This document shows, one piece after another, positions 1 to 61,917 of a stretch of DNA of 61,917 nucleotides. The notes under the pieces were generated by a model. That model ran no database searches. It worked only from the letters and a program-made list of their open reading frames with translations, and had not been told where the DNA came from. Within the stretch, counting starts at the first letter, position 1. Every line of letters starts with the position of its first letter. The stretch lies in NCBI GenBank assembly GCA_039111535.1, contig JBCCIM010000013.1:1-61917 (forward strand). The letters are read 5' to 3'. The DNA comes from Bacteroidota bacterium. Its GTDB lineage: Bacteria; Bacteroidota; Rhodothermia; Rhodothermales; JAHQVL01. The position numbers were made by a program, and so were the translations under genes.

Positions 1-180
1 CCTCCCGATATTAGCTATCGCCTGTTCAAATGCCGCTGATGGTGACATCCCGTCTGCAATGCCGGAATCAAATGCCTCCATAATATGTGTTTCCAATTCC
101 TCAAATTGTGCATTTGAAATTGCACTCCGGTTACTAAAACTGGCCCGCCACGAAGCCAGCGCATCTTCTATTCTAAACAT
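1..180 (-). CDS. Permease prefix-domain protein, 5' part only (ABC/FtsX-type permease)
   Basis: The first 60 codons of a minus-strand gene run from an ATG at 178-180 off the left edge of the window. The visible residues begin MFRIEDALASWRASF and continue with an acidic helix (QFEELETHIMEAF) and SPSAAFEQAIANIG. This is the small helical prefix domain found ahead of FtsX-like ABC transporter permeases in genomes that pair them with PadR regulators. The start overlaps the 3' end of the padR gene by 13 bp, so the two are almost certainly translated from one mRNA and the permease is the likely regulatory target. The transmembrane part lies outside the window, so the substrate cannot be judged. Confidence 0.7.
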   Translation of the reverse strand, partial: MFRIEDALASWRASFSNRSAISNAQFEELETHIMEAFDSGIADGMSPSAAFEQAIANIGR

Positions 181-506
181 AAGTTTGGCCCCCATAGCTT
201 ACTCATAACATCGTTGGTAAGACCCCATTGCCTTTGCGCATCCGCGAGCTCTTTCACGCCGGCTTCCGTGATCAGGTAATATTTACGTTTCCGACCTTTC
301 TCGGACTTTCGCCAGACCGATTGAATCAATCCCTGTCTTTCCAATCTGTGCAGGACCGGATACAACGCCCCTTCCGACCATACAATCTGCTCGTTTGAAA
401 GGCGTTTAACGCGTTGGATAATTTCGTAACCGTAGCTCTCTCCCCGGCTTAATATGGCTAAAACCATGGGCTTAGCTGAGGCTGCGGTCAATTCTCGTGA
501 AAGCAT
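168..506 (-). CDS. PadR family transcriptional regulator
   Basis: A 112-residue PadR-type winged-helix repressor. The N-terminal segment MLSRELTAASAKPMVLAILS is followed by the family's GESYGYEIIQRV helix, an acidic GALYPVLHRLE recognition region and the wing KGRKRKYYLITEAG. PadR proteins bind inverted repeats in their own promoters and usually respond to antimicrobial or envelope stress by derepressing an adjacent transporter. Here the regulator overlaps the start of a prefix-domain permease, and a clean inverted repeat lies just upstream at 526-563. Length and motifs are typical; the inducer is unknown. Confidence 0.9.
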   Translation of the reverse strand: MLSRELTAASAKPMVLAILSRGESYGYEIIQRVKRLSNEQIVWSEGALYPVLHRLERQGLIQSVWRKSEKGRKRKYYLITEAGVKELADAQRQWGLTNDVMSKLWGPNLCLE

Positions 507-525
507 GTTGAACCCTTTTGCCTAT

Positions 526-563
526 ATCATCTAGGCATACTACCCACACAATACCTAGATGAT
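526..563 (-). promoter_or_regulatory. Candidate PadR operator (inverted repeat)
   Basis: Two perfect 10-bp arms, ATCATCTAGG at 526-535 and CCTAGATGAT at 554-563, are separated by 18 bp and lie 20 to 57 bp upstream of the padR start codon. The inner part also shows ATAC/GTAT-like half sites. Position and symmetry fit an autoregulatory operator for the PadR-permease operon. Binding is inferred from position only. Confidence 0.6.
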
Positions 564-588
564 CCAAGTAAGCCATCACTTTATGGCA

Positions 589-1734
589 TCAAGAATGAAT
601 CTTACTTAACCCGTTGATTAGCCTGTCTATATCCTTGGTATCTGTATAAGGGGCGATGGAGACCCTTATGCGCCCATTACGGGCGCTACAAACAATGTGC
701 TGTTTACGAAGTGTTTCAACCGCTGCTACTGCATCTATCGTGTCATGCGCAAGTGAAATGATATGCGGAGCCGCACCGGAAGTAGCGTGTGGATGAAACG
801 GACGCCAGCCATACGGATGTGCGCCGGCTACAAGTGCTAACGATAGCGCTTGCGCGTGACGCACCAGACGTGCTTCCCCTATGCTCTTCAACTGATCCAG
901 TGCTTTACAAAGGCCGGCAATTGAGACGTACGACATCGTCGATTGGGTAAATCGGCGCGCATCAGGTGCAAACGGACTTCGAGTTGCGTCGAAAGCAAAG
1001 GGCTCTGGTGTCCCCATCCAGCCCGGTAACAATGGGTCTTTTTTGAGGAGAGCTGAAGATAATGCTGCCAGCGCAACACCGCCGTGCCCACCCAGCCATT
1101 TGTAACCGCTCGTCACCACGGCATCTGCCCCCCACTCCGCTGCATCTACAGGCATTGCGCCGGCCATCTGGGTTGCATCAATAACCAGCTGCGCATTAAC
1201 ACGCGCCGTTGCACGACGAAGGCGTGGGATGTCTACAACCGATCCGGTGGCAAATTGTACAGCACTTATCGCTACAACCCGCGTCTCTTTGCCAATCGCG
1301 TTTTCCAGCGTGTCTGTCAGGTTTTCAGATGCCCTGTCCTCAACAAATACCAGTTCACAGTCGCTGGCAATTGCGTATTGAATCCAGGGGCGGGTAATCG
1401 CGGGAAAGTCGCTGGAAACCAGCACAATGTTGCTCCCTTTTGGGGGCCGCAATAAAAACGGCAGTTGCCCAAGCATTTCGCTTGCTGATGCAAGAATCGC
1501 CAATTGTGATGGCTTGCAACGTAGCAACCGTGCCCCACGCTCACGCAAAGACTCAAAAAAATCGACTTCTTCCTTGTCGGTCATGTTGAGATTACCATGC
1601 CGGCCAATTTCATCCAGAAACGTGTGCATGGCCTGCGCCGCTGGCTGCCCAATCAACCCGAGTGATGCCTGGTTTAAATACGTATGCTGATCAAGTGCAG
1701 GATAATCTGATCGAGGGAAAAGTGCAGCTATCAC
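589..1734 (-). CDS. Aminotransferase class V-fold PLP-dependent enzyme
   Basis: A 381-residue fold-type I PLP enzyme of the cysteine desulfurase/class V aminotransferase superfamily. The phosphate- and ring-binding stretch VIDATQMAGA (Asp186, Gln189) and the Schiff-base lysine in SGYKWLGGHGG (Lys212) are intact. Residues 76-90 (QLAILASASEMLGQL) fit the cofactor-phosphate loop. The start codon is GTG. Members with this architecture act as cysteine desulfurases, selenocysteine lyases, isopenicillin-N-epimerase-like enzymes or EgtE-type lyases, and no motif here decides among them. It stands alone on the minus strand downstream of the padR promoter region. The ergothioneine genes are 28 kb away, so a link to them is speculative. 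Confidence 0.85.
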   Translation of the reverse strand: MIAALFPRSDYPALDQHTYLNQASLGLIGQPAAQAMHTFLDEIGRHGNLNMTDKEEVDFFESLRERGARLLRCKPSQLAILASASEMLGQLPFLLRPPKGSNIVLVSSDFPAITRPWIQYAIASDCELVFVEDRASENLTDTLENAIGKETRVVAISAVQFATGSVVDIPRLRRATARVNAQLVIDATQMAGAMPVDAAEWGADAVVTSGYKWLGGHGGVALAALSSALLKKDPLLPGWMGTPEPFAFDATRSPFAPDARRFTQSTMSYVSIAGLCKALDQLKSIGEARLVRHAQALSLALVAGAHPYGWRPFHPHATSGAAPHIISLAHDTIDAVAAVETLRKQHIVCSARNGRIRVSIAPYTDTKDIDRLINGLSKIHS

Positions 1735-1768
1735 GGCATCTTACCTTGCAAACGGGTGGTATCCTGCA

Positions 1769-2059
1769 TCATGCGGGGTCCGGTGTATTGAAAAGCTTGT
1801 AGAAAAACCGGCCGGTGATAAAGTAAATGACAAGAATCAGGAGTGCGCCGGCAAAAATACCATTTTCGGTCAAGCCTTCAATCCCGTATTCCCAGAGAAA
1901 GAGCCCCAGTGCAATGGTGCCCTGCAACAAGCCGTAGGCAATATTTTGCAAATTGCCAAAACCAAACGCACTAAACATTTGTGCTTTCCAGGTGCCCAGC
2001 ACAAAGTGGGGCATGGCATTCATCAAAAAGAATCCTATTAGAAAATCTATCAGACTCAT
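1769..2059 (-). CDS. Small integral membrane protein, unknown function
   Basis: A 96-residue protein with about three hydrophobic segments: residues 3-20, one around GLLQGTIALGLFLWEYGI, and a C-terminal one around GALLILVIYFITGRFF. I chose the ATG at 2059 over a TTG three codons upstream. It has no charged catalytic motif and I do not recognise a family. It lies 19 bp downstream of the SRPBCC gene on the same strand, so the two probably form a two-gene transcript. Confidence 0.6.
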   Translation of the reverse strand: MSLIDFLIGFFLMNAMPHFVLGTWKAQMFSAFGFGNLQNIAYGLLQGTIALGLFLWEYGIEGLTENGIFAGALLILVIYFITGRFFYKLFNTPDPA

Positions 2060-2078
2060 AGTAATCAAACCGGAAGTT

Positions 2079-2528
2079 TCAGGGTTTAAACGGGCTTCCA
2101 GTGCCCGTTTCCAAAAATTGCTTTAAACTGCCAAGGAAGTAGTCCCATCCCTGCTCGCAAATATCATAACATTCCAGCGACGGCACAAGTCCGTTGTGTG
2201 TAAACGTGACATGACTTCCCTCTGAGGCAGCTGAAATTTCCCATACTATTGTTGTCCCTTCCCACTCGTCACTTTTTGATAAACTGGTGAGATTATGGAT
2301 GGCCTCGGTAACATGCCAGGCCAGTAGACGTTCGGGTTCTGCGCTGGTCACTTCCATCTGCCACGAGGTTCCTTCCTCAAAACGGACGGTAAGTTGGTCA
2401 CCGACCTGCGACGCTTCATTGGCGCGTGTAGTCCACCAGGCATTGATGTGCAAGGTGATTGCGGTGTAGACCTGTGCCGGAGATGTAGCAATCTGTATTT
2501 CGGAGGAATAGCTTTGATTGGGCGACAT
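2079..2528 (-). CDS. SRPBCC / AHSA1-like (START-fold) protein
   Basis: A 149-residue single-domain protein of the Activator-of-Hsp90-ATPase-homologue/SRPBCC type, which forms a hydrophobic cavity. The sequence begins with the typical strand and helix (IQIATSPAQVYTAITLHINAWWT), has the central ERLLAWHVTEAI strand, and ends with GLVPSLECYDICEQGWDYFLGSLKQFLETG, the usual C-terminal helix of this family. I chose the ATG at 2528 because homologous sequence starts there. An in-frame ATG at 2612 would add 28 residues, mostly the translation of a heptanucleotide repeat. The ligand is unknown. Confidence 0.85.
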   Translation of the reverse strand: MSPNQSYSSEIQIATSPAQVYTAITLHINAWWTTRANEASQVGDQLTVRFEEGTSWQMEVTSAEPERLLAWHVTEAIHNLTSLSKSDEWEGTTIVWEISAASEGSHVTFTHNGLVPSLECYDICEQGWDYFLGSLKQFLETGTGSPFKP

Positions 2529-2570
2529 GGAGTGAGGAGTGAGGAGTGAGGAGTGAGGAGTGAGGAGTGA
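2529..2570. repeat. Six perfect tandem copies of the heptamer GGAGTGA
   Basis: The 42 bp from 2529 to 2570 are six uninterrupted copies of GGAGTGA (TCACTCC on the coding strand of the SRPBCC gene). The array abuts the start codon of that gene, so it forms its 5' untranslated region or, if the upstream ATG at 2612 is used, codes for in-frame SLLTPH-type repeats. A unit of 7 bp is not a multiple of three, so slippage would change spacing or frame. It resembles the short tandemly repeated heptamers known from other bacteria. Confidence 0.9.
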
Positions 2571-2638
2571 ATTTATGGGGCTGGGGTTATATATAAAATT
2601 GGGAAGTACCATATCGTGTGTGCATTTCAGCTATGATT

Positions 2639-3586
2639 TCAAAATCCGGTATTTGGGTCAGCGTTGTGGCGACTGCGTTCGATTTTATGGATCCGCTCCA
2701 GCCCTGCGCCACTTATGCAGAGCCGCTGCTTTTTGTCCGCCAACAATTGTTGCGTCCAGTTTACAAGTCCGCCATCGGACAGGTTTATGCGCGCGCCATC
2801 CTCTTCTAAAAAAATCTTGAACTGGATTCCTTCGTAATACCCATTGGCCGGGTCACGGTCTTCCACTTGTATACGAATCTCAGGATACCTACTGGATATC
2901 ATCTGCTGTGTGGTCTTAACCTGTTCTTTCCAGGTCGGCGTCACATAGAAATCCAGGGAAAGCTCGTTTTGCTCAAAATATTTGACTACCTGGTCACAAT
3001 GAAACTGCAGGTGTTTGTCGACTAACGCTTGTTCAAATTGTGCAGGGTTTTTCTCGCGTCCTCCCGAAACCATACAAAACAAACCGAAGTGGGCAGAGAA
3101 GGTGGGATTGTCAAAATATTGGCTCCGTACGTGCTGATGTGTTGTACAATACTGCTTTACCATCACCGGCGTCTTGCGCAACGCATCAGCAATTTTAAGC
3201 GCCAGTACATTGGTTGCATCAGAAACAACTTCTACGCCCCGCAAGGCGCTTACTACGTTGTTTTGATCAACACAGCCAAATGCGGCACTACTCCCCAATG
3301 GCGCCACAGGCGATAACTGGACAGCAGTAAATCCTATCTGTTCAGCCTGTTTGAGCCATGATATCTCCACTTCTTTGTAGGCAATCGGGTCAATTTGCGC
3401 AGCATCACAAAACCTGTTGGTCCGGGCAAGCTGCAACACATCGGTAGGTGTCAGCTGCGCCACCCGCTTTTTGAAAAGTGCTAACAGAAAAGAGTTTAGT
3501 TCAGAACCAGACAAGAGCCTACTCATGTTATCGACCAGGCTTTCAGCGTGCAGTTTTTTTTCTATTTTTTGGATCAGACGCTTCAT
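2639..3586 (-). CDS. Conserved protein of unknown function, possibly class II aaRS-like fold
   Basis: A 315-residue soluble protein without signal peptide or membrane segments. The strongest motifs are AVQLSPVAPLGSSAAFG, DQNNVVSALRGVEVVSDATNV and a region HQHVRSQYF...HFGLFCMVSGGREK. I recall the pattern as a sparsely distributed family of about 300 residues annotated only as hypothetical. The order of strands and the LSP-x-PLG and RG-x-EV-x-SD motifs look like a degenerate class II aminoacyl-tRNA-synthetase or HisZ-like fold, but this is inference. It ends with an NLSDGGLVNWTQQLL segment. The gene is single, flanked by a DinB gene and the SRPBCC gene on the same strand. Confidence 0.6.
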   Translation of the reverse strand: MKRLIQKIEKKLHAESLVDNMSRLLSGSELNSFLLALFKKRVAQLTPTDVLQLARTNRFCDAAQIDPIAYKEVEISWLKQAEQIGFTAVQLSPVAPLGSSAAFGCVDQNNVVSALRGVEVVSDATNVLALKIADALRKTPVMVKQYCTTHQHVRSQYFDNPTFSAHFGLFCMVSGGREKNPAQFEQALVDKHLQFHCDQVVKYFEQNELSLDFYVTPTWKEQVKTTQQMISSRYPEIRIQVEDRDPANGYYEGIQFKIFLEEDGARINLSDGGLVNWTQQLLADKKQRLCISGAGLERIHKIERSRHNADPNTGF

Positions 3587-3646
3587 AAATTATCCAGACT
3601 ATTTACCGGGTGTAGGAGGCATAAAAGATGCTTACCGAACCGGTTG

Positions 3647-4171
3647 CTACTCTTCTATAACCGGCAGATATGCGCGCCAGGGGCCGATCTCGTTGCTGTA
3701 CTGTTTTGCCATGACACGGGCGATTTGACGAATATGGCTCAAGTCATGCGCCACCCAGGTTGCCAGTAGTTGTTGCAGCGTCACTTCACCAAAATCAGGG
3801 TGTATTCCAGTGCGCTGGAGGTCAGCCGGCGCCAGATGCATAGCAACCAGGTGCCGGATGTTTGTATGCCGTAACGCCTTGAAGCTAGCCAACAAATCGT
3901 CGATAGTTTTACCTTTTGATTCTTCGAATTGCGCAAAGCGGTCAAAGGCAGGGAAAGGTGTCGGGTTGCCTGCCAATATGTGTTTGGCGCGCGGGATCCA
4001 GTCGGTTTTTTCTCCATGAATCAGGTGGCCCACTACATCAAACGGACTCCATGTATCCGGGCCTTCGTTTACAAGCAACCAGCTATCCGACAAACCCGCC
4101 AGCCATTGCTCCAGCACAGCCGGCGTCCGTGCCAGGATCTCTATTGTCTTATCCAAATCAAACGACTTCAT
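3647..4171 (-). CDS. DinB family protein
   Basis: A 174-residue four-helix-bundle protein of the DinB/YfiT superfamily. The metal-ligand histidines expected for the fold are visible: one in FDVVGHLIHGEKTDW, and two in the last helix VAHDLSHIRQIARVM. The DPDSW-like lead-in is present as GPDTWSPFDVVGH. DinB proteins are putative metal-dependent hydrolases or thiol-transferases with poorly defined substrates. The gene sits 4 bp downstream of a small lipoprotein gene on the same strand, indicating co-transcription. A second DinB protein is encoded at 34252-34800. Confidence 0.85.
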   Translation of the reverse strand: MKSFDLDKTIEILARTPAVLEQWLAGLSDSWLLVNEGPDTWSPFDVVGHLIHGEKTDWIPRAKHILAGNPTPFPAFDRFAQFEESKGKTIDDLLASFKALRHTNIRHLVAMHLAPADLQRTGIHPDFGEVTLQQLLATWVAHDLSHIRQIARVMAKQYSNEIGPWRAYLPVIEE

Positions 4172-4175
4172 GCTT

Positions 4176-4763
4176 TTATTCGATGCGGCTTTCGTACAGG
4201 CTCATTGCCTCTAGATATTGCTCTGCGCCTTCTTTAGTCAGATCGTAGATAAAGCCTGACAGATGGGTATGGTTTGAATCAATCCACGCCACCATGGAAT
4301 CGCGACGGGCTTCCCATAGGCCCCAATCCGCCTCTGGGCATTCACCTACCAACAGCTTGTTGATTTTACGGTCCTGGAATGAAAACGTCATTTCACACGC
4401 CAAGGGATTGTTTTTCAGATAGGCGTAGCGCACAGATGACGAAGCAACGCGAACACGAATGCCTGCGTCAACTTGCTCCAGGTTTTTGATGTCGTAGGTA
4501 GACGCAAATACAGAATCCCACTGAAACATCGTGTAGTGATCCGCTCTTGATTGTTTTCGGGTAAAGTCTCCTTCAATCACGACAAAAGTGTCGGCCATTA
4601 AGGCCGTTACCTGCTGAAAATCGCCCGCATTCAGGCCAGCGTAGTAGGATTGAACAGCTTCGGTTTGGGATGTTAACTCACTTTTGCATGCCGGCAAAAT
4701 TAATACAAGAAGTGCGAGAAGCACTGGCAACAAACGATACGTTTTAAAGAATCGCATAGGCAT
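4176..4763 (-). CDS. SnoaL/NTF2-like lipoprotein, function unknown
   Basis: A 195-residue predicted lipoprotein. The N-terminus has a basic start, a long hydrophobic stretch and the lipobox LPAC, with Cys26 the likely lipidated residue. The next section (AVQSYYAGLNAGDFQQVTAL) and the HYTMFQWDSVF region fit the helix and cone of an NTF2-like (SnoaL) fold, which commonly binds small molecules. A C-terminal helix pair follows (EGAEQYLEAMSLYE). An ATG two codons downstream is an alternative start. It is immediately upstream of the DinB gene. Confidence 0.65.
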   Translation of the reverse strand: MPMRFFKTYRLLPVLLALLVLILPACKSELTSQTEAVQSYYAGLNAGDFQQVTALMADTFVVIEGDFTRKQSRADHYTMFQWDSVFASTYDIKNLEQVDAGIRVRVASSSVRYAYLKNNPLACEMTFSFQDRKINKLLVGECPEADWGLWEARRDSMVAWIDSNHTHLSGFIYDLTKEGAEQYLEAMSLYESRIE

Positions 4764-4865
4764 TTCTAAACAACAAAAGGTAGAATACAGTGAGCAGAAG
4801 TAACGTGTTTGCTTTTACGTAGTTATCAACATAGGGTTGTATTCGTTGTTATTTGACTCCCCCGG

Positions 4866-5255
4866 TCATCGGTCCGACAGGCGTTCTTCGGCTGCAGCGC
4901 GCCGAAAGCACAAGCCCGCGACGAATAAACAAGCAATGAAAACCAAATGCAAAATGATGAAGGTAGCAAGTGGTGGCGTACTCCCATCAAGATGCCGGCC
5001 CATTCCAATCGCCACAATCGGCACGATGACGAGGAATTTTGCCATTACAAACGCAGTATACATCATGCCGATGGGTTTAAAGCGCACCATAAGTGCCCCC
5101 ACCAAACCAATGGCCAGGACACCCACATACATCAGGTTCGCCGGATCGTCCGAGTCACCAATAATGCCGACAGCCAGATTCATCCAGATAATAAACAGGC
5201 TGCAGGCTATCAGCAGTCCGAAAGCGTACTTGTAGGCACTGGTATGCGTTTTCAT
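4866..5255 (-). CDS. Four-helix integral membrane protein, unknown function
   Basis: A 129-residue protein with four predicted transmembrane helices, roughly residues 7-27, 38-55, 60-80 and 94-117, with short loops. I chose the ATG at 5255, whose product begins MKTHTSAYKYAFG, over a TTG fourteen codons upstream. The conserved-looking polar positions are DSDDP after helix 1 and a GRHLDGS loop before helix 4. I do not recognise a named family. It is a single gene downstream of the alpha/beta hydrolase. Confidence 0.6.
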   Translation of the reverse strand: MKTHTSAYKYAFGLLIACSLFIIWMNLAVGIIGDSDDPANLMYVGVLAIGLVGALMVRFKPIGMMYTAFVMAKFLVIVPIVAIGMGRHLDGSTPPLATFIILHLVFIACLFVAGLCFRRAAAEERLSDR

Positions 5256-5334
5256 GGCATCGAAGGTTCTATTAAAGCACGCCACTTTACAAAGCAAAGT
5301 ACTTTAACAAAAACACAATTACAAATCACACGAT

Positions 5335-6465
5335 TTAGGGGGCAGCGCTGGCAGATGGCCGACCAAAACCTTCAGCCACCAGCCAGTTGAGCATTGCCTC
5401 GTGATAGCCTTCCGCGTATGGCGTGTTACCATCTTGCGCCTGCATCTCTCGGACGCCGCCCGTTTTGCTTTGCCGCATGTTGTGGTTGGCATCGGGAAAG
5501 GTTTGGATGGAGAGGGCAGCGTTGGGGTTTTCACCGATCGTTTGCCGGTAAAGCCGGGCGGTGCTGCGCCAGTCTACGTTTGTGTCTTTTTCGCCAAACA
5601 AAGCAAGCACCGGTTTATCAAGGGAAGCCAGCAATTGCCGGAAGTCAGGCACGTACACTTCCAATTCAGTCTGCTCATCCACAACAAAGGCTCCTGCCTC
5701 ATAGCCGGCTTTATACGCCAGAAATTCTGCTTCGGTAGCGACACCGTTCCATCCCAGAAGCGCGATAAATGGATCAGCACGCAGGTTGGGCGCGGCATCC
5801 AGATACTCCTGATAGGTAGCGTCTTGCCAACCGGTGTTAAATTGTGCCTGCCACTCCCCGACCAACTGCTCTGTTTCTTCAGCCGTCCGCCCTTCTATAG
5901 GAAAATTAGATGCCAGCAGGTAGCGGGCATTTTCTTTGTCGTCTGTGCCACTAACCGAAATCCAGAAATCAATGGCCGGCTCAGCCTGCATAGCGAGGGG
6001 AGCAATCCAGCCAGCGCGGCTTATCCCCCATAATCCAATTTTATCACTCCCTTTAACATTGCGGTCTTGTAGCGCACGTACGGCAGCGACCACTTCTGCG
6101 GCGCTACTTTCAACCGGTTGGTTGATATCAAATTTCCCTTCACTCTGTCCACACCCGGGTTTATCCCACACCAGGGTATTGATGCCAAGCCCGGCAAACC
6201 GCGTGCGCAGGTTGTAATACCAGTTTTGCTCGACCACGTTGGTTGCGCCATACCCGTGCACCAGGATAATGGTAGCAGTGGCCTCCTGATCCTCCGGGCT
6301 ATCCAGCATCCCCACCAGCTTGTTGCCGCCGGCGTCAAAACTGAACAAATCCGTTTGCATGGTTTCACTTGAAGAAACACCCGAATCAGTTAGCTCAGGA
6401 TCTGTGGTAGATTCGGTACAGCCTGCAAACAGCATCAACAAAAGAACAGGAAGGGTGCGCATCAT
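5335..6465 (-). CDS. Alpha/beta-hydrolase lipoprotein
   Basis: A 376-residue serine hydrolase exported as a lipoprotein: the signal ends in the lipobox LFAGC (Cys16). The hydrolase core shows the oxyanion region LVHGYGATN, the lid entry WDKPGCGQSEGKF and the nucleophile elbow GISRAG (Ser149). Asp in FGEKDTNVDW and His in DANHNM complete the triad. This is the pattern of peptidase S9-like or acyl esterase alpha/beta hydrolases with a short lid. The substrate is unknown. It is divergently oriented to the secreted protein gene at 6665. Confidence 0.85.
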   Translation of the reverse strand: MMRTLPVLLLMLFAGCTESTTDPELTDSGVSSSETMQTDLFSFDAGGNKLVGMLDSPEDQEATATIILVHGYGATNVVEQNWYYNLRTRFAGLGINTLVWDKPGCGQSEGKFDINQPVESSAAEVVAAVRALQDRNVKGSDKIGLWGISRAGWIAPLAMQAEPAIDFWISVSGTDDKENARYLLASNFPIEGRTAEETEQLVGEWQAQFNTGWQDATYQEYLDAAPNLRADPFIALLGWNGVATEAEFLAYKAGYEAGAFVVDEQTELEVYVPDFRQLLASLDKPVLALFGEKDTNVDWRSTARLYRQTIGENPNAALSIQTFPDANHNMRQSKTGGVREMQAQDGNTPYAEGYHEAMLNWLVAEGFGRPSASAAP

Positions 6466-6664
6466 ATTGGTGGGTACATGGGGTGAACAATTTGGATAAA
6501 TCTATCCCTACGAAAGAACCCCAAAAGGTTTGCGTCTCAAACGCCTTCAGGCGGAAATTCACAGTACCAACCGGTACCTTCATTCGCTAAAAACCGGTCT
6601 ACGCAGTGCACCGGCTGTACCGCTATCTTCATCCAACTACTACTCACCAAAACACAGCACAGCG

Positions 6665-7387
6665 ATGCGTACCCGTATCAACTTTCTCGCTACGTCTTTT
6701 TGTATGATGGCTTTTTGCTTATTGGCCTCGCCGGCAATGGCCCAATCTACCGCCCCAAACAGCCGGCCCGACGTCCTCCCTATGGCTTGCGAAGAAGACC
6801 TGGCGCTCAGCGCAGCACCCGTCCATCTCAGGCCTGAGGCTACCGTTTATGCCTTGCGGGAAGATGGGTACATAAAAATTAACGCCGGCACCAATGGCTT
6901 TTCCTGCATTGTAAATCGAGACCACCCGCGCGTCCTCAAACCCACGTGTTTTGATGCAGAAGGCAGCGCCACGATTATCCCCAAAATTCTGCATGTAGGC
7001 GAGCGTCTCATGCAAGGCATGCCGGTTGCCGATATCAATAGCGAAGTCAAAGCCGGATTTGAATCGGGTAAATTTGTCTCCCCACAGCGGCCTGGCATTG
7101 CGTACATGTTATCCCATTACAATCGGCCGTATAACCCGAGCACGGATAGCCTCGCCTGGTTTCCACCCCACTTGATGTTCTACGCGCCAAACTTGCAAAA
7201 CGAAGATATTGGCGTCTCCTGGGCAGCCATTCAGGCAGACCACCGGTTGCCATTCATCGGGTATCAGGGGCCACATGGCTACATGATCTCACTGGTTGAA
7301 CATCAGAACCGTCCACAAGAGCATCCATTGCCCCATTGCCCCGCCTGGGTAAGCGAAGGCCCCCCCGCCTTGCCCCATACACACTAG
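6665..7387 (+). CDS. Secreted protein of unknown function
   Basis: A 240-residue protein with a classical signal peptide (hydrophobic to about residue 24, ending SPAMAQ). The start was set at the ATG at 6665 because it gives that signal; an in-frame upstream start would bury it. The mature part contains a few cysteines (MACEEDL, SCIVN, TCFDAEG), a PQRPGIAYMLSHYN motif and a histidine-rich tail (EHPLPHCPAW). No known family is recognised. It is the only plus-strand gene in the first 19 kb and is divergent from the alpha/beta hydrolase. Confidence 0.6.
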   Translation: MRTRINFLATSFCMMAFCLLASPAMAQSTAPNSRPDVLPMACEEDLALSAAPVHLRPEATVYALREDGYIKINAGTNGFSCIVNRDHPRVLKPTCFDAEGSATIIPKILHVGERLMQGMPVADINSEVKAGFESGKFVSPQRPGIAYMLSHYNRPYNPSTDSLAWFPPHLMFYAPNLQNEDIGVSWAAIQADHRLPFIGYQGPHGYMISLVEHQNRPQEHPLPHCPAWVSEGPPALPHTH

Positions 7388-7408
7388 CAGGATACGCGCT
7401 GGAGATTA

Positions 7409-8023
7409 TCAGCTTTTTAAAAGCGCCAGTTCTGCTTTTAGCCGTTCATTTTCTGCAGCAATGTCCTTGAGTTGCGCATCAACATACAGTTTCACTTTAT
7501 CCGTACTTACCAGTTGAGGGATGTACTGCGGACAATTCCAGTCGATGGCAACAACGTCAATTGTTGCGATTCTTTCGACCCGTCCTTCTCCTGGCGTCTC
7601 TAATCGTTCAACAACCGCAGGATCAGCATCTTCAAGTTTAACCATTTTCAGGTGCCCCAGGATTTTGAGGCGGGTGCGGTATTCGTAGTCCATGAGAATC
7701 AACGCGACCCGGTCGTTCTTTACCGCGTGCCCCATCGTGACGTATTGCCGGTTGCCCCGGTAGTCAGCAAACCCTAACTGGTTTTTGCCCGTGGCCTTCA
7801 GGAAGCCTTTTGGACCGCCACGGTGTTGCACATAAGGCCAACCAGATGGCGATACAGAAGCAATGTAGAAGCTTTCACGCCTTTCAATAAACTCAAGCGT
7901 CGCGTCATCGAGCGCTTCTGCAGTGCGAGACGGGTAGACGGCGGCGTATTTTTCTCCGGTGCCATCAAGGTCTTGCAAGGCGCGCACATCGTCTACAAAA
8001 AGCAGGTCAGCGTAATTTTGCAT
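7409..8023 (-). CDS. Pyridoxamine 5'-phosphate oxidase-family FMN-binding protein
   Basis: A 204-residue split-barrel flavoprotein. The barrel strands are clear: ESFYIASVSPSGWPYVQHRGG, then GFADYRGNRQYVTMGH and DRVALILMDYEYRTRLKILG, the usual FMN/F420 phosphate-binding and strand pattern of the PNPOx superfamily. The C-terminus is a short coiled coil (DIAAENERLKAELALL). Proteins of this subtype are annotated as pyridoxamine-phosphate-oxidase-like and may act on reactive small molecules rather than in vitamin B6 synthesis. The gene is apparently monocistronic, with its own ATG at 8023. Confidence 0.85.
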   Translation of the reverse strand: MQNYADLLFVDDVRALQDLDGTGEKYAAVYPSRTAEALDDATLEFIERRESFYIASVSPSGWPYVQHRGGPKGFLKATGKNQLGFADYRGNRQYVTMGHAVKNDRVALILMDYEYRTRLKILGHLKMVKLEDADPAVVERLETPGEGRVERIATIDVVAIDWNCPQYIPQLVSTDKVKLYVDAQLKDIAAENERLKAELALLKS

Positions 8024-8172
8024 AATGGGTTACCGGATCATTGGGATTTTGTTGAACACCTGTGATGATTGGTGGCCCTATGTAGTCCGGTTCCAGTCGA
8101 TAAAGTTACAGATTGCCGAGTGTCGAATGCCGAGTGGAGGGCTTGTACAGGCCCTCTCCTCTTAGCTGTACG

Positions 8173-8568
8173 CTATGCCGCCGGCGAACCCAGTTGGGTA
8201 GCCATGTACCAGGTATTGCCGGCAGGGCCGCGGACGCCGGAGCGGCGCTCAGCGGCATCTTCGTCCAGCTTGGGTGCTTGCACGCTGGTCCCACCTGCAG
8301 CCAGTGCGCGGGTATATGCCTCAACTACATCGGGCACATACACATGTAATATAACTGGAAAGGCCTGAATGGTATCGGTGCTATCAGCCAGCATCACAAT
8401 AGAATCATCGATCTGTATTTCAGCGTGCTTGATGACGCCACTTTCTCGATTGTACCGGCGGGTAACGCGGGCATCAAACGTACCAGCGAGGAAGTCAATT
8501 ACACGTTGAGCGCCAGCCGCAATGACGTACGGCGCAAGACTGGGATACCCTTCAGGTTTGAATTTCAT
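8173..8568 (-). CDS. VOC-superfamily (glyoxalase / PhnB-like) protein
   Basis: A 131-residue vicinal-oxygen-chelate protein. It opens with the PhnB-type SLAPYVIAAGAQRVIDFLAGTF, followed by KHAEIQIDDSIVMLADS and the second module HVYVPDVVEAYTRALAAGGT, and ends with GPAGNTWYMATQLG. Start chosen at the ATG at 8568; the upstream in-frame codon is a TTG. Such proteins act as glyoxalases, dioxygenases or binding proteins for antibiotics; the specific role is not visible. Confidence 0.85.
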   Translation of the reverse strand: MKFKPEGYPSLAPYVIAAGAQRVIDFLAGTFDARVTRRYNRESGVIKHAEIQIDDSIVMLADSTDTIQAFPVILHVYVPDVVEAYTRALAAGGTSVQAPKLDEDAAERRSGVRGPAGNTWYMATQLGSPAA

Positions 8569-8637
8569 GACTTTGCATAAATTGATTGGCAAGACCCGAC
8601 AAGGATACGTCCACTGGCTGCCAACCCGTTGTCACCT

Positions 8638-10413
8638 TTACTTGCTGGCCGTTGCGATGTACCGGTCTACCTGATGCGCCATAACACCAAGCGGCACGGT
8701 ACCGTTGCGCAAAATGGCGTCGTGGAATTCGCGGATATCAAACGCGTCACCCAACGCGGACTCTGCTTTTTGACGCAATTCGACAATTTTCAGCTCCCCT
8801 ATTTTGTACGCCAATGCCTGTCCGGGCCAGGAAATATACCGATCAACCTCTGTGTTGATGTTATGCTCGGCAAGGGCTGAATTTTCGAGAAAGAAGTTGA
8901 CGGCTTGCTGGCGGGTCCAGCCCATGGCGTGGATGCCTGTATCTACAATGAGCCGGCCGGCGCGCCACATTTCATATGTCAGTCGCCCAAAACGCTCGTA
9001 GGCATTTTCGTAGATGCCCATTTCTTCGCCCAAGCGTTCACAATAGAGTCCCCATCCTTCGCCAAACGCGCTGAGATAAAAGCGGCGGCGAAATTCAGGC
9101 ACGTTTTTCAGTTCTTTACTGAGTGCAATCTGGTGATGATGTCCGGGTACCCCTTCATGCAGCGCAAGGGCGGGCAGCGTGTACAACGGCCGTTCTTTCA
9201 GGTTGTAGGTATTGACCATAAAAAGACCCCCTCGCACACCGGGGATGCCACCCCAATAGCGGCCCGTTGTATAATTGGGTGCAATCGCATCGGGTACAGC
9301 ACGGACGCCGTAAGGATCGCGGGGCAGGGTTTTGAAGAACGCCGGCATCACTTCATCCGTACGCTTGGCAATCCAGGCCGCCTCCATTAACAGTTCGCGC
9401 GCTGACTGGGCATAGAACTGCGGATCTGTACGAAGAAATGACAGGAATTCTGCAAAGGTGCCAGCAAATTCCACCTCTTCGATGATTGCTTCCATTTCAG
9501 CGCGAATGCGCGCGGCTTCGCGTTGCCCGATGGCATGGACTTCTGCTGCCGTGAGATCCAGTGTTGTGAAGTATGCAATCAAGCTTTGATAATACGCCTC
9601 GCCATCAGGTAAGTCCGACGCACCCAGTGTTGTGCGGGCAGCCGGCGTATACTCCTGCGAGATGAACTGGTAAAGCGTTTTAAATGCCGGCAGCACCCTG
9701 GATTGGATGATTTCCCGTCCCTGTGCAGTCAGCGCTGCTTGTTGTGCATCCGGGATGTTTTCCGACAGGCGCTGGAACGGCGAAAAGAATACGCTCTCTT
9801 CGACGGCATCCACAGCCAGCGCTGCAAAGGACGGTTCAATTTTGGCCATGATGGCTGCCGGCTGCGTGTATCCATCGCGGAGGCCTACCCGCATGTTGTC
9901 GATTTGCTGGTTGATATGCGCAGGGATGGCAGCAAGCCGGCGCAAGTATGCTTCCACCTGTGCTTCATTGTCTGCCCGCGTACTTTCCACAGCGCCAGAA
10001 AGGGCCGTATGAAAACCACTGTCGCTCAAAAATGGAATACGCCAGGCCTTACGTGCTGCTGCCCTCACCCGATCTTCGAGAATGAACTTGAACAGGTCGT
10101 AATTCAGCCGGCTTTCATCGGACAGCGCCTCGTAAGAAATCGCAGCAAGGCGTTCCAGAAATCGAGCATCTTGTTGCGCCTGCGCCGCCACGGCTGCTGG
10201 TGACACATCGATGATTCGACCAGCGGCCTCTACATCTCCCATCGATGCTGCAAGCCCCGGATTGCCGGCTAACCTTGCCTCCCATTCGTCTGTAAATAAC
10301 GTGGTGAGGGTTTCTTCAGCTGTTTGTGCAAGGACGGCTGTAGCCGGCAACAGGCAAAACAGGAGCATCATCAACAGGCTCTGGCGGCTGTGAAGGCAAA
10401 TGAACATGTGCAT
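8638..10413 (-). CDS. DUF885-family secreted metallohydrolase
   Basis: A 591-residue protein of the DUF885 family with a signal peptide ending near TAVLAQ. The diagnostic zinc-binding segment LALHEGVPGHHHQ lies in the C-terminal third, together with GEGWGLYCERLGEEMG and the EVDRYISWPGQALAYKIG block that identify this family. DUF885 proteins are distant relatives of M3/M32 metallopeptidases and are thought to hydrolyse peptides or related bonds in the periplasm. Start chosen at the ATG at 10413; the more upstream candidate is a TTG. A second ATG lies two codons downstream. Confidence 0.88.
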   Translation of the reverse strand: MHMFICLHSRQSLLMMLLFCLLPATAVLAQTAEETLTTLFTDEWEARLAGNPGLAASMGDVEAAGRIIDVSPAAVAAQAQQDARFLERLAAISYEALSDESRLNYDLFKFILEDRVRAAARKAWRIPFLSDSGFHTALSGAVESTRADNEAQVEAYLRRLAAIPAHINQQIDNMRVGLRDGYTQPAAIMAKIEPSFAALAVDAVEESVFFSPFQRLSENIPDAQQAALTAQGREIIQSRVLPAFKTLYQFISQEYTPAARTTLGASDLPDGEAYYQSLIAYFTTLDLTAAEVHAIGQREAARIRAEMEAIIEEVEFAGTFAEFLSFLRTDPQFYAQSARELLMEAAWIAKRTDEVMPAFFKTLPRDPYGVRAVPDAIAPNYTTGRYWGGIPGVRGGLFMVNTYNLKERPLYTLPALALHEGVPGHHHQIALSKELKNVPEFRRRFYLSAFGEGWGLYCERLGEEMGIYENAYERFGRLTYEMWRAGRLIVDTGIHAMGWTRQQAVNFFLENSALAEHNINTEVDRYISWPGQALAYKIGELKIVELRQKAESALGDAFDIREFHDAILRNGTVPLGVMAHQVDRYIATASK

Positions 10414-10491
10414 GTTAACATGGATTAAAGAATGGGTTGGCTCCAATGTACTGGTTGTGGCGCTTCATCGCTGCCGGAGCCTTCGTAATGC

Positions 10492-11064
10492 TCAAGATGC
10501 AGACGCTTTTTGCATCACACATGCCCATAAAGTAAACGACACGGACCCTTCTTTCATTTCCCGCTCGCTTGCGATGGAGAATCTTCCAACTTCCAATGCA
10601 TCAACAAACCGCTGACGTGCGTCGGCACCACCGGGAAGCCCACCGTCTTTCACAATTACAAACACACCATCTCTCCGCAGTATCCTGTACACCTCAGCCA
10701 GGCCCTTTGCTCTATCTACCCAATGATCAAACGAATCAAAGGCCAGTACCACATCAGCGCACGCATTCTTGAGCGGCAAGCTTTCAGCTGCCCCCTGCAG
10801 GTAAGTAATCCTTGCGGCAGCAGCGTGAGCTTGCGTATGCGCTTTGGCAATTTCTACCATCCGAGGCACCGGATCAATACCGATCAATTTACCCTCCGTA
10901 ACGTATTGGGCGGCATGTCGCAAAGCCGCACCGGTACCACAACCAACATCCACAACATCAGCTTTAGCAGGGAGCGTTAGCGCTTCAATTGCCAGCCTGT
11001 TGGTCGGGTATTCGCCGTAGTGCTGCGCGTACCATTCAGCTGTTTCGTTGTCCCACTTGCTCAT
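10492..11064 (-). CDS. Class I SAM-dependent methyltransferase
   Basis: A 190-residue Rossmann-fold methyltransferase. Motif I VVDVGCGTGAALRHA, acidic motif II GIDPVPRMVEIA, the LQGAAESLPL loop and the AFDSFDHWVD/EVYRILRRDGVFVIVKDGG block follow the UbiE/Methyltransf_11 order. There is no hint of the acceptor substrate. The gene is isolated on the minus strand between the DUF885 and GNAT genes, with about 45 bp and 120 bp gaps. Confidence 0.9.
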   Translation of the reverse strand: MSKWDNETAEWYAQHYGEYPTNRLAIEALTLPAKADVVDVGCGTGAALRHAAQYVTEGKLIGIDPVPRMVEIAKAHTQAHAAAARITYLQGAAESLPLKNACADVVLAFDSFDHWVDRAKGLAEVYRILRRDGVFVIVKDGGLPGGADARQRFVDALEVGRFSIASEREMKEGSVSFTLWACVMQKASAS

Positions 11065-11184
11065 GATTTTTAGTTATTCTGTACTCAGCCAGGTAAGCAT
11101 CGCCGTTCCGGGCGCAGCGTTGACACCTATGTCTGAGATCATTTCCCCCTATCCCCTTGGAGGCCGGCAGGTCTAAACAGCGAA

Positions 11185-11631
11185 TTACAAGCAGAGCATC
11201 TTTTGATGTGATACTTTCTGTTGCCCGGACACAACTGAATAGCCCCGCTTTTCATAGAAGACACGCGCACCTTTTGCGTCGGTGTAAAGGCGTAATTTGT
11301 GAAATTGACCGCCCGCCGCGGTCTCGATGGCGTCTACTAACCTTGATGCGACACCTTTACGTCTAAACCCTGGGTGCACAAAAAGTCTTCGGATTCTCCC
11401 AACCTCACCCGAAGATGCGTAAGGATCAACATTGAGGCCGACAATACCTGCCAACTGCCCTCCCGAACGTGCCACAAACAGCGCTTCACCAGGTTTATTA
11501 AATCTATTCGCGCCCGATACAAATTCATTCTGTAAGCGCAAAACATTTCGAAACCCCTCAGTAAGTGCCAACATGACAAGCTCATCAATTTGATTTGGCA
11601 ACACGCGTTCTTGTGAGACATTAATTTCCAT
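11185..11631 (-). CDS. GNAT family N-acetyltransferase
   Basis: A 148-residue acetyltransferase. The acetyl-CoA pyrophosphate loop is RRKGVASRLVDAIE, preceded by the core strand VGRIRRLFVHPGF and followed by KLRLYTDAKGARVFYEKRGYSVV, the standard motif A-B order. Start chosen at the ATG at 11631, which has an AGGTC purine stretch just upstream, rather than a TTG eight codons further up. The acceptor is unknown. Confidence 0.88.
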   Translation of the reverse strand: MEINVSQERVLPNQIDELVMLALTEGFRNVLRLQNEFVSGANRFNKPGEALFVARSGGQLAGIVGLNVDPYASSGEVGRIRRLFVHPGFRRKGVASRLVDAIETAAGGQFHKLRLYTDAKGARVFYEKRGYSVVSGQQKVSHQKMLCL

Positions 11632-11686
11632 AGGACCTGGCGACAAATTGTGCAAACAGCACCGTACGTCCTACAGCCAACCTGCA

Positions 11687-12286
11687 TCAACCGTTGCCAG
11701 TCGAAATGCGCGCGTGGTGGGATTTACTGAGGAGTTTTAACGATACAAATATCACCCACCCAAAGACAACCACAAGCACAAGTCGATGTGCAACAGGTGC
11801 GGTGAAAAGGTTAGCCGCGGTGCCAACCATTGGAAGCACAACAAGAACGCCGGCGATATTGGCCCCGATGCGCATACTTTTCTCAAGCGGCCCTGTCTGC
11901 CCCATCCGCGCAAGCGCAAAACACCAGCCTGCGAGTGCGATGCAGATCGAAACGAAGTGGGCTTTTGATAGCGGTGCATCTGCGTTAGCAAAATCGGCGG
12001 GAATGGCGCCCAGGGTAAAACCAAGGCCGGCTGCAACAAGACAACCGCCGACAATACGGTCGTTGATAGTACGTCCAAACGTCCATCCAAAAGCAGAAAA
12101 CAGGATGCCCACAACCACAAATCCAATTGCATTCCACCAGGGCGCAAGCGGTTGCCCAAGCGCGCCGAGCTTGCTGATATAGTCATACCACAGGGCGTAG
12201 TCAGGCGTCAGCATCGCAATAACGAAGAATGCGATAATGAAAACTGCAGCAGCAGCAAGGCCTAGATATGCAGTGGGCAGGCGCAT
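11687..12286 (-). CDS. DUF998 integral membrane protein
   Basis: A 199-residue membrane protein with about six helices. It starts with an AAAAVFIIAFFVIAML helix followed by DYALWYDYISKLGALGQP, the DUF998 signature loop, and includes GCLVAAGLGFTLGAIP and HFVSICIALAGWCFAL helices. DUF998 proteins are polytopic and of unknown function, sometimes near transporter or stress genes. The terminal helix GWVIFVSLKLLSK ends near the inner face. It is followed 55 bp downstream by the GNAT gene. Confidence 0.8.
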   Translation of the reverse strand: MRLPTAYLGLAAAAVFIIAFFVIAMLTPDYALWYDYISKLGALGQPLAPWWNAIGFVVVGILFSAFGWTFGRTINDRIVGGCLVAAGLGFTLGAIPADFANADAPLSKAHFVSICIALAGWCFALARMGQTGPLEKSMRIGANIAGVLVVLPMVGTAANLFTAPVAHRLVLVVVFGWVIFVSLKLLSKSHHARISTGNG

Positions 12287-12361
12287 TAAGTTCTCGTGAC
12301 GTAGTTGGCTGGCGACCTGGGCATCTCGCTTCAGGTTGCGCTGGGGTCACAAGATACCAAA

Positions 12362-12943
12362 CTATCCCGCATCTTCCTTATAGGCGCGTACTTCATCTAC
12401 TTCGAGGCGAAAAGGACCATCAATCCCGTCTGCGATGAAAAAGCCGATGCGTCCAACGTTGGTCAGGTCAATGGCAGGTGCGCGTACGGGCCGGCCAAAA
12501 ATTGTGGTACCAAGTGCGCTGAATGGTACGCGTACCCAGGTCCATTCCTCGGTAGTTTCAAAAGGTGCCCGGCGTGAAACGGTTCTTCCCCGAAATCGGG
12601 TGCCATCATCAACTGAAACTTCGAAGGTCCTGCCTCCCCCTCTAACACGCACTTCAAGCCCATCAAATCCGTCGATGTTTAGCGATTTAAAAACGCGAAC
12701 CGAGGTGAAGCCTCCTCCCCGGGTGACCAATGTGCCGGTAAATTGCATCGCGCCTTCTTCAATCGACACATACCCCTTTGAGCGTCCCCCCATCACGCCA
12801 TCGTTTACAATACGCCAGGAGGCTTCGTCGATCGTGTTGAAATCAAACAGTTTCATGGTTTCGGGAGGATTGGGCAACACAGCATCACCCATACCACCCC
12901 AAGCCAGTGAGAGTATCATGATTGGGAGTATTAAAATCGGCAT
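12362..12943 (-). CDS. CIA30-family (NADH:ubiquinone oxidoreductase intermediate-associated) protein
   Basis: A 193-residue secreted beta-sandwich protein. After a hydrophobic N-terminus it carries the CIA30 signature: LFDFNTIDEASWRIVNDGVM, GGRSKGYVSIEEG, FTSVRVFKSLNIDGFDGL, and the C-terminal VGRIGFFIADGIDGPFRLEVD. Bacterial CIA30 proteins have a galactose-binding-like fold and no proven link to complex I assembly. Start chosen at the ATG at 12943, which leaves a short signal peptide; a TTG ten codons upstream is the alternative. Confidence 0.85.
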   Translation of the reverse strand: MPILILPIMILSLAWGGMGDAVLPNPPETMKLFDFNTIDEASWRIVNDGVMGGRSKGYVSIEEGAMQFTGTLVTRGGGFTSVRVFKSLNIDGFDGLEVRVRGGGRTFEVSVDDGTRFRGRTVSRRAPFETTEEWTWVRVPFSALGTTIFGRPVRAPAIDLTNVGRIGFFIADGIDGPFRLEVDEVRAYKEDAG

Positions 12944-13051
12944 GGGTAGGAGGTATTGGATTGAATAGTTCAATGATCTAGCCCTGGCACGTTCGAGAAC
13001 GCGCTAGTAGATAGGAGCGACTGTTTATCCTGATGTGTATCGGCGGCTGGT

Positions 13052-13711
13052 TTATCGTGGATAACCAGTGTGCAAACCGCCAACAACTACTATACCCCGC
13101 AGTTCGGGAGAATAACCAAGGGAAAAACGGATACGCAAACGTCCTTTATCATCATCAAAGTACTGCGCCAATTGTAACCCCACTGCAGATATGCGGTAAT
13201 GGGCCCCAATGTTAATACCCAGGCAGTAGCCCTCTCGGCAATTTTCCAACAAGCCGTGTCGTTCATTACGATAGAATATACCTACACCCAGGCCGCTCTT
13301 TTCTTTCTTATAGATGGGCATTTGTAATACTGCGGCTACATTTTGCGCAGCATTCCCGGAAAGGGTCATGAATACTTTATCTGCGTACGCGTATGTATAG
13401 TCGAGACCAATACCACCACTGCCCAAAGCTACGCCGAATGCACCCAGCTTCATGGGGTGAGCGTAGGAAAAAGAAATCCCGTAGTAATTCCGTTTAGCCA
13501 GTGCATCGCGTGCTCCTTCATGCTTGTGCGTATCAACCGCGTAGGCAAGCATATTCCGACTCACGATGGATGAATTCAGTGAAAATCCTTTCCCATTATT
13601 TCGATCGGCCACATTGGGCTCAAACAGCAAAACTTCGCTTTGCGGCGTATGTAGTGCAGCACAGCCTGATGATAAGATGGCAAGAAAAAGTATGAATACG
13701 AACTGTTTCAT
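13052..13711 (-). CDS. Lipoprotein, probable outer-membrane beta-barrel, unknown family
   Basis: A 219-residue protein. The ATG at 13711 gives a lipoprotein signal with lipobox LSSGCAAL; the longer version starts at a GTG with no reasonable signal. The mature region alternates glycine- and aromatic-rich strands (YYGISFSYAHPMKLGAFGVALGS, GGIGLDYTYAYADKV, GLGVGIFYRNE, LGINIGAHYRIS), as in small outer-membrane barrels. Two cysteines sit in NCREGYCLG. No named family is recognised. A hairpin overlaps the stop codon. Confidence 0.55.
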   Translation of the reverse strand: MKQFVFILFLAILSSGCAALHTPQSEVLLFEPNVADRNNGKGFSLNSSIVSRNMLAYAVDTHKHEGARDALAKRNYYGISFSYAHPMKLGAFGVALGSGGIGLDYTYAYADKVFMTLSGNAAQNVAAVLQMPIYKKEKSGLGVGIFYRNERHGLLENCREGYCLGINIGAHYRISAVGLQLAQYFDDDKGRLRIRFSLGYSPELRGIVVVGGLHTGYPR

Positions 13712-13770
13712 TTGATACGAGCTTGTGATAGCCTTCCTGAACTGCACGCAGGCGTCCACCCTCCAAACTC

Positions 13771-14298
13771 CTAATTATCGTACCAACGGTTAAGCAGCAT
13801 ATCTCCGGTAGACATGTATTCGAAAGGATTTTTCCCTTCCCACTGAATTGCGTTTAATGCCGTGCCCCCATCAGGTTTGACATAGAACCGAAATTCCCAA
13901 ACAAGGGGTGCACCTTCATGGTAGCTGATATAGGTTCTCCTGAAATAACGGTCACTCCCAGGCAAGTAGCTTTCATCGATCAGGTCATAGCTATCAAGCG
14001 CACCATAGGAACTCGCCGGCGGACTGATTAAGATCACATCCAGTTGCGACTTGAATTCGTTGGTCTGTTGTACCTTTGTCGTTGCATCCCAATTATACCC
14101 TACCTGGCCCGTAATCCACTCAGCAATTTCCTGGCTTTTGCCGGCTTTCAGGTTTGTAAATAAGGTGGCAACCATATCTTCAGCCGCCGCCTGGGCAGCC
14201 AGCTTCGGCTGCTTGATTTCTGCACGAAAGTTTTGTGCCTGCAGTGTTGTTGGGACAACGAGGCATAACAGGAAAAAAATGCGTACGAAGTGCTTCAT
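13771..14298 (-). CDS. Secreted protein of unknown function
   Basis: A 175-residue protein with a clean signal peptide (hydrophobic FFLLCLVV, cleavage near LQAQ). The mature part has an alanine-rich helix (AAQAAAEDMVATLFTNLKAG) that resembles the start of SnoaL/DUF4019-like NTF2 folds, then mixed strands including YFRRTYISYHEGAPLVWEF. No enzymatic motif is seen. It lies 59 bp upstream of the lipoprotein at 13711 on the same strand, so the two may be co-transcribed. Confidence 0.55.
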   Translation of the reverse strand: MKHFVRIFFLLCLVVPTTLQAQNFRAEIKQPKLAAQAAAEDMVATLFTNLKAGKSQEIAEWITGQVGYNWDATTKVQQTNEFKSQLDVILISPPASSYGALDSYDLIDESYLPGSDRYFRRTYISYHEGAPLVWEFRFYVKPDGGTALNAIQWEGKNPFEYMSTGDMLLNRWYDN

Positions 14299-14411
14299 GA
14301 GGCTCGGGTTTTAAACTAACAGAATAACATTATCCTTTAACAACAAGCCAATCAACACATCTGCACAGCATTACTGAAAGTGCAACTGCTGTACCCAAAG
14401 CAGCAAGAGCG

Positions 14412-14777
14412 TTAAGGTGTCCGCAAGATTTTCTCCATCTTGCGTCCTTTGGCGAGTTCGTCCACCAATTTATCCAGGTATCGCACCTGTTGGGTCAGGG
14501 GTGTTTCTAATTCCTCAACACGATACCCGCATATAACACCTTTAATCAGGTTTGCATTCGGATGAAGTGTTGCCGCTGCAAAGAACTGCTTGAACGTAGC
14601 GCCATTGTCGATCATCGTTTGCAGCTTTGCCTCGTCGAATCCGGTGAGCCATGTAATGACCTCATGCAGTTCATCAACGGTCCGCCCTTTCTTTTCCACC
14701 TTCGCGACGTAATGCGGATAAACCGAACCAAAAGTCAAGGTGCCGATACGTTCATCGTGTTCTGGCGTAGTCTTCAT
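14412..14777 (-). CDS. DUF2200 domain-containing protein
   Basis: A 121-residue protein that matches the DUF2200 family along its whole length: FGSVYPHYVAKVEKKGRT, ITWLTGFDEAKL, the LIKGVICGYRVEELETPL core and the RYLDKLVDELAKGRKMEKIL tail. The family is widespread in bacteria, cytosolic, and has no assigned function. The start ATG at 14777 gives the usual length. Confidence 0.88.
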   Translation of the reverse strand: MKTTPEHDERIGTLTFGSVYPHYVAKVEKKGRTVDELHEVITWLTGFDEAKLQTMIDNGATFKQFFAAATLHPNANLIKGVICGYRVEELETPLTQQVRYLDKLVDELAKGRKMEKILRTP

Positions 14778-14863
14778 GTTTGGGTATGCAGTTTATGATA
14801 AAAGTGCAGATTTGAAGTGTCTGTTTAGTCGATGATGTAACAATCCTTGATTCGCATCAACAA

Positions 14864-15232
14864 TCAAACAAGCAACTTAAACCCGCCATATCCCATCCTG
14901 TTGGCATCAAATACAGGATTTGACGAATCGAGCAATGGACCAACCAAATCAACCATCCTTGGGTCCCCAAGAACACGTTCATTTGCCAGATCACGCGCTT
15001 CACGAGAGGCAAAGGCAACCCATCCGAATATGATGGTTTCATCTGTTGAGGCGGCTACAAGATCAGGAAATGGACGCGTCCCCTCCCGCGTCAAATCATC
15101 CCCCACGTATTCGTGATAATCAAGCGCGCCATGTTCTTTCCAAATGTTTGCGACGGCTTCAACCACCCTTTTATATTCTTCTAGCCGGTTGGTCGGAATG
15201 GGGAGGACAAATCCATCAATGTAATGTGCCAT
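14864..15232 (-). CDS. DUF1428 domain-containing protein
   Basis: A 122-residue protein of the DUF1428 family, a dimeric alpha-beta (ABM-like) fold of unknown role. Diagnostic segments are YIDGFVLPIPTNRLEEY, WKEHGALDYHEYVGDD, ETIIFGWVAFASREARD and MGYGGFKLLV at the end. The length is normal. It is the gene upstream of DUF2200 on the same strand, with an 86-bp gap. Confidence 0.88.
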   Translation of the reverse strand: MAHYIDGFVLPIPTNRLEEYKRVVEAVANIWKEHGALDYHEYVGDDLTREGTRPFPDLVAASTDETIIFGWVAFASREARDLANERVLGDPRMVDLVGPLLDSSNPVFDANRMGYGGFKLLV

Positions 15233-15312
15233 CGTTACGCTCGTTTTGGTGACTGGTGTCCGTTCTTTCAGCCGTTTGCAGGAAAGGCTACGGGACTGAA
15301 TCGAATGACCTG

Positions 15313-15708
15313 CTACTTGAAGGTTTGTGTCTTTATTAGCTCGCCGGCCTCATCGTAAACCTTCCAGGTGCCCTTCTTCTTGCCGTGTTCAAAGCGGCCT
15401 TCATCCCAGAGATGGCCACTGGTATGGTATCGTTTCCATAAACCGTGTTTCTGCTCGTCATCGTCGAAGCCGCCGGTCGCTCGCCGTTCGCCAGTCTTGT
15501 AGAACCACTTCCATCGACCTACAATCTTGCCGTCCTTGAAGCTACCAGCCGACTGCATTTGGCCATTGTTGAGAAAGTACTTCCATTTTCCAGATTTCTT
15601 GCCGTTGTCGAACTCCCCTTCGCAAGAGACAAGACCATTCTTGAAAAAGAGTTTAAAAGGGCCATTTTTAGGATTGCCGTCCTCATCGATTCCAGAGATG
15701 TCTTTCAT
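15313..15708 (-). CDS. YwqK-like MORN_2 repeat protein
   Basis: A 131-residue protein made of about five MORN_2-type repeats of 22-24 residues, with units such as GPFKLFFKNGLVSCEGEFDN, GKWKYFLNNGQMQSAGSFKDG, GRWKWFYKTGERRATGGF and GLWKRYHTSGHLWDEGRFEHG. The family is commonly labelled 'YwqK family antitoxin', but nothing nearby looks like a cognate toxin. No signal peptide is present. It begins 65 bp beyond an attC-like palindrome that follows the DUF4259 gene, so it could be a gene-cassette cargo. Confidence 0.8.
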   Translation of the reverse strand: MKDISGIDEDGNPKNGPFKLFFKNGLVSCEGEFDNGKKSGKWKYFLNNGQMQSAGSFKDGKIVGRWKWFYKTGERRATGGFDDDEQKHGLWKRYHTSGHLWDEGRFEHGKKKGTWKVYDEAGELIKTQTFK

Positions 15709-15772
15709 TGAATCTTGCTGGTTGGTGCATTTGTTGGGATGGATAGGCCTGCGTGTTAGTGAAGCATGAGCC

Positions 15773-15880
15773 GCCTAACGAGCCCGCGTAACTCACCTGC
15801 AATGCCTGCACCTGCAACGGTTGGTCAGGTACACAACGGCTAACGTTACGCTTTTGGTCGGGCACATGGCGTTGTTATGC
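15773..15880 (-). other. attC-like palindromic site (integron cassette recombination site candidate)
   Basis: Read on the minus strand, the site starts with GCATAACAACG just past the DUF4259 stop codon and ends with CTCGTTAGGC (GTTAGGC fits the attC core GTTRRRY), 108 bp in all. The arms pair imperfectly: GCATAACAA with TCGTTAGGC, and internally GCCCG/CGGGC, GCGTAAC/GTTACGC and ACCTG/CAGGT on the plus strand. Terminal core boxes, paired inner boxes with mismatches and a central loop match the general plan of attC sites. It separates two same-strand small genes with short leaders. Confidence 0.5.
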
Positions 15881-15888
15881 GAACATGC

Positions 15889-16281
15889 CTACAAAGCAGC
15901 CAAAAGTGATAATACGTCTTTTCGCCAAATCTCAAAATCTTCTTCCGATTCTTCCCAAAGCTCCCTCAATTCAGAATTTTCTGCCAGAACCCTTTCGACT
16001 GCCGCCACTGATTTTACGTTTAATGACGAAGGGACAAGATTTTTGTGTTTTGTTACCCACTTCAATGCTTCTTCTGACAAAGACTCTCTTGCCTGGCCTT
16101 GTAACGCCAAGACTATCTCCGCAGCTGCTAGAATTTCACATCCTTCTGGCGCTTCGAGGTATGCCACCTCGGCACTACCAAACGTGGATTCAATCAGTGA
16201 GAGGTCAGATACTTCCTCAAGGTCATACAACCAGTCACAAGCAGCATCGTTTTCGAATGATTTATGGCCCCATGTACCCAT
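15889..16281 (-). CDS. DUF4259 domain-containing protein
   Basis: A 130-residue acidic cytosolic protein starting with the DUF4259 hallmark MGTWGHKSFENDAACDWLYD, then YLEAPEGCEILAAAEIVLAL and WVTKHKNLVPSSLN. The family is found sporadically, often beside immunity-like or mobile genes, and its role is unknown. Its stop codon lies only 8 bp from the attC-like palindrome, a layout typical of gene cassettes. The base composition is slightly more AT-rich than the neighbours. Confidence 0.85.
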   Translation of the reverse strand: MGTWGHKSFENDAACDWLYDLEEVSDLSLIESTFGSAEVAYLEAPEGCEILAAAEIVLALQGQARESLSEEALKWVTKHKNLVPSSLNVKSVAAVERVLAENSELRELWEESEEDFEIWRKDVLSLLAAL

Positions 16282-16444
16282 TTTGTAACCCTCATTTTCT
16301 CAGTTTCGTTGTCCATCCTATTGAATTCAGAACCAAAAACGATGGTTGATTCAAGTAGGATAGCGTGACATGGTGAAAAAATAATGGGCCCTACCGACAA
16401 CTCTATGTCATAGCTGCTGTGTACATATACATAGCATCCTGGCG

Positions 16445-17377
16445 CTACGGCAAAAGTAAAATGCTTGCGGTATTACGCTCTCCCGAATCAGCAATAACGT
16501 GAAGAAAATATACCCCGCCCGTAAGATGTTCTCCTGGTTTCCAAGTACGCTTCCAGACCTGTCCGTTCACAAGAACCCTGTTTTCAGAAAACACTACTCT
16601 TCCCAGAACATCGAAGATTGTAATGTTATAGACACCCTGTTTGATAGCGCTTAATTCAATATTAATTTGCTCCCTAAAAGGATTGGGATAAAAAGAATTT
16701 TTTGGTAGGTGCCTTGTTTCCGGCCCAAGGTCCTCAAGACCAACTAGACTAACAATGCGGGATGTTTCGCCAATGCTGTGTCCATTGACAATAGTACCTA
16801 CAAAATTAAGCCCCGGAGACGAGCAGTCCCCGGCATAGCCAACCTCATAAATAAACTTGCCACAAAAGACTTCGCCATTAAATCCTAGCCCCGCAAAAAG
16901 ATGAAGTCTCATTTCCTCACCCACTCGTGTTGTGTCTAAATAGACGTCAGCATAGCCAGCTCTTTGTGTTGAACCGGTAACAGCGTACCTTGACTGTAGG
17001 CTCCCGTCATAAGGAATGTTGACTGAAAAAATAGAGCGCGGCTGTGTAGTCCAAAGGGTGTCCTCTCTTATAAAATCGGTTGTGGATAGCACATAGAAAT
17101 CATCTGTCAATCGGCGCCACGCATCTCGGGGAGAGCCACCGGGACCATTATATTCAAGAACTGAAAGTTTAGTCCATTGGACATCCTGTACCAGCGTATC
17201 GGTTGTTGTTGAGAGAATATAGGACCTGAAGCGGTCGCCGGTTTCATAGTGCCAATAGTTGCCTGTTTCAAGGGGGTACCATTTTGCTGCATCAAGAGCA
17301 AATGTTTGAGATGTGGCTTCAATGAACGGAACAGAGATGGACAGAAAGAGCAAACAGAAAGAAAAGCATCGTTTCAT
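16445..17377 (-). CDS. Secreted protein with T9SS-type C-terminal sorting domain
   Basis: A 310-residue protein with a signal peptide (FCLLFLSISVPF) and a C-terminal Por-secretion-type domain of about 85 residues (FYPNPFREQINIELS...YNITIFDVLGRVVFSE...GVYFLHVIADSGE). The N-terminal half begins WYPLETGNYWHYETG, a pattern shared by lone T9SS cargo of unknown function. It should be exported across the outer membrane by a type IX system and attached or released there. No enzymatic motif is visible. Confidence 0.8.
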   Translation of the reverse strand: MKRCFSFCLLFLSISVPFIEATSQTFALDAAKWYPLETGNYWHYETGDRFRSYILSTTTDTLVQDVQWTKLSVLEYNGPGGSPRDAWRRLTDDFYVLSTTDFIREDTLWTTQPRSIFSVNIPYDGSLQSRYAVTGSTQRAGYADVYLDTTRVGEEMRLHLFAGLGFNGEVFCGKFIYEVGYAGDCSSPGLNFVGTIVNGHSIGETSRIVSLVGLEDLGPETRHLPKNSFYPNPFREQINIELSAIKQGVYNITIFDVLGRVVFSENRVLVNGQVWKRTWKPGEHLTGGVYFLHVIADSGERNTASILLLP

Positions 17378-17574
17378 GGCATTGCTGTTTATGATTGGCC
17401 GCAGAACGGTTCACCGCTCAGGCGTCAGGCCTGAGGGCAGAACGGTGATTGGAAGTTGTAAGCGTCCTGCAAAGCAAAGTGTCATGTGATGCATGTTGCA
17501 ATGCTCGCGAGCACCTTCATCGTTTTTTAAATGGATTTTCAGAGCAGTGCGCAAGCGTGGTTCTTCTGTAGGCG

Positions 17575-18744
17575 TCAAAACTGGCTATCCATCCATTGGC
17601 TGATCTTTTGATTCGCAGCCTTCATTTGCTCAACATTCTCCGTGTCAGGGTTTCCCATTTCATCGAGTAGTCCGTAGCGCCGGGCACGGTTGCGCTGGTA
17701 GGCGCCACAGAGATGAAATCCTACACATCCGGGATTCTCGAACAACGCCGCTAATGTCTCCGCATACCATGCGCCTTCATTGCGCGTGTACTCGCCTGGG
17801 ACAGTCTGCCATTTCATCCGGGCTGCGTCGGCAAGCAGCACAGGTTTTCCTGTTTTTTGGTGCCATGCCCGGAGATGCTTCACAGGATCGCGAAAGTCCT
17901 GGAAGGAAAGCACGTCGACGTAGGGCAGTGCTGCATTAACCACTTCATCCGCGATGGGCGCATTGGCCTCGTAGCGATCGCCGAGTATCAGGTGGTTTTT
18001 ATCGTATCGCCGAATGGCGTCATGTGTGGTTTTATAATAGCTGCTTGCCAATTCTGTCAGTTCCTTTCGGCCGGCTTCTGTCTTTAAAAGATCAGGGTCG
18101 AAAATCGGACCGCGCCACGCATTCGTTGGTCGCTCATGAATCCACGTTGGGCAGTCGCTATAGAAATAGCCAATCAGGTTGGGGTCGTCATACAATTCAG
18201 CACATTCTGCTCTTGCTACATAGTCGCACCACTCCTTCCACTCCTTACTTCGGAAATCAAAATGAACCGTGTGCTTTTCCCATTGGTGGGATTCCATAAA
18301 GGGAAGCAAGTGGCAGTAGGGCATGTTAAGCGCTCTATATTCGTCCACTGTAAAGGAACGTGAATGCCTCCACTGACGCACCGATACTTCCTGTACCCAA
18401 CCCACACTGTTGAAGCCCCAGGCCTTTAAATTAGGAGCAACCGATTCCTCGATCCACCGAATGGTGCTTCCGCCATACTTCTCGCGCCAGATGTGAATGT
18501 TTTCCGGATAACGCAATGTTGCCGGGTCGATATGGTTCACACCCATCGTAAAGAAGGGCCTGTCGTCAGGGGTGATCAGCCACCAATGGTCGTTTCGCTG
18601 TCCTAGCGTGAAAAACCCCGCCGGCGCAATCTGGGTTGTCTTGATTTTCTCAGCCGCGGCCTGCAGGCTAAAGGGGGCCAGCGTCAATCCCGCGGTGAGT
18701 GTCAAGCCGCTTTGCAAAAATTGTCTGCGACGTACTTTGTTCAT
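17575..18744 (-). CDS. Tat-exported glycoside-hydrolase-like protein
   Basis: A 389-residue protein with a twin-arginine signal (RRRQFLQSG, hydrophobic core, cleavage near LQAAAEK). The mature part looks like a TIM-barrel glycosidase: HWWLITPDDRPFFTMGVNHID, LKAWGFNSVGWVQE, DDPNLIGYFYSDCPTW and NHLILGDRYEANAP followed by VDVLSFQDF and KPVLLADAA. The FFTMGVNH and LGDRYEAN segments resemble agarase/GH-A-clan enzymes of the GH50/GH86 kind, but I cannot fix a family. The catalytic acids are probably in GDRYEAN and the later strands. Confidence 0.65.
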   Translation of the reverse strand: MNKVRRRQFLQSGLTLTAGLTLAPFSLQAAAEKIKTTQIAPAGFFTLGQRNDHWWLITPDDRPFFTMGVNHIDPATLRYPENIHIWREKYGGSTIRWIEESVAPNLKAWGFNSVGWVQEVSVRQWRHSRSFTVDEYRALNMPYCHLLPFMESHQWEKHTVHFDFRSKEWKEWCDYVARAECAELYDDPNLIGYFYSDCPTWIHERPTNAWRGPIFDPDLLKTEAGRKELTELASSYYKTTHDAIRRYDKNHLILGDRYEANAPIADEVVNAALPYVDVLSFQDFRDPVKHLRAWHQKTGKPVLLADAARMKWQTVPGEYTRNEGAWYAETLAALFENPGCVGFHLCGAYQRNRARRYGLLDEMGNPDTENVEQMKAANQKISQWMDSQF

Positions 18745-18909
18745 GATTCTGGATACTGGGGTGATCCGTCTTTGCTCAATACTAAAACGAGTGCCTTAGC
18801 GAGTTTGCATCAGGCATAATCAGAGGGTAAGGTTGAATTGACTTCTCCTGAATAACTTGAATTACGGCTTTCAACAAACCCATTAAGGGCTTCCCTTGTA
18901 CCAACATAC

Positions 18910-19137
18910 TCCAGTGGAACTGAATTACACAAACGTACGAGCTATTTGGTAACCGTTGACGAAGCGGGACACGTGGTGAAAGAAACCAATCTGAAAAATT
19001 ATCCTGGTTCGAACAGTGTATACTTCGTATCCATGCGGTCGTTGGAAGGTAGATTTGCGTGGTTGTAGAACGTTCAACGTTTAGTCTTTCGGTATGAGCG
19101 CTATAGCTCGAACTATCTGGGCTTTGTGCTATTGCCT
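18910..19137 (+). pseudogene. Degenerate IS110-family transposase fragment
   Basis: Between two intact genes a decayed reading frame is recognisable. From 18922 it reads ELHKRTSYLVTVDEAGHV followed by VKETNLKNYPG, which is the N-terminal RuvC-like start of IS110-family transposases (usually GIDLHKRTSYLVV...). It reaches a TAG at 19066-19068; a -1 shift restores VVERSTFSLSV, and a further segment reads LELSGLCAIA. The catalytic first aspartate position is replaced by Glu (TELHK), there are at least two frameshifts or stops, and the rest of the gene is missing. No terminal repeats were found. Confidence 0.55.
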
Positions 19138-19190
19138 TGTTATCTTGCCCCGAACACTTTTCGGATGACTACAGATTCTAAGGCAAACAC

Positions 19191-21347
19191 ATGCAACAGG
19201 TCTCTCTTTGGCGAATATGGGTAGTGGCAGGCATACTGATGGTGATGCCCGCAACAGTCACAGCACAGGAAAGTGAACTCACGCTTGATGACCTGTTTGC
19301 AACGCCAAAATTGACGGGAACGCCCCCGTCTCGGCCGGCTTGGGCACCAAACAGCGAGCACTTTGCCTTTTCCTGGAATGAACCCGGAAAACCTGGACGT
19401 GGCCTCTGGGTCTCTACCAGCAATGGAAAGGAAGTACATCTCCGTTCCGATACGGCATCCGCGTCTGTGCGCGACATCGTATGGACCGACGCAACCACTA
19501 TCGTGAGCCTGCGAGGTAACAACCTGTGGCGGACATCGCTGAGCCAGGGAGACGATGTCCAGCTTATGCCTGTCGAGGCCGGCGCACGTAACCTGTCGAT
19601 ATCACCAGCCGGCAACCAGGCGGCGTATATACGGAACGGCGACCTGTGGCTTGCGGACTTCCCTTCCAAACAGAATCGGCAGCTCACAGAGATCGGCATC
19701 GCCAGCCTCTCGGGCTTACGGAAGGGGCGCTACAGCCGGCCGGAACGCGAAATTGGTCCAGGCATCTGGAGTGGGCCAACATACAAGTGGTCGCCGGATG
19801 GCAAGACCATTGCGCTTCACGTCGTTGACCGTCGCGAGATGCGCAAAGTGCCGTTCCCGGATTATCTCGCTACCGAAACCAATCCCAACGAGGTGCGCCG
19901 TGGTTACCCTGGCGACCCAAACGAGATGCGCAGGGTAGGCCTGCTCGATGTTCAAAGCGGTGACATCACGTACCTCGATTTGCCAGACCCGGATGCAAAC
20001 CAGGTCATCGACTTCAACTGGTCACCGGGCGGCGCGCTGCTGGTTGATACCGCATCCGACACGGCGATTGAACGCAAGTTGTTCGTCGTTGCACCTGGAG
20101 AAAGCCAACCGCGCGAAATTTGGCGAGGCGTTCGAGAAAGCCGGATGTACACATCGTTTGCATCGACCTGGCATCCTGATGGTGAGCATGTCATTTTCTT
20201 AAGCGATATGGGTGATCGCTACGGCCTTTATACGATCGACGCCTCACCTTCAAGGGACCTTCCGCAGCTCCTGACAGATCCGTCCTACGATGTGCTGTCC
20301 GCTCCAAGTGTTGCTGGTGATGCGCTGTTTTATGCCGGCAACAGCGTTAATCCTTATGAACAACACGTGTACCGCCTGAATATATTCGGTGGCGAACCTG
20401 AGCAAGTGACGCGTTTTGCGGGCCGGAACGCCGGCTACCCCTCGCCGGATGGCCGGCACCTGGCGTTCATGCACAGCAACGACACGTCACCAACCGAGCT
20501 TTACGTGGTATCCAGCGAGGGTGACGCAACGCGCGTAACCCACTCGCCGTTGCCTGCTTTCACGGAGCGAACCTGGGAAGCCGCGGAATACGTCAGTTTT
20601 CCCAGCCTTGTAGATGACTACACACTGCATGCCCGGATCCTGAAGCCTGCCAATATGCAGCCAGGCACGCAATATCCAGTGCTGTTTGGACCCGTGTATT
20701 CGAATACGGCGAAGAACCGCTGGGCCGGCAACTACAGCCTCGTACAGCAACTGTTGGTCAAGAAAGGATACATCATCGTGCAGGTGGACTCACGGGGGAG
20801 CAACGGTTATGGGCGGGCATTCCGTGAAGAGTTTCTGCTGGGCTTTGCCGGCCAGGACATTGAGGATTATGCAAGTGCCGTTGCCTACATGGAGTCACTG
20901 GCCTATGTTGACCCCGACCGCATCGGCATCTGGGGCAGCAGTTATGGGGGCACGCTCTCCGTTTATTCGCTGTTGATGAAGCCGGGCTTATTCCAGGTGG
21001 GTGTTGCTGCAGCGGCGGCTGTTGACCCGGTGTTCTTTGGCACCGACGACGTCGCGATTGTTCGCCACCCCGAGACACACCCGGAGATCTTCGAAAGAAA
21101 AGCGCTCAACCATGCAGCCAATCTGGAGGATAAACTCCTGTTCATCCATGGCCTGCAAGACCACGTGGTACCGTTCAAGACGACAGCTGTGTTAGCTGAA
21201 GAACTGATCAAACAGGGCAAGGACTTCGACTTTGCGTTTGCACCTGGTGCAACGCATGGATGGAGCCGAGAGCGACACTACGATCGCTACCTGTTTGGCA
21301 AAATGATCGAATACTTTGACCGACACCTGGCCGCGCCTATCGAATAG
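19191..21347 (+). CDS. S9 family peptidase (DPP-IV/prolyl-oligopeptidase type)
   Basis: A 718-residue secreted serine peptidase. A signal peptide (VAGILMVMPATVTAQ) precedes an eight-bladed propeller (residues about 40-470; WSPDGKTIALHV, WHPDGEHVIFLSD, SPDGRHLAFMH blades) and a C-terminal hydrolase domain. The catalytic triad is visible: Ser584 in GSSYGG, Asp657 in HGLQDHVVP and His689 in GATHGW. Dipeptidyl peptidase IV-type enzymes cut after proline or alanine, and here probably process peptides in the periplasm. It is monocistronic, preceded by the IS110 remnant. Confidence 0.92.
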   Translation: MQQVSLWRIWVVAGILMVMPATVTAQESELTLDDLFATPKLTGTPPSRPAWAPNSEHFAFSWNEPGKPGRGLWVSTSNGKEVHLRSDTASASVRDIVWTDATTIVSLRGNNLWRTSLSQGDDVQLMPVEAGARNLSISPAGNQAAYIRNGDLWLADFPSKQNRQLTEIGIASLSGLRKGRYSRPEREIGPGIWSGPTYKWSPDGKTIALHVVDRREMRKVPFPDYLATETNPNEVRRGYPGDPNEMRRVGLLDVQSGDITYLDLPDPDANQVIDFNWSPGGALLVDTASDTAIERKLFVVAPGESQPREIWRGVRESRMYTSFASTWHPDGEHVIFLSDMGDRYGLYTIDASPSRDLPQLLTDPSYDVLSAPSVAGDALFYAGNSVNPYEQHVYRLNIFGGEPEQVTRFAGRNAGYPSPDGRHLAFMHSNDTSPTELYVVSSEGDATRVTHSPLPAFTERTWEAAEYVSFPSLVDDYTLHARILKPANMQPGTQYPVLFGPVYSNTAKNRWAGNYSLVQQLLVKKGYIIVQVDSRGSNGYGRAFREEFLLGFAGQDIEDYASAVAYMESLAYVDPDRIGIWGSSYGGTLSVYSLLMKPGLFQVGVAAAAAVDPVFFGTDDVAIVRHPETHPEIFERKALNHAANLEDKLLFIHGLQDHVVPFKTTAVLAEELIKQGKDFDFAFAPGATHGWSRERHYDRYLFGKMIEYFDRHLAAPIE

Positions 21348-21588
21348 CTGCGCGGAGGAAGCGCTACAGGTAATTAGCAGTGATGGGTTGAATGAATTGG
21401 CGGGATTAATAGAGGTTGATGTCGCACGCATTAAGGTGCGTGAATTCGGTGATGCGACTCAATGATTGAGCAAGTTAGCAGCCTTGTTCAGAGGTATGGC
21501 TACGCAACTCTAGGGCCGTGTGGCTTGTGCTGTTTTTTAGTCCAAGAGCCCCGTTGATCTCTGTCAGGTATCGCGAAAAGTGATTTGA

Positions 21589-22065
21589 TCAGTTCTCAGG
21601 CGTTGATAGCAGGCGATCATAAAGACCAAAAGGTCTAAACGCAATAGATCCAATTTTTGCACATATTAGTGCAGGTATTAACGCTGGAAGCAGGAAGCCG
21701 CAGGTAAGTTCGAAGAATGAAGGGTTATAGGCATAGGTTGAATCGCAGAATTCTGCATAGGACTCAACAATTGAAGGCATAGTAATCGTTGGCTCATGAT
21801 ACACTGTGCGATTTTCATCATATAACCAGTCTCCAAAGCAATTAATATGGAAAACTGATTTTCGATATTCGTGCAAAGCGAATCCGAAAGCACAAATGCA
21901 AAAAAGCAACACGGCGTCATGCCAGTAGAATGTTGTACCTGATTTGTTTTGCTGGTTTATAAAGACGGGTGCAAATACAAGAAGAATGGTCAAGGCTACA
22001 AGCGCAAGCCAGGGGTAGGGCGGTGCTGCACTAAACGCTATCACTACTATGCTCAAGAATTGCAT
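21589..22065 (-). CDS. Membrane protein of unknown function
   Basis: A 158-residue protein with about four hydrophobic segments (residues 4-15 and 17-34 at the start, DAVLLFCICAFGFALHEY in the middle, LTCGFLLPALIPALICAKIG near the end). Between segments 3 and 4 is an extracytoplasmic stretch with four cysteines (NCFGDW, EFCDSTY and two flanking). No family is recognised. It marks the left edge of a block lacking GCCGGC. Confidence 0.5.
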   Translation of the reverse strand: MQFLSIVVIAFSAAPPYPWLALVALTILLVFAPVFINQQNKSGTTFYWHDAVLLFCICAFGFALHEYRKSVFHINCFGDWLYDENRTVYHEPTITMPSIVESYAEFCDSTYAYNPSFFELTCGFLLPALIPALICAKIGSIAFRPFGLYDRLLSTPEN

Positions 22066-22418
22066 GCAATGAGGGTTTAAGGAAATGTAGGTAGATATGT
22101 TTGAGGTACATAGCTACTCAGCGCTCAGCTGCTAGGACCCAAAGCGGAACGACAAATATTATGCTGCAGGTCGATAAATTTACATCAAAGTGATTGATCG
22201 CAAACTCTTTGTTGGCTGAAGTACCGCGTTATACTGTATATGTAAAAACTGATGCACCGTTAAGCCACTGTAACTCTCTTGTCCCTTGAGACGTCCTTTC
22301 GAAAACGTTGTCCAATCAGGCCAACGGATAACGCCCTGCAAGGTGCCAAATAGAGTTGTATTACACAAATGGACATTGTAAGGGAGAAACTGTTTGTATT
22401 CTAGAAAGAGGCGTAGCA
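22066..22418. other. Intergenic region between divergent genes
   Basis: This 353-bp gap separates the divergently read membrane-protein genes at 22065 (minus) and 22419 (plus). It is AT-rich and presumably holds both promoters, but I see no convincing sigma-factor elements, inverted repeats, RNA structure or partial gene in it. Confidence 0.6.
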
Positions 22419-23159
22419 TTGTCAGGGAGTACATTTCAAGTCGTTGTTTTTACGACAGCCTTTTTATCAGCCTTAATTTTACTTGCTGCAGTCCTTTTGA
22501 AGGGAAAAGTTCGCTGGGTATGGCTTTTCTCAATTCCTGTACTGGCCTTTATTAAGCACCTGTTGCTGGTTGAAGGTGCAGCTGGAAGCTTTGGTGATTG
22601 GATACCCGGGCGGTACAATTGGGAAGGAAAGTTATTAGCTATATCGCTGTGGATTGTGGTTGTCATTACGTTTTTCAGAGACAGACTTGAAACGATCGGT
22701 CTGACCTTTAAGCAATGTGGACACTGGCGTAACACAGCATTCGGGGTTGCTGTGTTTTGCGCTCTATCGTGGGCGTTGGCGGCTGTATTCCAGTTCGAAG
22801 GATTGAAAAGCGGATCGATATCGGACATCCTGTACCAGGCATCCATGCCGACATTAGAAGAAGAGCTTTGGTTTCGGGGTATTATGCTGGCAATGCTTAT
22901 TGAAGATTTTACAACAAAGGGTATTAAGAAGCCGCAGGTTACCGCTTTGATCCTGGCTGCTCTGGTCACCAGTCTCAGTTTTTGGGGGGCTCACTCTATT
23001 AACACCGATGGTGATTGGGGCTTTGTGTTTGACGTTTGGGGAAACTTAGTCGCCGGAGGATTCGGTGTGTTGTTTGTTATCGTTCGTATCGGAACCGGTA
23101 GCCTGGTTTTGCCGATGCTTTTACACACCTGGGTAAATACAGCAGGATATTTTCTTTGA
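22419..23159 (+). CDS. CPBP family intramembrane metalloprotease (CAAX/Abi-type)
   Basis: A 246-residue polytopic protein with the CPBP (CAAX prenyl protease 2/Abi) motifs: EEELWFRGIM (motif 1, paired glutamates and arginine), the histidine in FWGAHSIN, and motif 3 LLHTWVNTAGYF. I chose the TTG at 22419 because an AAAGAGG ribosome site sits 7 bp before it; a further TTG at 22356 would add 21 unlikely residues. Bacterial members are membrane proteases involved in bacteriocin immunity or unknown processing. A CPBP gene in an accessory block fits a defence or immunity role, but this is only suggestive. Confidence 0.75.
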   Translation: MSGSTFQVVVFTTAFLSALILLAAVLLKGKVRWVWLFSIPVLAFIKHLLLVEGAAGSFGDWIPGRYNWEGKLLAISLWIVVVITFFRDRLETIGLTFKQCGHWRNTAFGVAVFCALSWALAAVFQFEGLKSGSISDILYQASMPTLEEELWFRGIMLAMLIEDFTTKGIKKPQVTALILAALVTSLSFWGAHSINTDGDWGFVFDVWGNLVAGGFGVLFVIVRIGTGSLVLPMLLHTWVNTAGYFL

Positions 23160-23295
23160 AGGTGACTGCGTCAGGTCGGTCTTTACGTTTTATACATACC
23201 CCGACATCAATCTTTTCCTTTCTTCGACAGAAAAGCGGTATACCGCCCAAAGCAGCGGCGCGCGATGTTGCCTTTAGTTGTTACATGTTTTACGC

Positions 23296-23565
23296 TCATA
23301 ACTTAGTTACGGAATCGATTGTGACAGTGCAATCAAAGTAATCGGTTACGTATGCAGTCAGACAATCGCCGAATTCATCTAACGTTGCTTGTCCATCACT
23401 ATCAAAGTCATTTTCTACAATGAGCATTAGAATTTCACCGTCCCATGTACATACAGGATTATTATGCCAATCCCTATGCTCACTAAATTCTTGTGCTATA
23501 TCGCATGAAGCTTCATTCCCATCCTCAGAAGATAAGCCTTTGCAAACTATTGTGACTCTATACAT
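23296..23565 (-). CDS. Small acidic protein of unknown function, cassette-like
   Basis: An 89-residue acidic protein (MYRVTIVCKGLSSEDG... DFDSDGQATLDEFGDCLTAYVTDYFDC). The fold is probably alpha/beta, and the composition is reminiscent of small immunity or phage-associated proteins, but I do not recognise a family. Its ATG is only 5 bp beyond the attC-like site at 23570-23674, so translation begins almost at the recombination boundary, as in integron cassettes. DFDSDGQATLDEF looks like an EF-hand-type loop (D-x-D-x-D/G...E), although a single motif is weak evidence. Confidence 0.5.
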   Translation of the reverse strand: MYRVTIVCKGLSSEDGNEASCDIAQEFSEHRDWHNNPVCTWDGEILMLIVENDFDSDGQATLDEFGDCLTAYVTDYFDCTVTIDSVTKL

Positions 23566-23569
23566 ACAT

Positions 23570-23674
23570 ATAACGGCACGGGCATAACCCGCCGAAAGCG
23601 GGGAAAATCAGTTCATCCAGCCAACCGCAGCTTGTAAACCCTCGCTTTCGGTCGGCCGTTAATGCCCTTGTTAT
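23570..23674 (-). other. attC-like palindromic site (second copy type)
   Basis: A 105-bp imperfect palindrome lies between the toxin-antitoxin pair and the 89-residue gene. On the minus strand the outer boxes are ATAAC (5') and GTTAT (3'). The inner boxes are GGGCATTAAC and GTTATGCCC, which pair except for one extra T, and the central arms CCGAAAGCGAGGG and CCCCGCTTTCGG pair except for one extra base. Paired outer boxes, an unpaired spacer and an inner box with one extrahelical base are the structural hallmarks of attC. The 3' outer box GTTATAT does not fit GTTRRRY exactly. Confidence 0.55.
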
Positions 23675-23683
23675 GTGCCGTGA

Positions 23684-23938
23684 TTACAACCGATCCTCTT
23701 CTAATGGCTCGACATCGCCTCCATGCTCGGATAACAAGTCCCGCAATTGTTTGCTTGCATCTCCTTCTACACGAGCAGCCCTGGCTGAAAGATAGTTTGT
23801 TGCCCCTAGCTCTAGCACGGCTGCTTTTTCGGCAACAGCAAGCATGATGAACTGATTAAGAGATACACCATCCTGCTCCGCGAGCAATCGGATTTTGGCA
23901 TGTAATGACTCAGGAAGTCTCAAATTCAAGGAAGCCAT
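23684..23938 (-). CDS. Ribbon-helix-helix antitoxin (HicB/Arc-like)
   Basis: An 84-residue DNA-binding antitoxin. The N-terminal ribbon ASLNLRLPESLHAKI and helices AEQDGVSLNQFIMLAVAEKAAVL form the ribbon-helix-helix unit, and the C-terminal acidic tail (SEHGGDVEPLEEDRL) is the probable toxin-neutralising part. It lies 3 bp downstream of the PIN toxin gene, so the toxin is transcribed first. Such antitoxins repress their own operon, with the toxin as co-repressor. The stop codon is 9 bp from the attC-like site. Confidence 0.85.
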   Translation of the reverse strand: MASLNLRLPESLHAKIRLLAEQDGVSLNQFIMLAVAEKAAVLELGATNYLSARAARVEGDASKQLRDLLSEHGGDVEPLEEDRL

Positions 23939-23941
23939 TTT

Positions 23942-24352
23942 TTACCCCAACTTTTGTAAAAATTCTGCTGCTGTAACAACTTCAATCCCAAAACTTGCAG
24001 CCTGAGTAAAATCACGTTTGTTGTATGTAATGATGTAATCACACTTGGCAGCTACAGCCAGTTCTAACACATGCGCATCATCACCATCGGGCTCTGTTGG
24101 ACGCCAGAGATAATAGATACGCTGGTGATCAGATAAAGCACAGATTAAATCTAGCAGATGGTCAATCTTGGCTTTATCAAGATTCATTTGACCGCGCTGG
24201 CGAAAAAACACCTCCTCATACTCCAATACCAGGGGTACTGAAGTGACAATGCTGAAGTGATTTCCTCCGATTAATGATATCAGTTTGGCTGATGCGCCAT
24301 GCTTTGAACGAAAGGCTGAGACCCAGATATTAGTGTCAAGAACGATTCGCAT
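23942..24352 (-). CDS. PIN-domain toxin of a toxin-antitoxin pair
   Basis: A 136-residue PIN-fold ribonuclease of the COG1569 type. The acidic metal-binding residues are placed as expected: Asp in IVLDTNIWVSAF (residue 6), the Glu pair in VLEYEEVFF, the Asp pair in EPDGDDAHVLELAVA, and the Asp in CDYIITYNKRDF. PIN toxins cut specific RNAs when not bound by antitoxin. The partner is the ribbon-helix-helix gene downstream. A TATCTTTG promoter-like box lies 14 bp upstream of the start. Confidence 0.9.
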   Translation of the reverse strand: MRIVLDTNIWVSAFRSKHGASAKLISLIGGNHFSIVTSVPLVLEYEEVFFRQRGQMNLDKAKIDHLLDLICALSDHQRIYYLWRPTEPDGDDAHVLELAVAAKCDYIITYNKRDFTQAASFGIEVVTAAEFLQKLG

Positions 24353-24684
24353 AAAGCAGGTTCTGCAAAGATACTACATACGGCCCCTTATACAGTACCA
24401 TGTGTTTATTGTTCTCAACAGGCACATAACTACCATTATACCGAACTAGTCTGCATAACTCCAGATCCCTATCGGGATAATCTTGCTAAATAATTACGGT
24501 AAGCGATTATAAAACAATTACTTACACCAAAGAACAAGAAATTATCTCACCCCATCCGACATAATCCCTCCCATAAACCACTGCCGGCGCCTTAAGCACC
24601 TCATCGACTGGCCGATACCACAGATACCTACCGCATCCCACACCCTGTTACCCTGGCTTTCCCCACTAAACCTGTAGCCCGGTT
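24353..24684. other. Intergenic region between divergent genes
   Basis: This 332-bp gap separates the PIN toxin (minus) from the TPR lipoprotein gene (plus). Apart from the TATCTTTG element at 24366-24373 it holds AT-rich sequence changing to C-rich sequence from about 24540. The hexamer GCCGGC reappears at 24583, which may mark the right edge of the accessory block. I see no gene or RNA. Confidence 0.5.
24366..24373 (-). promoter_or_regulatory. Candidate -7 promoter element for the toxin-antitoxin operon
   Basis: On the minus strand this reads TATCTTTG, an exact match to the Bacteroidetes -7 consensus TAnnTTTG, 14 bp ahead of the PIN toxin start codon. No clear -33 TTTG element was found at the usual distance, so support is moderate. 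Confidence 0.4.
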
Positions 24685-25530
24685 ATGTCACACGTCCGTG
24701 CCTTTAATCCGTTTGTTGTCCTGTCCTTCGGCCTCCTCATCGCAACAGGCTGCAATGCCTTTGAATTTATGCACGATGAAGAGAGCAACGATCCGGATGT
24801 CCTCCTCGATGATGCCCGTATTGCCATGCAAAACGGTGATCCCGAAAAAGCCGTCGATTTCCTCGAAAAAGCCCTGGAGAAGGCGCCTGAGAATCCAGAA
24901 ATCCGCATTGAACTGTCAGCTGCCCTCTTCCAGTCCAATGAAATTGATCTGCTGGTCATGAAAGACCTCGCAGAGTTCATTTCTGATGACCAAAATGCCA
25001 CCCATCTCGCCGGCGGCATAGCTTACAAATCGCCTCCTGCCTGCAACTTTCGGGATGAGGTTGATACCACAATACGGATCGACTTCGACATCGACCCGGC
25101 TTACCTGCTCTTGCTCGACAATGAAGAGGTGCTGCAACGTGCCGTAAGCTTGCTGTCCAGCACCCTGGAATCAGAAGCAGCGCAAGCGTTAACCGATCAC
25201 GTGCGGAGCAATGCACATCTCATGCGGGCAATTGCAAACATGGCGACCTCCATTATCGAAATCAAACAACAAGCCGACGCCGCCGAGGCGTCTTTACACC
25301 GGCTGCGCAGCGGCAATATCGGGTACTGTGCGGCTAATGATGCAGCCCTTGCACAACTCGAAACCTTTATCCTTTGCGAAAAGCTGCCTGTTATCGACGA
25401 GGCTGTTGCGGATCTGGTAAACCGACAGGCACTCTTTAGCACCGGCGAGAGCGAGCTTGCTGATGCTGTTGCCACCGCGCGCACAGAAATCAGCAGCGCC
25501 ATCACGCGCAGCTGCCAGGTTTCCGGCTGA
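24685..25530 (+). CDS. Lipoprotein with TPR segment
   Basis: A 281-residue lipoprotein. The hydrophobic N-terminus ends at IATGCNAF, so Cys23 is the likely lipidation site. Residues 35-75 form one or two TPR-like helical pairs (DPDVLLDDARIAMQNGDPEKAVDFLEKALEKAP is the visible unit). The C-terminal half is helical with four cysteines (ACNFRD, YCAAN, LCEKL, SCQVSG). No enzymatic motif. It lies 43 bp upstream of a beta-barrel gene on the same strand, suggesting an outer-membrane pair. Confidence 0.7.
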   Translation: MSHVRAFNPFVVLSFGLLIATGCNAFEFMHDEESNDPDVLLDDARIAMQNGDPEKAVDFLEKALEKAPENPEIRIELSAALFQSNEIDLLVMKDLAEFISDDQNATHLAGGIAYKSPPACNFRDEVDTTIRIDFDIDPAYLLLLDNEEVLQRAVSLLSSTLESEAAQALTDHVRSNAHLMRAIANMATSIIEIKQQADAAEASLHRLRSGNIGYCAANDAALAQLETFILCEKLPVIDEAVADLVNRQALFSTGESELADAVATARTEISSAITRSCQVSG

Positions 25531-25573
25531 TCCACCTCCCCATCTTTACGCCAACAATTTTGAGTACGTTTTT

Positions 25574-26782
25574 ATGAAACGTTTTACCCTCCTGCTCTCC
25601 CTCCTCCTGTGCCCGTTTTTGACGGCATCCGCACAACAGAAGCCGGCCACTACGCGCGCTTTTGCGCCAAACATAGGTGTCCTTGGTATGGGCAATGCTG
25701 TTGTCGCCCTGCCAACCCGAGGGAGCGCTTTCTTTTTCAACCCAGCACACGCAGCGCACGCCAAACGGCACATTACCTTTGTCGGCGTACAATTGGCTGC
25801 AAGCAGTACGCTGCCCGATCAGATCAGCTTTTTCAAAGATGACCTCCAGCCCGCTATCGATGAAGGCATCGACAACCTCGACAGCGAACGCCTCAACGCA
25901 CTTTATGACCAGACGCTAGCAATCGGACAAAAAGCTACACGCTTGAATATCACAGCACTCGCCCCTTCCGCAGGCTTTAAAGCCGGCCCGGTTGGGTTGG
26001 GGATTGGGTTCTTTGGCAATGCCAACGTTTCCTACCGCTTCCCGGATGGCGGCGGCGGCTTGCCCCTGGTACAAGTCACCGGGCTTGCAGACGCGATGGC
26101 CGTCGGCACGGCCGGCATTGACCTGTCTAAATTTGGGGTATCCGGCCTCACAGTCGGCCTCACAGCAAAGTACACAAAGCGTTACGCCACATTCAAAAAC
26201 AAACCACTCGATGCTATCAGCGATACAGAGCCCTTTGCGTTGCTCTCCGCTAACCGGGTGAGCGCTGATATTGGCTTCCTTTATAAATTGCCCCTCGTCA
26301 ACAAACTACCGGGTACGGTTAACGTCGGCCTTGCGTTGTACGATGTTGCGGGTTATCCTTTTTCGTTTACCCATGAAGGTGACCTGCAGGGTACCTCTGA
26401 TCCCGTCACGCTGGCACAAGACATTGAATTCGCCAACACGTTCTTTGCTGCTGAGCCTTCATTCAGACTTGGCGTCGGGTATACCCTGCCCAAAATACCT
26501 GGTGGGTTGCTGGACGAGACAGGCTTCACTATCGATTATGCCGGTGGCAAAGACTTGCCAACGGACCAGGCCTTTCTGGCCCATATCAGTATGGGTGCAT
26601 CCGTCCGGGTTAAAGTGTTATCTGCACGCGCCGGCCTCAACCAGGGCTACCCTACCGTTGGCGGCGGACTACACTTAGCTTTCTTTCATGTGGAGTATGC
26701 GTACTATGGCGTGGAAAATGGGCGGTACCCTGGCCAGTTGCCAAGTTGGCACCACGCTGCGCAGATTCGGTTTGGGCTGTAG
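25574..26782 (+). CDS. Outer-membrane beta-barrel protein (PorV/FadL-like)
   Basis: A 402-residue barrel. The signal peptide (LLLSLLLCPFLTASAQ) is followed by the PorV/FadL-like lead-in NIGVLGMGNAVVALPTRGSAFFFNPA, where the alternation of GxGNA and a conserved NPA is diagnostic. Strands such as GLGIGFFGNANVSYRF, GLTVGLTAKYTKRY and GTVNVGLALYDVAG follow, and the last strand ends AAQIRFGL, a typical barrel C-terminus. I chose the ATG at 25574 for the signal peptide; longer frames overlap the upstream gene. It may assist surface display or small-molecule passage. Confidence 0.8.
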   Translation: MKRFTLLLSLLLCPFLTASAQQKPATTRAFAPNIGVLGMGNAVVALPTRGSAFFFNPAHAAHAKRHITFVGVQLAASSTLPDQISFFKDDLQPAIDEGIDNLDSERLNALYDQTLAIGQKATRLNITALAPSAGFKAGPVGLGIGFFGNANVSYRFPDGGGGLPLVQVTGLADAMAVGTAGIDLSKFGVSGLTVGLTAKYTKRYATFKNKPLDAISDTEPFALLSANRVSADIGFLYKLPLVNKLPGTVNVGLALYDVAGYPFSFTHEGDLQGTSDPVTLAQDIEFANTFFAAEPSFRLGVGYTLPKIPGGLLDETGFTIDYAGGKDLPTDQAFLAHISMGASVRVKVLSARAGLNQGYPTVGGGLHLAFFHVEYAYYGVENGRYPGQLPSWHHAAQIRFGL

Positions 26783-26804
26783 GCACGCGCCTAACGTTTG
26801 CGGG

Positions 26805-26841
26805 ACACCCCCCGTCGATGCGGGCGCATCGACGGGGGTGT
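26805..26841. terminator. Strong hairpin, likely bidirectional terminator
   Basis: The arms 26805-26821 and 26826-26841 pair over 16 bp with one extra C and a GGGC loop. The hairpin lies between two convergent genes (barrel gene ending 26782, AIM24-like gene ending 26856). No T-run follows on either side, so it may act with Rho or as an mRNA 3'-end protector. Confidence 0.6.
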
Positions 26842-26855
26842 ATACGCGTCCTAAA

Positions 26856-27629
26856 CTAATCCCCACTAATCAACCCACCGATCAAACCGCCACCAATGCC
26901 GGCAACGCCTTTCCTCTCCCCCTGGTTACCGCCACCAAAGCTACCTGCGGCAATGATACGGCCGGCAAGTCGCGACAGCGGTAAGCTCTGCAAAAATACG
27001 GGACCAGGGCCGGTTAGTGTAGCCAGAAACAGTCCTTGTCCGCCAAACAGTGCATTTTTGAATCCGCGCACCATCTCGATGTCATAATCTACCGTTGGCG
27101 CAAAAGCGGCCAGGCAGCCTGTGTCTACTTTGAGCACTTCCCCCGGGCGGAGATCGCGTTTGACAATTGTGCCGCCGGCATGGATAAACGCAAGTCCATC
27201 TCCTTCTAGCCGCTGTAGAATAAACCCTTCCCCACCAAAGAAGCCGGCGCCCAGGCGCTTGGTAAATGCCATTTCAATTTCGATGCCGCGCGCGGCACAA
27301 AGAAAGGCGTCTTTCTGGCAGAGAAAGCTGCCGCCTACTTCAGATAGATCCAGGGGCACTATTTTGCCTGGGTATGGTGCGCTAAACGAAATCCTCGCTT
27401 TATCGCGCCCATTATGCAGAAACGTAGTAATGAAAAATGATTCTCCGGTAAACAGGCGTTTAAAGCCTCTGAACATGCCACCGTCGGTACCGGTCTGCAT
27501 TTCGATATCTGCATCCATATACATCATGGTGCCGGCTTCCGCGCGGACGCCTTCACCCGGGTCGAGCTCTATCTCGACCACCTGCATGTCATCACCGTAA
27601 ATCTTATAATCAATTACATCTGCTGCCAT
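26856..27629 (-). CDS. AIM24/TIGR00266 family protein
   Basis: A 257-residue beta-rich protein of the TIGR00266/AIM24 family. Key segments are [94 protein letters not shown] and [18 protein letters not shown]. These proteins form trimeric double-stranded beta-helices; a role in membrane or mitochondrial-type assembly is known only for eukaryotic relatives. A glycine-rich C-terminal tail follows. Monocistronic. Confidence 0.9.
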
Positions 27630-27698
27630 AGATATTCCATCCGTTTAGTTGAAACAGGGTTTACGTCCGCTCGCATTCAAACACCGCCAATCATAACA

Positions 27699-28001
27699 AT
27701 GCACCCAGATACACCTATCGAGGTACTTAAAAACCTTGGCCCCAAATCAGCAGAAATGCTGCGGAGCATTGACATCGACACGTTTGCGGCGCTAGAAAAG
27801 GCCGGCCCAGTGCTTGTCTACAAGATTTTGCAACACCGATTCAAAGGCGTAAATCTGCTCATGCTCTACGCTTTGTACGGCGCAGTGCACAACAAACACT
27901 GGAATAGCTTGTCACCAGCTGAGAAAGAAACATTGAAAGCGGCGGCTTCAGGACCACTGCAAATATCGCATCCCGAACCAGGCAACAGAACCGGCGACTA
28001 A
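27699..28001 (+). CDS. TfoX/Sxy C-terminal domain protein
   Basis: A 100-residue protein equal to the C-terminal TfoX/Sxy domain alone (LKNLGPKSAEMLRSIDIDTFAALEKAGPV, YKILQHRFKGVNLLMLYALYGAVHNKHWNSL). It contains a helix-hairpin-helix-like motif (NLGPKSAEML). The full Sxy regulator has an added N-terminal domain that is missing here, so a competence role is not implied. It converges with ppa, the stop codons being 1 bp apart. Confidence 0.85.
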   Translation: MHPDTPIEVLKNLGPKSAEMLRSIDIDTFAALEKAGPVLVYKILQHRFKGVNLLMLYALYGAVHNKHWNSLSPAEKETLKAAASGPLQISHPEPGNRTGD

Positions 28002-28002
28002 C

Positions 28003-28590
28003 CTAGCCCATCGATTCCAGCGCCTCTTGAACATCTTGTCCGTATTTTTCCTGATATAGTTTCATTGCCTTGGTAACAACAGCACGTGCTTTATCAGGGC
28101 CCAGGAAATTGTCCACTTTCACTTCCTTCTCTTCGAGTTTTTTGTAGTCTTCAAAGAAGCGCTTGACTTCCCGCAGCATATGCTCGGGTAGCTCCCATAT
28201 GTGGTAGAATCCGTTGAATGCCGGATCATTGAGGTGTACACAAATAATCTTTTCGTCCGCCTCTCCTTCGTCAAACATTTCCATCACACCAATCGGGCGA
28301 GCCGTCAGGATGCTCAGCGGTGCAACGGGCTCCTGCATAATAACCAACACATCAAGCGGATCGTTGTCATCGCCGAGGGTTTGCGGGATAAATCCGTAGT
28401 TGGCCGGATAGATCACAGAAGAGTATAGTACCCGGTCCACACGAATCAAGCCGGTCTGCTTGTCCAGTTCATACTTGATTTTGCCGCCGCGCGGGATTTC
28501 AATCACTGCCTGAAACGTCTCTGGCGCGTCTTCTCCGATCGGAACAGCGTGCCAGGCATGGGCGGTGCGCATTGGGATATGGGTATTCAT
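28003..28590 (-). CDS. ppa: Inorganic pyrophosphatase (family I)
   Basis: A 195-residue soluble pyrophosphatase that hydrolyses PPi to two phosphates and drives biosynthetic reactions. The family I active-site residues are present: the substrate-binding EIPRGGKIKYELDK, the signature DNDPLDVLV with three metal-binding aspartates, and the KIICV/FEDYKKLE region near the C-terminus. Length is slightly above the bacterial norm of about 175. Transcribed alone, with a 208-bp upstream gap that includes a TATAAT-like sequence on the minus strand. Confidence 0.93.
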   Translation of the reverse strand: MNTHIPMRTAHAWHAVPIGEDAPETFQAVIEIPRGGKIKYELDKQTGLIRVDRVLYSSVIYPANYGFIPQTLGDDNDPLDVLVIMQEPVAPLSILTARPIGVMEMFDEGEADEKIICVHLNDPAFNGFYHIWELPEHMLREVKRFFEDYKKLEEKEVKVDNFLGPDKARAVVTKAMKLYQEKYGQDVQEALESMG

Positions 28591-28798
28591 TTAATCAGGG
28601 TTTTATATCGGGCGCAAGGATCGCGCTTTTCTGCAATTATAAGGTCGGGCCCAGTAGCCGGTAGCATACTGACGCCCCTGGAAGAGCTTATTTTTTGTTC
28701 TTTACGTTCCTTTCGTTGCAGATGTTTGCGCTGCCTAAGTCTGAACCCGGATTCCGTTTAAAATTTAACGTACGTTGAACAATGATCTTTTGGCCCAG

Positions 28799-29764
28799 CT
28801 ATTCAACGGTCAAAAACTGAACGCTGAAGAGGCAATTGGCATCGGTCCATACGCGCCGTACCCGCAGGCCGGCTTCTTTTCCGATCGCAGCAAACTCCGC
28901 AAGGGTGTATTTATAAGAGTTTTCAGTATGTATCGTCTCTTCAGCATCAAAACTGAACTGCTTACCACCAATCGACACAATTTGCGAGGCCTCGCTCACC
29001 AGATGCATTTCAATCCGGCCGGCCTCCGCATTATACAAAGCGTGATGCCTGAACTGAGAGAGATCAAAGTCAGCCCCTAATGCTGCATTAATACGTTTGA
29101 GCAAATTCAGATTAAATGCGGCGGTAATGCCATGTGCGTCATTGTATGCCGCCTCAAGTATGGCTTTGTCTTTTTTCAGGTCTACCCCAATGAGCAAACC
29201 ACCTCCCTGATCACCCAGCGTTGATACCCGTTTGAGGAATGTAATGGCTTCTTCCGGCGTAAAATTGCCAATGGTGGATCCGGGGAAATATACGACACGA
29301 CGTGCAACATGTCGCTCGATCTCGGGCAACGTGAGCGCAGCAGAATAATCAGCGTGTAAAGGATGCACGTCGATATCGGGAAAGTCTTTTCTGAGCTGCG
29401 CAGCGCAGGCATAGAGGTAATCCCGCGAAATATCGATAGGTACGTAGCCGGCCAGGTTTTCGAGATGCTGCAACAATATGCGTGTTTTCAGGCTACTGCC
29501 GCTACCATACTCGATCAATAACGCTTCAGGACCTACATGGCGCACGATATCCGCCAGGTTGTCCTGCATGATTTTCATTTCCGTACGTGTCGGATAATAC
29601 TCCTCAAGGTCACAAATTTGATCAAACAGCTGCGACCCTTCCTCATCGTAAAAGTATTTTGAAGGCAACTGCTTTTGAGGCAGTGCAAGCCCGGTGAGTA
29701 CATCCGATAAAAAGGGGTCGTCGGCTTTAACCGCCGGGGACGAAGTAACGTCTAGGTTCGACAT
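28799..29764 (-). CDS. egtD: L-histidine N-alpha-methyltransferase (ergothioneine)
   Basis: A 321-residue SAM-dependent methyltransferase of the EgtD family, which trimethylates histidine to hercynine, the first step of ergothioneine synthesis. Diagnostic segments: LPSKYFYDEEGSQLFDQIC, LEEYYPTRTEMKIM, motif I LIEYGSGSSLKTRILL, YVPIDISRDYL, and YFPGSTIGNFTPEEA. I chose the ATG at 29764; a longer frame to 29836 adds 24 unconserved residues. It is 126 bp downstream of egtB on the same strand, so the two form the biosynthetic unit. Confidence 0.93.
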   Translation of the reverse strand: MSNLDVTSSPAVKADDPFLSDVLTGLALPQKQLPSKYFYDEEGSQLFDQICDLEEYYPTRTEMKIMQDNLADIVRHVGPEALLIEYGSGSSLKTRILLQHLENLAGYVPIDISRDYLYACAAQLRKDFPDIDVHPLHADYSAALTLPEIERHVARRVVYFPGSTIGNFTPEEAITFLKRVSTLGDQGGGLLIGVDLKKDKAILEAAYNDAHGITAAFNLNLLKRINAALGADFDLSQFRHHALYNAEAGRIEMHLVSEASQIVSIGGKQFSFDAEETIHTENSYKYTLAEFAAIGKEAGLRVRRVWTDANCLFSVQFLTVE

Positions 29765-29890
29765 GTATCTGGATTGGGTGGATACAAACTGTTGGTGATT
29801 CCCAAGAGCTAACGGACAAATTATATCTACTGGCACTGCAAGCTACATGCAGTGCCAGTAAAGAAAAGGAGCATACAACGGCAAGCCGGC

Positions 29891-31201
29891 TTATTTGGCC
29901 AGGCGAATGCCCATAAATTGCCAGCGCGACTCAGGAGGGAAGAAATTCCTGTAGGTTACGCGGGCATGGGATTGCGATGTGGCACAGGAGGCGCCTCGCA
30001 AGACAAATTGATTACACATAAATTTACCGTTGTACTCACCTAGTGCACCTTCAACGGGTTTATATCCTGGATAGGACGTGTACTGGCTCTGGGTCCACTG
30101 CCAGACTTCGCCGTACATTTGCTGTAAGCCGGCGTCTGGCGCGGCCACGCGCGGATGATAATAGCCGGCATCCACAAAATTCCCCTCAACAGGTAGCGAA
30201 GCTGCAGCAATCTCCCACTCCTGCTCGGTAGCGAGCCGCGCGCCATACCAACGTGCGTAGGCATCTGCCTCGAAGTAGCTGACGTGGCAAACAGGCTCAG
30301 CCAGGTTAACGGGCTGTAACCCGGAAAGCGTAAACATATACCAGCGGCCTTTTTTCTTCTCCCAGTACATGGGCGCCTGCCAATCTTCTTCCTGTACCGT
30401 CGCCCAACCAGCAGAAAGCCATAACTCGGGGCGTTCGTACCCGCCGGCTTCCATAAACTCGATATACTCGCCATTGGTCACCAAACGGGAGGCCAGGGCA
30501 AAATTCTGGATGTAGGTTTTGTGGCGGGGCAGTTCGTTGTCAAAAGAGAATCCGCCCCCTTTGTGCCCCACTTCTCGCACCCCTTCGTCAAAGTTAACCC
30601 ATGCGATTGGCGCTACCTCAGTTACAGGATCAGCCACATGGGACTGGTAGGCAGGGTAGAGTGGGTTGATAGAAAACACATGTTTGAGATCCGTCAACAT
30701 GAGCTCTTGATGCTGCTGCTCATGATGAATGCCAATTTCTACAAGCGGCTGGAGCACAGCAAACAGGTCGGCGCTGGCACCTTGTAGCAAGTCTACCATG
30801 TGCTCATCCACATGGGCACGGTATCCATAAACCTCTTTCACAGTAGGCCGCGAAAGCAAACCCCGACGCGCCCGGCAATGGCGCTCACCAGCCTGGACGT
30901 AATAGGAATTAAACAGGAAAGGAAACTGGCTGTGAAACAACCCATATTGCTGGAAATGCGGACGCAGGATAAACGTCTCAAAAAACCAGCTTGTATGCGC
31001 CAAATGCCACTTGGTAGGGCTAACGTCCGGCATAGATTGGATAACGTAATCTTCAGGGACAAGCGGCGAACAGAGCGCTTCGGAGAAATTACGTACACTT
31101 TGGAATCGACGGACCAAGTGGCTTCTATCGTCGTCATTCAAAGGCTCAGCAACAAGCACGTCAGCCGTTGTAGAGGGATGCGAATGGTCTTCAACCTGCA
31201 T
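29891..31201 (-). CDS. egtB: Ergothioneine biosynthesis protein EgtB
   Basis: A 436-residue non-haem iron enzyme that joins hercynine to a thiol donor (gamma-glutamylcysteine or cysteine) with oxygen. The N-terminal DinB-like domain carries the iron ligands: His66 in KWHLAHTSWFFE, and His160 and His164 in HHEQQHQELMLTD. The C-terminal sulfatase-modifying-factor (FGE) domain shows WVNFDEGVREVGH, VTNGEYIEFMEAGGY and GEVWQWTQSQYTSYPG, ending with RGASCATSQSHARVTYRNFFPP. The adjacent gene is egtD. Genes for EgtA, EgtC and EgtE are not in the window. Confidence 0.93.
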   Translation of the reverse strand: MQVEDHSHPSTTADVLVAEPLNDDDRSHLVRRFQSVRNFSEALCSPLVPEDYVIQSMPDVSPTKWHLAHTSWFFETFILRPHFQQYGLFHSQFPFLFNSYYVQAGERHCRARRGLLSRPTVKEVYGYRAHVDEHMVDLLQGASADLFAVLQPLVEIGIHHEQQHQELMLTDLKHVFSINPLYPAYQSHVADPVTEVAPIAWVNFDEGVREVGHKGGGFSFDNELPRHKTYIQNFALASRLVTNGEYIEFMEAGGYERPELWLSAGWATVQEEDWQAPMYWEKKKGRWYMFTLSGLQPVNLAEPVCHVSYFEADAYARWYGARLATEQEWEIAAASLPVEGNFVDAGYYHPRVAAPDAGLQQMYGEVWQWTQSQYTSYPGYKPVEGALGEYNGKFMCNQFVLRGASCATSQSHARVTYRNFFPPESRWQFMGIRLAK

Positions 31202-31514
31202 GAAAAAGAATCAGTAAGTGGCTTGGAGTATCCTGGCTTGATGTACACATGTTTAAAATATGTGTTCCGCCACACACGGGATATCCCGATTCCGGTGGCA
31301 GCATCTCAGGTAATGCTTTGAGTTGGATAGGCCGGCGTCAAAAACAACAATGCATTTGGGGCAGATCAGACTGGGCAAGCAGTGGGACGTTACCTACCCT
31401 TCAGACGCACTTGACGGGATTCTGTTACAAGAAAGGGCAGAAGTGATCAACACTCCTGCCCTTGAATGCCACAATGCCTTGGCAGTGCTGCAATTCAAAA
31501 ATCTTGACGGTTGC
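31202..31514. other. Intergenic region downstream of yegP
   Basis: This 313-bp gap lies between the yegP stop (31515) and the egtB start (31201), both on the minus strand. It contains the yegP terminator hairpin at 31435-31461. The remaining 230 bp should include the egtB promoter; I see no convincing consensus elements or gene. Confidence 0.55.
31428..31461 (-). terminator. Rho-independent terminator of yegP
   Basis: On the minus strand the sequence is GGGCAGGAGTG, a short loop, then CACTTCTGCCC followed by TTTCTTGT: an 11-bp stem with one G-U pair and a T-rich tail. It lies 54 bp beyond the yegP stop codon in the direction of transcription. Confidence 0.75.
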
Positions 31515-31847
31515 TTATTCAACCTCTACAACGCGAGACTCAGGGCCATTTTTCATGACTGATGCGATGCCTTTCTTCATTGAAGATTTGGAAGAATAGC
31601 TTTCGCTCTTGCCAATTACTTCTGAGTTTTTGGCTTTCAGCACGAAATACGGATTACCATTTTTGTCTTCCAACGCGTCGAACTGTCCTTCAGATACTGA
31701 GTTTTTGCGAACAGACTCGATGCCATTTTTGCAACCACGCTTGTCAGCATACATCTGGCTGGAAAGAATAATCTCTCCGTTGCCAGCTTTCAGGTTGAAA
31801 TAGAATTTGCCATTTTTCGCTTTTTTGATTTCAAATTTTCCAGGCAT
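31515..31847 (-). CDS. YegP family protein (two DUF1508 repeats)
   Basis: A 110-residue protein with two DUF1508 repeats, residues 3-48 (KFEIKKAKNGKFYFNLKAGNGEIILSS is the repeat core) and 54-100 (QFDALEDKNGNPYFVLKAKNSEVIG). Each repeat contains a strand-turn-strand plus a basic helix (GCKNGIESVRKN; SMKKGIASVMKN). YegP-type proteins are small, often highly expressed, and proposed to act in stress responses. It has its own terminator and a probable promoter at 31899-31907. Confidence 0.9.
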   Translation of the reverse strand: MPGKFEIKKAKNGKFYFNLKAGNGEIILSSQMYADKRGCKNGIESVRKNSVSEGQFDALEDKNGNPYFVLKAKNSEVIGKSESYSSKSSMKKGIASVMKNGPESRVVEVE

Positions 31848-32250
31848 AATGGTAATAAGTTTGAAAGTGAGTGTTTAAGCCTTTTTTGAGGCTGGTGCAA
31901 AAGATACCATTGCTCAGCCCAGGTCGGAAAAGCCATTTCCCGGTAAGCTACTACGATCCGAGCGGTACTGCAAGGACTTTTTTCAGGAATAGGATATTTT
32001 TTGCATCCCATTTGCAAGACATGGCAATTTTATTGCTACGTCGTCTGCTTGTTTATGCGAGGCCACAGTGAAGTTTTTCCCGATGCCCGCTTCAAAATAA
32101 CCTGCTGAATTGCAATGTTATTGTGTTATTTGCTTTTGATGCCCCTCAATCAATTTTGATACCATATACTACAGCACCCTACCAAAAAATGGAAACCAAG
32201 AACCCTGTAAAGATTTGAACCCTGTATCTCACTCAAGTACCTCGGGCGCA
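31848..32250. other. Intergenic region between divergent genes
   Basis: This 403-bp AT-rich gap lies between yegP (minus) and the PH-domain pair (plus). It holds the yegP promoter-like box and, on the plus strand near 32100-32150, AT-rich sequence that probably serves the PH-domain operon. No gene or stable RNA was seen. Confidence 0.5.
31899..31907 (-). promoter_or_regulatory. Candidate yegP promoter element
   Basis: On the minus strand the box reads TATCTTTTG, a near match to TAnnTTTG, about 52 bp ahead of the yegP start. A small hairpin (AGCCT-CAAAAA-AGGCT) follows in the leader. Position supports a promoter; the extra T lowers confidence. Confidence 0.35.
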
Positions 32251-32721
32251 ATGCGATCTCTTGAACCTGCAATTAAAACGATCTGGACCATCAAGTTTGC
32301 ATCCTTGCTGGGCAGCATGTTTCTCGCGGCCCTGCTGTACGAGGTATACGTCTATTTTTCCAGAGCAAGCTTCGCCCTGCCACCCGGCGTACTTACAGGT
32401 GCATTTCTGATCGTAGGCGTAGCAATTACGTTTTCGGTTCCGAGACTGAGCTATAAGTACTGGCGTTTTGATCTGCGGCAGGAAGAGCTGTACCTCGAAC
32501 GGGGCATCCTCAACAGGGTACGCACCATTGTACCTTTGCGCCGCATTCAGCACCTCGACGTATCCCAGAATATCCTCGAGCGAGAGTTCAATTTAAGTAA
32601 ACTGATTGTACATACCGCCGGCAGCAGAAGTAGCGATGTCGTTTTACCAGGCCTCCGGTTTGAAGAAGCAGAACAGCTGCGTGACGATGTAAAACGGTAT
32701 ATCCTGGAAGATGCCGTATGA
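32251..32721 (+). CDS. Bacterial PH-domain membrane protein (YdbS-like)
   Basis: A 156-residue protein with two N-terminal transmembrane segments (FASLLGSMFLAALLYEVYVY; GVLTGAFLIVGVAITFSV) and one bPH2 (DUF304) domain in the cytosol: YWRFDLRQEELYLERGILNRVRT, VPLRRIQHLDVSQNILEREF, LIVHTAG. ATG at 32251 chosen over a TTG 12 codons upstream. Its last 4 bases overlap the next gene. YdbS/YdbT-type proteins are membrane-associated and linked to envelope or antimicrobial resistance in Bacillus. Confidence 0.85.
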   Translation: MRSLEPAIKTIWTIKFASLLGSMFLAALLYEVYVYFSRASFALPPGVLTGAFLIVGVAITFSVPRLSYKYWRFDLRQEELYLERGILNRVRTIVPLRRIQHLDVSQNILEREFNLSKLIVHTAGSRSSDVVLPGLRFEEAEQLRDDVKRYILEDAV

Positions 32722-34247
32722 GAGTTGATCAGCAATTTGATGAAGCGCAGATGCTTCATCCGATGACGCTGGTGCAGCGCTTTCTGCTGAGTTTACCGGC
32801 TTTTGTATTGCTCCTGATCCCAATTTTCCGCTCTGCTGATTCTGCAAGTGTGGTCCCCGTTGTGGCCGTCATCGTTTACGGTGTCCTCGCGCTTCCCCTC
32901 ATTGCCTTGCGCTACTACCGGTTTCGCTACCGGATTACCAGGAAAGAAATTGTTATCCAAAGCGGCGTGCTCAACCGGCAAAACAGGAGCATTCCCATCG
33001 AACGTATCCAGAACATCGAAATTGAACAGTCGCTGCTGCCACGCATCTTTGGTACTGCAAAAGTAAAAATTGAAACCGCCGGCAGCTCAAAAACAGAAGG
33101 TGTACTGGAATTTGTCGGGATCGAAACAGCCCACGAAATCCGCGAAATTGTCCGTACCTACCAGCAGTCCAGAGAAGCTGCCGCTACCCCGGTAAACTCG
33201 GTCGCATCTCAAGATACGGGTCTAACGGACCAACCCATTGCACCAGCGCCGGCAAGGCAACAGGATGCAACTGCTAACACACCGGTCTTCAGCCTGCCGC
33301 TATCTCGCGTGCTGATGGTGGGCGTCATGCGCTTCTCATTGCTCTATATCGCAATTGCGTTTTCGCTAATAGAGCAAATGTTACCTAATCCGGACGAACT
33401 TGAGGTCTGGCTTCGACGCGGTTGGCTTAAGCCACTTACAGAATATGGTACAGATTCTCCCTGGCAACTCACCGCTGTCATTATATTCTCTGCTGTTTTA
33501 CTCTCCTGGCTTTCCGGCATCCTCGTGAGCTTCAACCGATACTACGGTTTCAAACTCTGGTTGGAGAGCGACAAAATGCACAAGCGCCACGGATTACTCA
33601 CCCTTTCGCAAGGCACCATTCCGTTACGCCGCGTCCAGGCCATGATCCTCCGCGCCAACATGTTGATGCGGCGGTTTAAGTGGATTACACTCGAAGTGCA
33701 AACAATGGGACTCGAAGCAACGGGGCGCGGTCATCAGGTAGTTGCCCCGCTTGCACGGCTCCCCGTAGCAATGGGACTGGCAAATCATATTGGCCCCGTC
33801 ACGTTGCCAGAGCACTTTACACCCGTCTCCCGACTGACTATCCGGCGTACCATCGTCCGCTTTACGGTAGCCCTGCTGGTTACCGTGTTGCCAACAGCGT
33901 ATTTCTGGCAGCCGGCATTATGGGGACTCCTGGCATTGCCAGCCATTCCTTTCTACGCATTCCAGCATTACAAAAACCACGGCTACGCCCTCCAGGAGGA
34001 TACCCTGTATGTCCGCCGCGGTGTATTTCGCCATTTTATTTGGATGATTCCTGTAAGCAAATTCCAGGTACTCTATGGCGAGTCATCCATATTCCAGCGC
34101 CGGCTCGGACTTGAAACAGTTTACATCGACACCGCTGGTGCAGGCGGACTTGCCCTTCCTGAAATCATTGACGTGCCGACGGAAGAAGCCACAGCCTTGA
34201 TCGAAGCCTGCTACAACCGGTTTCAACAAGCTTTTGCAACACCCTAA
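32718..34247 (+). CDS. Large bacterial PH-domain membrane protein (YdbT-like)
   Basis: A 509-residue partner of the YdbS-like protein. It has three bPH2 modules, around residues 60-150 (YRFRYRITRKEIVIQSGVLNR; NIEIEQSLLPRIFGTAKVKIETAG), 270-350 (GLLTLSQGTIPLRRVQAMILRAN) and 410-500 (LQEDTLYVRRGVFRH). Pairs of transmembrane helices separate them. The ATGA overlap with the upstream gene implies translational coupling. Probably an envelope-linked complex, exact role unknown. Confidence 0.85.
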   Translation: MRVDQQFDEAQMLHPMTLVQRFLLSLPAFVLLLIPIFRSADSASVVPVVAVIVYGVLALPLIALRYYRFRYRITRKEIVIQSGVLNRQNRSIPIERIQNIEIEQSLLPRIFGTAKVKIETAGSSKTEGVLEFVGIETAHEIREIVRTYQQSREAAATPVNSVASQDTGLTDQPIAPAPARQQDATANTPVFSLPLSRVLMVGVMRFSLLYIAIAFSLIEQMLPNPDELEVWLRRGWLKPLTEYGTDSPWQLTAVIIFSAVLLSWLSGILVSFNRYYGFKLWLESDKMHKRHGLLTLSQGTIPLRRVQAMILRANMLMRRFKWITLEVQTMGLEATGRGHQVVAPLARLPVAMGLANHIGPVTLPEHFTPVSRLTIRRTIVRFTVALLVTVLPTAYFWQPALWGLLALPAIPFYAFQHYKNHGYALQEDTLYVRRGVFRHFIWMIPVSKFQVLYGESSIFQRRLGLETVYIDTAGAGGLALPEIIDVPTEEATALIEACYNRFQQAFATP

Positions 34248-34251
34248 CCTT

Positions 34252-34800
34252 TTACCGTGACCACGGCGGCGTCACCCCATTCATGCGTGCATAGGCAATC
34301 GATTGCCCAAGATGCTCGTTCATGTGCGTAATGAGTTGAAATAAAACGCCCCATCCTTCTGTCTCTCGACCATAAAGGCGCGTTGAAACGTTCATTCCCG
34401 CTGCCCCTAGTTCGTCGGTTGTTGCCTTAACATAGGCCACTGAGGCCCGTAAATGCTCAAGGACGTTTTGTTTCCCTGTCACAGACGCCATGGCATCCAG
34501 GTTCACATCTGCGGGGAGCGTTGTATCGAGGTAGGTATGGGGATGGTTGTAGTTGTAGCGCGCAATATGCATATACACCTCTTCCACTGACATCGCTTCA
34601 TTATCCGGACGCCATGCGTATAGCTCAGCCGGCATGGCTTCTGCCAACGCTAAAAATTTACGTGCTGATGTATTGAAGTGGCGCAGAAACTCTGCCTTGA
34701 ACGATGCACTATCCTGGGCAACAGCACCTGTGGGTACAAACAGCGATCCGGTGAGCAAGCCTGCAAGCAGCAAGCACACAAAAGAAAAGCGGGATTTCAT
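34252..34800 (-). CDS. Secreted DinB family protein
   Basis: A 182-residue DinB-fold protein, unusual in having a signal peptide (LLLAGLLTGSLFVPTGAVAQD). The fold is indicated by FNTSARKFLALAEAMPAELYAWRP, VYMHIARYNYNHPHTYLD and LFQLITHMNEHLGQSIAYARMNGV; the histidines in HIARYN, HMNEHLGQS are the likely metal ligands. It converges with the YdbT-like gene (4-bp gap). Substrate unknown. The other DinB protein in the window (3647-4171) is cytosolic. Confidence 0.85.
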   Translation of the reverse strand: MKSRFSFVCLLLAGLLTGSLFVPTGAVAQDSASFKAEFLRHFNTSARKFLALAEAMPAELYAWRPDNEAMSVEEVYMHIARYNYNHPHTYLDTTLPADVNLDAMASVTGKQNVLEHLRASVAYVKATTDELGAAGMNVSTRLYGRETEGWGVLFQLITHMNEHLGQSIAYARMNGVTPPWSR

Positions 34801-34959
34801 AGTACAACAAACTTAACCTGATGGAATGGGGGACGCGAGGTTTGTTGCCCTCGCTACTTCACACAGCAGCGCACAACAGCCCAAAATCGGCTGCATCTGT
34901 GTGTAGCACCTGCAATTTACGCTAAAAACAACGATTTGATCGATTTGATTTTATGCCGA

Positions 34960-35727
34960 TCACTTTTTTCGCGGCGTTGCGCTTCCATCTTCTTTACCCC
35001 GCATCGAACAGAGGCCAAGATATAACACGATGGGGATCGTTTTCCTGTAAGCCGGTCCCTGCACATCAAACGCCGTCCAGCCGATAGAAACGGTCCATGC
35101 AACAGGACCAATCCAGGAAACCCACCACGGGAATCTCCCCAAAATAAAATTGAACAACCGCATCGCCAGTTGATGCCCGATGATTTTTCCGATCAATCCA
35201 AAAATAATGTTCTTGATCAGTCCGTTCACAACCAGGCTGCCAAAGGCTTCGATCAACATCGGCAAAGCAAAAACGCCGGCTGATTTCTTGATGAACGATG
35301 CTGCGCGCTCTTGCTCTACGCCGAGGCTTTCGAGCATTTTTTGTTTCTCTTCATCCGGCAGCTCGGCAAACTGCTTGGTCGCGTATTGTGTCACAATTTG
35401 CTCTAGCATCTCGCGCTGCGTGCCCACTTGCGGCTTGTCAACTTTGAGCGCACCTGCTACATCCCGCATCATTTCGTGGAATGGCACACCGGGTTCCGGC
35501 GTTGCCCACCTGCGCATAAAATAGGCAAGATCTGAGCTGCCGAGGTACCGCGTGGATCGCTCCAGTTGTTTGTTCAGCGCCGCACGCCGCGCCGGCGTCT
35601 CATCTTTCTCATAGGCGGCCAGCAACGACTTCAGTTTTTGATCATCCGTCAGGTTAAACGGACTTTCGATAATCCCGATTAGGAAATGGTAATCTGCAAT
35701 TTCAAGGGGTTTGAAGACTTCTTGCAT
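34960..35727 (-). CDS. YaaW-like (UPF0174) protein
   Basis: A 255-residue protein similar in layout to the E. coli YaaW family: an N-terminal helical region (FLIGIIESPFNLTDDQKLKSLL), a middle helix set (REMLEQIVTQYATKQFAELPDEEKQKMLESLG), two hydrophobic segments (FALPMLIEAFGSLVVNGLIKN; FPWWVSWIGPVAWTVSIG) and the family ending GPAYRKTIPIVLYLGLC followed by a basic tail. Function unknown, probably membrane-associated. Monocistronic. Confidence 0.7.
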   Translation of the reverse strand: MQEVFKPLEIADYHFLIGIIESPFNLTDDQKLKSLLAAYEKDETPARRAALNKQLERSTRYLGSSDLAYFMRRWATPEPGVPFHEMMRDVAGALKVDKPQVGTQREMLEQIVTQYATKQFAELPDEEKQKMLESLGVEQERAASFIKKSAGVFALPMLIEAFGSLVVNGLIKNIIFGLIGKIIGHQLAMRLFNFILGRFPWWVSWIGPVAWTVSIGWTAFDVQGPAYRKTIPIVLYLGLCSMRGKEDGSATPRKK

Positions 35728-35915
35728 GATGCGCGCTGTAAATTGAGCAACATTGATGAGGCAGGTCGGTTCTACGATTGCCGGCGATCCAAGGTTACGC
35801 GTAGGGAGATTGTTTTATATATGTGTATAAAGAAGGGCTGGCACCAGCATTAAAGGTTATCGTTTTGCCCCCACACCTTGTATATAATTAACACCATTCA
35901 TAGCTGATTTATTGC

Positions 35916-38756
35916 ATGTTTTCTGATAGATCTGTTCAGGTAACCCTAACCATTGTCTTCGCGCTTGGCCTACTCTTCTACTTTAAGCCGGCAACCCCCA
36001 ACCTGACAGATCAAGCCGGCCAGGCAATCCTGAAAGATCTGGAAGCCCCATCGAAAGCAGATCGCAGCAATTACATGTTTACCATGATGCGCAATCCCGC
36101 AACCATGGCCATCCCCCGAAACATTCGTTCCAGAGAGTTGCGACATGCTGCCGGAATCGCTGCGGACGCCCGGTTTCTAAACAAAACAGACCGAAACCAG
36201 ACCTTCAACTGGTTTGCTGCCGGCCCGTTTGATGTTGGCGGCAGAACGCGCGCGCTTGCCATCGACAGAGAAAACAGCAACCGCCTGCTGGCCGGCGCTG
36301 TTTCTGGCGGCGTCTGGGAGTCGCTCGACAGAGGTGGCACCTGGCATCCCGCCGAGATGACTGACGGCAACCTCAGCATCACCTACCTCGCACAAGACCC
36401 CCGCCCCGGTAATACCGCAACCTGGTATGCCTCTTCGGGTGAGTTCCTTGGCAACAGCGCGTCAGATGCGAGCCGTGCGGCTACGTATTTTGGCAGCGGC
36501 ATCCACAAATCTATCGATGGCGGAAAGTCCTGGTTCGTGTTGAGCGGTGGACAGGCCGGCGATGAAGTCTCGTTTGATTCTCCTTTTGATTTTGTTAACC
36601 GTATCGTGGTCAGCCCGGTTACCGGCTCCGTTTTTATTGCGTCCAATGCTGTAGGCATTTATCGTTCGACCAATGGCGGAGAAACGTTCGGCACCATCGC
36701 CCCCGGGCAGCGCTTCCCTGATCCTGTATTGGGTGGCTTAAACGAACATTTCTGGTCTGATATCGCCGTCAACGATCAAGGCGTGCTGCTTGCAACACTG
36801 TCCTCTACAAGGTCTGCCAACCAGGCAACCAACACACCCGGCGTCTATATCTCGCGCAACGATGGTGATACCTGGACAAACATCACCCCCGGCACCTTCC
36901 CCTCTACCCACAGCCGCAGTGTGTTGGCGTTTGCGCCTTCAAACGAAGAAGTGGCCTACGTATTCACCGCCACACAACGTACAACCAACAACCGGGAAGA
37001 CGTTCGCCTGCATAAACTGGACCTTGGTTCTGGAGCAGCCACCGATCTTTCAGACAACATCCCTGGCCTTAGCGAAGCCGGTAATATCGACACACAAGGG
37101 GGCTATAACATGGCAATTGCCGTGAAGCCCGACGATGAAGACTTTGTCCTGCTCGGTGCAACCAACACCTACCGGTCGCGCAACGGTTTCTCTTCTGTTC
37201 TGGTAGATCGCCTCGATTACTGGGTTGGCGGGTACGATGCCGTTGATGATGACTTTGGCAATTATGCCAACCACCACCCGGACCAACACCTCTTCATCTT
37301 CGACCCCCAAGACCCCAACCGGATGTGGAACGCCAATGACGGCGGCGTTTTCATGACACCGAACATTGCCCGTACCAATGAAGTGGTTTGGTTCGACATG
37401 AACCTGGGATACAAAACCACGCAGTTCTACACCGTTGCCATGCCAGAAATTGATGGCGATACACGCATTGCCGGCGGGACGCAAGATAACGGCACACCGT
37501 TCGTCCGTCTTGATGACCTGGCCAATACTTCGCGCAACATTAGCGTCGGCGACGGTGCACACCTGTATTTTGGGGAAGCCTTTGCGTTTGTAGGATTTCA
37601 AAATGGCGCAACGCTCCGGCTGCAATACAACAGCGATGGGACCCCAACATTTGCAGGTTTTAGTTTCATCCAGCCCAGCCAGGCATCAAACCAGCTCTTC
37701 GTTAATCCGTTTGTGGTAGATCCCAATGACGAAGAAGTAATGTACTACCCTGCTGGCGCTTCCCTTTGGCGCAATGATGCACTGTCGTCTATTGCAAGCG
37801 GACAAACAGACAATGGTGGCGTCTTAACCGGATGGAACAGGCTGAACAATATCCCGCGGCTTAGTGGTCTCACCATCTCGGCAATTGCCATTTCACGTGC
37901 GCCTGCCCATACCTTGTACTTTGCGGGAAGCGATGTTCGCGACACCAACCCGCAGGCCCCCCGCATTTACCGGCTCGACAATGCCAATCTTGGAGACGGC
38001 GATGGCACCCAGACTTATACAATACCTGGCGCATCAAGCGGCGCATACATTGCAGACATTGCTATAAATCCGGCAGATGCAGATGAAATTATCGTCGTAT
38101 TGTCTAATTATGAAATCATTGGCCTTTACCATTCAACAGATGGTGGAGAGAATTTCACGGCAATAGAAGGCAATCTTACCGGCAACACATCAGAACCCGG
38201 CCCTTCTTTACGCGCAGCAACCATACTTCCCGGAAGCGATGGTACAACCTACTTTGTGGGTACAAGCACCGGACTCTACAGTACCGAAACCCTGAATGGT
38301 TCAAATACGATTTGGTCTCCGGAAGGCACAGAAGAACTGGGCAATGCTGTTGTATGGGATGTGACAAGCCGGCAATCAGATGCTTTGGTGGCTGTAGGTA
38401 CACATGGCCGAGGCATGTATGTTGGTAGCCAGGATCCGAGTTTCAATCCACGGCCTGTGCCAGAATCATTCACCCTCTTCCCCAATTACCCCAATCCTTT
38501 TGCATCCATCACACGCATTGGCTACACGCTTACAGAACGCAGCCGCGTGAGCCTTGCTGTGTTTGATCTTTCAGGCAAAAAAATAACAGATCTGGTAACA
38601 AATCAGGAAGAGGAAACAGGGCGGCATGAGGTGGTGTTCAACGCGGGTTCTGTTGCCAGCGGAGTCTACCTGTTCCAGCTACTTGTACATCCCCTCGAAG
38701 GATCGACAAGCGCGGCGTCATTTTCTAAGACAAGGAAAATGATGATTATCAAATAG
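35916..38756 (+). CDS. T9SS-targeted BNR/sortilin-like repeat protein
   Basis: A 946-residue secreted protein. An N-terminal hydrophobic segment (LTIVFALGLLFYF) precedes an extended beta-propeller made of BNR/VPS10-type repeats (GGVWESLDRGGTWHPA, GIHKSIDGGKSWFVLSGG, GIYRSTNGGETFGTI, GVYISRNDGDTWTNI, GLYHSTDGGENFTAI). The last 85 residues are a T9SS sorting domain (FPNYPNPFASITRIGYTLTE, VFDLSGKKITDL, SGVYLFQL, KTRKMMIIK). Such proteins are extracellular; enzymatic activity is not evident. It is 43 bp upstream of malQ on the same strand. Confidence 0.85.
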   Translation: MFSDRSVQVTLTIVFALGLLFYFKPATPNLTDQAGQAILKDLEAPSKADRSNYMFTMMRNPATMAIPRNIRSRELRHAAGIAADARFLNKTDRNQTFNWFAAGPFDVGGRTRALAIDRENSNRLLAGAVSGGVWESLDRGGTWHPAEMTDGNLSITYLAQDPRPGNTATWYASSGEFLGNSASDASRAATYFGSGIHKSIDGGKSWFVLSGGQAGDEVSFDSPFDFVNRIVVSPVTGSVFIASNAVGIYRSTNGGETFGTIAPGQRFPDPVLGGLNEHFWSDIAVNDQGVLLATLSSTRSANQATNTPGVYISRNDGDTWTNITPGTFPSTHSRSVLAFAPSNEEVAYVFTATQRTTNNREDVRLHKLDLGSGAATDLSDNIPGLSEAGNIDTQGGYNMAIAVKPDDEDFVLLGATNTYRSRNGFSSVLVDRLDYWVGGYDAVDDDFGNYANHHPDQHLFIFDPQDPNRMWNANDGGVFMTPNIARTNEVVWFDMNLGYKTTQFYTVAMPEIDGDTRIAGGTQDNGTPFVRLDDLANTSRNISVGDGAHLYFGEAFAFVGFQNGATLRLQYNSDGTPTFAGFSFIQPSQASNQLFVNPFVVDPNDEEVMYYPAGASLWRNDALSSIASGQTDNGGVLTGWNRLNNIPRLSGLTISAIAISRAPAHTLYFAGSDVRDTNPQAPRIYRLDNANLGDGDGTQTYTIPGASSGAYIADIAINPADADEIIVVLSNYEIIGLYHSTDGGENFTAIEGNLTGNTSEPGPSLRAATILPGSDGTTYFVGTSTGLYSTETLNGSNTIWSPEGTEELGNAVVWDVTSRQSDALVAVGTHGRGMYVGSQDPSFNPRPVPESFTLFPNYPNPFASITRIGYTLTERSRVSLAVFDLSGKKITDLVTNQEEETGRHEVVFNAGSVASGVYLFQLLVHPLEGSTSAASFSKTRKMMIIK

Positions 38757-38799
38757 GACTCAATGGCTGTTTCTTGTCATTATCTCCCTATTTGTTTTT

Positions 38800-40332
38800 A
38801 TGATTTTACCACGGAGCAGCGGCATACTCCTTCACATCACATCCCTCCCAAGTCCTTTTGGGGTCGGCGACCTTGGGCCGTCGGCGTTTCACTTTGCCGA
38901 CTTGCTTCACGAGGCGCACCAACAAGTCTGGCAAGTGCTACCACTCGTTCCCGCCGGTTTTGGAAATTCCCCGTACGCGAGTCCGTCAACCTTTGCCGGT
39001 AATCCGTTGCTCATCAGTCCGGAAAAACTGCTGGAAGACGGCCTGTTGGAGGCAGCAGATCTGACAGAGATTCCAGCATTTGATACGACGAAAGTAGATT
39101 TTGAAGCTGTCAAACCATTCAAATTCAGTTTGCTCAAGCGCGCTTTTATGCGGTTTGAAGCCGGCAAAAGCAGCCTCAATCCCGCAGGGTTTGATACCTA
39201 CTGCGCTGCAAACCAGTCATGGCTGGATGATTACGCGCTATTTTCTGTACTCAAGGCATTTTATGATGATCAGGAGTGGGTTGATTGGCCCCACGATATC
39301 AAACAGCGTGCATCAGCCGCTATAGACAAAGCCCGCAAGGAGCACGCACGTGATATCCGCATGCACCAGTTCTGGCAATACCTCTTCGATAAACAGTGGC
39401 ATGCGCTGAAGGCCTATTGCAATGCGAAGGATATCAAGATGTTTGGCGACCTGCCCATTTATGTCGCACACGACAGCGCCGACGTTTGGGCAAATCAAGA
39501 ACGATTTTATCTGGATGCCGATGGCCGACAGACTGTAGTTGCCGGCGTGCCCCCCGACTATTTCAGCGAAACAGGCCAGCGCTGGGGCAACCCCATCTAC
39601 AGGTGGGATAAAATGGCCGAGCAGCAATATGCGTGGTGGACCGAGCGATTTGCCGCCATCCTGAAGCAAGTCGATTATGTTCGGCTCGATCACTTCCGTG
39701 GCTTCGAAGCCTACTGGGAAGTGCCGGCATCCGAAGATACAGCCATTAACGGGACCTGGGTAGAAGGCCCCAAACATGCGCTTTTTGAGGTATTGAAACG
39801 CGAACTGGGCGACCTGCCCGTCATCGCTGAAAACCTGGGGGTCATAACCGAAGGCGTTACGTCCATCATGGAAGCCTTCGAATTTCCAGGTATGGCTATT
39901 CTGCAGTTTGCCTTCGATGGCGATCCATCATCAGAATTCCTCCCGCACAACTACCAACAGCACCTGGTAGCCTATACGGGTACCCACGACAACGATACGT
40001 TAAAAGGCTGGTGGTTCAACAACCAGAGCACGCAAGAGGCAGCAGCCATCGAACGGGCCAGAAACTATGCACGCGCATATCTTGACCTGGAAGGCAAAGC
40101 TGATGAACACCTGCACTGGCCCTTTAATCGGGCGCTTCTGGCTTCTGTCGCAGCATTAGCCGTGCTTCCGTTGCAGGATGTAATGGGTTTGGGGCAACAT
40201 GCGCGCATGAACACACCCGGTACAGTTGGTGATGCCAACTGGTCTTGGCGCTTTACATTCGATATGTTATCCGCTGAGGCGGTTACACACCTCGGAAAAC
40301 TGACCAAGCTGTATGGACGCGCCATCGTATAG
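38800..40332 (+). CDS. malQ: 4-alpha-glucanotransferase (amylomaltase)
   Basis: A 510-residue GH77 enzyme that transfers maltosyl and longer units between alpha-1,4-glucans. The start SSGILLHITSLPSPFGVGDLGP and GNSPYASPSTFAGNPLLISPE are classic MalQ. Catalytic motifs: nucleophile Asp in DYVRLDHFRGFEAYW, acid Glu in PVIAENLG, and the GTHDNDTLKGWW transition-state Asp. I chose the ATG at 38800. Cluster partners glgX (convergent) and glgB indicate a shared role in storage-glucan turnover. Confidence 0.95.
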   Translation: MILPRSSGILLHITSLPSPFGVGDLGPSAFHFADLLHEAHQQVWQVLPLVPAGFGNSPYASPSTFAGNPLLISPEKLLEDGLLEAADLTEIPAFDTTKVDFEAVKPFKFSLLKRAFMRFEAGKSSLNPAGFDTYCAANQSWLDDYALFSVLKAFYDDQEWVDWPHDIKQRASAAIDKARKEHARDIRMHQFWQYLFDKQWHALKAYCNAKDIKMFGDLPIYVAHDSADVWANQERFYLDADGRQTVVAGVPPDYFSETGQRWGNPIYRWDKMAEQQYAWWTERFAAILKQVDYVRLDHFRGFEAYWEVPASEDTAINGTWVEGPKHALFEVLKRELGDLPVIAENLGVITEGVTSIMEAFEFPGMAILQFAFDGDPSSEFLPHNYQQHLVAYTGTHDNDTLKGWWFNNQSTQEAAAIERARNYARAYLDLEGKADEHLHWPFNRALLASVAALAVLPLQDVMGLGQHARMNTPGTVGDANWSWRFTFDMLSAEAVTHLGKLTKLYGRAIV

Positions 40333-40366
40333 ACTGAAAAACAAGTAATCGGGTAGCGTTTCCTGC

Positions 40367-42562
40367 TTATTCAGCTCTTAGGACCCATACACTGCGAGGA
40401 GGCACTGCACCGCGATCACCCATCTGAAACCCTGTGCCCACTTCAGGATCGCCGGCAACCGCATTCAACGCCATGGTCCATCCATGCTCCCGGTCTTTGG
40501 AAGCGCTCGGGACAACAAATGAAACAGACTCATGGCTCGCATTAAAAATAACGAGGAACGTATCGTCCTGTATGCGCTGACCAGTAGCGTCCTTTCGTAG
40601 GATACGATCGCCTTGTAGCATCATGCCTATCGTTCTGAGGCGATCATTTTGCCAGTCGCCTTCTCCCATCTCACGCCCAGAAGGATGCCACCACATCACA
40701 TCTTTCAATCCGGATTCATCCACACGGCCAGTAAGGAAATGGTGCCGGCTAAAATTAGGATGGGCCTTTCGAAAATGAATGACCTTTTTCATATACGCCA
40801 GAAATTCCTGCGCCTCATCATCCAGCGACCAGTTGTACCAGTTAATGTCATTGTCCTGGCAATAGGCGTTGTTGTTACCATGCTGGGTTTTAGAGAGTTC
40901 ATCCCCACCCAATACCATCGGCACCCCCTGAGAAAACAGGAGGCTGGCAATCATCGCCTGCTTAAGCTTCTTCCGGTGTCCGTTGACCGCTGGATCATCA
41001 GAAGGCCCCTCAACGCCCATATTGATGCTGTGATTGGCATTGTGGCCGTCGCGGTTGCCTTCTTTGTTTAATTCGTTGTGCTTTTGCTCATAGCTCACAA
41101 AATCCTGTAACGTGTAGCCGTCGTGGGCTGTCAGGAAGTTGATGGAGGCATATGGCCGGCGGCCCGACCACTCATAGAGGTCGCTGGAGCCGGCGAGGCT
41201 TGTGGCCATATCACCAATCAATCCCGTATCCCCGCGCCAGAAGCGCCGCATAACGTCTCTGTACCGGCCATTCCACTCCGTCCATTGCCAGGGGAAACTG
41301 CCCACCTGGTAGCCCCCTGGCCCTACATCCCACGGCTCCGCAATCAGTTTAACCTGGCTCAACACGGGGTCCTGCTGGATGACCTGAAAAAAGGCCGATA
41401 ACATGTTGATTTCAAAAAGATCGCGGGCGAGGGCAGCGGCAAGATCAAACCGAAAACCGTCCACATGCATTTCCTCGACCCAGTACCGCAAACTGTCCAT
41501 CACCAGTTGGAGAACATGTGAGTTGCCCATATCTAGCGTATTACCCGTACCGGTATAGTCCATCAGATACCGCGGATCTGACGGATTCTGCTTGTAATAC
41601 GAAAGGTTGTCTATGCCTCTAAACGACAGGGTAGGCCCCATGTGGTTGCCTTCGCCTGTGTGGTTGTATACAACGTCTATGATAACTTCAAAGCCGGCGG
41701 CGTGTAATCCACGCACCATCATTTTGAATTCGCGAACCGCAGCAATCGGATCATCTGCTGCACTTGTATTGGCAGCGTACGCGGGCTCGGGTGCAAAGTA
41801 GGCCAGCGTATTGTACCCCCAGTAGTTGACCAACTCTTTTTCTACGAGGTGGGCTTCTTCAACCCGCGCATGTACGGGCAAGAGTTGGATGGTTGTGACA
41901 CCAAGGCTTTTGAAATGGTCGAGTACGGGCGCTGAAATAAGGCCAAGGTAAGAACCACGCAGTCCTTCTGGCACATCCGGATGCAACTGGCTGATGCCTT
42001 TTACATGCGTTTCGTAAATGATGGTATCTGCCCACGCAATGCCGGGCGGCTTGTCATTGCCCCATTCAAAATGCTCTTCTATAACCGCCCCGAGTGGTGC
42101 ATAGGCGGCCGTATCGACGGTTGAAAAGGTCAGGTCGGCTTCCGGATCTTCGCTATCATAGCCATACAAACCGTCGTCCCATTTCATTGGCCGGCCAATT
42201 GCACGAGCATAGGGATCCAAAAGGACCTTATTGCGATTGAAGCGCAGTCCCTTCTCAGGTACATAAGGACCGTCAACGCGGTACCCGTAGCACTGCCCCG
42301 GTTTTACATGCGGCAAATATATATGCCAGATCGGGCCGGTACGCTGATCGAGTACGTGCACCTCGCTGGGTGCAGCATCTTCTGCACGGGCAAAAAGCAG
42401 CAATTCTACACGTGTAGCCTGTGCGCTATAGAGCGCAAAATTAACGCCTATACCATCCCATGTTGCCCCAAGCGGATAAGGTTTGCCAGGCATCACAGGC
42501 ATTTGGTTGCTTTTGTCGTCGGTCACTGTATCTTCAGCAGAGATTGAGAGCATCGGGTCCAT
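40367..42562 (-). CDS. glgX: Glycogen debranching enzyme (isoamylase type)
   Basis: A 731-residue GH13 debranching enzyme acting on alpha-1,6 branches. It has the N-terminal CBM48 ([29 protein letters not shown]) and the catalytic motifs [25 protein letters not shown] (nucleophile Asp), [17 protein letters not shown] (acid Glu) and [36 protein letters not shown] is the GlgX/isoamylase signature. It is convergent with malQ (34-bp gap) and divergent from glgB. Confidence 0.95.
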
Positions 42563-42754
42563 ATTCGGAACTTCTATCTAGAATTCATGACTTGCTTTAT
42601 GAATCATTGCTTAAGTTATGACGAAGATAACCTAAACTTGAATTACGTACTTTGCTAACGTGGTACACACCAGCTAGGGAATGTAACACACCAGTTTTCG
42701 TTCAATACATTTTTTCTCATCGAGAACAAGCTCAAAGGCCAGTTAACATAAATT

Positions 42755-44653
42755 ATGCCGTGGATAAGTAACGCAGAAGCCCAGGCGTGGCAGGAAGGAC
42801 AGTTTCACCAAAGCTATCATAAGTTTGGGGCCCACCCTGATGCAACTGGGTGCTGGTTTGCCGTTTGGGCACCGCATGCAGATTCAATTGCCATCATTGG
42901 TGACTTTAATGATTGGTCGAATACGGCACACTGGATGAACCGCGAAGCAGCCGGCATCTGGACCTGTTATGTCGAAGGCGCACAAACGGGCCAACGCTAC
43001 AAATACCATATTAAACGCGGCACCTACACCACCGACAAAACCGACCCGTTTGCTTTCCAAATGGAAGCCCCTCGCCCACAGGGCAACGATATTGACGGCC
43101 TGTCATCGATTATTACAGATTTATCTGGTTACCAATGGCAAGATGATGCCTGGATGAAAAGCAGAAGGGGGCCTTCGGGCATTGATACGCCCATCTCTGT
43201 GTACGAGGTGCACCTGGGCTCCTGGATAACAGACGACAACGGGAATCCCCTGAATTATCGCCAGATTGCACAGTCTCTAGCAGATTATGTTTCGGATATG
43301 GGATTCACCCATATCGAGGTCCTGCCCTTGATGGAGCACCCCTATTACGGCTCATGGGGCTACCAGACCATTGGGTATTATGCCGCCACGCACCGGTATG
43401 GCAGCCCGGAAGACTTGAAATTCTTTGTGGACTACATGCACCAGCGTGGTATCGGCATCATCCTCGATTGGGTGCCGGCACACTTTGCAGTAGATCCCCA
43501 GGGCCTTGTTTTCTTTGATGGTAGCACCCTCTTTGAATACGACGACCCCCAGATGCGGCAACATCCAGACTGGGGCACCTACATTTTTGATTACAACAAG
43601 CCAGGTGTACGTAACTTCCTTACCTCCAATGCACTGTTCTGGCTCGACGAATACCACATCGACGGCTTGCGATTCGACGCCGTAGCCTCGCTCCTCTACC
43701 GCGACTATTCTCGTACTGAATGGTCACCCAACAAATATGGCGGCCGGGAGAACCTGGAAGCGATAGATTTTCTAAAGAAAGTGAACGAGGTGGTTTACAA
43801 CCGCTTTCCCGAAGCCCTGATGATTGCGGAGGAATCCACGGCCTGGCCTGGCGTCTCAAAACCTACGTACGATAACGGCCTGGGCTTTCTCTACAAATGG
43901 AATATGGGCTGGATGCATGACACGCTCAAATACGTTGAGGAAGACCCCGTACACCGGGCTTTTCACCATAACAACCTGACCTTTCCGTTATTTTACGCAT
44001 TCACCGAACAGTACATGCTACCACTCTCGCATGATGAAGTGGTACACGGTAAAGGATCACTTTGGGGCAAAATGCCGGGTGATCTCTGGCAAAAAGCAGC
44101 AAACCTTCGCTTGCTCTACGGCCACATGTTTGGCCACCCAGGCAAGAAACTGCTGTTTATGGGCTGTGAATTTGGACAGCCAGAAGAATGGAATTATAAA
44201 CAGTCGCTCAACTGGTCTTTACTGGAATATCCCCTGCACAAAGGATTACAAGACTGGGTTCGGGCGCTTAATACCCTCTATCGCACATATCCTGCACTCG
44301 GTAAAGACAGTGGAGATGCCTTCTACTGGATTGACCACACCGACGCACAACACAGTCTGGTGAGCTATGTGCGGCATCTGGACGATGAAACCCTGGTGTT
44401 TGTCCTGAACTTCACCCCTGTGCCGCGCGATGAACACCTTCAGGGCATGCCCAAGACGGGGACCTGGAAGCTCCTGCTAAATAGCGATGACCCTGCTTAT
44501 GGCGGTAGCGGATACGGGAAAGTGAAAGCAACTGTGAAGGTGAACGATAAAACACCTCACCAGGGGCAACCGGGTTCAATGAAGCTGACTGTGCCGCCTT
44601 TAGCGCTGATGGTGTTCAAACACACGCCGGCGAAAACCAAGAAGAAGAAATAG
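42755..44653 (+). CDS. glgB: 1,4-alpha-glucan branching enzyme
   Basis: A 632-residue GH13 branching enzyme that makes alpha-1,6 links in glycogen. One N-terminal CBM48 ([20 protein letters not shown]) precedes motifs [28 protein letters not shown] (nucleophile Asp), [16 protein letters not shown] (acid Glu) and [15 protein letters not shown]. The single N-terminal module (no N1 domain) puts it with shorter GlgB forms. A lysine-rich tail ends the protein. Divergent from glgX across a 192-bp gap that likely holds both promoters. Confidence 0.96.
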
Positions 44654-44710
44654 ACGGGCCGGCTGTATTGCCAGCATTCGACGCACAGGGTCTACGCGTA
44701 CATAACCGCG

Positions 44711-46570
44711 CTATTGCCAGCTGCGCCCTTCAATCACAACGTTGAAGGTTACGGAGTTGAATTGTGGTACAATCGACGAATCAACTGGAGAGGGGTAGTT
44801 TTCCAGATTGATTTCAGGCAATTCCTGCGAACCAAAGCCAAGCGCTTCAACCGCACCATCGCCATTGTCGAGCCCGAGTTGGATGAGCTGAGAAACGATG
44901 GCCTCTGCCCTGCGGATACTGATATCAAAGTTATCTTTCTCCGTATCACCATCGGTAGAGTAGCCCCAAACGCTGATCACGATATTTTTGTGACCCAGCT
45001 TGGCGTTATCGAGAAGTCCTTTGGTGGAAAGGTAGATTTCGTAGAGGTTGTTGTTCTGCGTAGAATCAACGTCGAAAGAAGCTTTATTGAAGTACACAAA
45101 CTTGTTTTCAAGTTCTACTTCGTAAGCCAGCATCGCGCTTTCGTCGAACTCGACCACTTCGTCATCATTATAACTGACGATACCAACGATGAAGCCGGCT
45201 TTTTCACGCGCTTTCTCTTTCCACAGCACAGGCACACCATTGCCCGTGGCAATGAGCACTTTGTTCTCTACTTTCAAATCAACAGCTTCAGGAAGCGGGC
45301 CAAGGAACTGCTGGGCGCGAAGCTCCAAAATTTCGTCCGACAAATCGCTATACGCAGTCCAGCGTTGCACCACGTCTTCAGGATTCAGATCAGTGGCTTC
45401 CAGCAGCGAATCAGCACTAATGGCCAGCGGGTCTTTGAGACCTTGCACAAACCACTTGCCGCCATCCCGTCCTGAATCAAGAATGACAATACCCGGCTGG
45501 CTGTCGAGTTTGTTAAGGTACTCTTTCCAGTCGATGTTGTCTTTTACGAAGAAAACAGCAATCGTAACCAACCAAACGGCAAGACCACCCAGGATAATCC
45601 AGAAAAGCGGCGATACGGGCCGTGTTGGAATTTGGTAGTGCGAAAGCAGCTCGGATTCGAGAATCGGCTTGGTTGCTTCAAACGGTGTAATATCGCCGTC
45701 GAAGAACGTAAGGGCAGCATTAAATTGGAGATGAACAGAGCGCGCGGTTTCTTTCAATACGCGTCGCAATTCGGGCTCCGGCGTAACGCGAACAACAGCC
45801 GCGAGAATAGCCTTGGGGCCTTGTTCAATCCAAACAGTCAATTCTCCAACTTGCAGGGTTGCAAGCCCCTCCTCTGCCTTTGTGCCGAACGAGTCTTGCA
45901 CAAAGTCCTGGATGGCGGTAAGCATACTGGATACGAGCGAACCATCTTGTGCTTTTACCGAATCGGCAACCACGTGCTGCAGCGGCAACCCGCTGATGCG
46001 ATGGATAAGAAAGACTTGCTCAACGCGGTACCGCAGGGTATGACTGAGAACAACTTCAGAAAACGAGCGGCCGCTCCGCATGGCTTCAATCTGCCACTTG
46101 ATGCCCTGGAGTGAGACGCCATATTGCAGTGCCCACTTGATGGCATTACGGGTAGAGCGGAAAGATTCGCGAATCCCCCGGCGCAGCGCAGGCACCACGA
46201 GTGGGGAAATCCCCTCGACCATGGTTTCTGTGTCCTGTTGAACAGATACGTCCAGGGTTCGGCTAAATGTCTGGGATAACGCCTTGGCGAGTTTGTCTCC
46301 TTTCCTGGCGTTTATTGCTACGGCTTCGGGCAGGTATTTGCTGATAGAATTGAGTTGGGCATCTGGTGCCTCCAACTCATCCAGCCGGCGATGCAGTTGC
46401 ATCAGCTGATACTGCTCTGGCGCGAGGAGTATCCGGCGAAGTTCTTCAATTTCTTCTTCTGTAAGCTTGCTCAATACACCATCCCCAGCGCCGCTGCCAT
46501 ACACCGACCCCACAACCTTGGAACCAAGGGGTGTTCGCCTATAGGGGTTTGCAGGAGAAGCTTCAGACAT
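44711..46570 (-). CDS. OmpA-type inner-membrane protein with large cytosolic region
   Basis: A 619-residue protein with no signal peptide but one central transmembrane helix (about 321-343, PLFWIILGGLAVWLVTIAVFF). Residues 35-110 are helical. Residues about 183-290 (QVFLIHRISGLPLQHV...SSMLTAIQDFVQDSF...GELTVWIEQGPKAILAAVVR) look like a Roadblock/longin-type small-GTPase-interaction fold. After the membrane come a BON-like segment (346-390, QPGIVILDSGRDGGKWFVQGL) and a C-terminal OmpA peptidoglycan-binding domain (490-615; ISVWGYSTDGDTEKDNFDISIRRAEAI). It is divergent from a Ras-like GTPase and histidine kinase, which may be its partners. Confidence 0.8.
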   Translation of the reverse strand: MSEASPANPYRRTPLGSKVVGSVYGSGAGDGVLSKLTEEEIEELRRILLAPEQYQLMQLHRRLDELEAPDAQLNSISKYLPEAVAINARKGDKLAKALSQTFSRTLDVSVQQDTETMVEGISPLVVPALRRGIRESFRSTRNAIKWALQYGVSLQGIKWQIEAMRSGRSFSEVVLSHTLRYRVEQVFLIHRISGLPLQHVVADSVKAQDGSLVSSMLTAIQDFVQDSFGTKAEEGLATLQVGELTVWIEQGPKAILAAVVRVTPEPELRRVLKETARSVHLQFNAALTFFDGDITPFEATKPILESELLSHYQIPTRPVSPLFWIILGGLAVWLVTIAVFFVKDNIDWKEYLNKLDSQPGIVILDSGRDGGKWFVQGLKDPLAISADSLLEATDLNPEDVVQRWTAYSDLSDEILELRAQQFLGPLPEAVDLKVENKVLIATGNGVPVLWKEKAREKAGFIVGIVSYNDDEVVEFDESAMLAYEVELENKFVYFNKASFDVDSTQNNNLYEIYLSTKGLLDNAKLGHKNIVISVWGYSTDGDTEKDNFDISIRRAEAIVSQLIQLGLDNGDGAVEALGFGSQELPEINLENYPSPVDSSIVPQFNSVTFNVVIEGRSWQ

Positions 46571-46871
46571 AATTGGAATCTAATCCGACTTAAACGTGTC
46601 ACCAGGCATGTAGCATGCTTTAAAAGCATATATGCGCAGGTCGTTAAAATAGTATCAGGAGTGATTTCAGCGCATTAGGCTAGCTTGCACAAAACGCGGG
46701 AAATCTTTGGTTAAAGGTATTTAACGCCAGTAACAGGTTAATTCTTCGGCTTTGTATTGTATGCCGGCTACACACACCCAACTCACACCATACAATCTCG
46801 AAGAGCTTGATAATATACGGTATTTATTGCGAAAAAGTATCGTAAGGGAATCTTTTCTGCAACAGCGTTTT

Positions 46872-46879
46872 TATCTTTG
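46872..46879 (+). promoter_or_regulatory. Candidate -7 promoter element (TATCTTTG)
   Basis: An exact match to the Bacteroidetes -7 consensus TAnnTTTG, 14 bp ahead of a long hairpin and preceded by T-rich sequence (TTTTCTG at 46853-46859) near the -33 position. It predicts a start of transcription near 46885 on the plus strand. Confidence 0.5.
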
Positions 46880-46884
46880 CGCTA

Positions 46885-46976
46885 TGTCAGTGGTTCTGCC
46901 TGCCATCTTTGAGCAACCAGATAGCACCAGAACATACACATGTCGCATGCTTGCAGGAGCGACCTGCAGTTTTTGA
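46885..46976 (+). ncRNA. Candidate structured small RNA with terminator
   Basis: A predicted RNA of about 90 nt. After the TATCTTTG element a long imperfect hairpin forms: GTTCTG (46893-46898) pairs with CAGAAC (46928-46933), then TGC with GCA and ATCT with AGAT around a TTGAGCAACC loop. A short linker leads to the terminator TGCAGG-AGCGA-CCTGCA plus G and five T residues (46952-46974). No known RNA family is recognised. A 30-codon frame from the ATG at 46884 runs through it, so a tiny leaderless peptide is the alternative reading. Confidence 0.5.
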
Positions 46977-47345
46977 GTACAGTTTTTTCAACTACGCCAA
47001 GCCCTAAGAATAAACATCAGGAGAATAGGGCGGCATACCGTGTGTCTCACTCGACCATCAACCTTTGGCGCAATTGTCATCATACTATTCGCCCGAGCAT
47101 GTAACTCTTTTGGCATTTTAGCATTGAATAAAAAACTGAACCAAATTATCAAATTTTCTTTCTCGAACACCCTTCGTAACGAACGGTAGAGAAACCGGAC
47201 GAAAAAATGCTATCGCATGGTTTTTCGATTGAATTCACCACACGTGCATAATTCGTGCTTCGAAAAGCCTACCTGTATTAACCCGGTTCGTTTTGGATTC
47301 CATCGATTGCCCTGTAATAGGTCCAAACAACGGTAAGCTCAAGTA

Positions 47346-47885
47346 ATGACCAAATCTTCTTCGCAAGACGTTACCCCGAAAATAGACTTGCAGATGACCC
47401 AGAAAAAGATCTGTACCCTCGGCACATCAGCCGTAGGAAAAAGCAGTCTTGTTGCCAGATTTGTCAAGGGAATTTTCTCTGACAGTTACCTGACGACAAT
47501 TGGCGTCAAGATTGACAAGAAGTCCGTGTCCCTGAAAGGGCAGAAAGTAGATCTGCTAATATGGGATCTCAACGGCGAGGATCGATTCCAGAAACTCTCC
47601 ATGAATTACCTTCGCGGTACAGCAGGTTATCTGCTCGTCATCGATGGTACACGGCGCAACACCCTGGACGCTGCTCTGGCTTTGCATCACAAGGCCCAGG
47701 CAACCCTCGGGACTGTCCCTTCTGTTGTTTTAATCAACAAAGCGGACAGAAAAGAAGAGTGGGAGATTGAAGAGGCTGATATCAATGATTTACAAGCACG
47801 AGGCTGGACGGTAATGGAAACCAGTGCCAAATCCGGCTCCGGAGTGGAGAAGGCTTTCACTAACCTTACGCAAAAGCTCGTATAG
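47346..47885 (+). CDS. Ras-like small GTPase (Rab/Rup type)
   Basis: A 179-residue single-domain GTPase. All five G motifs are present: P-loop GTSAVGKSS (26-34, Lys32), switch I Thr in YLTTIGV (Thr51), DLNGED (Asp74, Gly77), NKAD (131-134) and ETSAKSG (Ser160-Lys162). The position after the DxxG glycine, a glutamine in Ras, is Glu78, so intrinsic hydrolysis may be low or need an activator. No C-terminal cysteine for lipidation is seen. It lies 37 bp upstream of a histidine kinase on the same strand and opposite an OmpA-type membrane protein. An internal ATG at 47394 is possible but has no ribosome site. Confidence 0.92.
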   Translation: MTKSSSQDVTPKIDLQMTQKKICTLGTSAVGKSSLVARFVKGIFSDSYLTTIGVKIDKKSVSLKGQKVDLLIWDLNGEDRFQKLSMNYLRGTAGYLLVIDGTRRNTLDAALALHHKAQATLGTVPSVVLINKADRKEEWEIEEADINDLQARGWTVMETSAKSGSGVEKAFTNLTQKLV

Positions 47886-47922
47886 CCAGAATCGATCAGT
47901 TCTATCCCAGCAAATCACTGCC

Positions 47923-49059
47923 ATGAATCCTGTTTTGTTACCTCCCAACCTGCTTGCACAGCTGGACATGGCTGTCTTTCGCCGCGAAAGCGATGGAGCG
48001 TTCTCGTTGATTGGAGAGGCGCCCCAGTGGCTCAGACAGTTGTACCCTAAATTACCTACGGATGGCTCAACCTGGCATCCGGAGCATCACCTTGTTTATC
48101 TCGCCCACTTTTTGGAAGAAGCGGAAGAGGTATGGAAAGGCGGCACGGTTGTACACCACACGTCGGATATCTGGACAGAAGAAGACCCAACAGGCAAAGA
48201 GTGGCTCCTCGAAGCCATTGCACTACGCCTGGACGACCAGGATCTCCTTCTGCTTAAATTTCCTTCCAACGACTTTCAAACGTTGCGCAGCATCTACCAG
48301 GAAGCCCGCGACCAGAGTTTGAAGCAATACAATTTGATGAAGGAGATCGATAAGCGCGAAGTGCTGCTGCACTGTACCGTGCACGATCTTTCTGCACCGC
48401 TGGCCGGCATCCGCGCCAGCCTCTGGCTTTTGCACGAAGACAAAATGGTGCAGCCCGTAGGAGAAGAATTTGTCGAAATTGGCCTCGACCAGGTCGACAA
48501 AATGCAGGACCTGATCAAAGATACCCTGACAACCTTCTCTACGCGCTCCAAACCGCTCTTCCAACCGACAGCCAACCTGGAAGACGCACCTGATATTGCC
48601 GAGAGTGCCAAAGAGGTAACCGAAGCCCTTGGCGCAATGGCCTCGATGAAAGACGTCACCTTCAGGATATCAACAGAAGGCCCTGACGATACCAGTTGGA
48701 AAGTAGCCGGTGACCACGCCAGGCTTGAGCGTATTTTGTTCAACTTGCTCGAAAACGCCCTCCGACACACCCGAGACGGCACCTCTGTTGTGGTCCGGCT
48801 TCGAGATGAAGGCAATTCCATCCGCATCAGCATCAAAGACCAGGGCAAAGGTGTGCCGCTGGAGATGATGAACAAATTGTTCGAGAAGTTCACCCAGGGA
48901 TCAGACGAGTCGGGCAAAGTGGGCCTGGGCCTCTATTTCTGTCGTATTACGGTGGAAAGCTGGGGTGGAGAAATTGGCTGCCTGCCAAATATCAAAGATG
49001 GCGCTTGCTTCTGGTTCACACTGCCGAAAGCCGGCCAAAACGGCGTCGCGCACGCCTGA
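47923..49059 (+). CDS. Soluble sensor histidine kinase
   Basis: A 378-residue kinase without membrane segments. Residues 1-125 look like a PAS-type input domain (DMAVFRRESDGAFSLIGEAPQWL), then a helical linker (about 128-148). The phospho-acceptor is His154 in HCTVHDLSAPLAG, followed by a DHp helix pair and the HATPase domain with the N box (LLENALRH, Asn278), DQGKG (306-310) and GLGLYFCR (335-341). I chose the ATG at 47923, which starts in the spacer beyond the GTPase gene. No response regulator is adjacent. The gene is coupled to the GTPase. Confidence 0.9.
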   Translation: MNPVLLPPNLLAQLDMAVFRRESDGAFSLIGEAPQWLRQLYPKLPTDGSTWHPEHHLVYLAHFLEEAEEVWKGGTVVHHTSDIWTEEDPTGKEWLLEAIALRLDDQDLLLLKFPSNDFQTLRSIYQEARDQSLKQYNLMKEIDKREVLLHCTVHDLSAPLAGIRASLWLLHEDKMVQPVGEEFVEIGLDQVDKMQDLIKDTLTTFSTRSKPLFQPTANLEDAPDIAESAKEVTEALGAMASMKDVTFRISTEGPDDTSWKVAGDHARLERILFNLLENALRHTRDGTSVVVRLRDEGNSIRISIKDQGKGVPLEMMNKLFEKFTQGSDESGKVGLGLYFCRITVESWGGEIGCLPNIKDGACFWFTLPKAGQNGVAHA

Positions 49060-49089
49060 CCGACTACCCGGCACCCTTACCTAAATCAC

Positions 49090-49518
49090 TCAGGACTTCT
49101 CGCCGTTGAGGGTTACCATCAGGCGCCTGGCGCCACCGTAGTCTCTGTGCTCACACAAGTAGATCCCTTGCCAGGTCCCTAACCGAAATTGTCCACGGGC
49201 AATCGGCAGCATGAGGCTACTGCCCAGCAAAGCAGCTTTGATGTGCGCCGGCATATCGTCTGGTCCTTCCATCGTGTGCTTGAAATACGGCTCGTTTTCA
49301 GGCACAAATTTATTGAAATAGGCCTCCATATCTTCCCGCACGTCAGGACTCGCATTTTCATTCAGCGTCAACGAAGCCGAGGTATGCATAATAAAAATCT
49401 GGGCCATCCCTACCGCATACGCCTGTAATTCAGGTAGCTGTTGCAGCACTTCACGGGTGATCAGGTGAAACCCGCGGCTTTTGGGTGAAAGTTGGATCTC
49501 TTTCTGAAACCAGGCCAT
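49090..49518 (-). CDS. YjbQ family protein (UPF0047, thiamine-phosphate-synthase-like)
   Basis: A 142-residue protein with the complete UPF0047 pattern: FHLITREVLQQLPEL, MAQIFIMHTSASLTLNENASPDVREDMEAYFNK, HTMEGPDDMPAHIKAALLGSSLMLPI and GQFRLGTWQGIYLCEHRD. Members form trimers with a metal site at conserved histidines (HTSAS, EHRD) and some have weak thiamine-phosphate synthase activity. It follows queE by 12 bp on the same strand. Confidence 0.92.
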   Translation of the reverse strand: MAWFQKEIQLSPKSRGFHLITREVLQQLPELQAYAVGMAQIFIMHTSASLTLNENASPDVREDMEAYFNKFVPENEPYFKHTMEGPDDMPAHIKAALLGSSLMLPIARGQFRLGTWQGIYLCEHRDYGGARRLMVTLNGEKS

Positions 49519-49530
49519 ATTCTATTCAGA

Positions 49531-50169
49531 TCAGGGAATTTGCAGTAGCTTATGGCTCTGTAAACTTAGACGCCAATGCGGGTTGCGGAGGCAATACGCC
49601 AATGCCTGCTGTGTATTAACTGCCACATCAGGACCGTCCATCGGCTGCAGGAAAAAATGGTCAAAGTCGAGATCAGCATACGCCTCAGGCATGGCTTCAG
49701 GCTGCGGATAAACCAGCTTGAGCTCATTGCCTGTCGTCTGCACGGTCGTTGTACCTGCTTTGGGGCTCACGCATATCCAATCTATGCCTTCAGGCGCGGG
49801 CAAGGTGCCATTGGTCTCAACGGCGACTTCAAAGTTGGCGGACTTTAACGCATCAATCAACGCCACATCTAACTGCAGTAGGGGCTCGCCGCCTGAGCAC
49901 ACGACGTACCGCGACTGTCCTGCTTCAGCTTCGGGCCAAAGTGCATTTACTTGCGCAGCCAACGCGGTAGCATCTTTGTATTTCCCACCACACGCACCGT
50001 CCGTACCGAAGAAGTCGGTATCACAAAACTGACAAATAGCCTGGGCCCGATCAACTTCTCGCCCTGACCAAAGGTTACATCCTGAAAAACGCAAAAACAC
50101 AGCCGGCCGGCCAGTATGCAGGCCTTCACCTTGCAGAGAATAGAATATTTCTTTTACAGCATATGCCAT
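49531..50169 (-). CDS. queE: 7-carboxy-7-deazaguanine synthase
   Basis: A 212-residue radical SAM enzyme of queuosine synthesis that makes CDG from CPH4. The cluster motif is C31-x14-C46-x2-C49 (GCNLWSGREVDRAQAICQFC), the E. coli-type spacing. SLQGEGLHTGRPAVFLRFSG, CSGGEPLLQLDV and VAVETNGTLPAP are family signatures. No other queuosine genes are in the window. It is 27 bp downstream of the TPR lipoprotein gene. Confidence 0.95.
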   Translation of the reverse strand: MAYAVKEIFYSLQGEGLHTGRPAVFLRFSGCNLWSGREVDRAQAICQFCDTDFFGTDGACGGKYKDATALAAQVNALWPEAEAGQSRYVVCSGGEPLLQLDVALIDALKSANFEVAVETNGTLPAPEGIDWICVSPKAGTTTVQTTGNELKLVYPQPEAMPEAYADLDFDHFFLQPMDGPDVAVNTQQALAYCLRNPHWRLSLQSHKLLQIP

Positions 50170-50196
50170 ACACGTCTTCCAGAAGATGCAACATGC

Positions 50197-51462
50197 CTAA
50201 CTTTCAGCCTCCAGGGATTCCAGTTGGCGCAAAAACGATTTTACCGAGACATTTTCAGGATCTTTCTCGAGTGCCATCTCCCATGCAAACCGCGCTTCTT
50301 CGTAGCGTTTGTTGTTGGCCAATACAGCTCCGAGATTAATCCACACCTCAATGGCTTCAGGTTGGAAGTTCAGAATACGCTGGTATTGCTGAATCCCTTC
50401 CTCGAGCCGGCCTGCTTCTACCAACATATTGGCCAGGTTGTTTTGCATCGCAAGGTTTGTAGGATCCATTGTGATGCCATTTTGATACGAATCAATGGCT
50501 TTCTCATATTGCCGGCTCCGCCAAAGCAGATTTGCAAGCGTCACCCAGGCCACCGGGTTATCCGGCTCAGCGTTGATGCCATTCTCCGCCTCATTAATTG
50601 CCTGTTGCAATTGCTGCGCACTATCAGCCTGGGCCAGATAAAACTCAGCTTTTTGCTGCTCCCCTACCCGCAATAACGCCTGACCGAGATTATACTGGGC
50701 GCCCTGATGCCACGGCTGAGCTTCAGCTACAGGCTCCAGATACTCAATCGCCTTGTCTGTATCCCCCATCCGATTGTACAGCGTGCCAATAATGTAGGCA
50801 TAGTCATTGTTGTCGGGCCTGAGCTCAGCACCTTTCAAAGAATACTCCAGCGCTTTCTCCAACTCACCCGTTTCTTCCATCAACTGTCCCAACCACATGT
50901 AGGCTGTTGGATTTTCTGTATCCAGGACAATTGACTCTTCAAAAGCAGCCAGGGCGCTATCTGGCTCACCTAGCTTTGAATAGGCTTTGCCTAATTCCAG
51001 ATACAATTGCGTTGTCGGCAGAATTTCTTCTTCCGCTTTGTATGCTGCTACCGCCTGACGAAAAAGCCCGCGACGGAAAAAGTTCACACCCATGTTATGA
51101 TGTGCCCCTTTGTATCCAGCATCCCGCTTCAACACATCCTGGTAGGCCATCTGTGACTGCTCCCACCGGTTCATTTGGGCGAAGATACGGCCGCGCATGA
51201 AATATATATCCGCAAGGTCAGGCTCAATGGCTGTGGCGCTATCAAGGTATGTCATGGCAAGGTTATGATTCCCTTGCTGAAAAGAGCGTTCACTGCGACT
51301 CATAAACCTGCCGACTTCGGGAGGCAGGGTTAATCTCAGCGCCTCTGTCTTGCCCAGACTTGGCCCATCACTGCCCGTATTACATCCCGTAAAGCATAGG
51401 ACAAAACCCAATACGCAGGCCGCAAATAGCTTTTTCCTGGTGCTCATCATTCTTTCTTGCAT
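50197..51462 (-). CDS. TPR-repeat lipoprotein
   Basis: A 421-residue lipoprotein. The lipobox is FTGC (Cys26), and the body has about nine TPR units, such as GNHNLAMTYLDSATAIEPDLADIYF, EPDSALAAFEESIVLDTENPTAYM, ELEKALEYSLKGAELRPDNNDYA and QYEKAIDSYQNGITMDPTNLAMQ. It starts 2 bp after the stop codon of a CRTAC1 lipoprotein gene, so the three form an operon. It is probably a periplasmic or outer-membrane scaffold. Confidence 0.88.
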   Translation of the reverse strand: MQERMMSTRKKLFAACVLGFVLCFTGCNTGSDGPSLGKTEALRLTLPPEVGRFMSRSERSFQQGNHNLAMTYLDSATAIEPDLADIYFMRGRIFAQMNRWEQSQMAYQDVLKRDAGYKGAHHNMGVNFFRRGLFRQAVAAYKAEEEILPTTQLYLELGKAYSKLGEPDSALAAFEESIVLDTENPTAYMWLGQLMEETGELEKALEYSLKGAELRPDNNDYAYIIGTLYNRMGDTDKAIEYLEPVAEAQPWHQGAQYNLGQALLRVGEQQKAEFYLAQADSAQQLQQAINEAENGINAEPDNPVAWVTLANLLWRSRQYEKAIDSYQNGITMDPTNLAMQNNLANMLVEAGRLEEGIQQYQRILNFQPEAIEVWINLGAVLANNKRYEEARFAWEMALEKDPENVSVKSFLRQLESLEAES

Positions 51463-51464
51463 GT

Positions 51465-53192
51465 TTATTTTCCGGTAAGCGTCGTAAACTGTCCGTCTCC
51501 TTCCCTCACCAAAATTTCCTGATTGGCATCTATATCAAGCAGAACTTCTTCTGCGCCACTTGGCCAACGTATTAATAACGAATCTACCGTGGTGTTATTT
51601 CCCAGACCGAAGGTCAGTGTCTTTTCGTAGCTAGACAAAAAGCTGCTACCTGTTTTCACCCAGCGCTCGATGCGCAAGTCAGGGACAACGGCAATAACAT
51701 GGGCCCCCACCGCATCGCGGTTACTATCCACGCCTTCAAGCTTGACGCGCAAATAGCCGCCGGCCTGGGTATCATTACGCCACAGGCGAGCGGGACCGTC
51801 GTTCTCAACAAACAGAAGATCAATGTCGCCATCCCTGTCGTAATCTGCATAAGTCAGGCCACGGGCCACCATAGGCATGTTAAACGGCGCAGCTTCAGAC
51901 TTAAACTCGTCAAATACACCATTACCACGGTTGAGATAGATCTGCGGCGGCTGCCTGAATTTGATGGCTTCCTGTATGCGGGAAATATGCGTGAGTACGT
52001 GGCCATTGGCTGTAACCAAATCGAGGTCGGTATCAAGATCTATATCCAGCAAGCTGAGGCCAAACGTAAGCGTTAAGTTACTCGGGAAAGCAATGCGAGA
52101 AGCAGTAGCACGGTCTACAAACTGACCATAAGGAGAGTATCGATACACGCCAACGGTTTCTTCCGTAAAGTTGCCAACGAAGGTGGATACATAGCCTGTA
52201 CTATCAACAACGCCTGTATCGAGCCCCATGCCTGCCCGTGCCCGACCATGCTGGCTCACAGCAACGCCGGCCTGCAAGCCTACTTCTTTAAAGGTCCCAT
52301 CTTGCTGGTTTTCGAAGAGGTAGTCATTTTCCGTATCATTGCCTACCATCACATCAATCCAGCCATCTTTGTTGAAGTCGATAGGGGCTACGCCCAGCGT
52401 TTTGTCTTTCAGTGTATCGAGGCCGGCTAAAAACCCTGCTTCACGGGTCCGATTGGTAAAGGTCCCGTCTCCGTTGTTGCGGTAGTAGTGGCTCGCACGT
52501 CCATTGTATTCCTGTGGCGTGCAAAACATCTTTTGCCCTTCAAATTTACACACGATGTCGTTGAGGAAGCTCCAGTCTACATAGTTGCCTACGTACAAAT
52601 CCACAAAGCCGTCTTTGTCTGCATCAAAGAACATCGCCGAACTACTCCACGCGCTTTCGTCAGTTATCCCTGCATCGGCCCCAACTTCTACAAAGCGCCC
52701 CCCCTGGTTTTCGAAAAGCATGTTTTTCCAGAGGTTTGTCATAAAGAAGTCTTCGTCTCCATCATTGTCGTAATCAGCAACTGTAAAGCCAAAGCTATAG
52801 GTGTAGGTGTCTTTCAGGCCGCTGTTGGTGTACGTTACTTCGGTGAAAGATCCGTCTTTATTGTTTTCATAAAGCCGTACTGCCTGTACTTTTCTTCTTT
52901 CATGATGCGGGAAGGTGCCGCCTACAGCAAGCAGGATATCCGGCCAGTTGTCGTTGTTGTAATCGATAAACGCAGCGCCTGGACCGACAATTTCTGGCAT
53001 CAGTTTGTTATCGAATCCACCGGTCTCGTGGGCGTATTCACCGAGGCCAGCAGATGCGGTGACATCTGTAAACACCGGGGCACCTATATCAAGCGAAGGA
53101 ACGGCCGGCTCTTGCACACCACATCCCGTCAGGATACTGCCGAGCAACAAGATGCTGCCCAGTACAAGCAGTTTTGGGGCGTTAAACAACAT
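51465..53192 (-). CDS. CRTAC1 family lipoprotein (FG-GAP / ASPIC-UnbV), copy 2
   Basis: A 575-residue protein. The chosen ATG at 53192 gives a lipoprotein signal with lipobox LTGC; an ATG 14 codons upstream would overlap the previous gene. It consists of FG-GAP repeats (FIDYNNDNWPDILLAVGG, DYDNDGDEDFFMTNLW, DADKDGFVDLYVGNYVDW, DFNKDGWIDVMVGND) with Ca-binding DxDxDG loops and ends in an ASPIC/UnbV domain (FLSSYEKTLTFGLGNNTTVDSLLIRWPSG). It is very similar to the neighbour at 53215. Confidence 0.9.
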   Translation of the reverse strand: MLFNAPKLLVLGSILLLGSILTGCGVQEPAVPSLDIGAPVFTDVTASAGLGEYAHETGGFDNKLMPEIVGPGAAFIDYNNDNWPDILLAVGGTFPHHERRKVQAVRLYENNKDGSFTEVTYTNSGLKDTYTYSFGFTVADYDNDGDEDFFMTNLWKNMLFENQGGRFVEVGADAGITDESAWSSSAMFFDADKDGFVDLYVGNYVDWSFLNDIVCKFEGQKMFCTPQEYNGRASHYYRNNGDGTFTNRTREAGFLAGLDTLKDKTLGVAPIDFNKDGWIDVMVGNDTENDYLFENQQDGTFKEVGLQAGVAVSQHGRARAGMGLDTGVVDSTGYVSTFVGNFTEETVGVYRYSPYGQFVDRATASRIAFPSNLTLTFGLSLLDIDLDTDLDLVTANGHVLTHISRIQEAIKFRQPPQIYLNRGNGVFDEFKSEAAPFNMPMVARGLTYADYDRDGDIDLLFVENDGPARLWRNDTQAGGYLRVKLEGVDSNRDAVGAHVIAVVPDLRIERWVKTGSSFLSSYEKTLTFGLGNNTTVDSLLIRWPSGAEEVLLDIDANQEILVREGDGQFTTLTGK

Positions 53193-53214
53193 AGGGGTAT
53201 CAAAAATTCTTGGA

Positions 53215-54900
53215 TTAACGAGATATTTGTTCATACGTATCAGCACCTTCAACGATAAATATCTCCTGGTTCTTTGCAATGTTTGTAAACACGGTGGCTG
53301 GTGAATTGGGCCATTCGATACGAAGCGTATCCACCTGGCTGTTGTCACCAAGGCCAAAAGTCACCGTTTTTTCCGAACTGGACAGGTAACTGGAAGCAGT
53401 CCGAATGCGCCGGACCATATCAAGCCCGTTTACAGTCGCTGTAATTTCTGCACCAATGGCATCACGATTCCCCTTCGTCCCCTGGACCTTTACGCGCAAA
53501 AATGACTGCCCCTGCTGGTCGTTTCGCCACAGGTAGGCTTTGCCACTATTTTCGGTAAAGAGCAAATCGAGGTCACCGTCTCTGTCGTAATCAGCCTGGG
53601 CCAACCCGCGCGCAACAAGCTGGTCGGTAAAGACGCCTTCATCTGCTTCATGCAGATCGAACACACCATTCCCGCGATTCAGGTAAAGTTGGGCCGGCTG
53701 CCGATAGGTTACTTTGTCCTTATCGCCAATCCGGTCTGGGTACACGTGGCCGTTAGCAAGCAAAATATCCATGTCTGTGTCTAGATCTGCATCAAACAGA
53801 ATCAACCCAAACGTGAGAATCAACAAACTGGGGTAGCCGACCCGAGAAATGGCTGAGCGGTCGAGAAACGATTCATTGCCGATGTGTTTGTATACACCGA
53901 CCATTTCTTCGGAGAAATTACCAACAACAATTGAATAGCGGCCGCTGCTATCCAGCACTGCGGCATCGATACCCATGCCAGCGCGCGCTTCGCCATGCTC
54001 GCTAAACGCCATGCCGCTTTTGACACCAATTTCTGTAAACGTACCGTCTTTGTTGTTGCGATAGAGCAAGTCTCCTTCCCCATCGTTGGCTACGGCAAAA
54101 TCTGTCCAACCATCATTGTTGAAATCCAGGTCAGCAACCCCCAGCGATTTACCCAAGGTTGGATAGAATCCGGCTGTTGCAGTAACGTCACGGAAGGTAC
54201 CATCGCCGTTATTCAGGAAGAAGCTGCTGGGAATGCCTGTGTAGGCTGCAGGTATGCAATACAGCTTAACCGTGCCCCCTGGTGGGCAAAAAATATCAGT
54301 CTCTTCGCTCCATTCGACATAGTTACCAACATAAAGGTCGAGCCAACCATCTTTATCGGCATCAAAAAACATGGCTGAACTGCTCCAGACCGCGAGTTCG
54401 TCAATGCCGGCAGCGGCGCCTACTTCGACAAAAACACCATTGTCATTTCGGAAAAGCATGTTGGTGCGCAGATTGGAGACAAAGAAGTCTTCATCGCCAT
54501 CATTGTCATAATCGGCCACGTTTACACCGAGCGTGTAGGCACGGACGCTGTCGAGTCCGGTGTCGGCGCTGACATCTTCAAATGTGCCATCGCCTTTATT
54601 TCGGTAGAGCGAGAGGGACTGCGGCTGGCGTGCAGGATCGGCTTCCCAGTTTCCGCCGGCAGCGAGCAGAATGTCGAGCCAGCCATCACCATCATAATCG
54701 ATAAAGCCGCCGCCGCTCCCCATCGGTTCGGGGTACCACTTGTCACCAGTTGCTCCTGTGTGATGCAGGAAATCTCCGAGGCCGGCTGCATCGGTTACAT
54801 CAACAAAAGATATCGGCTGTGGATTTTCAGCTTCTTCAACAGGTGAATCGCTGCTACAGCCTGCCAGGCAAAAGAGTAAAAGAATAACAACAAGCTTCAT
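53215..54900 (-). CDS. CRTAC1 family lipoprotein (FG-GAP / ASPIC-UnbV), copy 1
   Basis: A 561-residue lipoprotein (lipobox LAGC, Cys15). FG-GAP repeats include FIDYDGDGWLDILLAAGG, DYDNDGDEDFFVSNLR, DADKDGWLDLYVGNYVEW and DFNNDGWTDFAVANDGEGD, followed by the ASPIC/UnbV domain (YLSSSEKTVTFGLGDNSQVDTLRIEWPNS). The two copies share order and many identical motifs, so they are tandem duplicates. Extracellular or periplasmic adhesion or ligand binding is inferred. It is separated from the PorV-like gene by a hairpin-rich 236-bp gap. Confidence 0.9.
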   Translation of the reverse strand: MKLVVILLLFCLAGCSSDSPVEEAENPQPISFVDVTDAAGLGDFLHHTGATGDKWYPEPMGSGGGFIDYDGDGWLDILLAAGGNWEADPARQPQSLSLYRNKGDGTFEDVSADTGLDSVRAYTLGVNVADYDNDGDEDFFVSNLRTNMLFRNDNGVFVEVGAAAGIDELAVWSSSAMFFDADKDGWLDLYVGNYVEWSEETDIFCPPGGTVKLYCIPAAYTGIPSSFFLNNGDGTFRDVTATAGFYPTLGKSLGVADLDFNNDGWTDFAVANDGEGDLLYRNNKDGTFTEIGVKSGMAFSEHGEARAGMGIDAAVLDSSGRYSIVVGNFSEEMVGVYKHIGNESFLDRSAISRVGYPSLLILTFGLILFDADLDTDMDILLANGHVYPDRIGDKDKVTYRQPAQLYLNRGNGVFDLHEADEGVFTDQLVARGLAQADYDRDGDLDLLFTENSGKAYLWRNDQQGQSFLRVKVQGTKGNRDAIGAEITATVNGLDMVRRIRTASSYLSSSEKTVTFGLGDNSQVDTLRIEWPNSPATVFTNIAKNQEIFIVEGADTYEQISR

Positions 54901-55060
54901 GCTCGTTCAAACTTATTTTGGCCTAAAGCCACAGAGAGGGTGGGGGCACACATGTCATCCTGGTGTGGTGGTTAGGAGATGACAACAGATATCCCAATAA
55001 AAGAGCAGAAAGCGCCGGGGTTCCATTATATAAGCAAACTGAAAAGCCGGCATAAACACA

Positions 55061-55102
55061 GATGCCATCCTTCTGGTGCCGAAGCACCTGAAGAATGGCA
55101 TC
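55061..55102. other. Long intergenic hairpin between porV-like gene and CRTAC1 genes
   Basis: GATGCCAT (55061-55068) pairs with ATGGCATC (55095-55102), and inside it TTC/GAA and GGTGC/GCACC pair around a CGAA loop. A second small hairpin, CAACG-CAAG-CGTTG, follows at 55106-55119, next to the PorV-like stop codon. This is a terminator or RNA-stabilising element for the gene ending at 55137; no strong T-run is present. Confidence 0.6.
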
Positions 55103-55136
55103 CCTCAACGCAAGCGTTGATCAGTGTCTTTTCAAC

Positions 55137-56189
55137 TTACAAGCCAAGTGCAAGAGAGAAGCGGTTTACGCCATCAAATACACCAAAGTCGGTGTAAGAG
55201 TAGTCGGCAGTAACGTTGATGTTGGAGAGATTAAAGTTCAGTCCAGCACCAAGGCTAAATCCGCGTTCCTGATCCTGTACAAATGCTTCAGCGATACCGG
55301 CACGGAGTGACAACAGATCCATGAAGGTATACTCAGCACCCGCTTTAACGTGCTCCTGGAAGTCACGCGGACGCTGTGCGTCTACGCTGAACTGGATGGA
55401 GTGAACGTTGGGATCCATGCTGGTAAAGTCGACGAGATCCATCGCCAAACCAATCTGGAACGTCAGCGGCAGCTCAAAGCTTTCTGTTACGTAGGTTACT
55501 TCTTGAGAGAAGTTGCGCGCGCTCATACCGATGGTAAGGCTACGGAATCCGGTGTTATAAAGTACACCGAAGTCAACGGCAACTGTGCTCTCTTTGAAGT
55601 CACGGTTTGTAGTTGCACCCGCGTCAGCAGATTCCGGCTGTGAGCCGAGATCCTGCGTAGCGATTTTGAAGTGTGCACCTACAGAGAACCGGTCAGTGAA
55701 AGAGCGGGCATAGCCAAGACCAATCGCCATAGCGGTTGGGCTGAATGTACCCAGTCTAACAAAACCAGCGTCCGTATCAGCGCGAATGGTCTGCTCAATT
55801 TCACCGTAGTCCAGTGACAAGATTGAGAGGCCAAACACACCGTAGTTTCCACCCTGAGGCTGGAAAGCTACGCTGAAAGCGTTGTAGTTGATGTCTTCAA
55901 TAAATGCAGTGTTTGAAAAACCAACGTGAAATGTACCACTCATGCGAGCCATACCAGCTGGATTATAAAACAATGCTGTTGACGTGTTATAAGACTCGTC
56001 AGCGGTCACGGCGCCACCAAGTGCGGTAGCACGCGCGTCCAGAGAGGTCGTCAAGAACTTCATGCCTGTCTGGGCAATCTTTTCAGTGTCGACCTGGTCG
56101 AAATCTTCCTCTACCTGTGCAAAACTCGAAGGCACTAAAACCATCATGAGCGCAACAAGCAGCATCGAGGATTTTAAACTTCTATTCAT
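55137..56189 (-). CDS. PorV/PorQ family outer-membrane protein
   Basis: A 350-residue beta-barrel. The signal peptide (MLLVALMMVLVPSSFAQ) precedes the PorV-like start TGMKFLTTSLDARATALGGAVTA, and the STALFYNPAGMARM motif is diagnostic of the family. Strands such as VGLSI-type GVFGLSILSLDYGEI, RSLTIGMSARNF and FSLGAGLNFNLSNI follow, ending FSLALGL. PorV shuttles T9SS cargo to the surface; here it lies directly downstream of a T9SS protein, so it may serve that partner. GCCGGC is absent from the gene. Confidence 0.88.
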   Translation of the reverse strand: MNRSLKSSMLLVALMMVLVPSSFAQVEEDFDQVDTEKIAQTGMKFLTTSLDARATALGGAVTADESYNTSTALFYNPAGMARMSGTFHVGFSNTAFIEDINYNAFSVAFQPQGGNYGVFGLSILSLDYGEIEQTIRADTDAGFVRLGTFSPTAMAIGLGYARSFTDRFSVGAHFKIATQDLGSQPESADAGATTNRDFKESTVAVDFGVLYNTGFRSLTIGMSARNFSQEVTYVTESFELPLTFQIGLAMDLVDFTSMDPNVHSIQFSVDAQRPRDFQEHVKAGAEYTFMDLLSLRAGIAEAFVQDQERGFSLGAGLNFNLSNINVTADYSYTDFGVFDGVNRFSLALGL

Positions 56190-56237
56190 AGCTTTTTTCC
56201 AAGATTTTGGTTGCTCTATTAGAGCATTGTTAGTCTA

Positions 56238-56259
56238 GGAGCGCACCGGAGTGCGCTCC
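56238..56259 (-). terminator. Terminator-like hairpin after the T9SS gene
   Basis: GGAGCGCAC pairs perfectly with GTGCGCTCC around a CGGA loop (9-bp stem), 13 bp beyond the stop codon of the 728-residue T9SS protein gene. No T-run follows in the direction of transcription, so it may be an attenuator or a 3'-end stabiliser between that gene and the PorV-like gene. Confidence 0.5.
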
Positions 56260-56271
56260 TGGCGCTCAGAT

Positions 56272-58458
56272 TTATTTAATGACAACCATTTTCTTCGTAT
56301 CAACGGCACCCGTTGCAGTGTCTTCAACGCGAACGAGGTAGACACCACTTACGATCAACTGGCGGGCTTCAGTCAGGAGGTCCCATTGTTCGTCACCAGA
56401 ACCGTCTGTATGCGACAGCTGCTGTACAAACTCACCAGTTTCAGTGTAGATCGTAATGTTACATTCGCCCGGGATATCCAGGAAAAGTACCTGCAGACGC
56501 GATGCGTCACCGTCTACGAAGAAACGTACAGACTCATCAGAACCAAGGTTCACAGGATTCGGAACGATAGCAAAGTCGTTAACCGTAGCACCAGGTGCAC
56601 GCTTCAGCGTGGTTGGTGAATAAGTCTGTGTGTAGTAACGGCTACTCTTCAGTGGAACGCCACCTGGAGTACCTGTGATCGCATCCGGATCATTAGGCTG
56701 AGCAGGTCCTACAGCTGCAAGATAGTAGTAGTATTCTACACCACGAAGCAAACCATTGGAATCGTCAAAGCTACGTGCGCTACCTGGCAATGAAGCCACG
56801 CGCTCGTATCCTTCCATGTTGTCCACGAAGTCGCTTGTACGCCATACTTCCCATGCTTCAGGATCGCCAGCACCTGCGTGTGACTCCCATGCGAGGGCAA
56901 TTACGTCAGGCAGACCCTGTACAGAGAATGTACGTGGCGGACGTGGTGGCTCAACGATTGGGTACGTCGTCATGTTGTTTGAAGCTTCAAACACACGGCG
57001 TGCCTGATACATCTTCTTGAACATAGAGTCACGTGCCGTCATGAACCACTGGTTTTTCGTCAGTGCTTCACCACCGGTGTTATACTGGGTGTAATCAAAA
57101 GGTGTTGTATCGATTACGCCGTCACCGTTTGCATCGTATTCAATGATGAGGTCATCATCAAAGCCACTGCGTTTGAAAGTCTCACCAACATGGAGCGCTG
57201 CATCGTAGCTCAAACCGTAAGCAACGAGGGCTTCCCACACGTTAATGGTTTCATCGAACTGCATGTCGTAAGGACCAAATGCAATTGTAGAAGCGTGACC
57301 ACCCTGCTTACCGGTAGACGCATCAAACTGCGGCTCCCAGAATACACCACTAGGCTCAACGCGGTCTGCGTAGTGTGGGTACATACGTGGTGGACGACCA
57401 ACTTCTGCGTCACGGGTAAGGATACCCAACTCGTAGTAGTCACGGATTGGCTGACCGTCAGCAGTAAGTGCTTCGTCAGAGTCCATGAAACCAAGCGTCA
57501 GTGGCTGGTTGTCAGGGTTGTAGCTACGATCTGTGGTAGATTCGTCAGCGTGCAACACCATGATACCAGACATAGACTGACCAGCCAGACGACCTGTTGT
57601 GTCACGTGCTGTGGTCCACTGGTTTGAGTTGATCATCGGGCTACCAAGGTGATCCCAGTTACCTGATGCGAAATCAGGGTCAAAACCAGCCCAGGTGTAG
57701 ATAGCGGTGAAGTCTACTGGGTAGTCTTCGTTACCATCACCTACTACGTCAACCATGCTAAACTTGCCCCAAGCCTGTGCAGCAGAACCCGTCCAGGCTC
57801 CCTGATCACGACCTGTCTGACGCCATCCGTTAAAGAATGCGGTCTCGTTCAAAGTCTGGCCTTGAAGCTCGATTTCGTCGTCAGCATCCACGTTACCTGT
57901 GTTTTTGAATTCACGGTGGATGATATGGAACTGATCATTGTACTCGTTGCCATATGCATAAATATGGCGTACAACTTCAACCCCACTTGCATAACGTGCA
58001 ACGTTACGAATAACACGGTCAGCAGGCAGCGAAGGATCAACTTCTTCGACTACTGCAACCTGGTCGAAGCTGGAAACTCCATCCACAAACACTTCTGTAT
58101 CTTCCCATTTACTGATCAACGTATTTTCCATGGGAGTTACAAACTCGGCACCCGGTGTACGGGGCCCGAGGCGTGAGGAGAAGTCAGGGAAGCTCTGACC
58201 GTCTGGGCTGGTCCAGTCTTTGTGACCAATCCAGAAGTACTCTGCACGGGTATGTCCACTATTACGCTGGATCGCAGGCCAGGAGGCACCACGGTTATTC
58301 AGCGCCTGCTCATGGAGCGCACCCGACTCTACGTAAATATTTCGAAAGTTCCCGATATCCAGCCACACCGTGGTAAACTGGGCACGGGCGTCTTCAGCTG
58401 TCATGGCAAATACCATAACTAGCGTGAAGATCATTGTACCTATTTTTGACACTTTCAT
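56272..58458 (-). CDS. T9SS-targeted surface protein of unknown function
   Basis: A 728-residue secreted protein with signal peptide (FTLVMVFAMTAEDARAQ) and a C-terminal T9SS-type sorting domain (FAIVPNPVNLGSDES, CNITIYTETGEFVQQLSH, VSGVYLVRVEDTATG, KKMVVIK). The body contains FnIII-like regions (RTFSVQGLPDVIALAWESHAG) and no enzyme motif. It lies between the TonB receptor and the PorV-like gene on the same strand. Codon use resembles that of highly expressed genes and it contains no GCCGGC. Confidence 0.85.
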   Translation of the reverse strand: MKVSKIGTMIFTLVMVFAMTAEDARAQFTTVWLDIGNFRNIYVESGALHEQALNNRGASWPAIQRNSGHTRAEYFWIGHKDWTSPDGQSFPDFSSRLGPRTPGAEFVTPMENTLISKWEDTEVFVDGVSSFDQVAVVEEVDPSLPADRVIRNVARYASGVEVVRHIYAYGNEYNDQFHIIHREFKNTGNVDADDEIELQGQTLNETAFFNGWRQTGRDQGAWTGSAAQAWGKFSMVDVVGDGNEDYPVDFTAIYTWAGFDPDFASGNWDHLGSPMINSNQWTTARDTTGRLAGQSMSGIMVLHADESTTDRSYNPDNQPLTLGFMDSDEALTADGQPIRDYYELGILTRDAEVGRPPRMYPHYADRVEPSGVFWEPQFDASTGKQGGHASTIAFGPYDMQFDETINVWEALVAYGLSYDAALHVGETFKRSGFDDDLIIEYDANGDGVIDTTPFDYTQYNTGGEALTKNQWFMTARDSMFKKMYQARRVFEASNNMTTYPIVEPPRPPRTFSVQGLPDVIALAWESHAGAGDPEAWEVWRTSDFVDNMEGYERVASLPGSARSFDDSNGLLRGVEYYYYLAAVGPAQPNDPDAITGTPGGVPLKSSRYYTQTYSPTTLKRAPGATVNDFAIVPNPVNLGSDESVRFFVDGDASRLQVLFLDIPGECNITIYTETGEFVQQLSHTDGSGDEQWDLLTEARQLIVSGVYLVRVEDTATGAVDTKKMVVIK

Positions 58459-58541
58459 TATTGCCTCAATGATTGCCTATTAGACAATTAGTGTAATACT
58501 AAGGAAAACTGTGAGCAATGTGCTCAGGGGAAAATTGAATC

Positions 58542-58588
58542 GATCCAGTTAAGAGCAGGTGCGAACGAATCGCACCTGCTCCTGGATC
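58542..58588 (-). terminator. Terminator hairpin after the TonB receptor gene
   Basis: The arms GATCCAG/CTGGATC and GAGCAGGTGCGA/TCGCACCTGCTC pair with a four-base internal bulge (TTAA) and an ACGAA loop: 12 bp inner and 7 bp outer stems. A T-rich stretch (CAATTTTCC on the minus strand) follows in the direction of transcription. It lies 9 to 55 bp beyond the receptor's stop codon. Confidence 0.65.
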
Positions 58589-58596
58589 AAGTTCAT

Positions 58597-61500
58597 TTAG
58601 AAGCTCAGACGGAGGCCAAAGGATACTGCCCGTGGGTTCAAGAACGTATTGAACCGGAAGTTAGGCATATCGATGTAAGCTTTGTCGTCGAGTGCTTTCT
58701 GCAGTTCGCCATCAGGCACTGCTTCCCATGCTGAGCCATTCCAGCGGCTGTAATCGCCTGTATCTTCTGCCCAGTACCATGCGACAGAATTCGGGTCAGC
58801 TGCACTTGAAAGACTGGCAACTTCTTCGATTGGCTGGAACTCTACACTTGGATGACGGAAATCACCAGGCTGGTCATCTCCAGGAATCCAGATGTAAGGT
58901 TTCTGCTCTGGGTTGTTCAGGCCGTCATAGATGTCGCCTGGCAAGTGCAGGGACCACATGTACTGCTCGAAGTCGCGGTTGTCTGGTGAGAACGCCGCGA
59001 AGCGGTACAGGTGACGGAGGTTGAACACGTTAGCAACGTCGAGGAATACCTGTGCATTACCAAAGTTGGTGTTAATGTGCTTGGTAAAGCGCAGATCAAA
59101 GTTCCAGAAGTCTCTGTAGCGAACGTTTTCGTTCAGCTCAGGAGGCGTGGCGCCACCGCCACCCCAGATGAAGGACTGTCCTTTGCGCCATTCACCGAGG
59201 AGGTTGACACGCCAGTTACCCAGGATTCCTGAAGAAGAACCACCGAAGTCGGCAGGTGTCAGGAACTGCAGGTTCATGCGAGCGAAAGGCTCAGCAACTG
59301 GAGCGTTGATACGGAAGTCCGTAGATGTACGGAGGTAGTCACGCTGCTGTGACTGGTTTTCGTCAAACCGACCAAAGCCGAAGTTACCATCTTTTTTGGT
59401 CAGGAAGGTGTAGTTAACGAAACCACGCAGCCAGCGACCACGGTTCTTCGTAATCGTGAACTCAGCACCACGGATATCTTCGTAGTTCCAAGGCTGTGCA
59501 AGGTTGTACCCAACGATTTCGCGAAGATCTTCATAGAAGACTGCACGGGTCTGGTTGCGTACGTCGCGGTAGAAACCGCTTACACGGAAGAGGAACTGAT
59601 CAAAGAAGTTTTGATCATAACCCAGCTCATAGGCCACTGTTTTTGGCAGTGGGTGATTTGGGTTACCAATGCGGTCAATACCGCCTGAGAGAGACTGTTC
59701 GATACCGAAGATGTCACGAGCCAGAAGCATCTGACGGAAGTGACCGTAGTTGAAGTAGAGCTTGCTATTGTCGGTAATCGGGAAGGAGATACCAACGCGT
59801 GGGCTTACTTCAAGCTGTGCGTCAACTGCTTCACGAGGAATTACTTCGTCAATAACTTCCACACGGCTTCTGAGGATTGGATCGAACGGATCGAAGTTCC
59901 ACCATTCTGTGTTTGCATCGAAGTAGTCGAGGCGAACACCGAGGTTAGCAATCATACCACCAAATTCCAGTTTACCCTGTGCATAAGCTGCACCCTGGAT
60001 TGGAGCTTCGTTGTATGGGAATGCTGACTCTGGCTCAGGACCAACGAGTTCGAGGTTAACGTGCGCAAAGCGCATATCGTAGTTACTTACGATTACTTCA
60101 GCACCAGTTTTGATCTGGAGGAAGCGGTTAACCTGGCTTGTGAGGTCAAAACGACCTGTGAATACGCTCACATCTGAGGTATCACGTGCCTTGTTCCAGT
60201 GACCACCTGTGGTTTCACCAAGTCCGAGAAGGTTACCACCGATACCGGAGTATCCAAATGGCTCTTCACCAACACAGTAAGAAAGCAGTTCGCCGTCACC
60301 GTTGGTGTCGGTTGTACCACCAAAACACTGCTGAACAAATTCCTGGTTAACAACACGACCGAAGTTATCCGTAGCAGTAACAGCAATCAGGTTGCCGTTT
60401 TCGTCGAGGAATGAACCATCGCGAAGGTTAGCAAATGGCGTACGGTACTTCGAGTTGATGTAGTTGGCCGTTACTTCGTAGAACGTGTTCTGGTTCAGCG
60501 TGTGAACAAACTCACCACCGAACATCGTGTGATCGATGTTGGCGCGGTTTACTTTAGCATCACTAAAGCTGATACCACGACGACCAAGACCACTCACGTA
60601 CACAACGCCGATGTTATCCCAAGGATAAGATGGCAATGCACCACGGTAAGGATCAGCCTGTCCTTCAAAGAATCCACCACCACCGTCGTTTCTGTTCATG
60701 CCACGCTCTCTTGCGCTCATTGCGTTAAGCGTCAATTTCATGCCTGGAGCAATGTTTGACGTCAACTTGGCAGAGAAGGTCTCATCTTTGTATGCGTCAC
60801 GCGTCTGCGGGTAGATGTAAGCAGTCTGCGTGTTACGATAAGATGCGAGGAAACGAAGGTCGCCCAGCTTGTCGCTGATAAATGGAATCGGACCACCAAA
60901 CGTAAAGTCTGCTTCGTAGTCAGGAGAAGCAATCTCGTTGTCTTTACGGTGGGTAAAGTTGAAGTAATCAACCATATCCTGAACGTTAACATCAAAACCT
61001 TCTGTATTCAGACGGTCAACGATGTTGTTCCAGCCAGTAAAGTCATTGTACTGACGCTGGGTGTAGATATCCCAGCCGGCTGCGGTTCCATCAAGGTTTG
61101 TCTGCGGGTCAAGCGCAGGACGGATATAGTAGCTGTCGAAGTCTTCTGGAAGACCACCGCGGGCTTTCTCCTGTGCAGGACGAAAGCGGAAAAGACCATC
61201 AAACGTGTACTTGTCACGTGAAGGATCTTTTGTTGCGACGTTTACGATACCTGAACGTACGTTACCATACTCAGCGTTAAAACCACCTGTCTGTACCTGT
61301 ACGGCTTCAACAGAGGTATAACTGATATTGGTAAATGGCTCGTTATTACGGCCAGTACGCAGGTTCATACCATCAACGATAAACGCGACCTCACCGAGGC
61401 CACCACCACGAATTTCAAGACCAGGCTCAACACCCGCTTGTAATTCAAGAACATCGTTGATGCTCGCAATTGGAAGGTCTTCGAAGTCCTCGCTTGAAAG

Positions 61501-61896
61501 GTTGGCAACGTTTGCAGAAACGTCCAACTCAACAATCGGTGCTTCGGCGGTCACAACAACTTCATCGAGACCAACCTCTTGTTCGCCAAGAGAAAAGTCT
61601 AAGCTTGATGTAAGTCCTGTGTTTACAGTAACGTTCTCAACAAGCTGAGACGTATAACCTACAAAAGAAGCACGTACACCGTACGTACCAGGTCTTACGT
61701 TCAAAATGTTGTAGAAACCATTAAGGTCCGTTACTGCACCCTGGGTTGTTCCGTCGATGACGACGTTCACGCCGGGAAGCGCTTCCCCAGTAGATGCATC
61801 ACGCACGGTACCCGCTATCTTCCCCGATTGTGCCATTGCCCCCGTTACAGGGATAAGCAGGAGAAGAAGCGCGCCTAGTAGCTTCGTGATTCTCAT
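58597..61896 (-). CDS. TonB-dependent outer-membrane receptor with carboxypeptidase-like N-terminal domain
   Basis: A 1099-residue receptor. The signal peptide (LLGALLLLLIPVTGAMAQ) leads to a carboxypeptidase-regulatory-like domain (GKIAGTVRDASTGEALPGV), a plug domain (LPIASINDVLELQAGVEPGL, FNAEYGNVRSGIVNV) and a long barrel ending FGLRLSF. I chose the ATG at 61896: a GGAG sequence (61906-61909) sits at ideal distance, whereas the ATG at 61911 overlaps that ribosome site. The gene stands at the head of the T9SS/PorV/CRTAC1/TPR cluster and is probably the uptake component. Codon use is that of highly expressed genes. Confidence 0.93.
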   Translation of the reverse strand: MRITKLLGALLLLLIPVTGAMAQSGKIAGTVRDASTGEALPGVNVVIDGTTQGAVTDLNGFYNILNVRPGTYGVRASFVGYTSQLVENVTVNTGLTSSLDFSLGEQEVGLDEVVVTAEAPIVELDVSANVANLSSEDFEDLPIASINDVLELQAGVEPGLEIRGGGLGEVAFIVDGMNLRTGRNNEPFTNISYTSVEAVQVQTGGFNAEYGNVRSGIVNVATKDPSRDKYTFDGLFRFRPAQEKARGGLPEDFDSYYIRPALDPQTNLDGTAAGWDIYTQRQYNDFTGWNNIVDRLNTEGFDVNVQDMVDYFNFTHRKDNEIASPDYEADFTFGGPIPFISDKLGDLRFLASYRNTQTAYIYPQTRDAYKDETFSAKLTSNIAPGMKLTLNAMSARERGMNRNDGGGGFFEGQADPYRGALPSYPWDNIGVVYVSGLGRRGISFSDAKVNRANIDHTMFGGEFVHTLNQNTFYEVTANYINSKYRTPFANLRDGSFLDENGNLIAVTATDNFGRVVNQEFVQQCFGGTTDTNGDGELLSYCVGEEPFGYSGIGGNLLGLGETTGGHWNKARDTSDVSVFTGRFDLTSQVNRFLQIKTGAEVIVSNYDMRFAHVNLELVGPEPESAFPYNEAPIQGAAYAQGKLEFGGMIANLGVRLDYFDANTEWWNFDPFDPILRSRVEVIDEVIPREAVDAQLEVSPRVGISFPITDNSKLYFNYGHFRQMLLARDIFGIEQSLSGGIDRIGNPNHPLPKTVAYELGYDQNFFDQFLFRVSGFYRDVRNQTRAVFYEDLREIVGYNLAQPWNYEDIRGAEFTITKNRGRWLRGFVNYTFLTKKDGNFGFGRFDENQSQQRDYLRTSTDFRINAPVAEPFARMNLQFLTPADFGGSSSGILGNWRVNLLGEWRKGQSFIWGGGGATPPELNENVRYRDFWNFDLRFTKHINTNFGNAQVFLDVANVFNLRHLYRFAAFSPDNRDFEQYMWSLHLPGDIYDGLNNPEQKPYIWIPGDDQPGDFRHPSVEFQPIEEVASLSSAADPNSVAWYWAEDTGDYSRWNGSAWEAVPDGELQKALDDKAYIDMPNFRFNTFLNPRAVSFGLRLSF

Positions 61897-61917
61897 AGTG
61901 TGAATCTCCATCTGGTA

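Follow-up and report, generated by a model that had tools for sequence, protein, structure and literature searches.

A probable reduced Group 1 Rup gene set in a Rhodothermales bacterium combines a Rab-like GTPase and a soluble histidine kinase with an OmpA-type membrane protein with a predicted longin/Roadblock-like domain

We analysed a 61,917-nt stretch of contig JBCCIM010000013.1 from a Bacteroidota bacterium of the order Rhodothermales (assembly GCA_039111535.1), referred to below as the window, and within it a locus of three genes (Table 1). The gene for an OmpA-type inner-membrane protein (P0001) is transcribed divergently from those for a Ras-like GTPase (P0002) and a soluble histidine kinase (P0003), the latter two being separated by a 37-bp spacer (47886-47922). 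An ORF check recovered the three reading frames, their strands, the divergent arrangement and the 37-bp spacing just as the first-pass annotation had described them. A six-frame search with a coiled-coil (coil) protein profile revealed no remnant of a coil gene in the 775-bp gap or elsewhere in the window, and no RNA elements were found in the window.

Table 1. Features of the three-gene locus, in window coordinates.
Feature	Position	Strand	Basis
P0001, OmpA-type inner-membrane protein, 619 aa	44711..46570	-	ORF, Pfam, hydrophobicity, alignment, fold model
P0001 residues 170-282, predicted longin/Roadblock-like domain, proposed GTPase platform	45725..46063	-	AlphaFold model and PDB fold search
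Divergent intergenic region, 775 bp	46571..47345	.	Coiled-coil gene sits between in related divergent sets
P0002, Rab/Ras-like GTPase, Rup Group 1 type, 179 aa	47346..47885	+	Pfam, motifs, PDB matches
P0003, soluble histidine kinase, 378 aa	47923..49059	+	Pfam, motifs, fold model

P0002 matches the Pfam Ras family (E 8.8e-32), and a PDB search returned Rab proteins (Rab35, Rab18) as its closest solved relatives. A motif check confirmed the earlier reading that all five G motifs are present while a Glu replaces the catalytic Gln: G1 is GTSAVGKSS (26-34), G2 is Thr51, G3 is D74-x-x-G77, G4 is NKAD (131-134) and G5 is SAK (160-162), with Glu78 at the position of the Ras/Rab catalytic Gln. Among 88 family sequences this position is held by Glu in 67, Asp in 13 and Gln in a single case; the presence of Glu78 suggests that P0002 hydrolyses GTP slowly. 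Since 58 homologous ORFs begin exactly three residues before the KKIC motif, the true start of P0002 is probably Met17, at 47394.

P0003 contains a HATPase_c domain (E 8.6e-25) and a weak HisKA match in Pfam. With His154, the N box and the G box intact and no TM helix, it is a cytosolic histidine kinase, as had been proposed. The protein is laid out as an N-terminal domain (approximately residues 10-112), a signalling helix (118-149), the HisKA region carrying His154 and the HATPase domain. The N-terminal domain, modelled at a pLDDT of 86 and matching PAS/LOV proteins in structure searches, is predicted to be PAS-like and to lead into the signalling helix. In an alignment of this domain across output proteins, Gln126 is found in all 74 sequences and Arg129 in 72 of them; both residues lie on the helix that leaves the PAS core, and their conservation at this junction could be structural.

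P0001 consists of a helical cytosolic N-terminus, a predicted longin/Roadblock-like domain (residues ~170-282), a TM helix, a periplasmic region and an OmpA domain. A single strong hydrophobic helix (about 322-342) and a Pfam OmpA match (493-584, E 1.1e-6) bear out the initial description of an inner-membrane protein with one TM helix and an OmpA domain. The BON-like periplasmic domain that was part of the same description is not supported, as no BON match was obtained in any of 31 family members. Separately, the N-termini of the coil protein (L...IRDILFG.Q) and of the OmpA protein (L.ELR.LLLGPEQ) share a motif (hhalign E 0.0015, probability 17%), which is perhaps a common docking helix.

Rabs, Rags and MglA bind to longin and Roadblock domains as their platforms, and such a fold had been expected in the cytosolic part of P0001, the alignment of which hinted at a Roadblock strand order. 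An AlphaFold model of residues 36-322, built with 22 sequences, has a mean pLDDT of 62, with the blocks of the domain ranging from 48 to 86 and parts of the core reaching 76-86. For residues 170-282 the predicted order is a-b-b-a-b-b-b-a (model elements H135-143, E147-155, E161-166, H175-192, E203-206, E209-215, E219-226 and H231-247; add 35 for P0001 numbering), that is, a b-b-a-b-b-b-a core with a flanking helix at moderate confidence. A Foldseek search of this model against the PDB gave 25 matches at E <= 0.001 (best E 2.9e-5), nearly all of them longin/Roadblock domains or complexes containing them, including AP sigma subunits, zeta-COP, TRAPP, Mon1-Ccz1, Sec22b (TM 0.74-0.77 by target length), Rag, Ragulator, MglB and Asgard Roadblock3. 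By sequence, a 71-sequence profile found no longin/Roadblock relative in the PDB, returning two unrelated weak matches, and Pfam gave no longin/Roadblock match for the domain; the P0001 profile aligned weakly, and in register, with Roadblock (hhalign E 0.0021, probability 13%; controls 0.034 and 0.62). The AlphaFold order and the PDB matches thus agree with the expectation at the level of the predicted fold, at which this cytosolic domain of unknown function (DUF) matches both longin and Roadblock domains. The two domain types, both of them platforms for GTPases, are related to each other by permutation (PMC3521125, PMC10933270), and we found no such assignment of this DUF in PMC4316618 or in the open-licence literature searched.

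A further check proposed in the first-pass annotation, on conserved linkage of the gene set in related genomes, came out in its favour. In a sample of 99 genomes, comprising the organism's own and those of relatives, the OmpA protein and the GTPase are both present in 19 and both missing from 79, while one genome has only the OmpA protein, its copy lying at a contig edge (Fisher 1.9e-19, relatedness ignored, about 16 genera). In one family (G005, G019, G029) the GTPase gene is located elsewhere in the genome and is still present. A profile scan with the cytosolic region identified at least 532 relatives in 84,980 species genomes, and loci were counted for the best 80 of these. Among these 80 loci the coil gene is present in 76, the GTPase gene adjoins the membrane-protein gene in 76 (on the same strand in 71 of the 76, with a median gap of 15 bp) and the shared output N-terminal domain is present in 64. 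The loci come from Cyanobacteria, Acidobacteria, Nitrospirota, Desulfobacterota, Gemmatimonadota, Chloroflexi and other phyla. The set of OmpA protein, GTPase and kinase is real, ancient and widespread in bacteria. In the 64 loci with the output domain, drawn from the same best 80, it heads HisKA kinases (42/64), sigma-54 activators (11/64) and, among the remainder, HD-GYP proteins, a SpoIIE phosphatase and a HisKA_3 kinase. A constant domain on changing outputs is the pattern we would expect of a GTPase effector domain.

Most homologous sets carry further genes, namely the coil gene and, in Rhodothermales, also an NtrC-type regulator gene, which adjoins the kinase gene in 13 full sets of this order and in 12 of these follows it immediately downstream in the same orientation. 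Both genes are missing from the window set, and the orthologous sets of two sister genera (L028, L029) lack them too. A second set of the genome, on contig C8, is complete: counterparts of P0001 (35%) and P0002 (58%) are accompanied there by a kinase, an NtrC regulator and a coil gene, no other coil gene being detectable in this genome. That the window set arose by recent duplication of the C8 set is not supported by the trees, in which P0003 groups with the kinase of a full set from another family (G023, support 0.98) and not with the C8 kinase; the window set therefore looks like an older lineage that has lost parts. The helix next to His154 in P0003 resembles that of the C8 kinase. Because two usual components are missing, the window copy may be partly decayed or rewired; its GTPase and kinase appear to be under selection, since they are 75-82% identical between genera.

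The linked system is not new, having already been described as Group 1 Rup (Wuichet and Søgaard-Andersen 2014, PMC4316618). As defined there, Group 1 Rup sets comprise a GTPase that lacks the Gln of G3, a cytoplasmic coiled-coil protein as a conserved neighbour, a DUF-TM-OmpA protein and an output protein, either a kinase or a GGDEF/EAL protein, with an invariant Gln in its N-terminal domain. Our assignment of the window set to this group is based on motifs and neighbourhood. The shared features are a single-domain GTPase of less than 240 aa with Ras/Rab-like G1-G5 and no catalytic Gln, a DUF-TM-OmpA neighbour, and a kinase output with the invariant-Gln domain (Gln126 in P0003). However, the coil gene is absent from the locus and the window and present in the C8 set; given its status as a conserved neighbour (PMC4316618), we file the window set as a variant rather than a typical member. 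What differs further is that predicted folds now make the DUF longin/Roadblock-like and the output N-terminal domain PAS-like, and that the outputs in relatives extend beyond kinases and GGDEF/EAL proteins to a sigma-54 activator, HD-GYP and SpoIIE. No Rup had been experimentally studied as of 2014 (PMC4316618). In the open-licence literature we found neither later experimental work on Rup systems nor binding, nucleotide or phosphotransfer results for any member of the set.

Three better-known arrangements resemble the window set in part. The actinobacterial conservon consists of the kinase CvnA, the Roadblock protein CvnB, CvnC and the GTPase CvnD, and thus likewise unites a small GTPase, a Roadblock-type partner and a histidine kinase in one gene set; however, its kinase is membrane-bound, its GTPase is MglA-type and it has no OmpA-anchored partner, whereas here the kinase is soluble and the GTPase Rab-like. 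A CvnB- or MglB-type Roadblock gene elsewhere in the genome was ruled out as the GTPase partner, there being no PF03259 match in the three genomes searched (G000, G001, G002). In MglA-MglB of Myxococcus and Thermus, too, a small GTPase is paired with a Roadblock/longin-superfold protein, but the window GTPase is closer to Rab, its candidate partner lies within a membrane protein and the genome has no Pfam Roadblock protein. The eukaryotic Rab/Rag platforms (Mon1-Ccz1, TRAPP, Ragulator) share with the window set a Rab-like GTPase and a partner with a matching predicted fold; in contrast, the partners show no clear sequence similarity, and the peptidoglycan anchor and the two-component output are bacterial.

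From the gene linkage, motifs and predicted folds we infer a reduced Rhodothermales Group 1 Rup set in which a signal would pass from an OmpA-anchored longin/Roadblock platform to the GTPase, the kinase and a regulator, a reading that as a whole we regard as fairly probable. As its family suggests, the OmpA domain would anchor P0001 to peptidoglycan; the longin/Roadblock-like domain would lie under the inner membrane, and the state of the cell wall may be the input. By analogy with its fold class, the longin/Roadblock-like domain may bind the GTPase and either control which nucleotide it carries or bring it to the membrane. Domain swapping among outputs and the conserved linkage point to GTP-bound P0002 docking on the PAS-like domain and signalling helix of P0003 and thereby switching the kinase. 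More speculatively, Gln126 and Arg129 might supply the hydrolysis residues that P0002 lacks, in which case the output protein would determine when it is itself switched off; the idea of the Gln as a hydrolysis residue comes from PMC4316618, and Arg129 is our addition. Equally speculative is the final step, in which phosphate from P0003 would pass to a response regulator encoded elsewhere; the NtrC-type protein of the C8 set might be that regulator.

Of the alternatives, chance neighbourhood, with a membrane protein that has its own function beside an independent GTPase-kinase pair, is largely refuted and very improbable. The divergent transcription of the window copy across 775 bp and the family with the GTPase gene elsewhere would fit it, but the two genes co-occur strictly even where they are unlinked, and the same-strand adjacency in 71/76 loci (best 80 of at least 532 relatives) spans distant phyla. 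It is also possible, though we would not bet on it, that the window set, as a paralogue in decay or with an accessory role, no longer signals alone and only tunes the C8 set, whose coil and NtrC regulator it would share. The lack of the coil and NtrC genes in all three orthologous loci (3/3), the confinement of the genome's coil gene to the C8 set and the C8-like helix beside His154 speak for such a role. However, all catalytic motifs of the GTPase and kinase are intact, the conservation of both between genera suggests selection, and the tree placement of the kinase with another family's full set argues against a recent C8 duplicate.

Longin/Roadblock domains act as scaffolds as well as GEF/GAP parts, and P0001 may accordingly be a scaffold rather than an exchange factor, a view to which we likewise give a minor share of probability. 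Its domain would then only recruit the GTPase to a fixed place in the envelope, as Ragulator does for Rag, so that the system marks a position (pole or septum) and not the state of the wall, with nucleotide control coming from the output protein. The presence of Ragulator and AP subunits among the fold matches favours this, and the invariant Gln126 and near-invariant Arg129 fit a GAP role in the output protein. In addition, a Thermoleophilia relative of P0001 stops right after the longin/Roadblock-like domain and lacks the TM helix; membrane input is thus not essential everywhere. Nevertheless, nearly all family members retain both the OmpA anchor and the TM helix, which is compatible with sensing as much as with positioning.

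The 2014 study placed Group 1 Rup GTPases nearest Rab/Ras/Ran/Rho and counted no coupling of a Rup gene to MglB (PMC4316618), which leaves the group without a known regulator. The longin/Roadblock-like domain predicted in their most constant neighbour is a candidate for that regulator, and the modular PAS-like effector domain offers a handle for finding further outputs. Beyond this locus, we see about an even chance that in bacteria of many phyla the partner of a Rab-like GTPase is a longin/Roadblock-type platform inside a peptidoglycan-anchored membrane protein. If so, the pairing of Rab with longin would extend from eukaryotes and archaea to bacteria, in which signals from the envelope would reach interchangeable outputs by way of a Rab-type switch and a PAS-type effector domain. 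The finding would thus bear both on the origin of the Rab-longin partnership and on the route from envelope state to two-component outputs.

Two residues of the Ras-like GTPase P0002 are specific to the family: Arg103, which is invariant (88/88), and Trp139 (87/89). Throughout the family, an N-terminal motif is common to the OmpA protein and to the coiled-coil protein usual in full Rup sets, and by profile comparison the two versions of the motif align in register.

Shortened members of the OmpA-protein family also occur, with the one from Thermoleophilia stopping past the predicted longin-like domain, without the TM or OmpA part, and the one from Dehalococcoidia terminating with the TM helix only. 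In one Rhodothermales family (loci L045, L046 and L047 of genomes G029, G019 and G005, respectively) the GTPase gene lies at a separate genome site, and the coiled-coil and OmpA genes stay together.

Coordinates of the features discussed
Feature	Location	Note
Coiled-coil protein (example)	L005 6777-7367	IRDILFGxQ
OmpA protein (example)	window 44711-46570	ELRxLLLGPEQ
Thermoleophilia OmpA-family protein	L082 5950-6849	
Dehalococcoidia OmpA-family protein	L057 5944-6954	
P0002 Arg103	window 47652-47654	
P0002 Trp139	window 47760-47762	
Second NtrC-type regulator	G000:C43:11036-11761	
Glycogen cluster	window 38800-44653	
TPR protein	window 50197-51462	adjoins FG-GAP/ASPIC-UnbV pair
FG-GAP/ASPIC-UnbV protein	window 51465-53357	
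FG-GAP/ASPIC-UnbV protein	window 53215-54900	

Elsewhere in the window, the two FG-GAP/ASPIC-UnbV ORFs are neighbours and overlap one another. The glycogen cluster holds a 4-alpha-glucanotransferase, as identified by Pfam, followed by ORFs that we name debranching-like and branching-enzyme-like from their translations only.

A second NtrC-type regulator is encoded in genome G000 and has counterparts in four other genomes (5/5 genomes searched); these second regulators share 55-60% identity with the regulator of the complete Rup set on contig C8.
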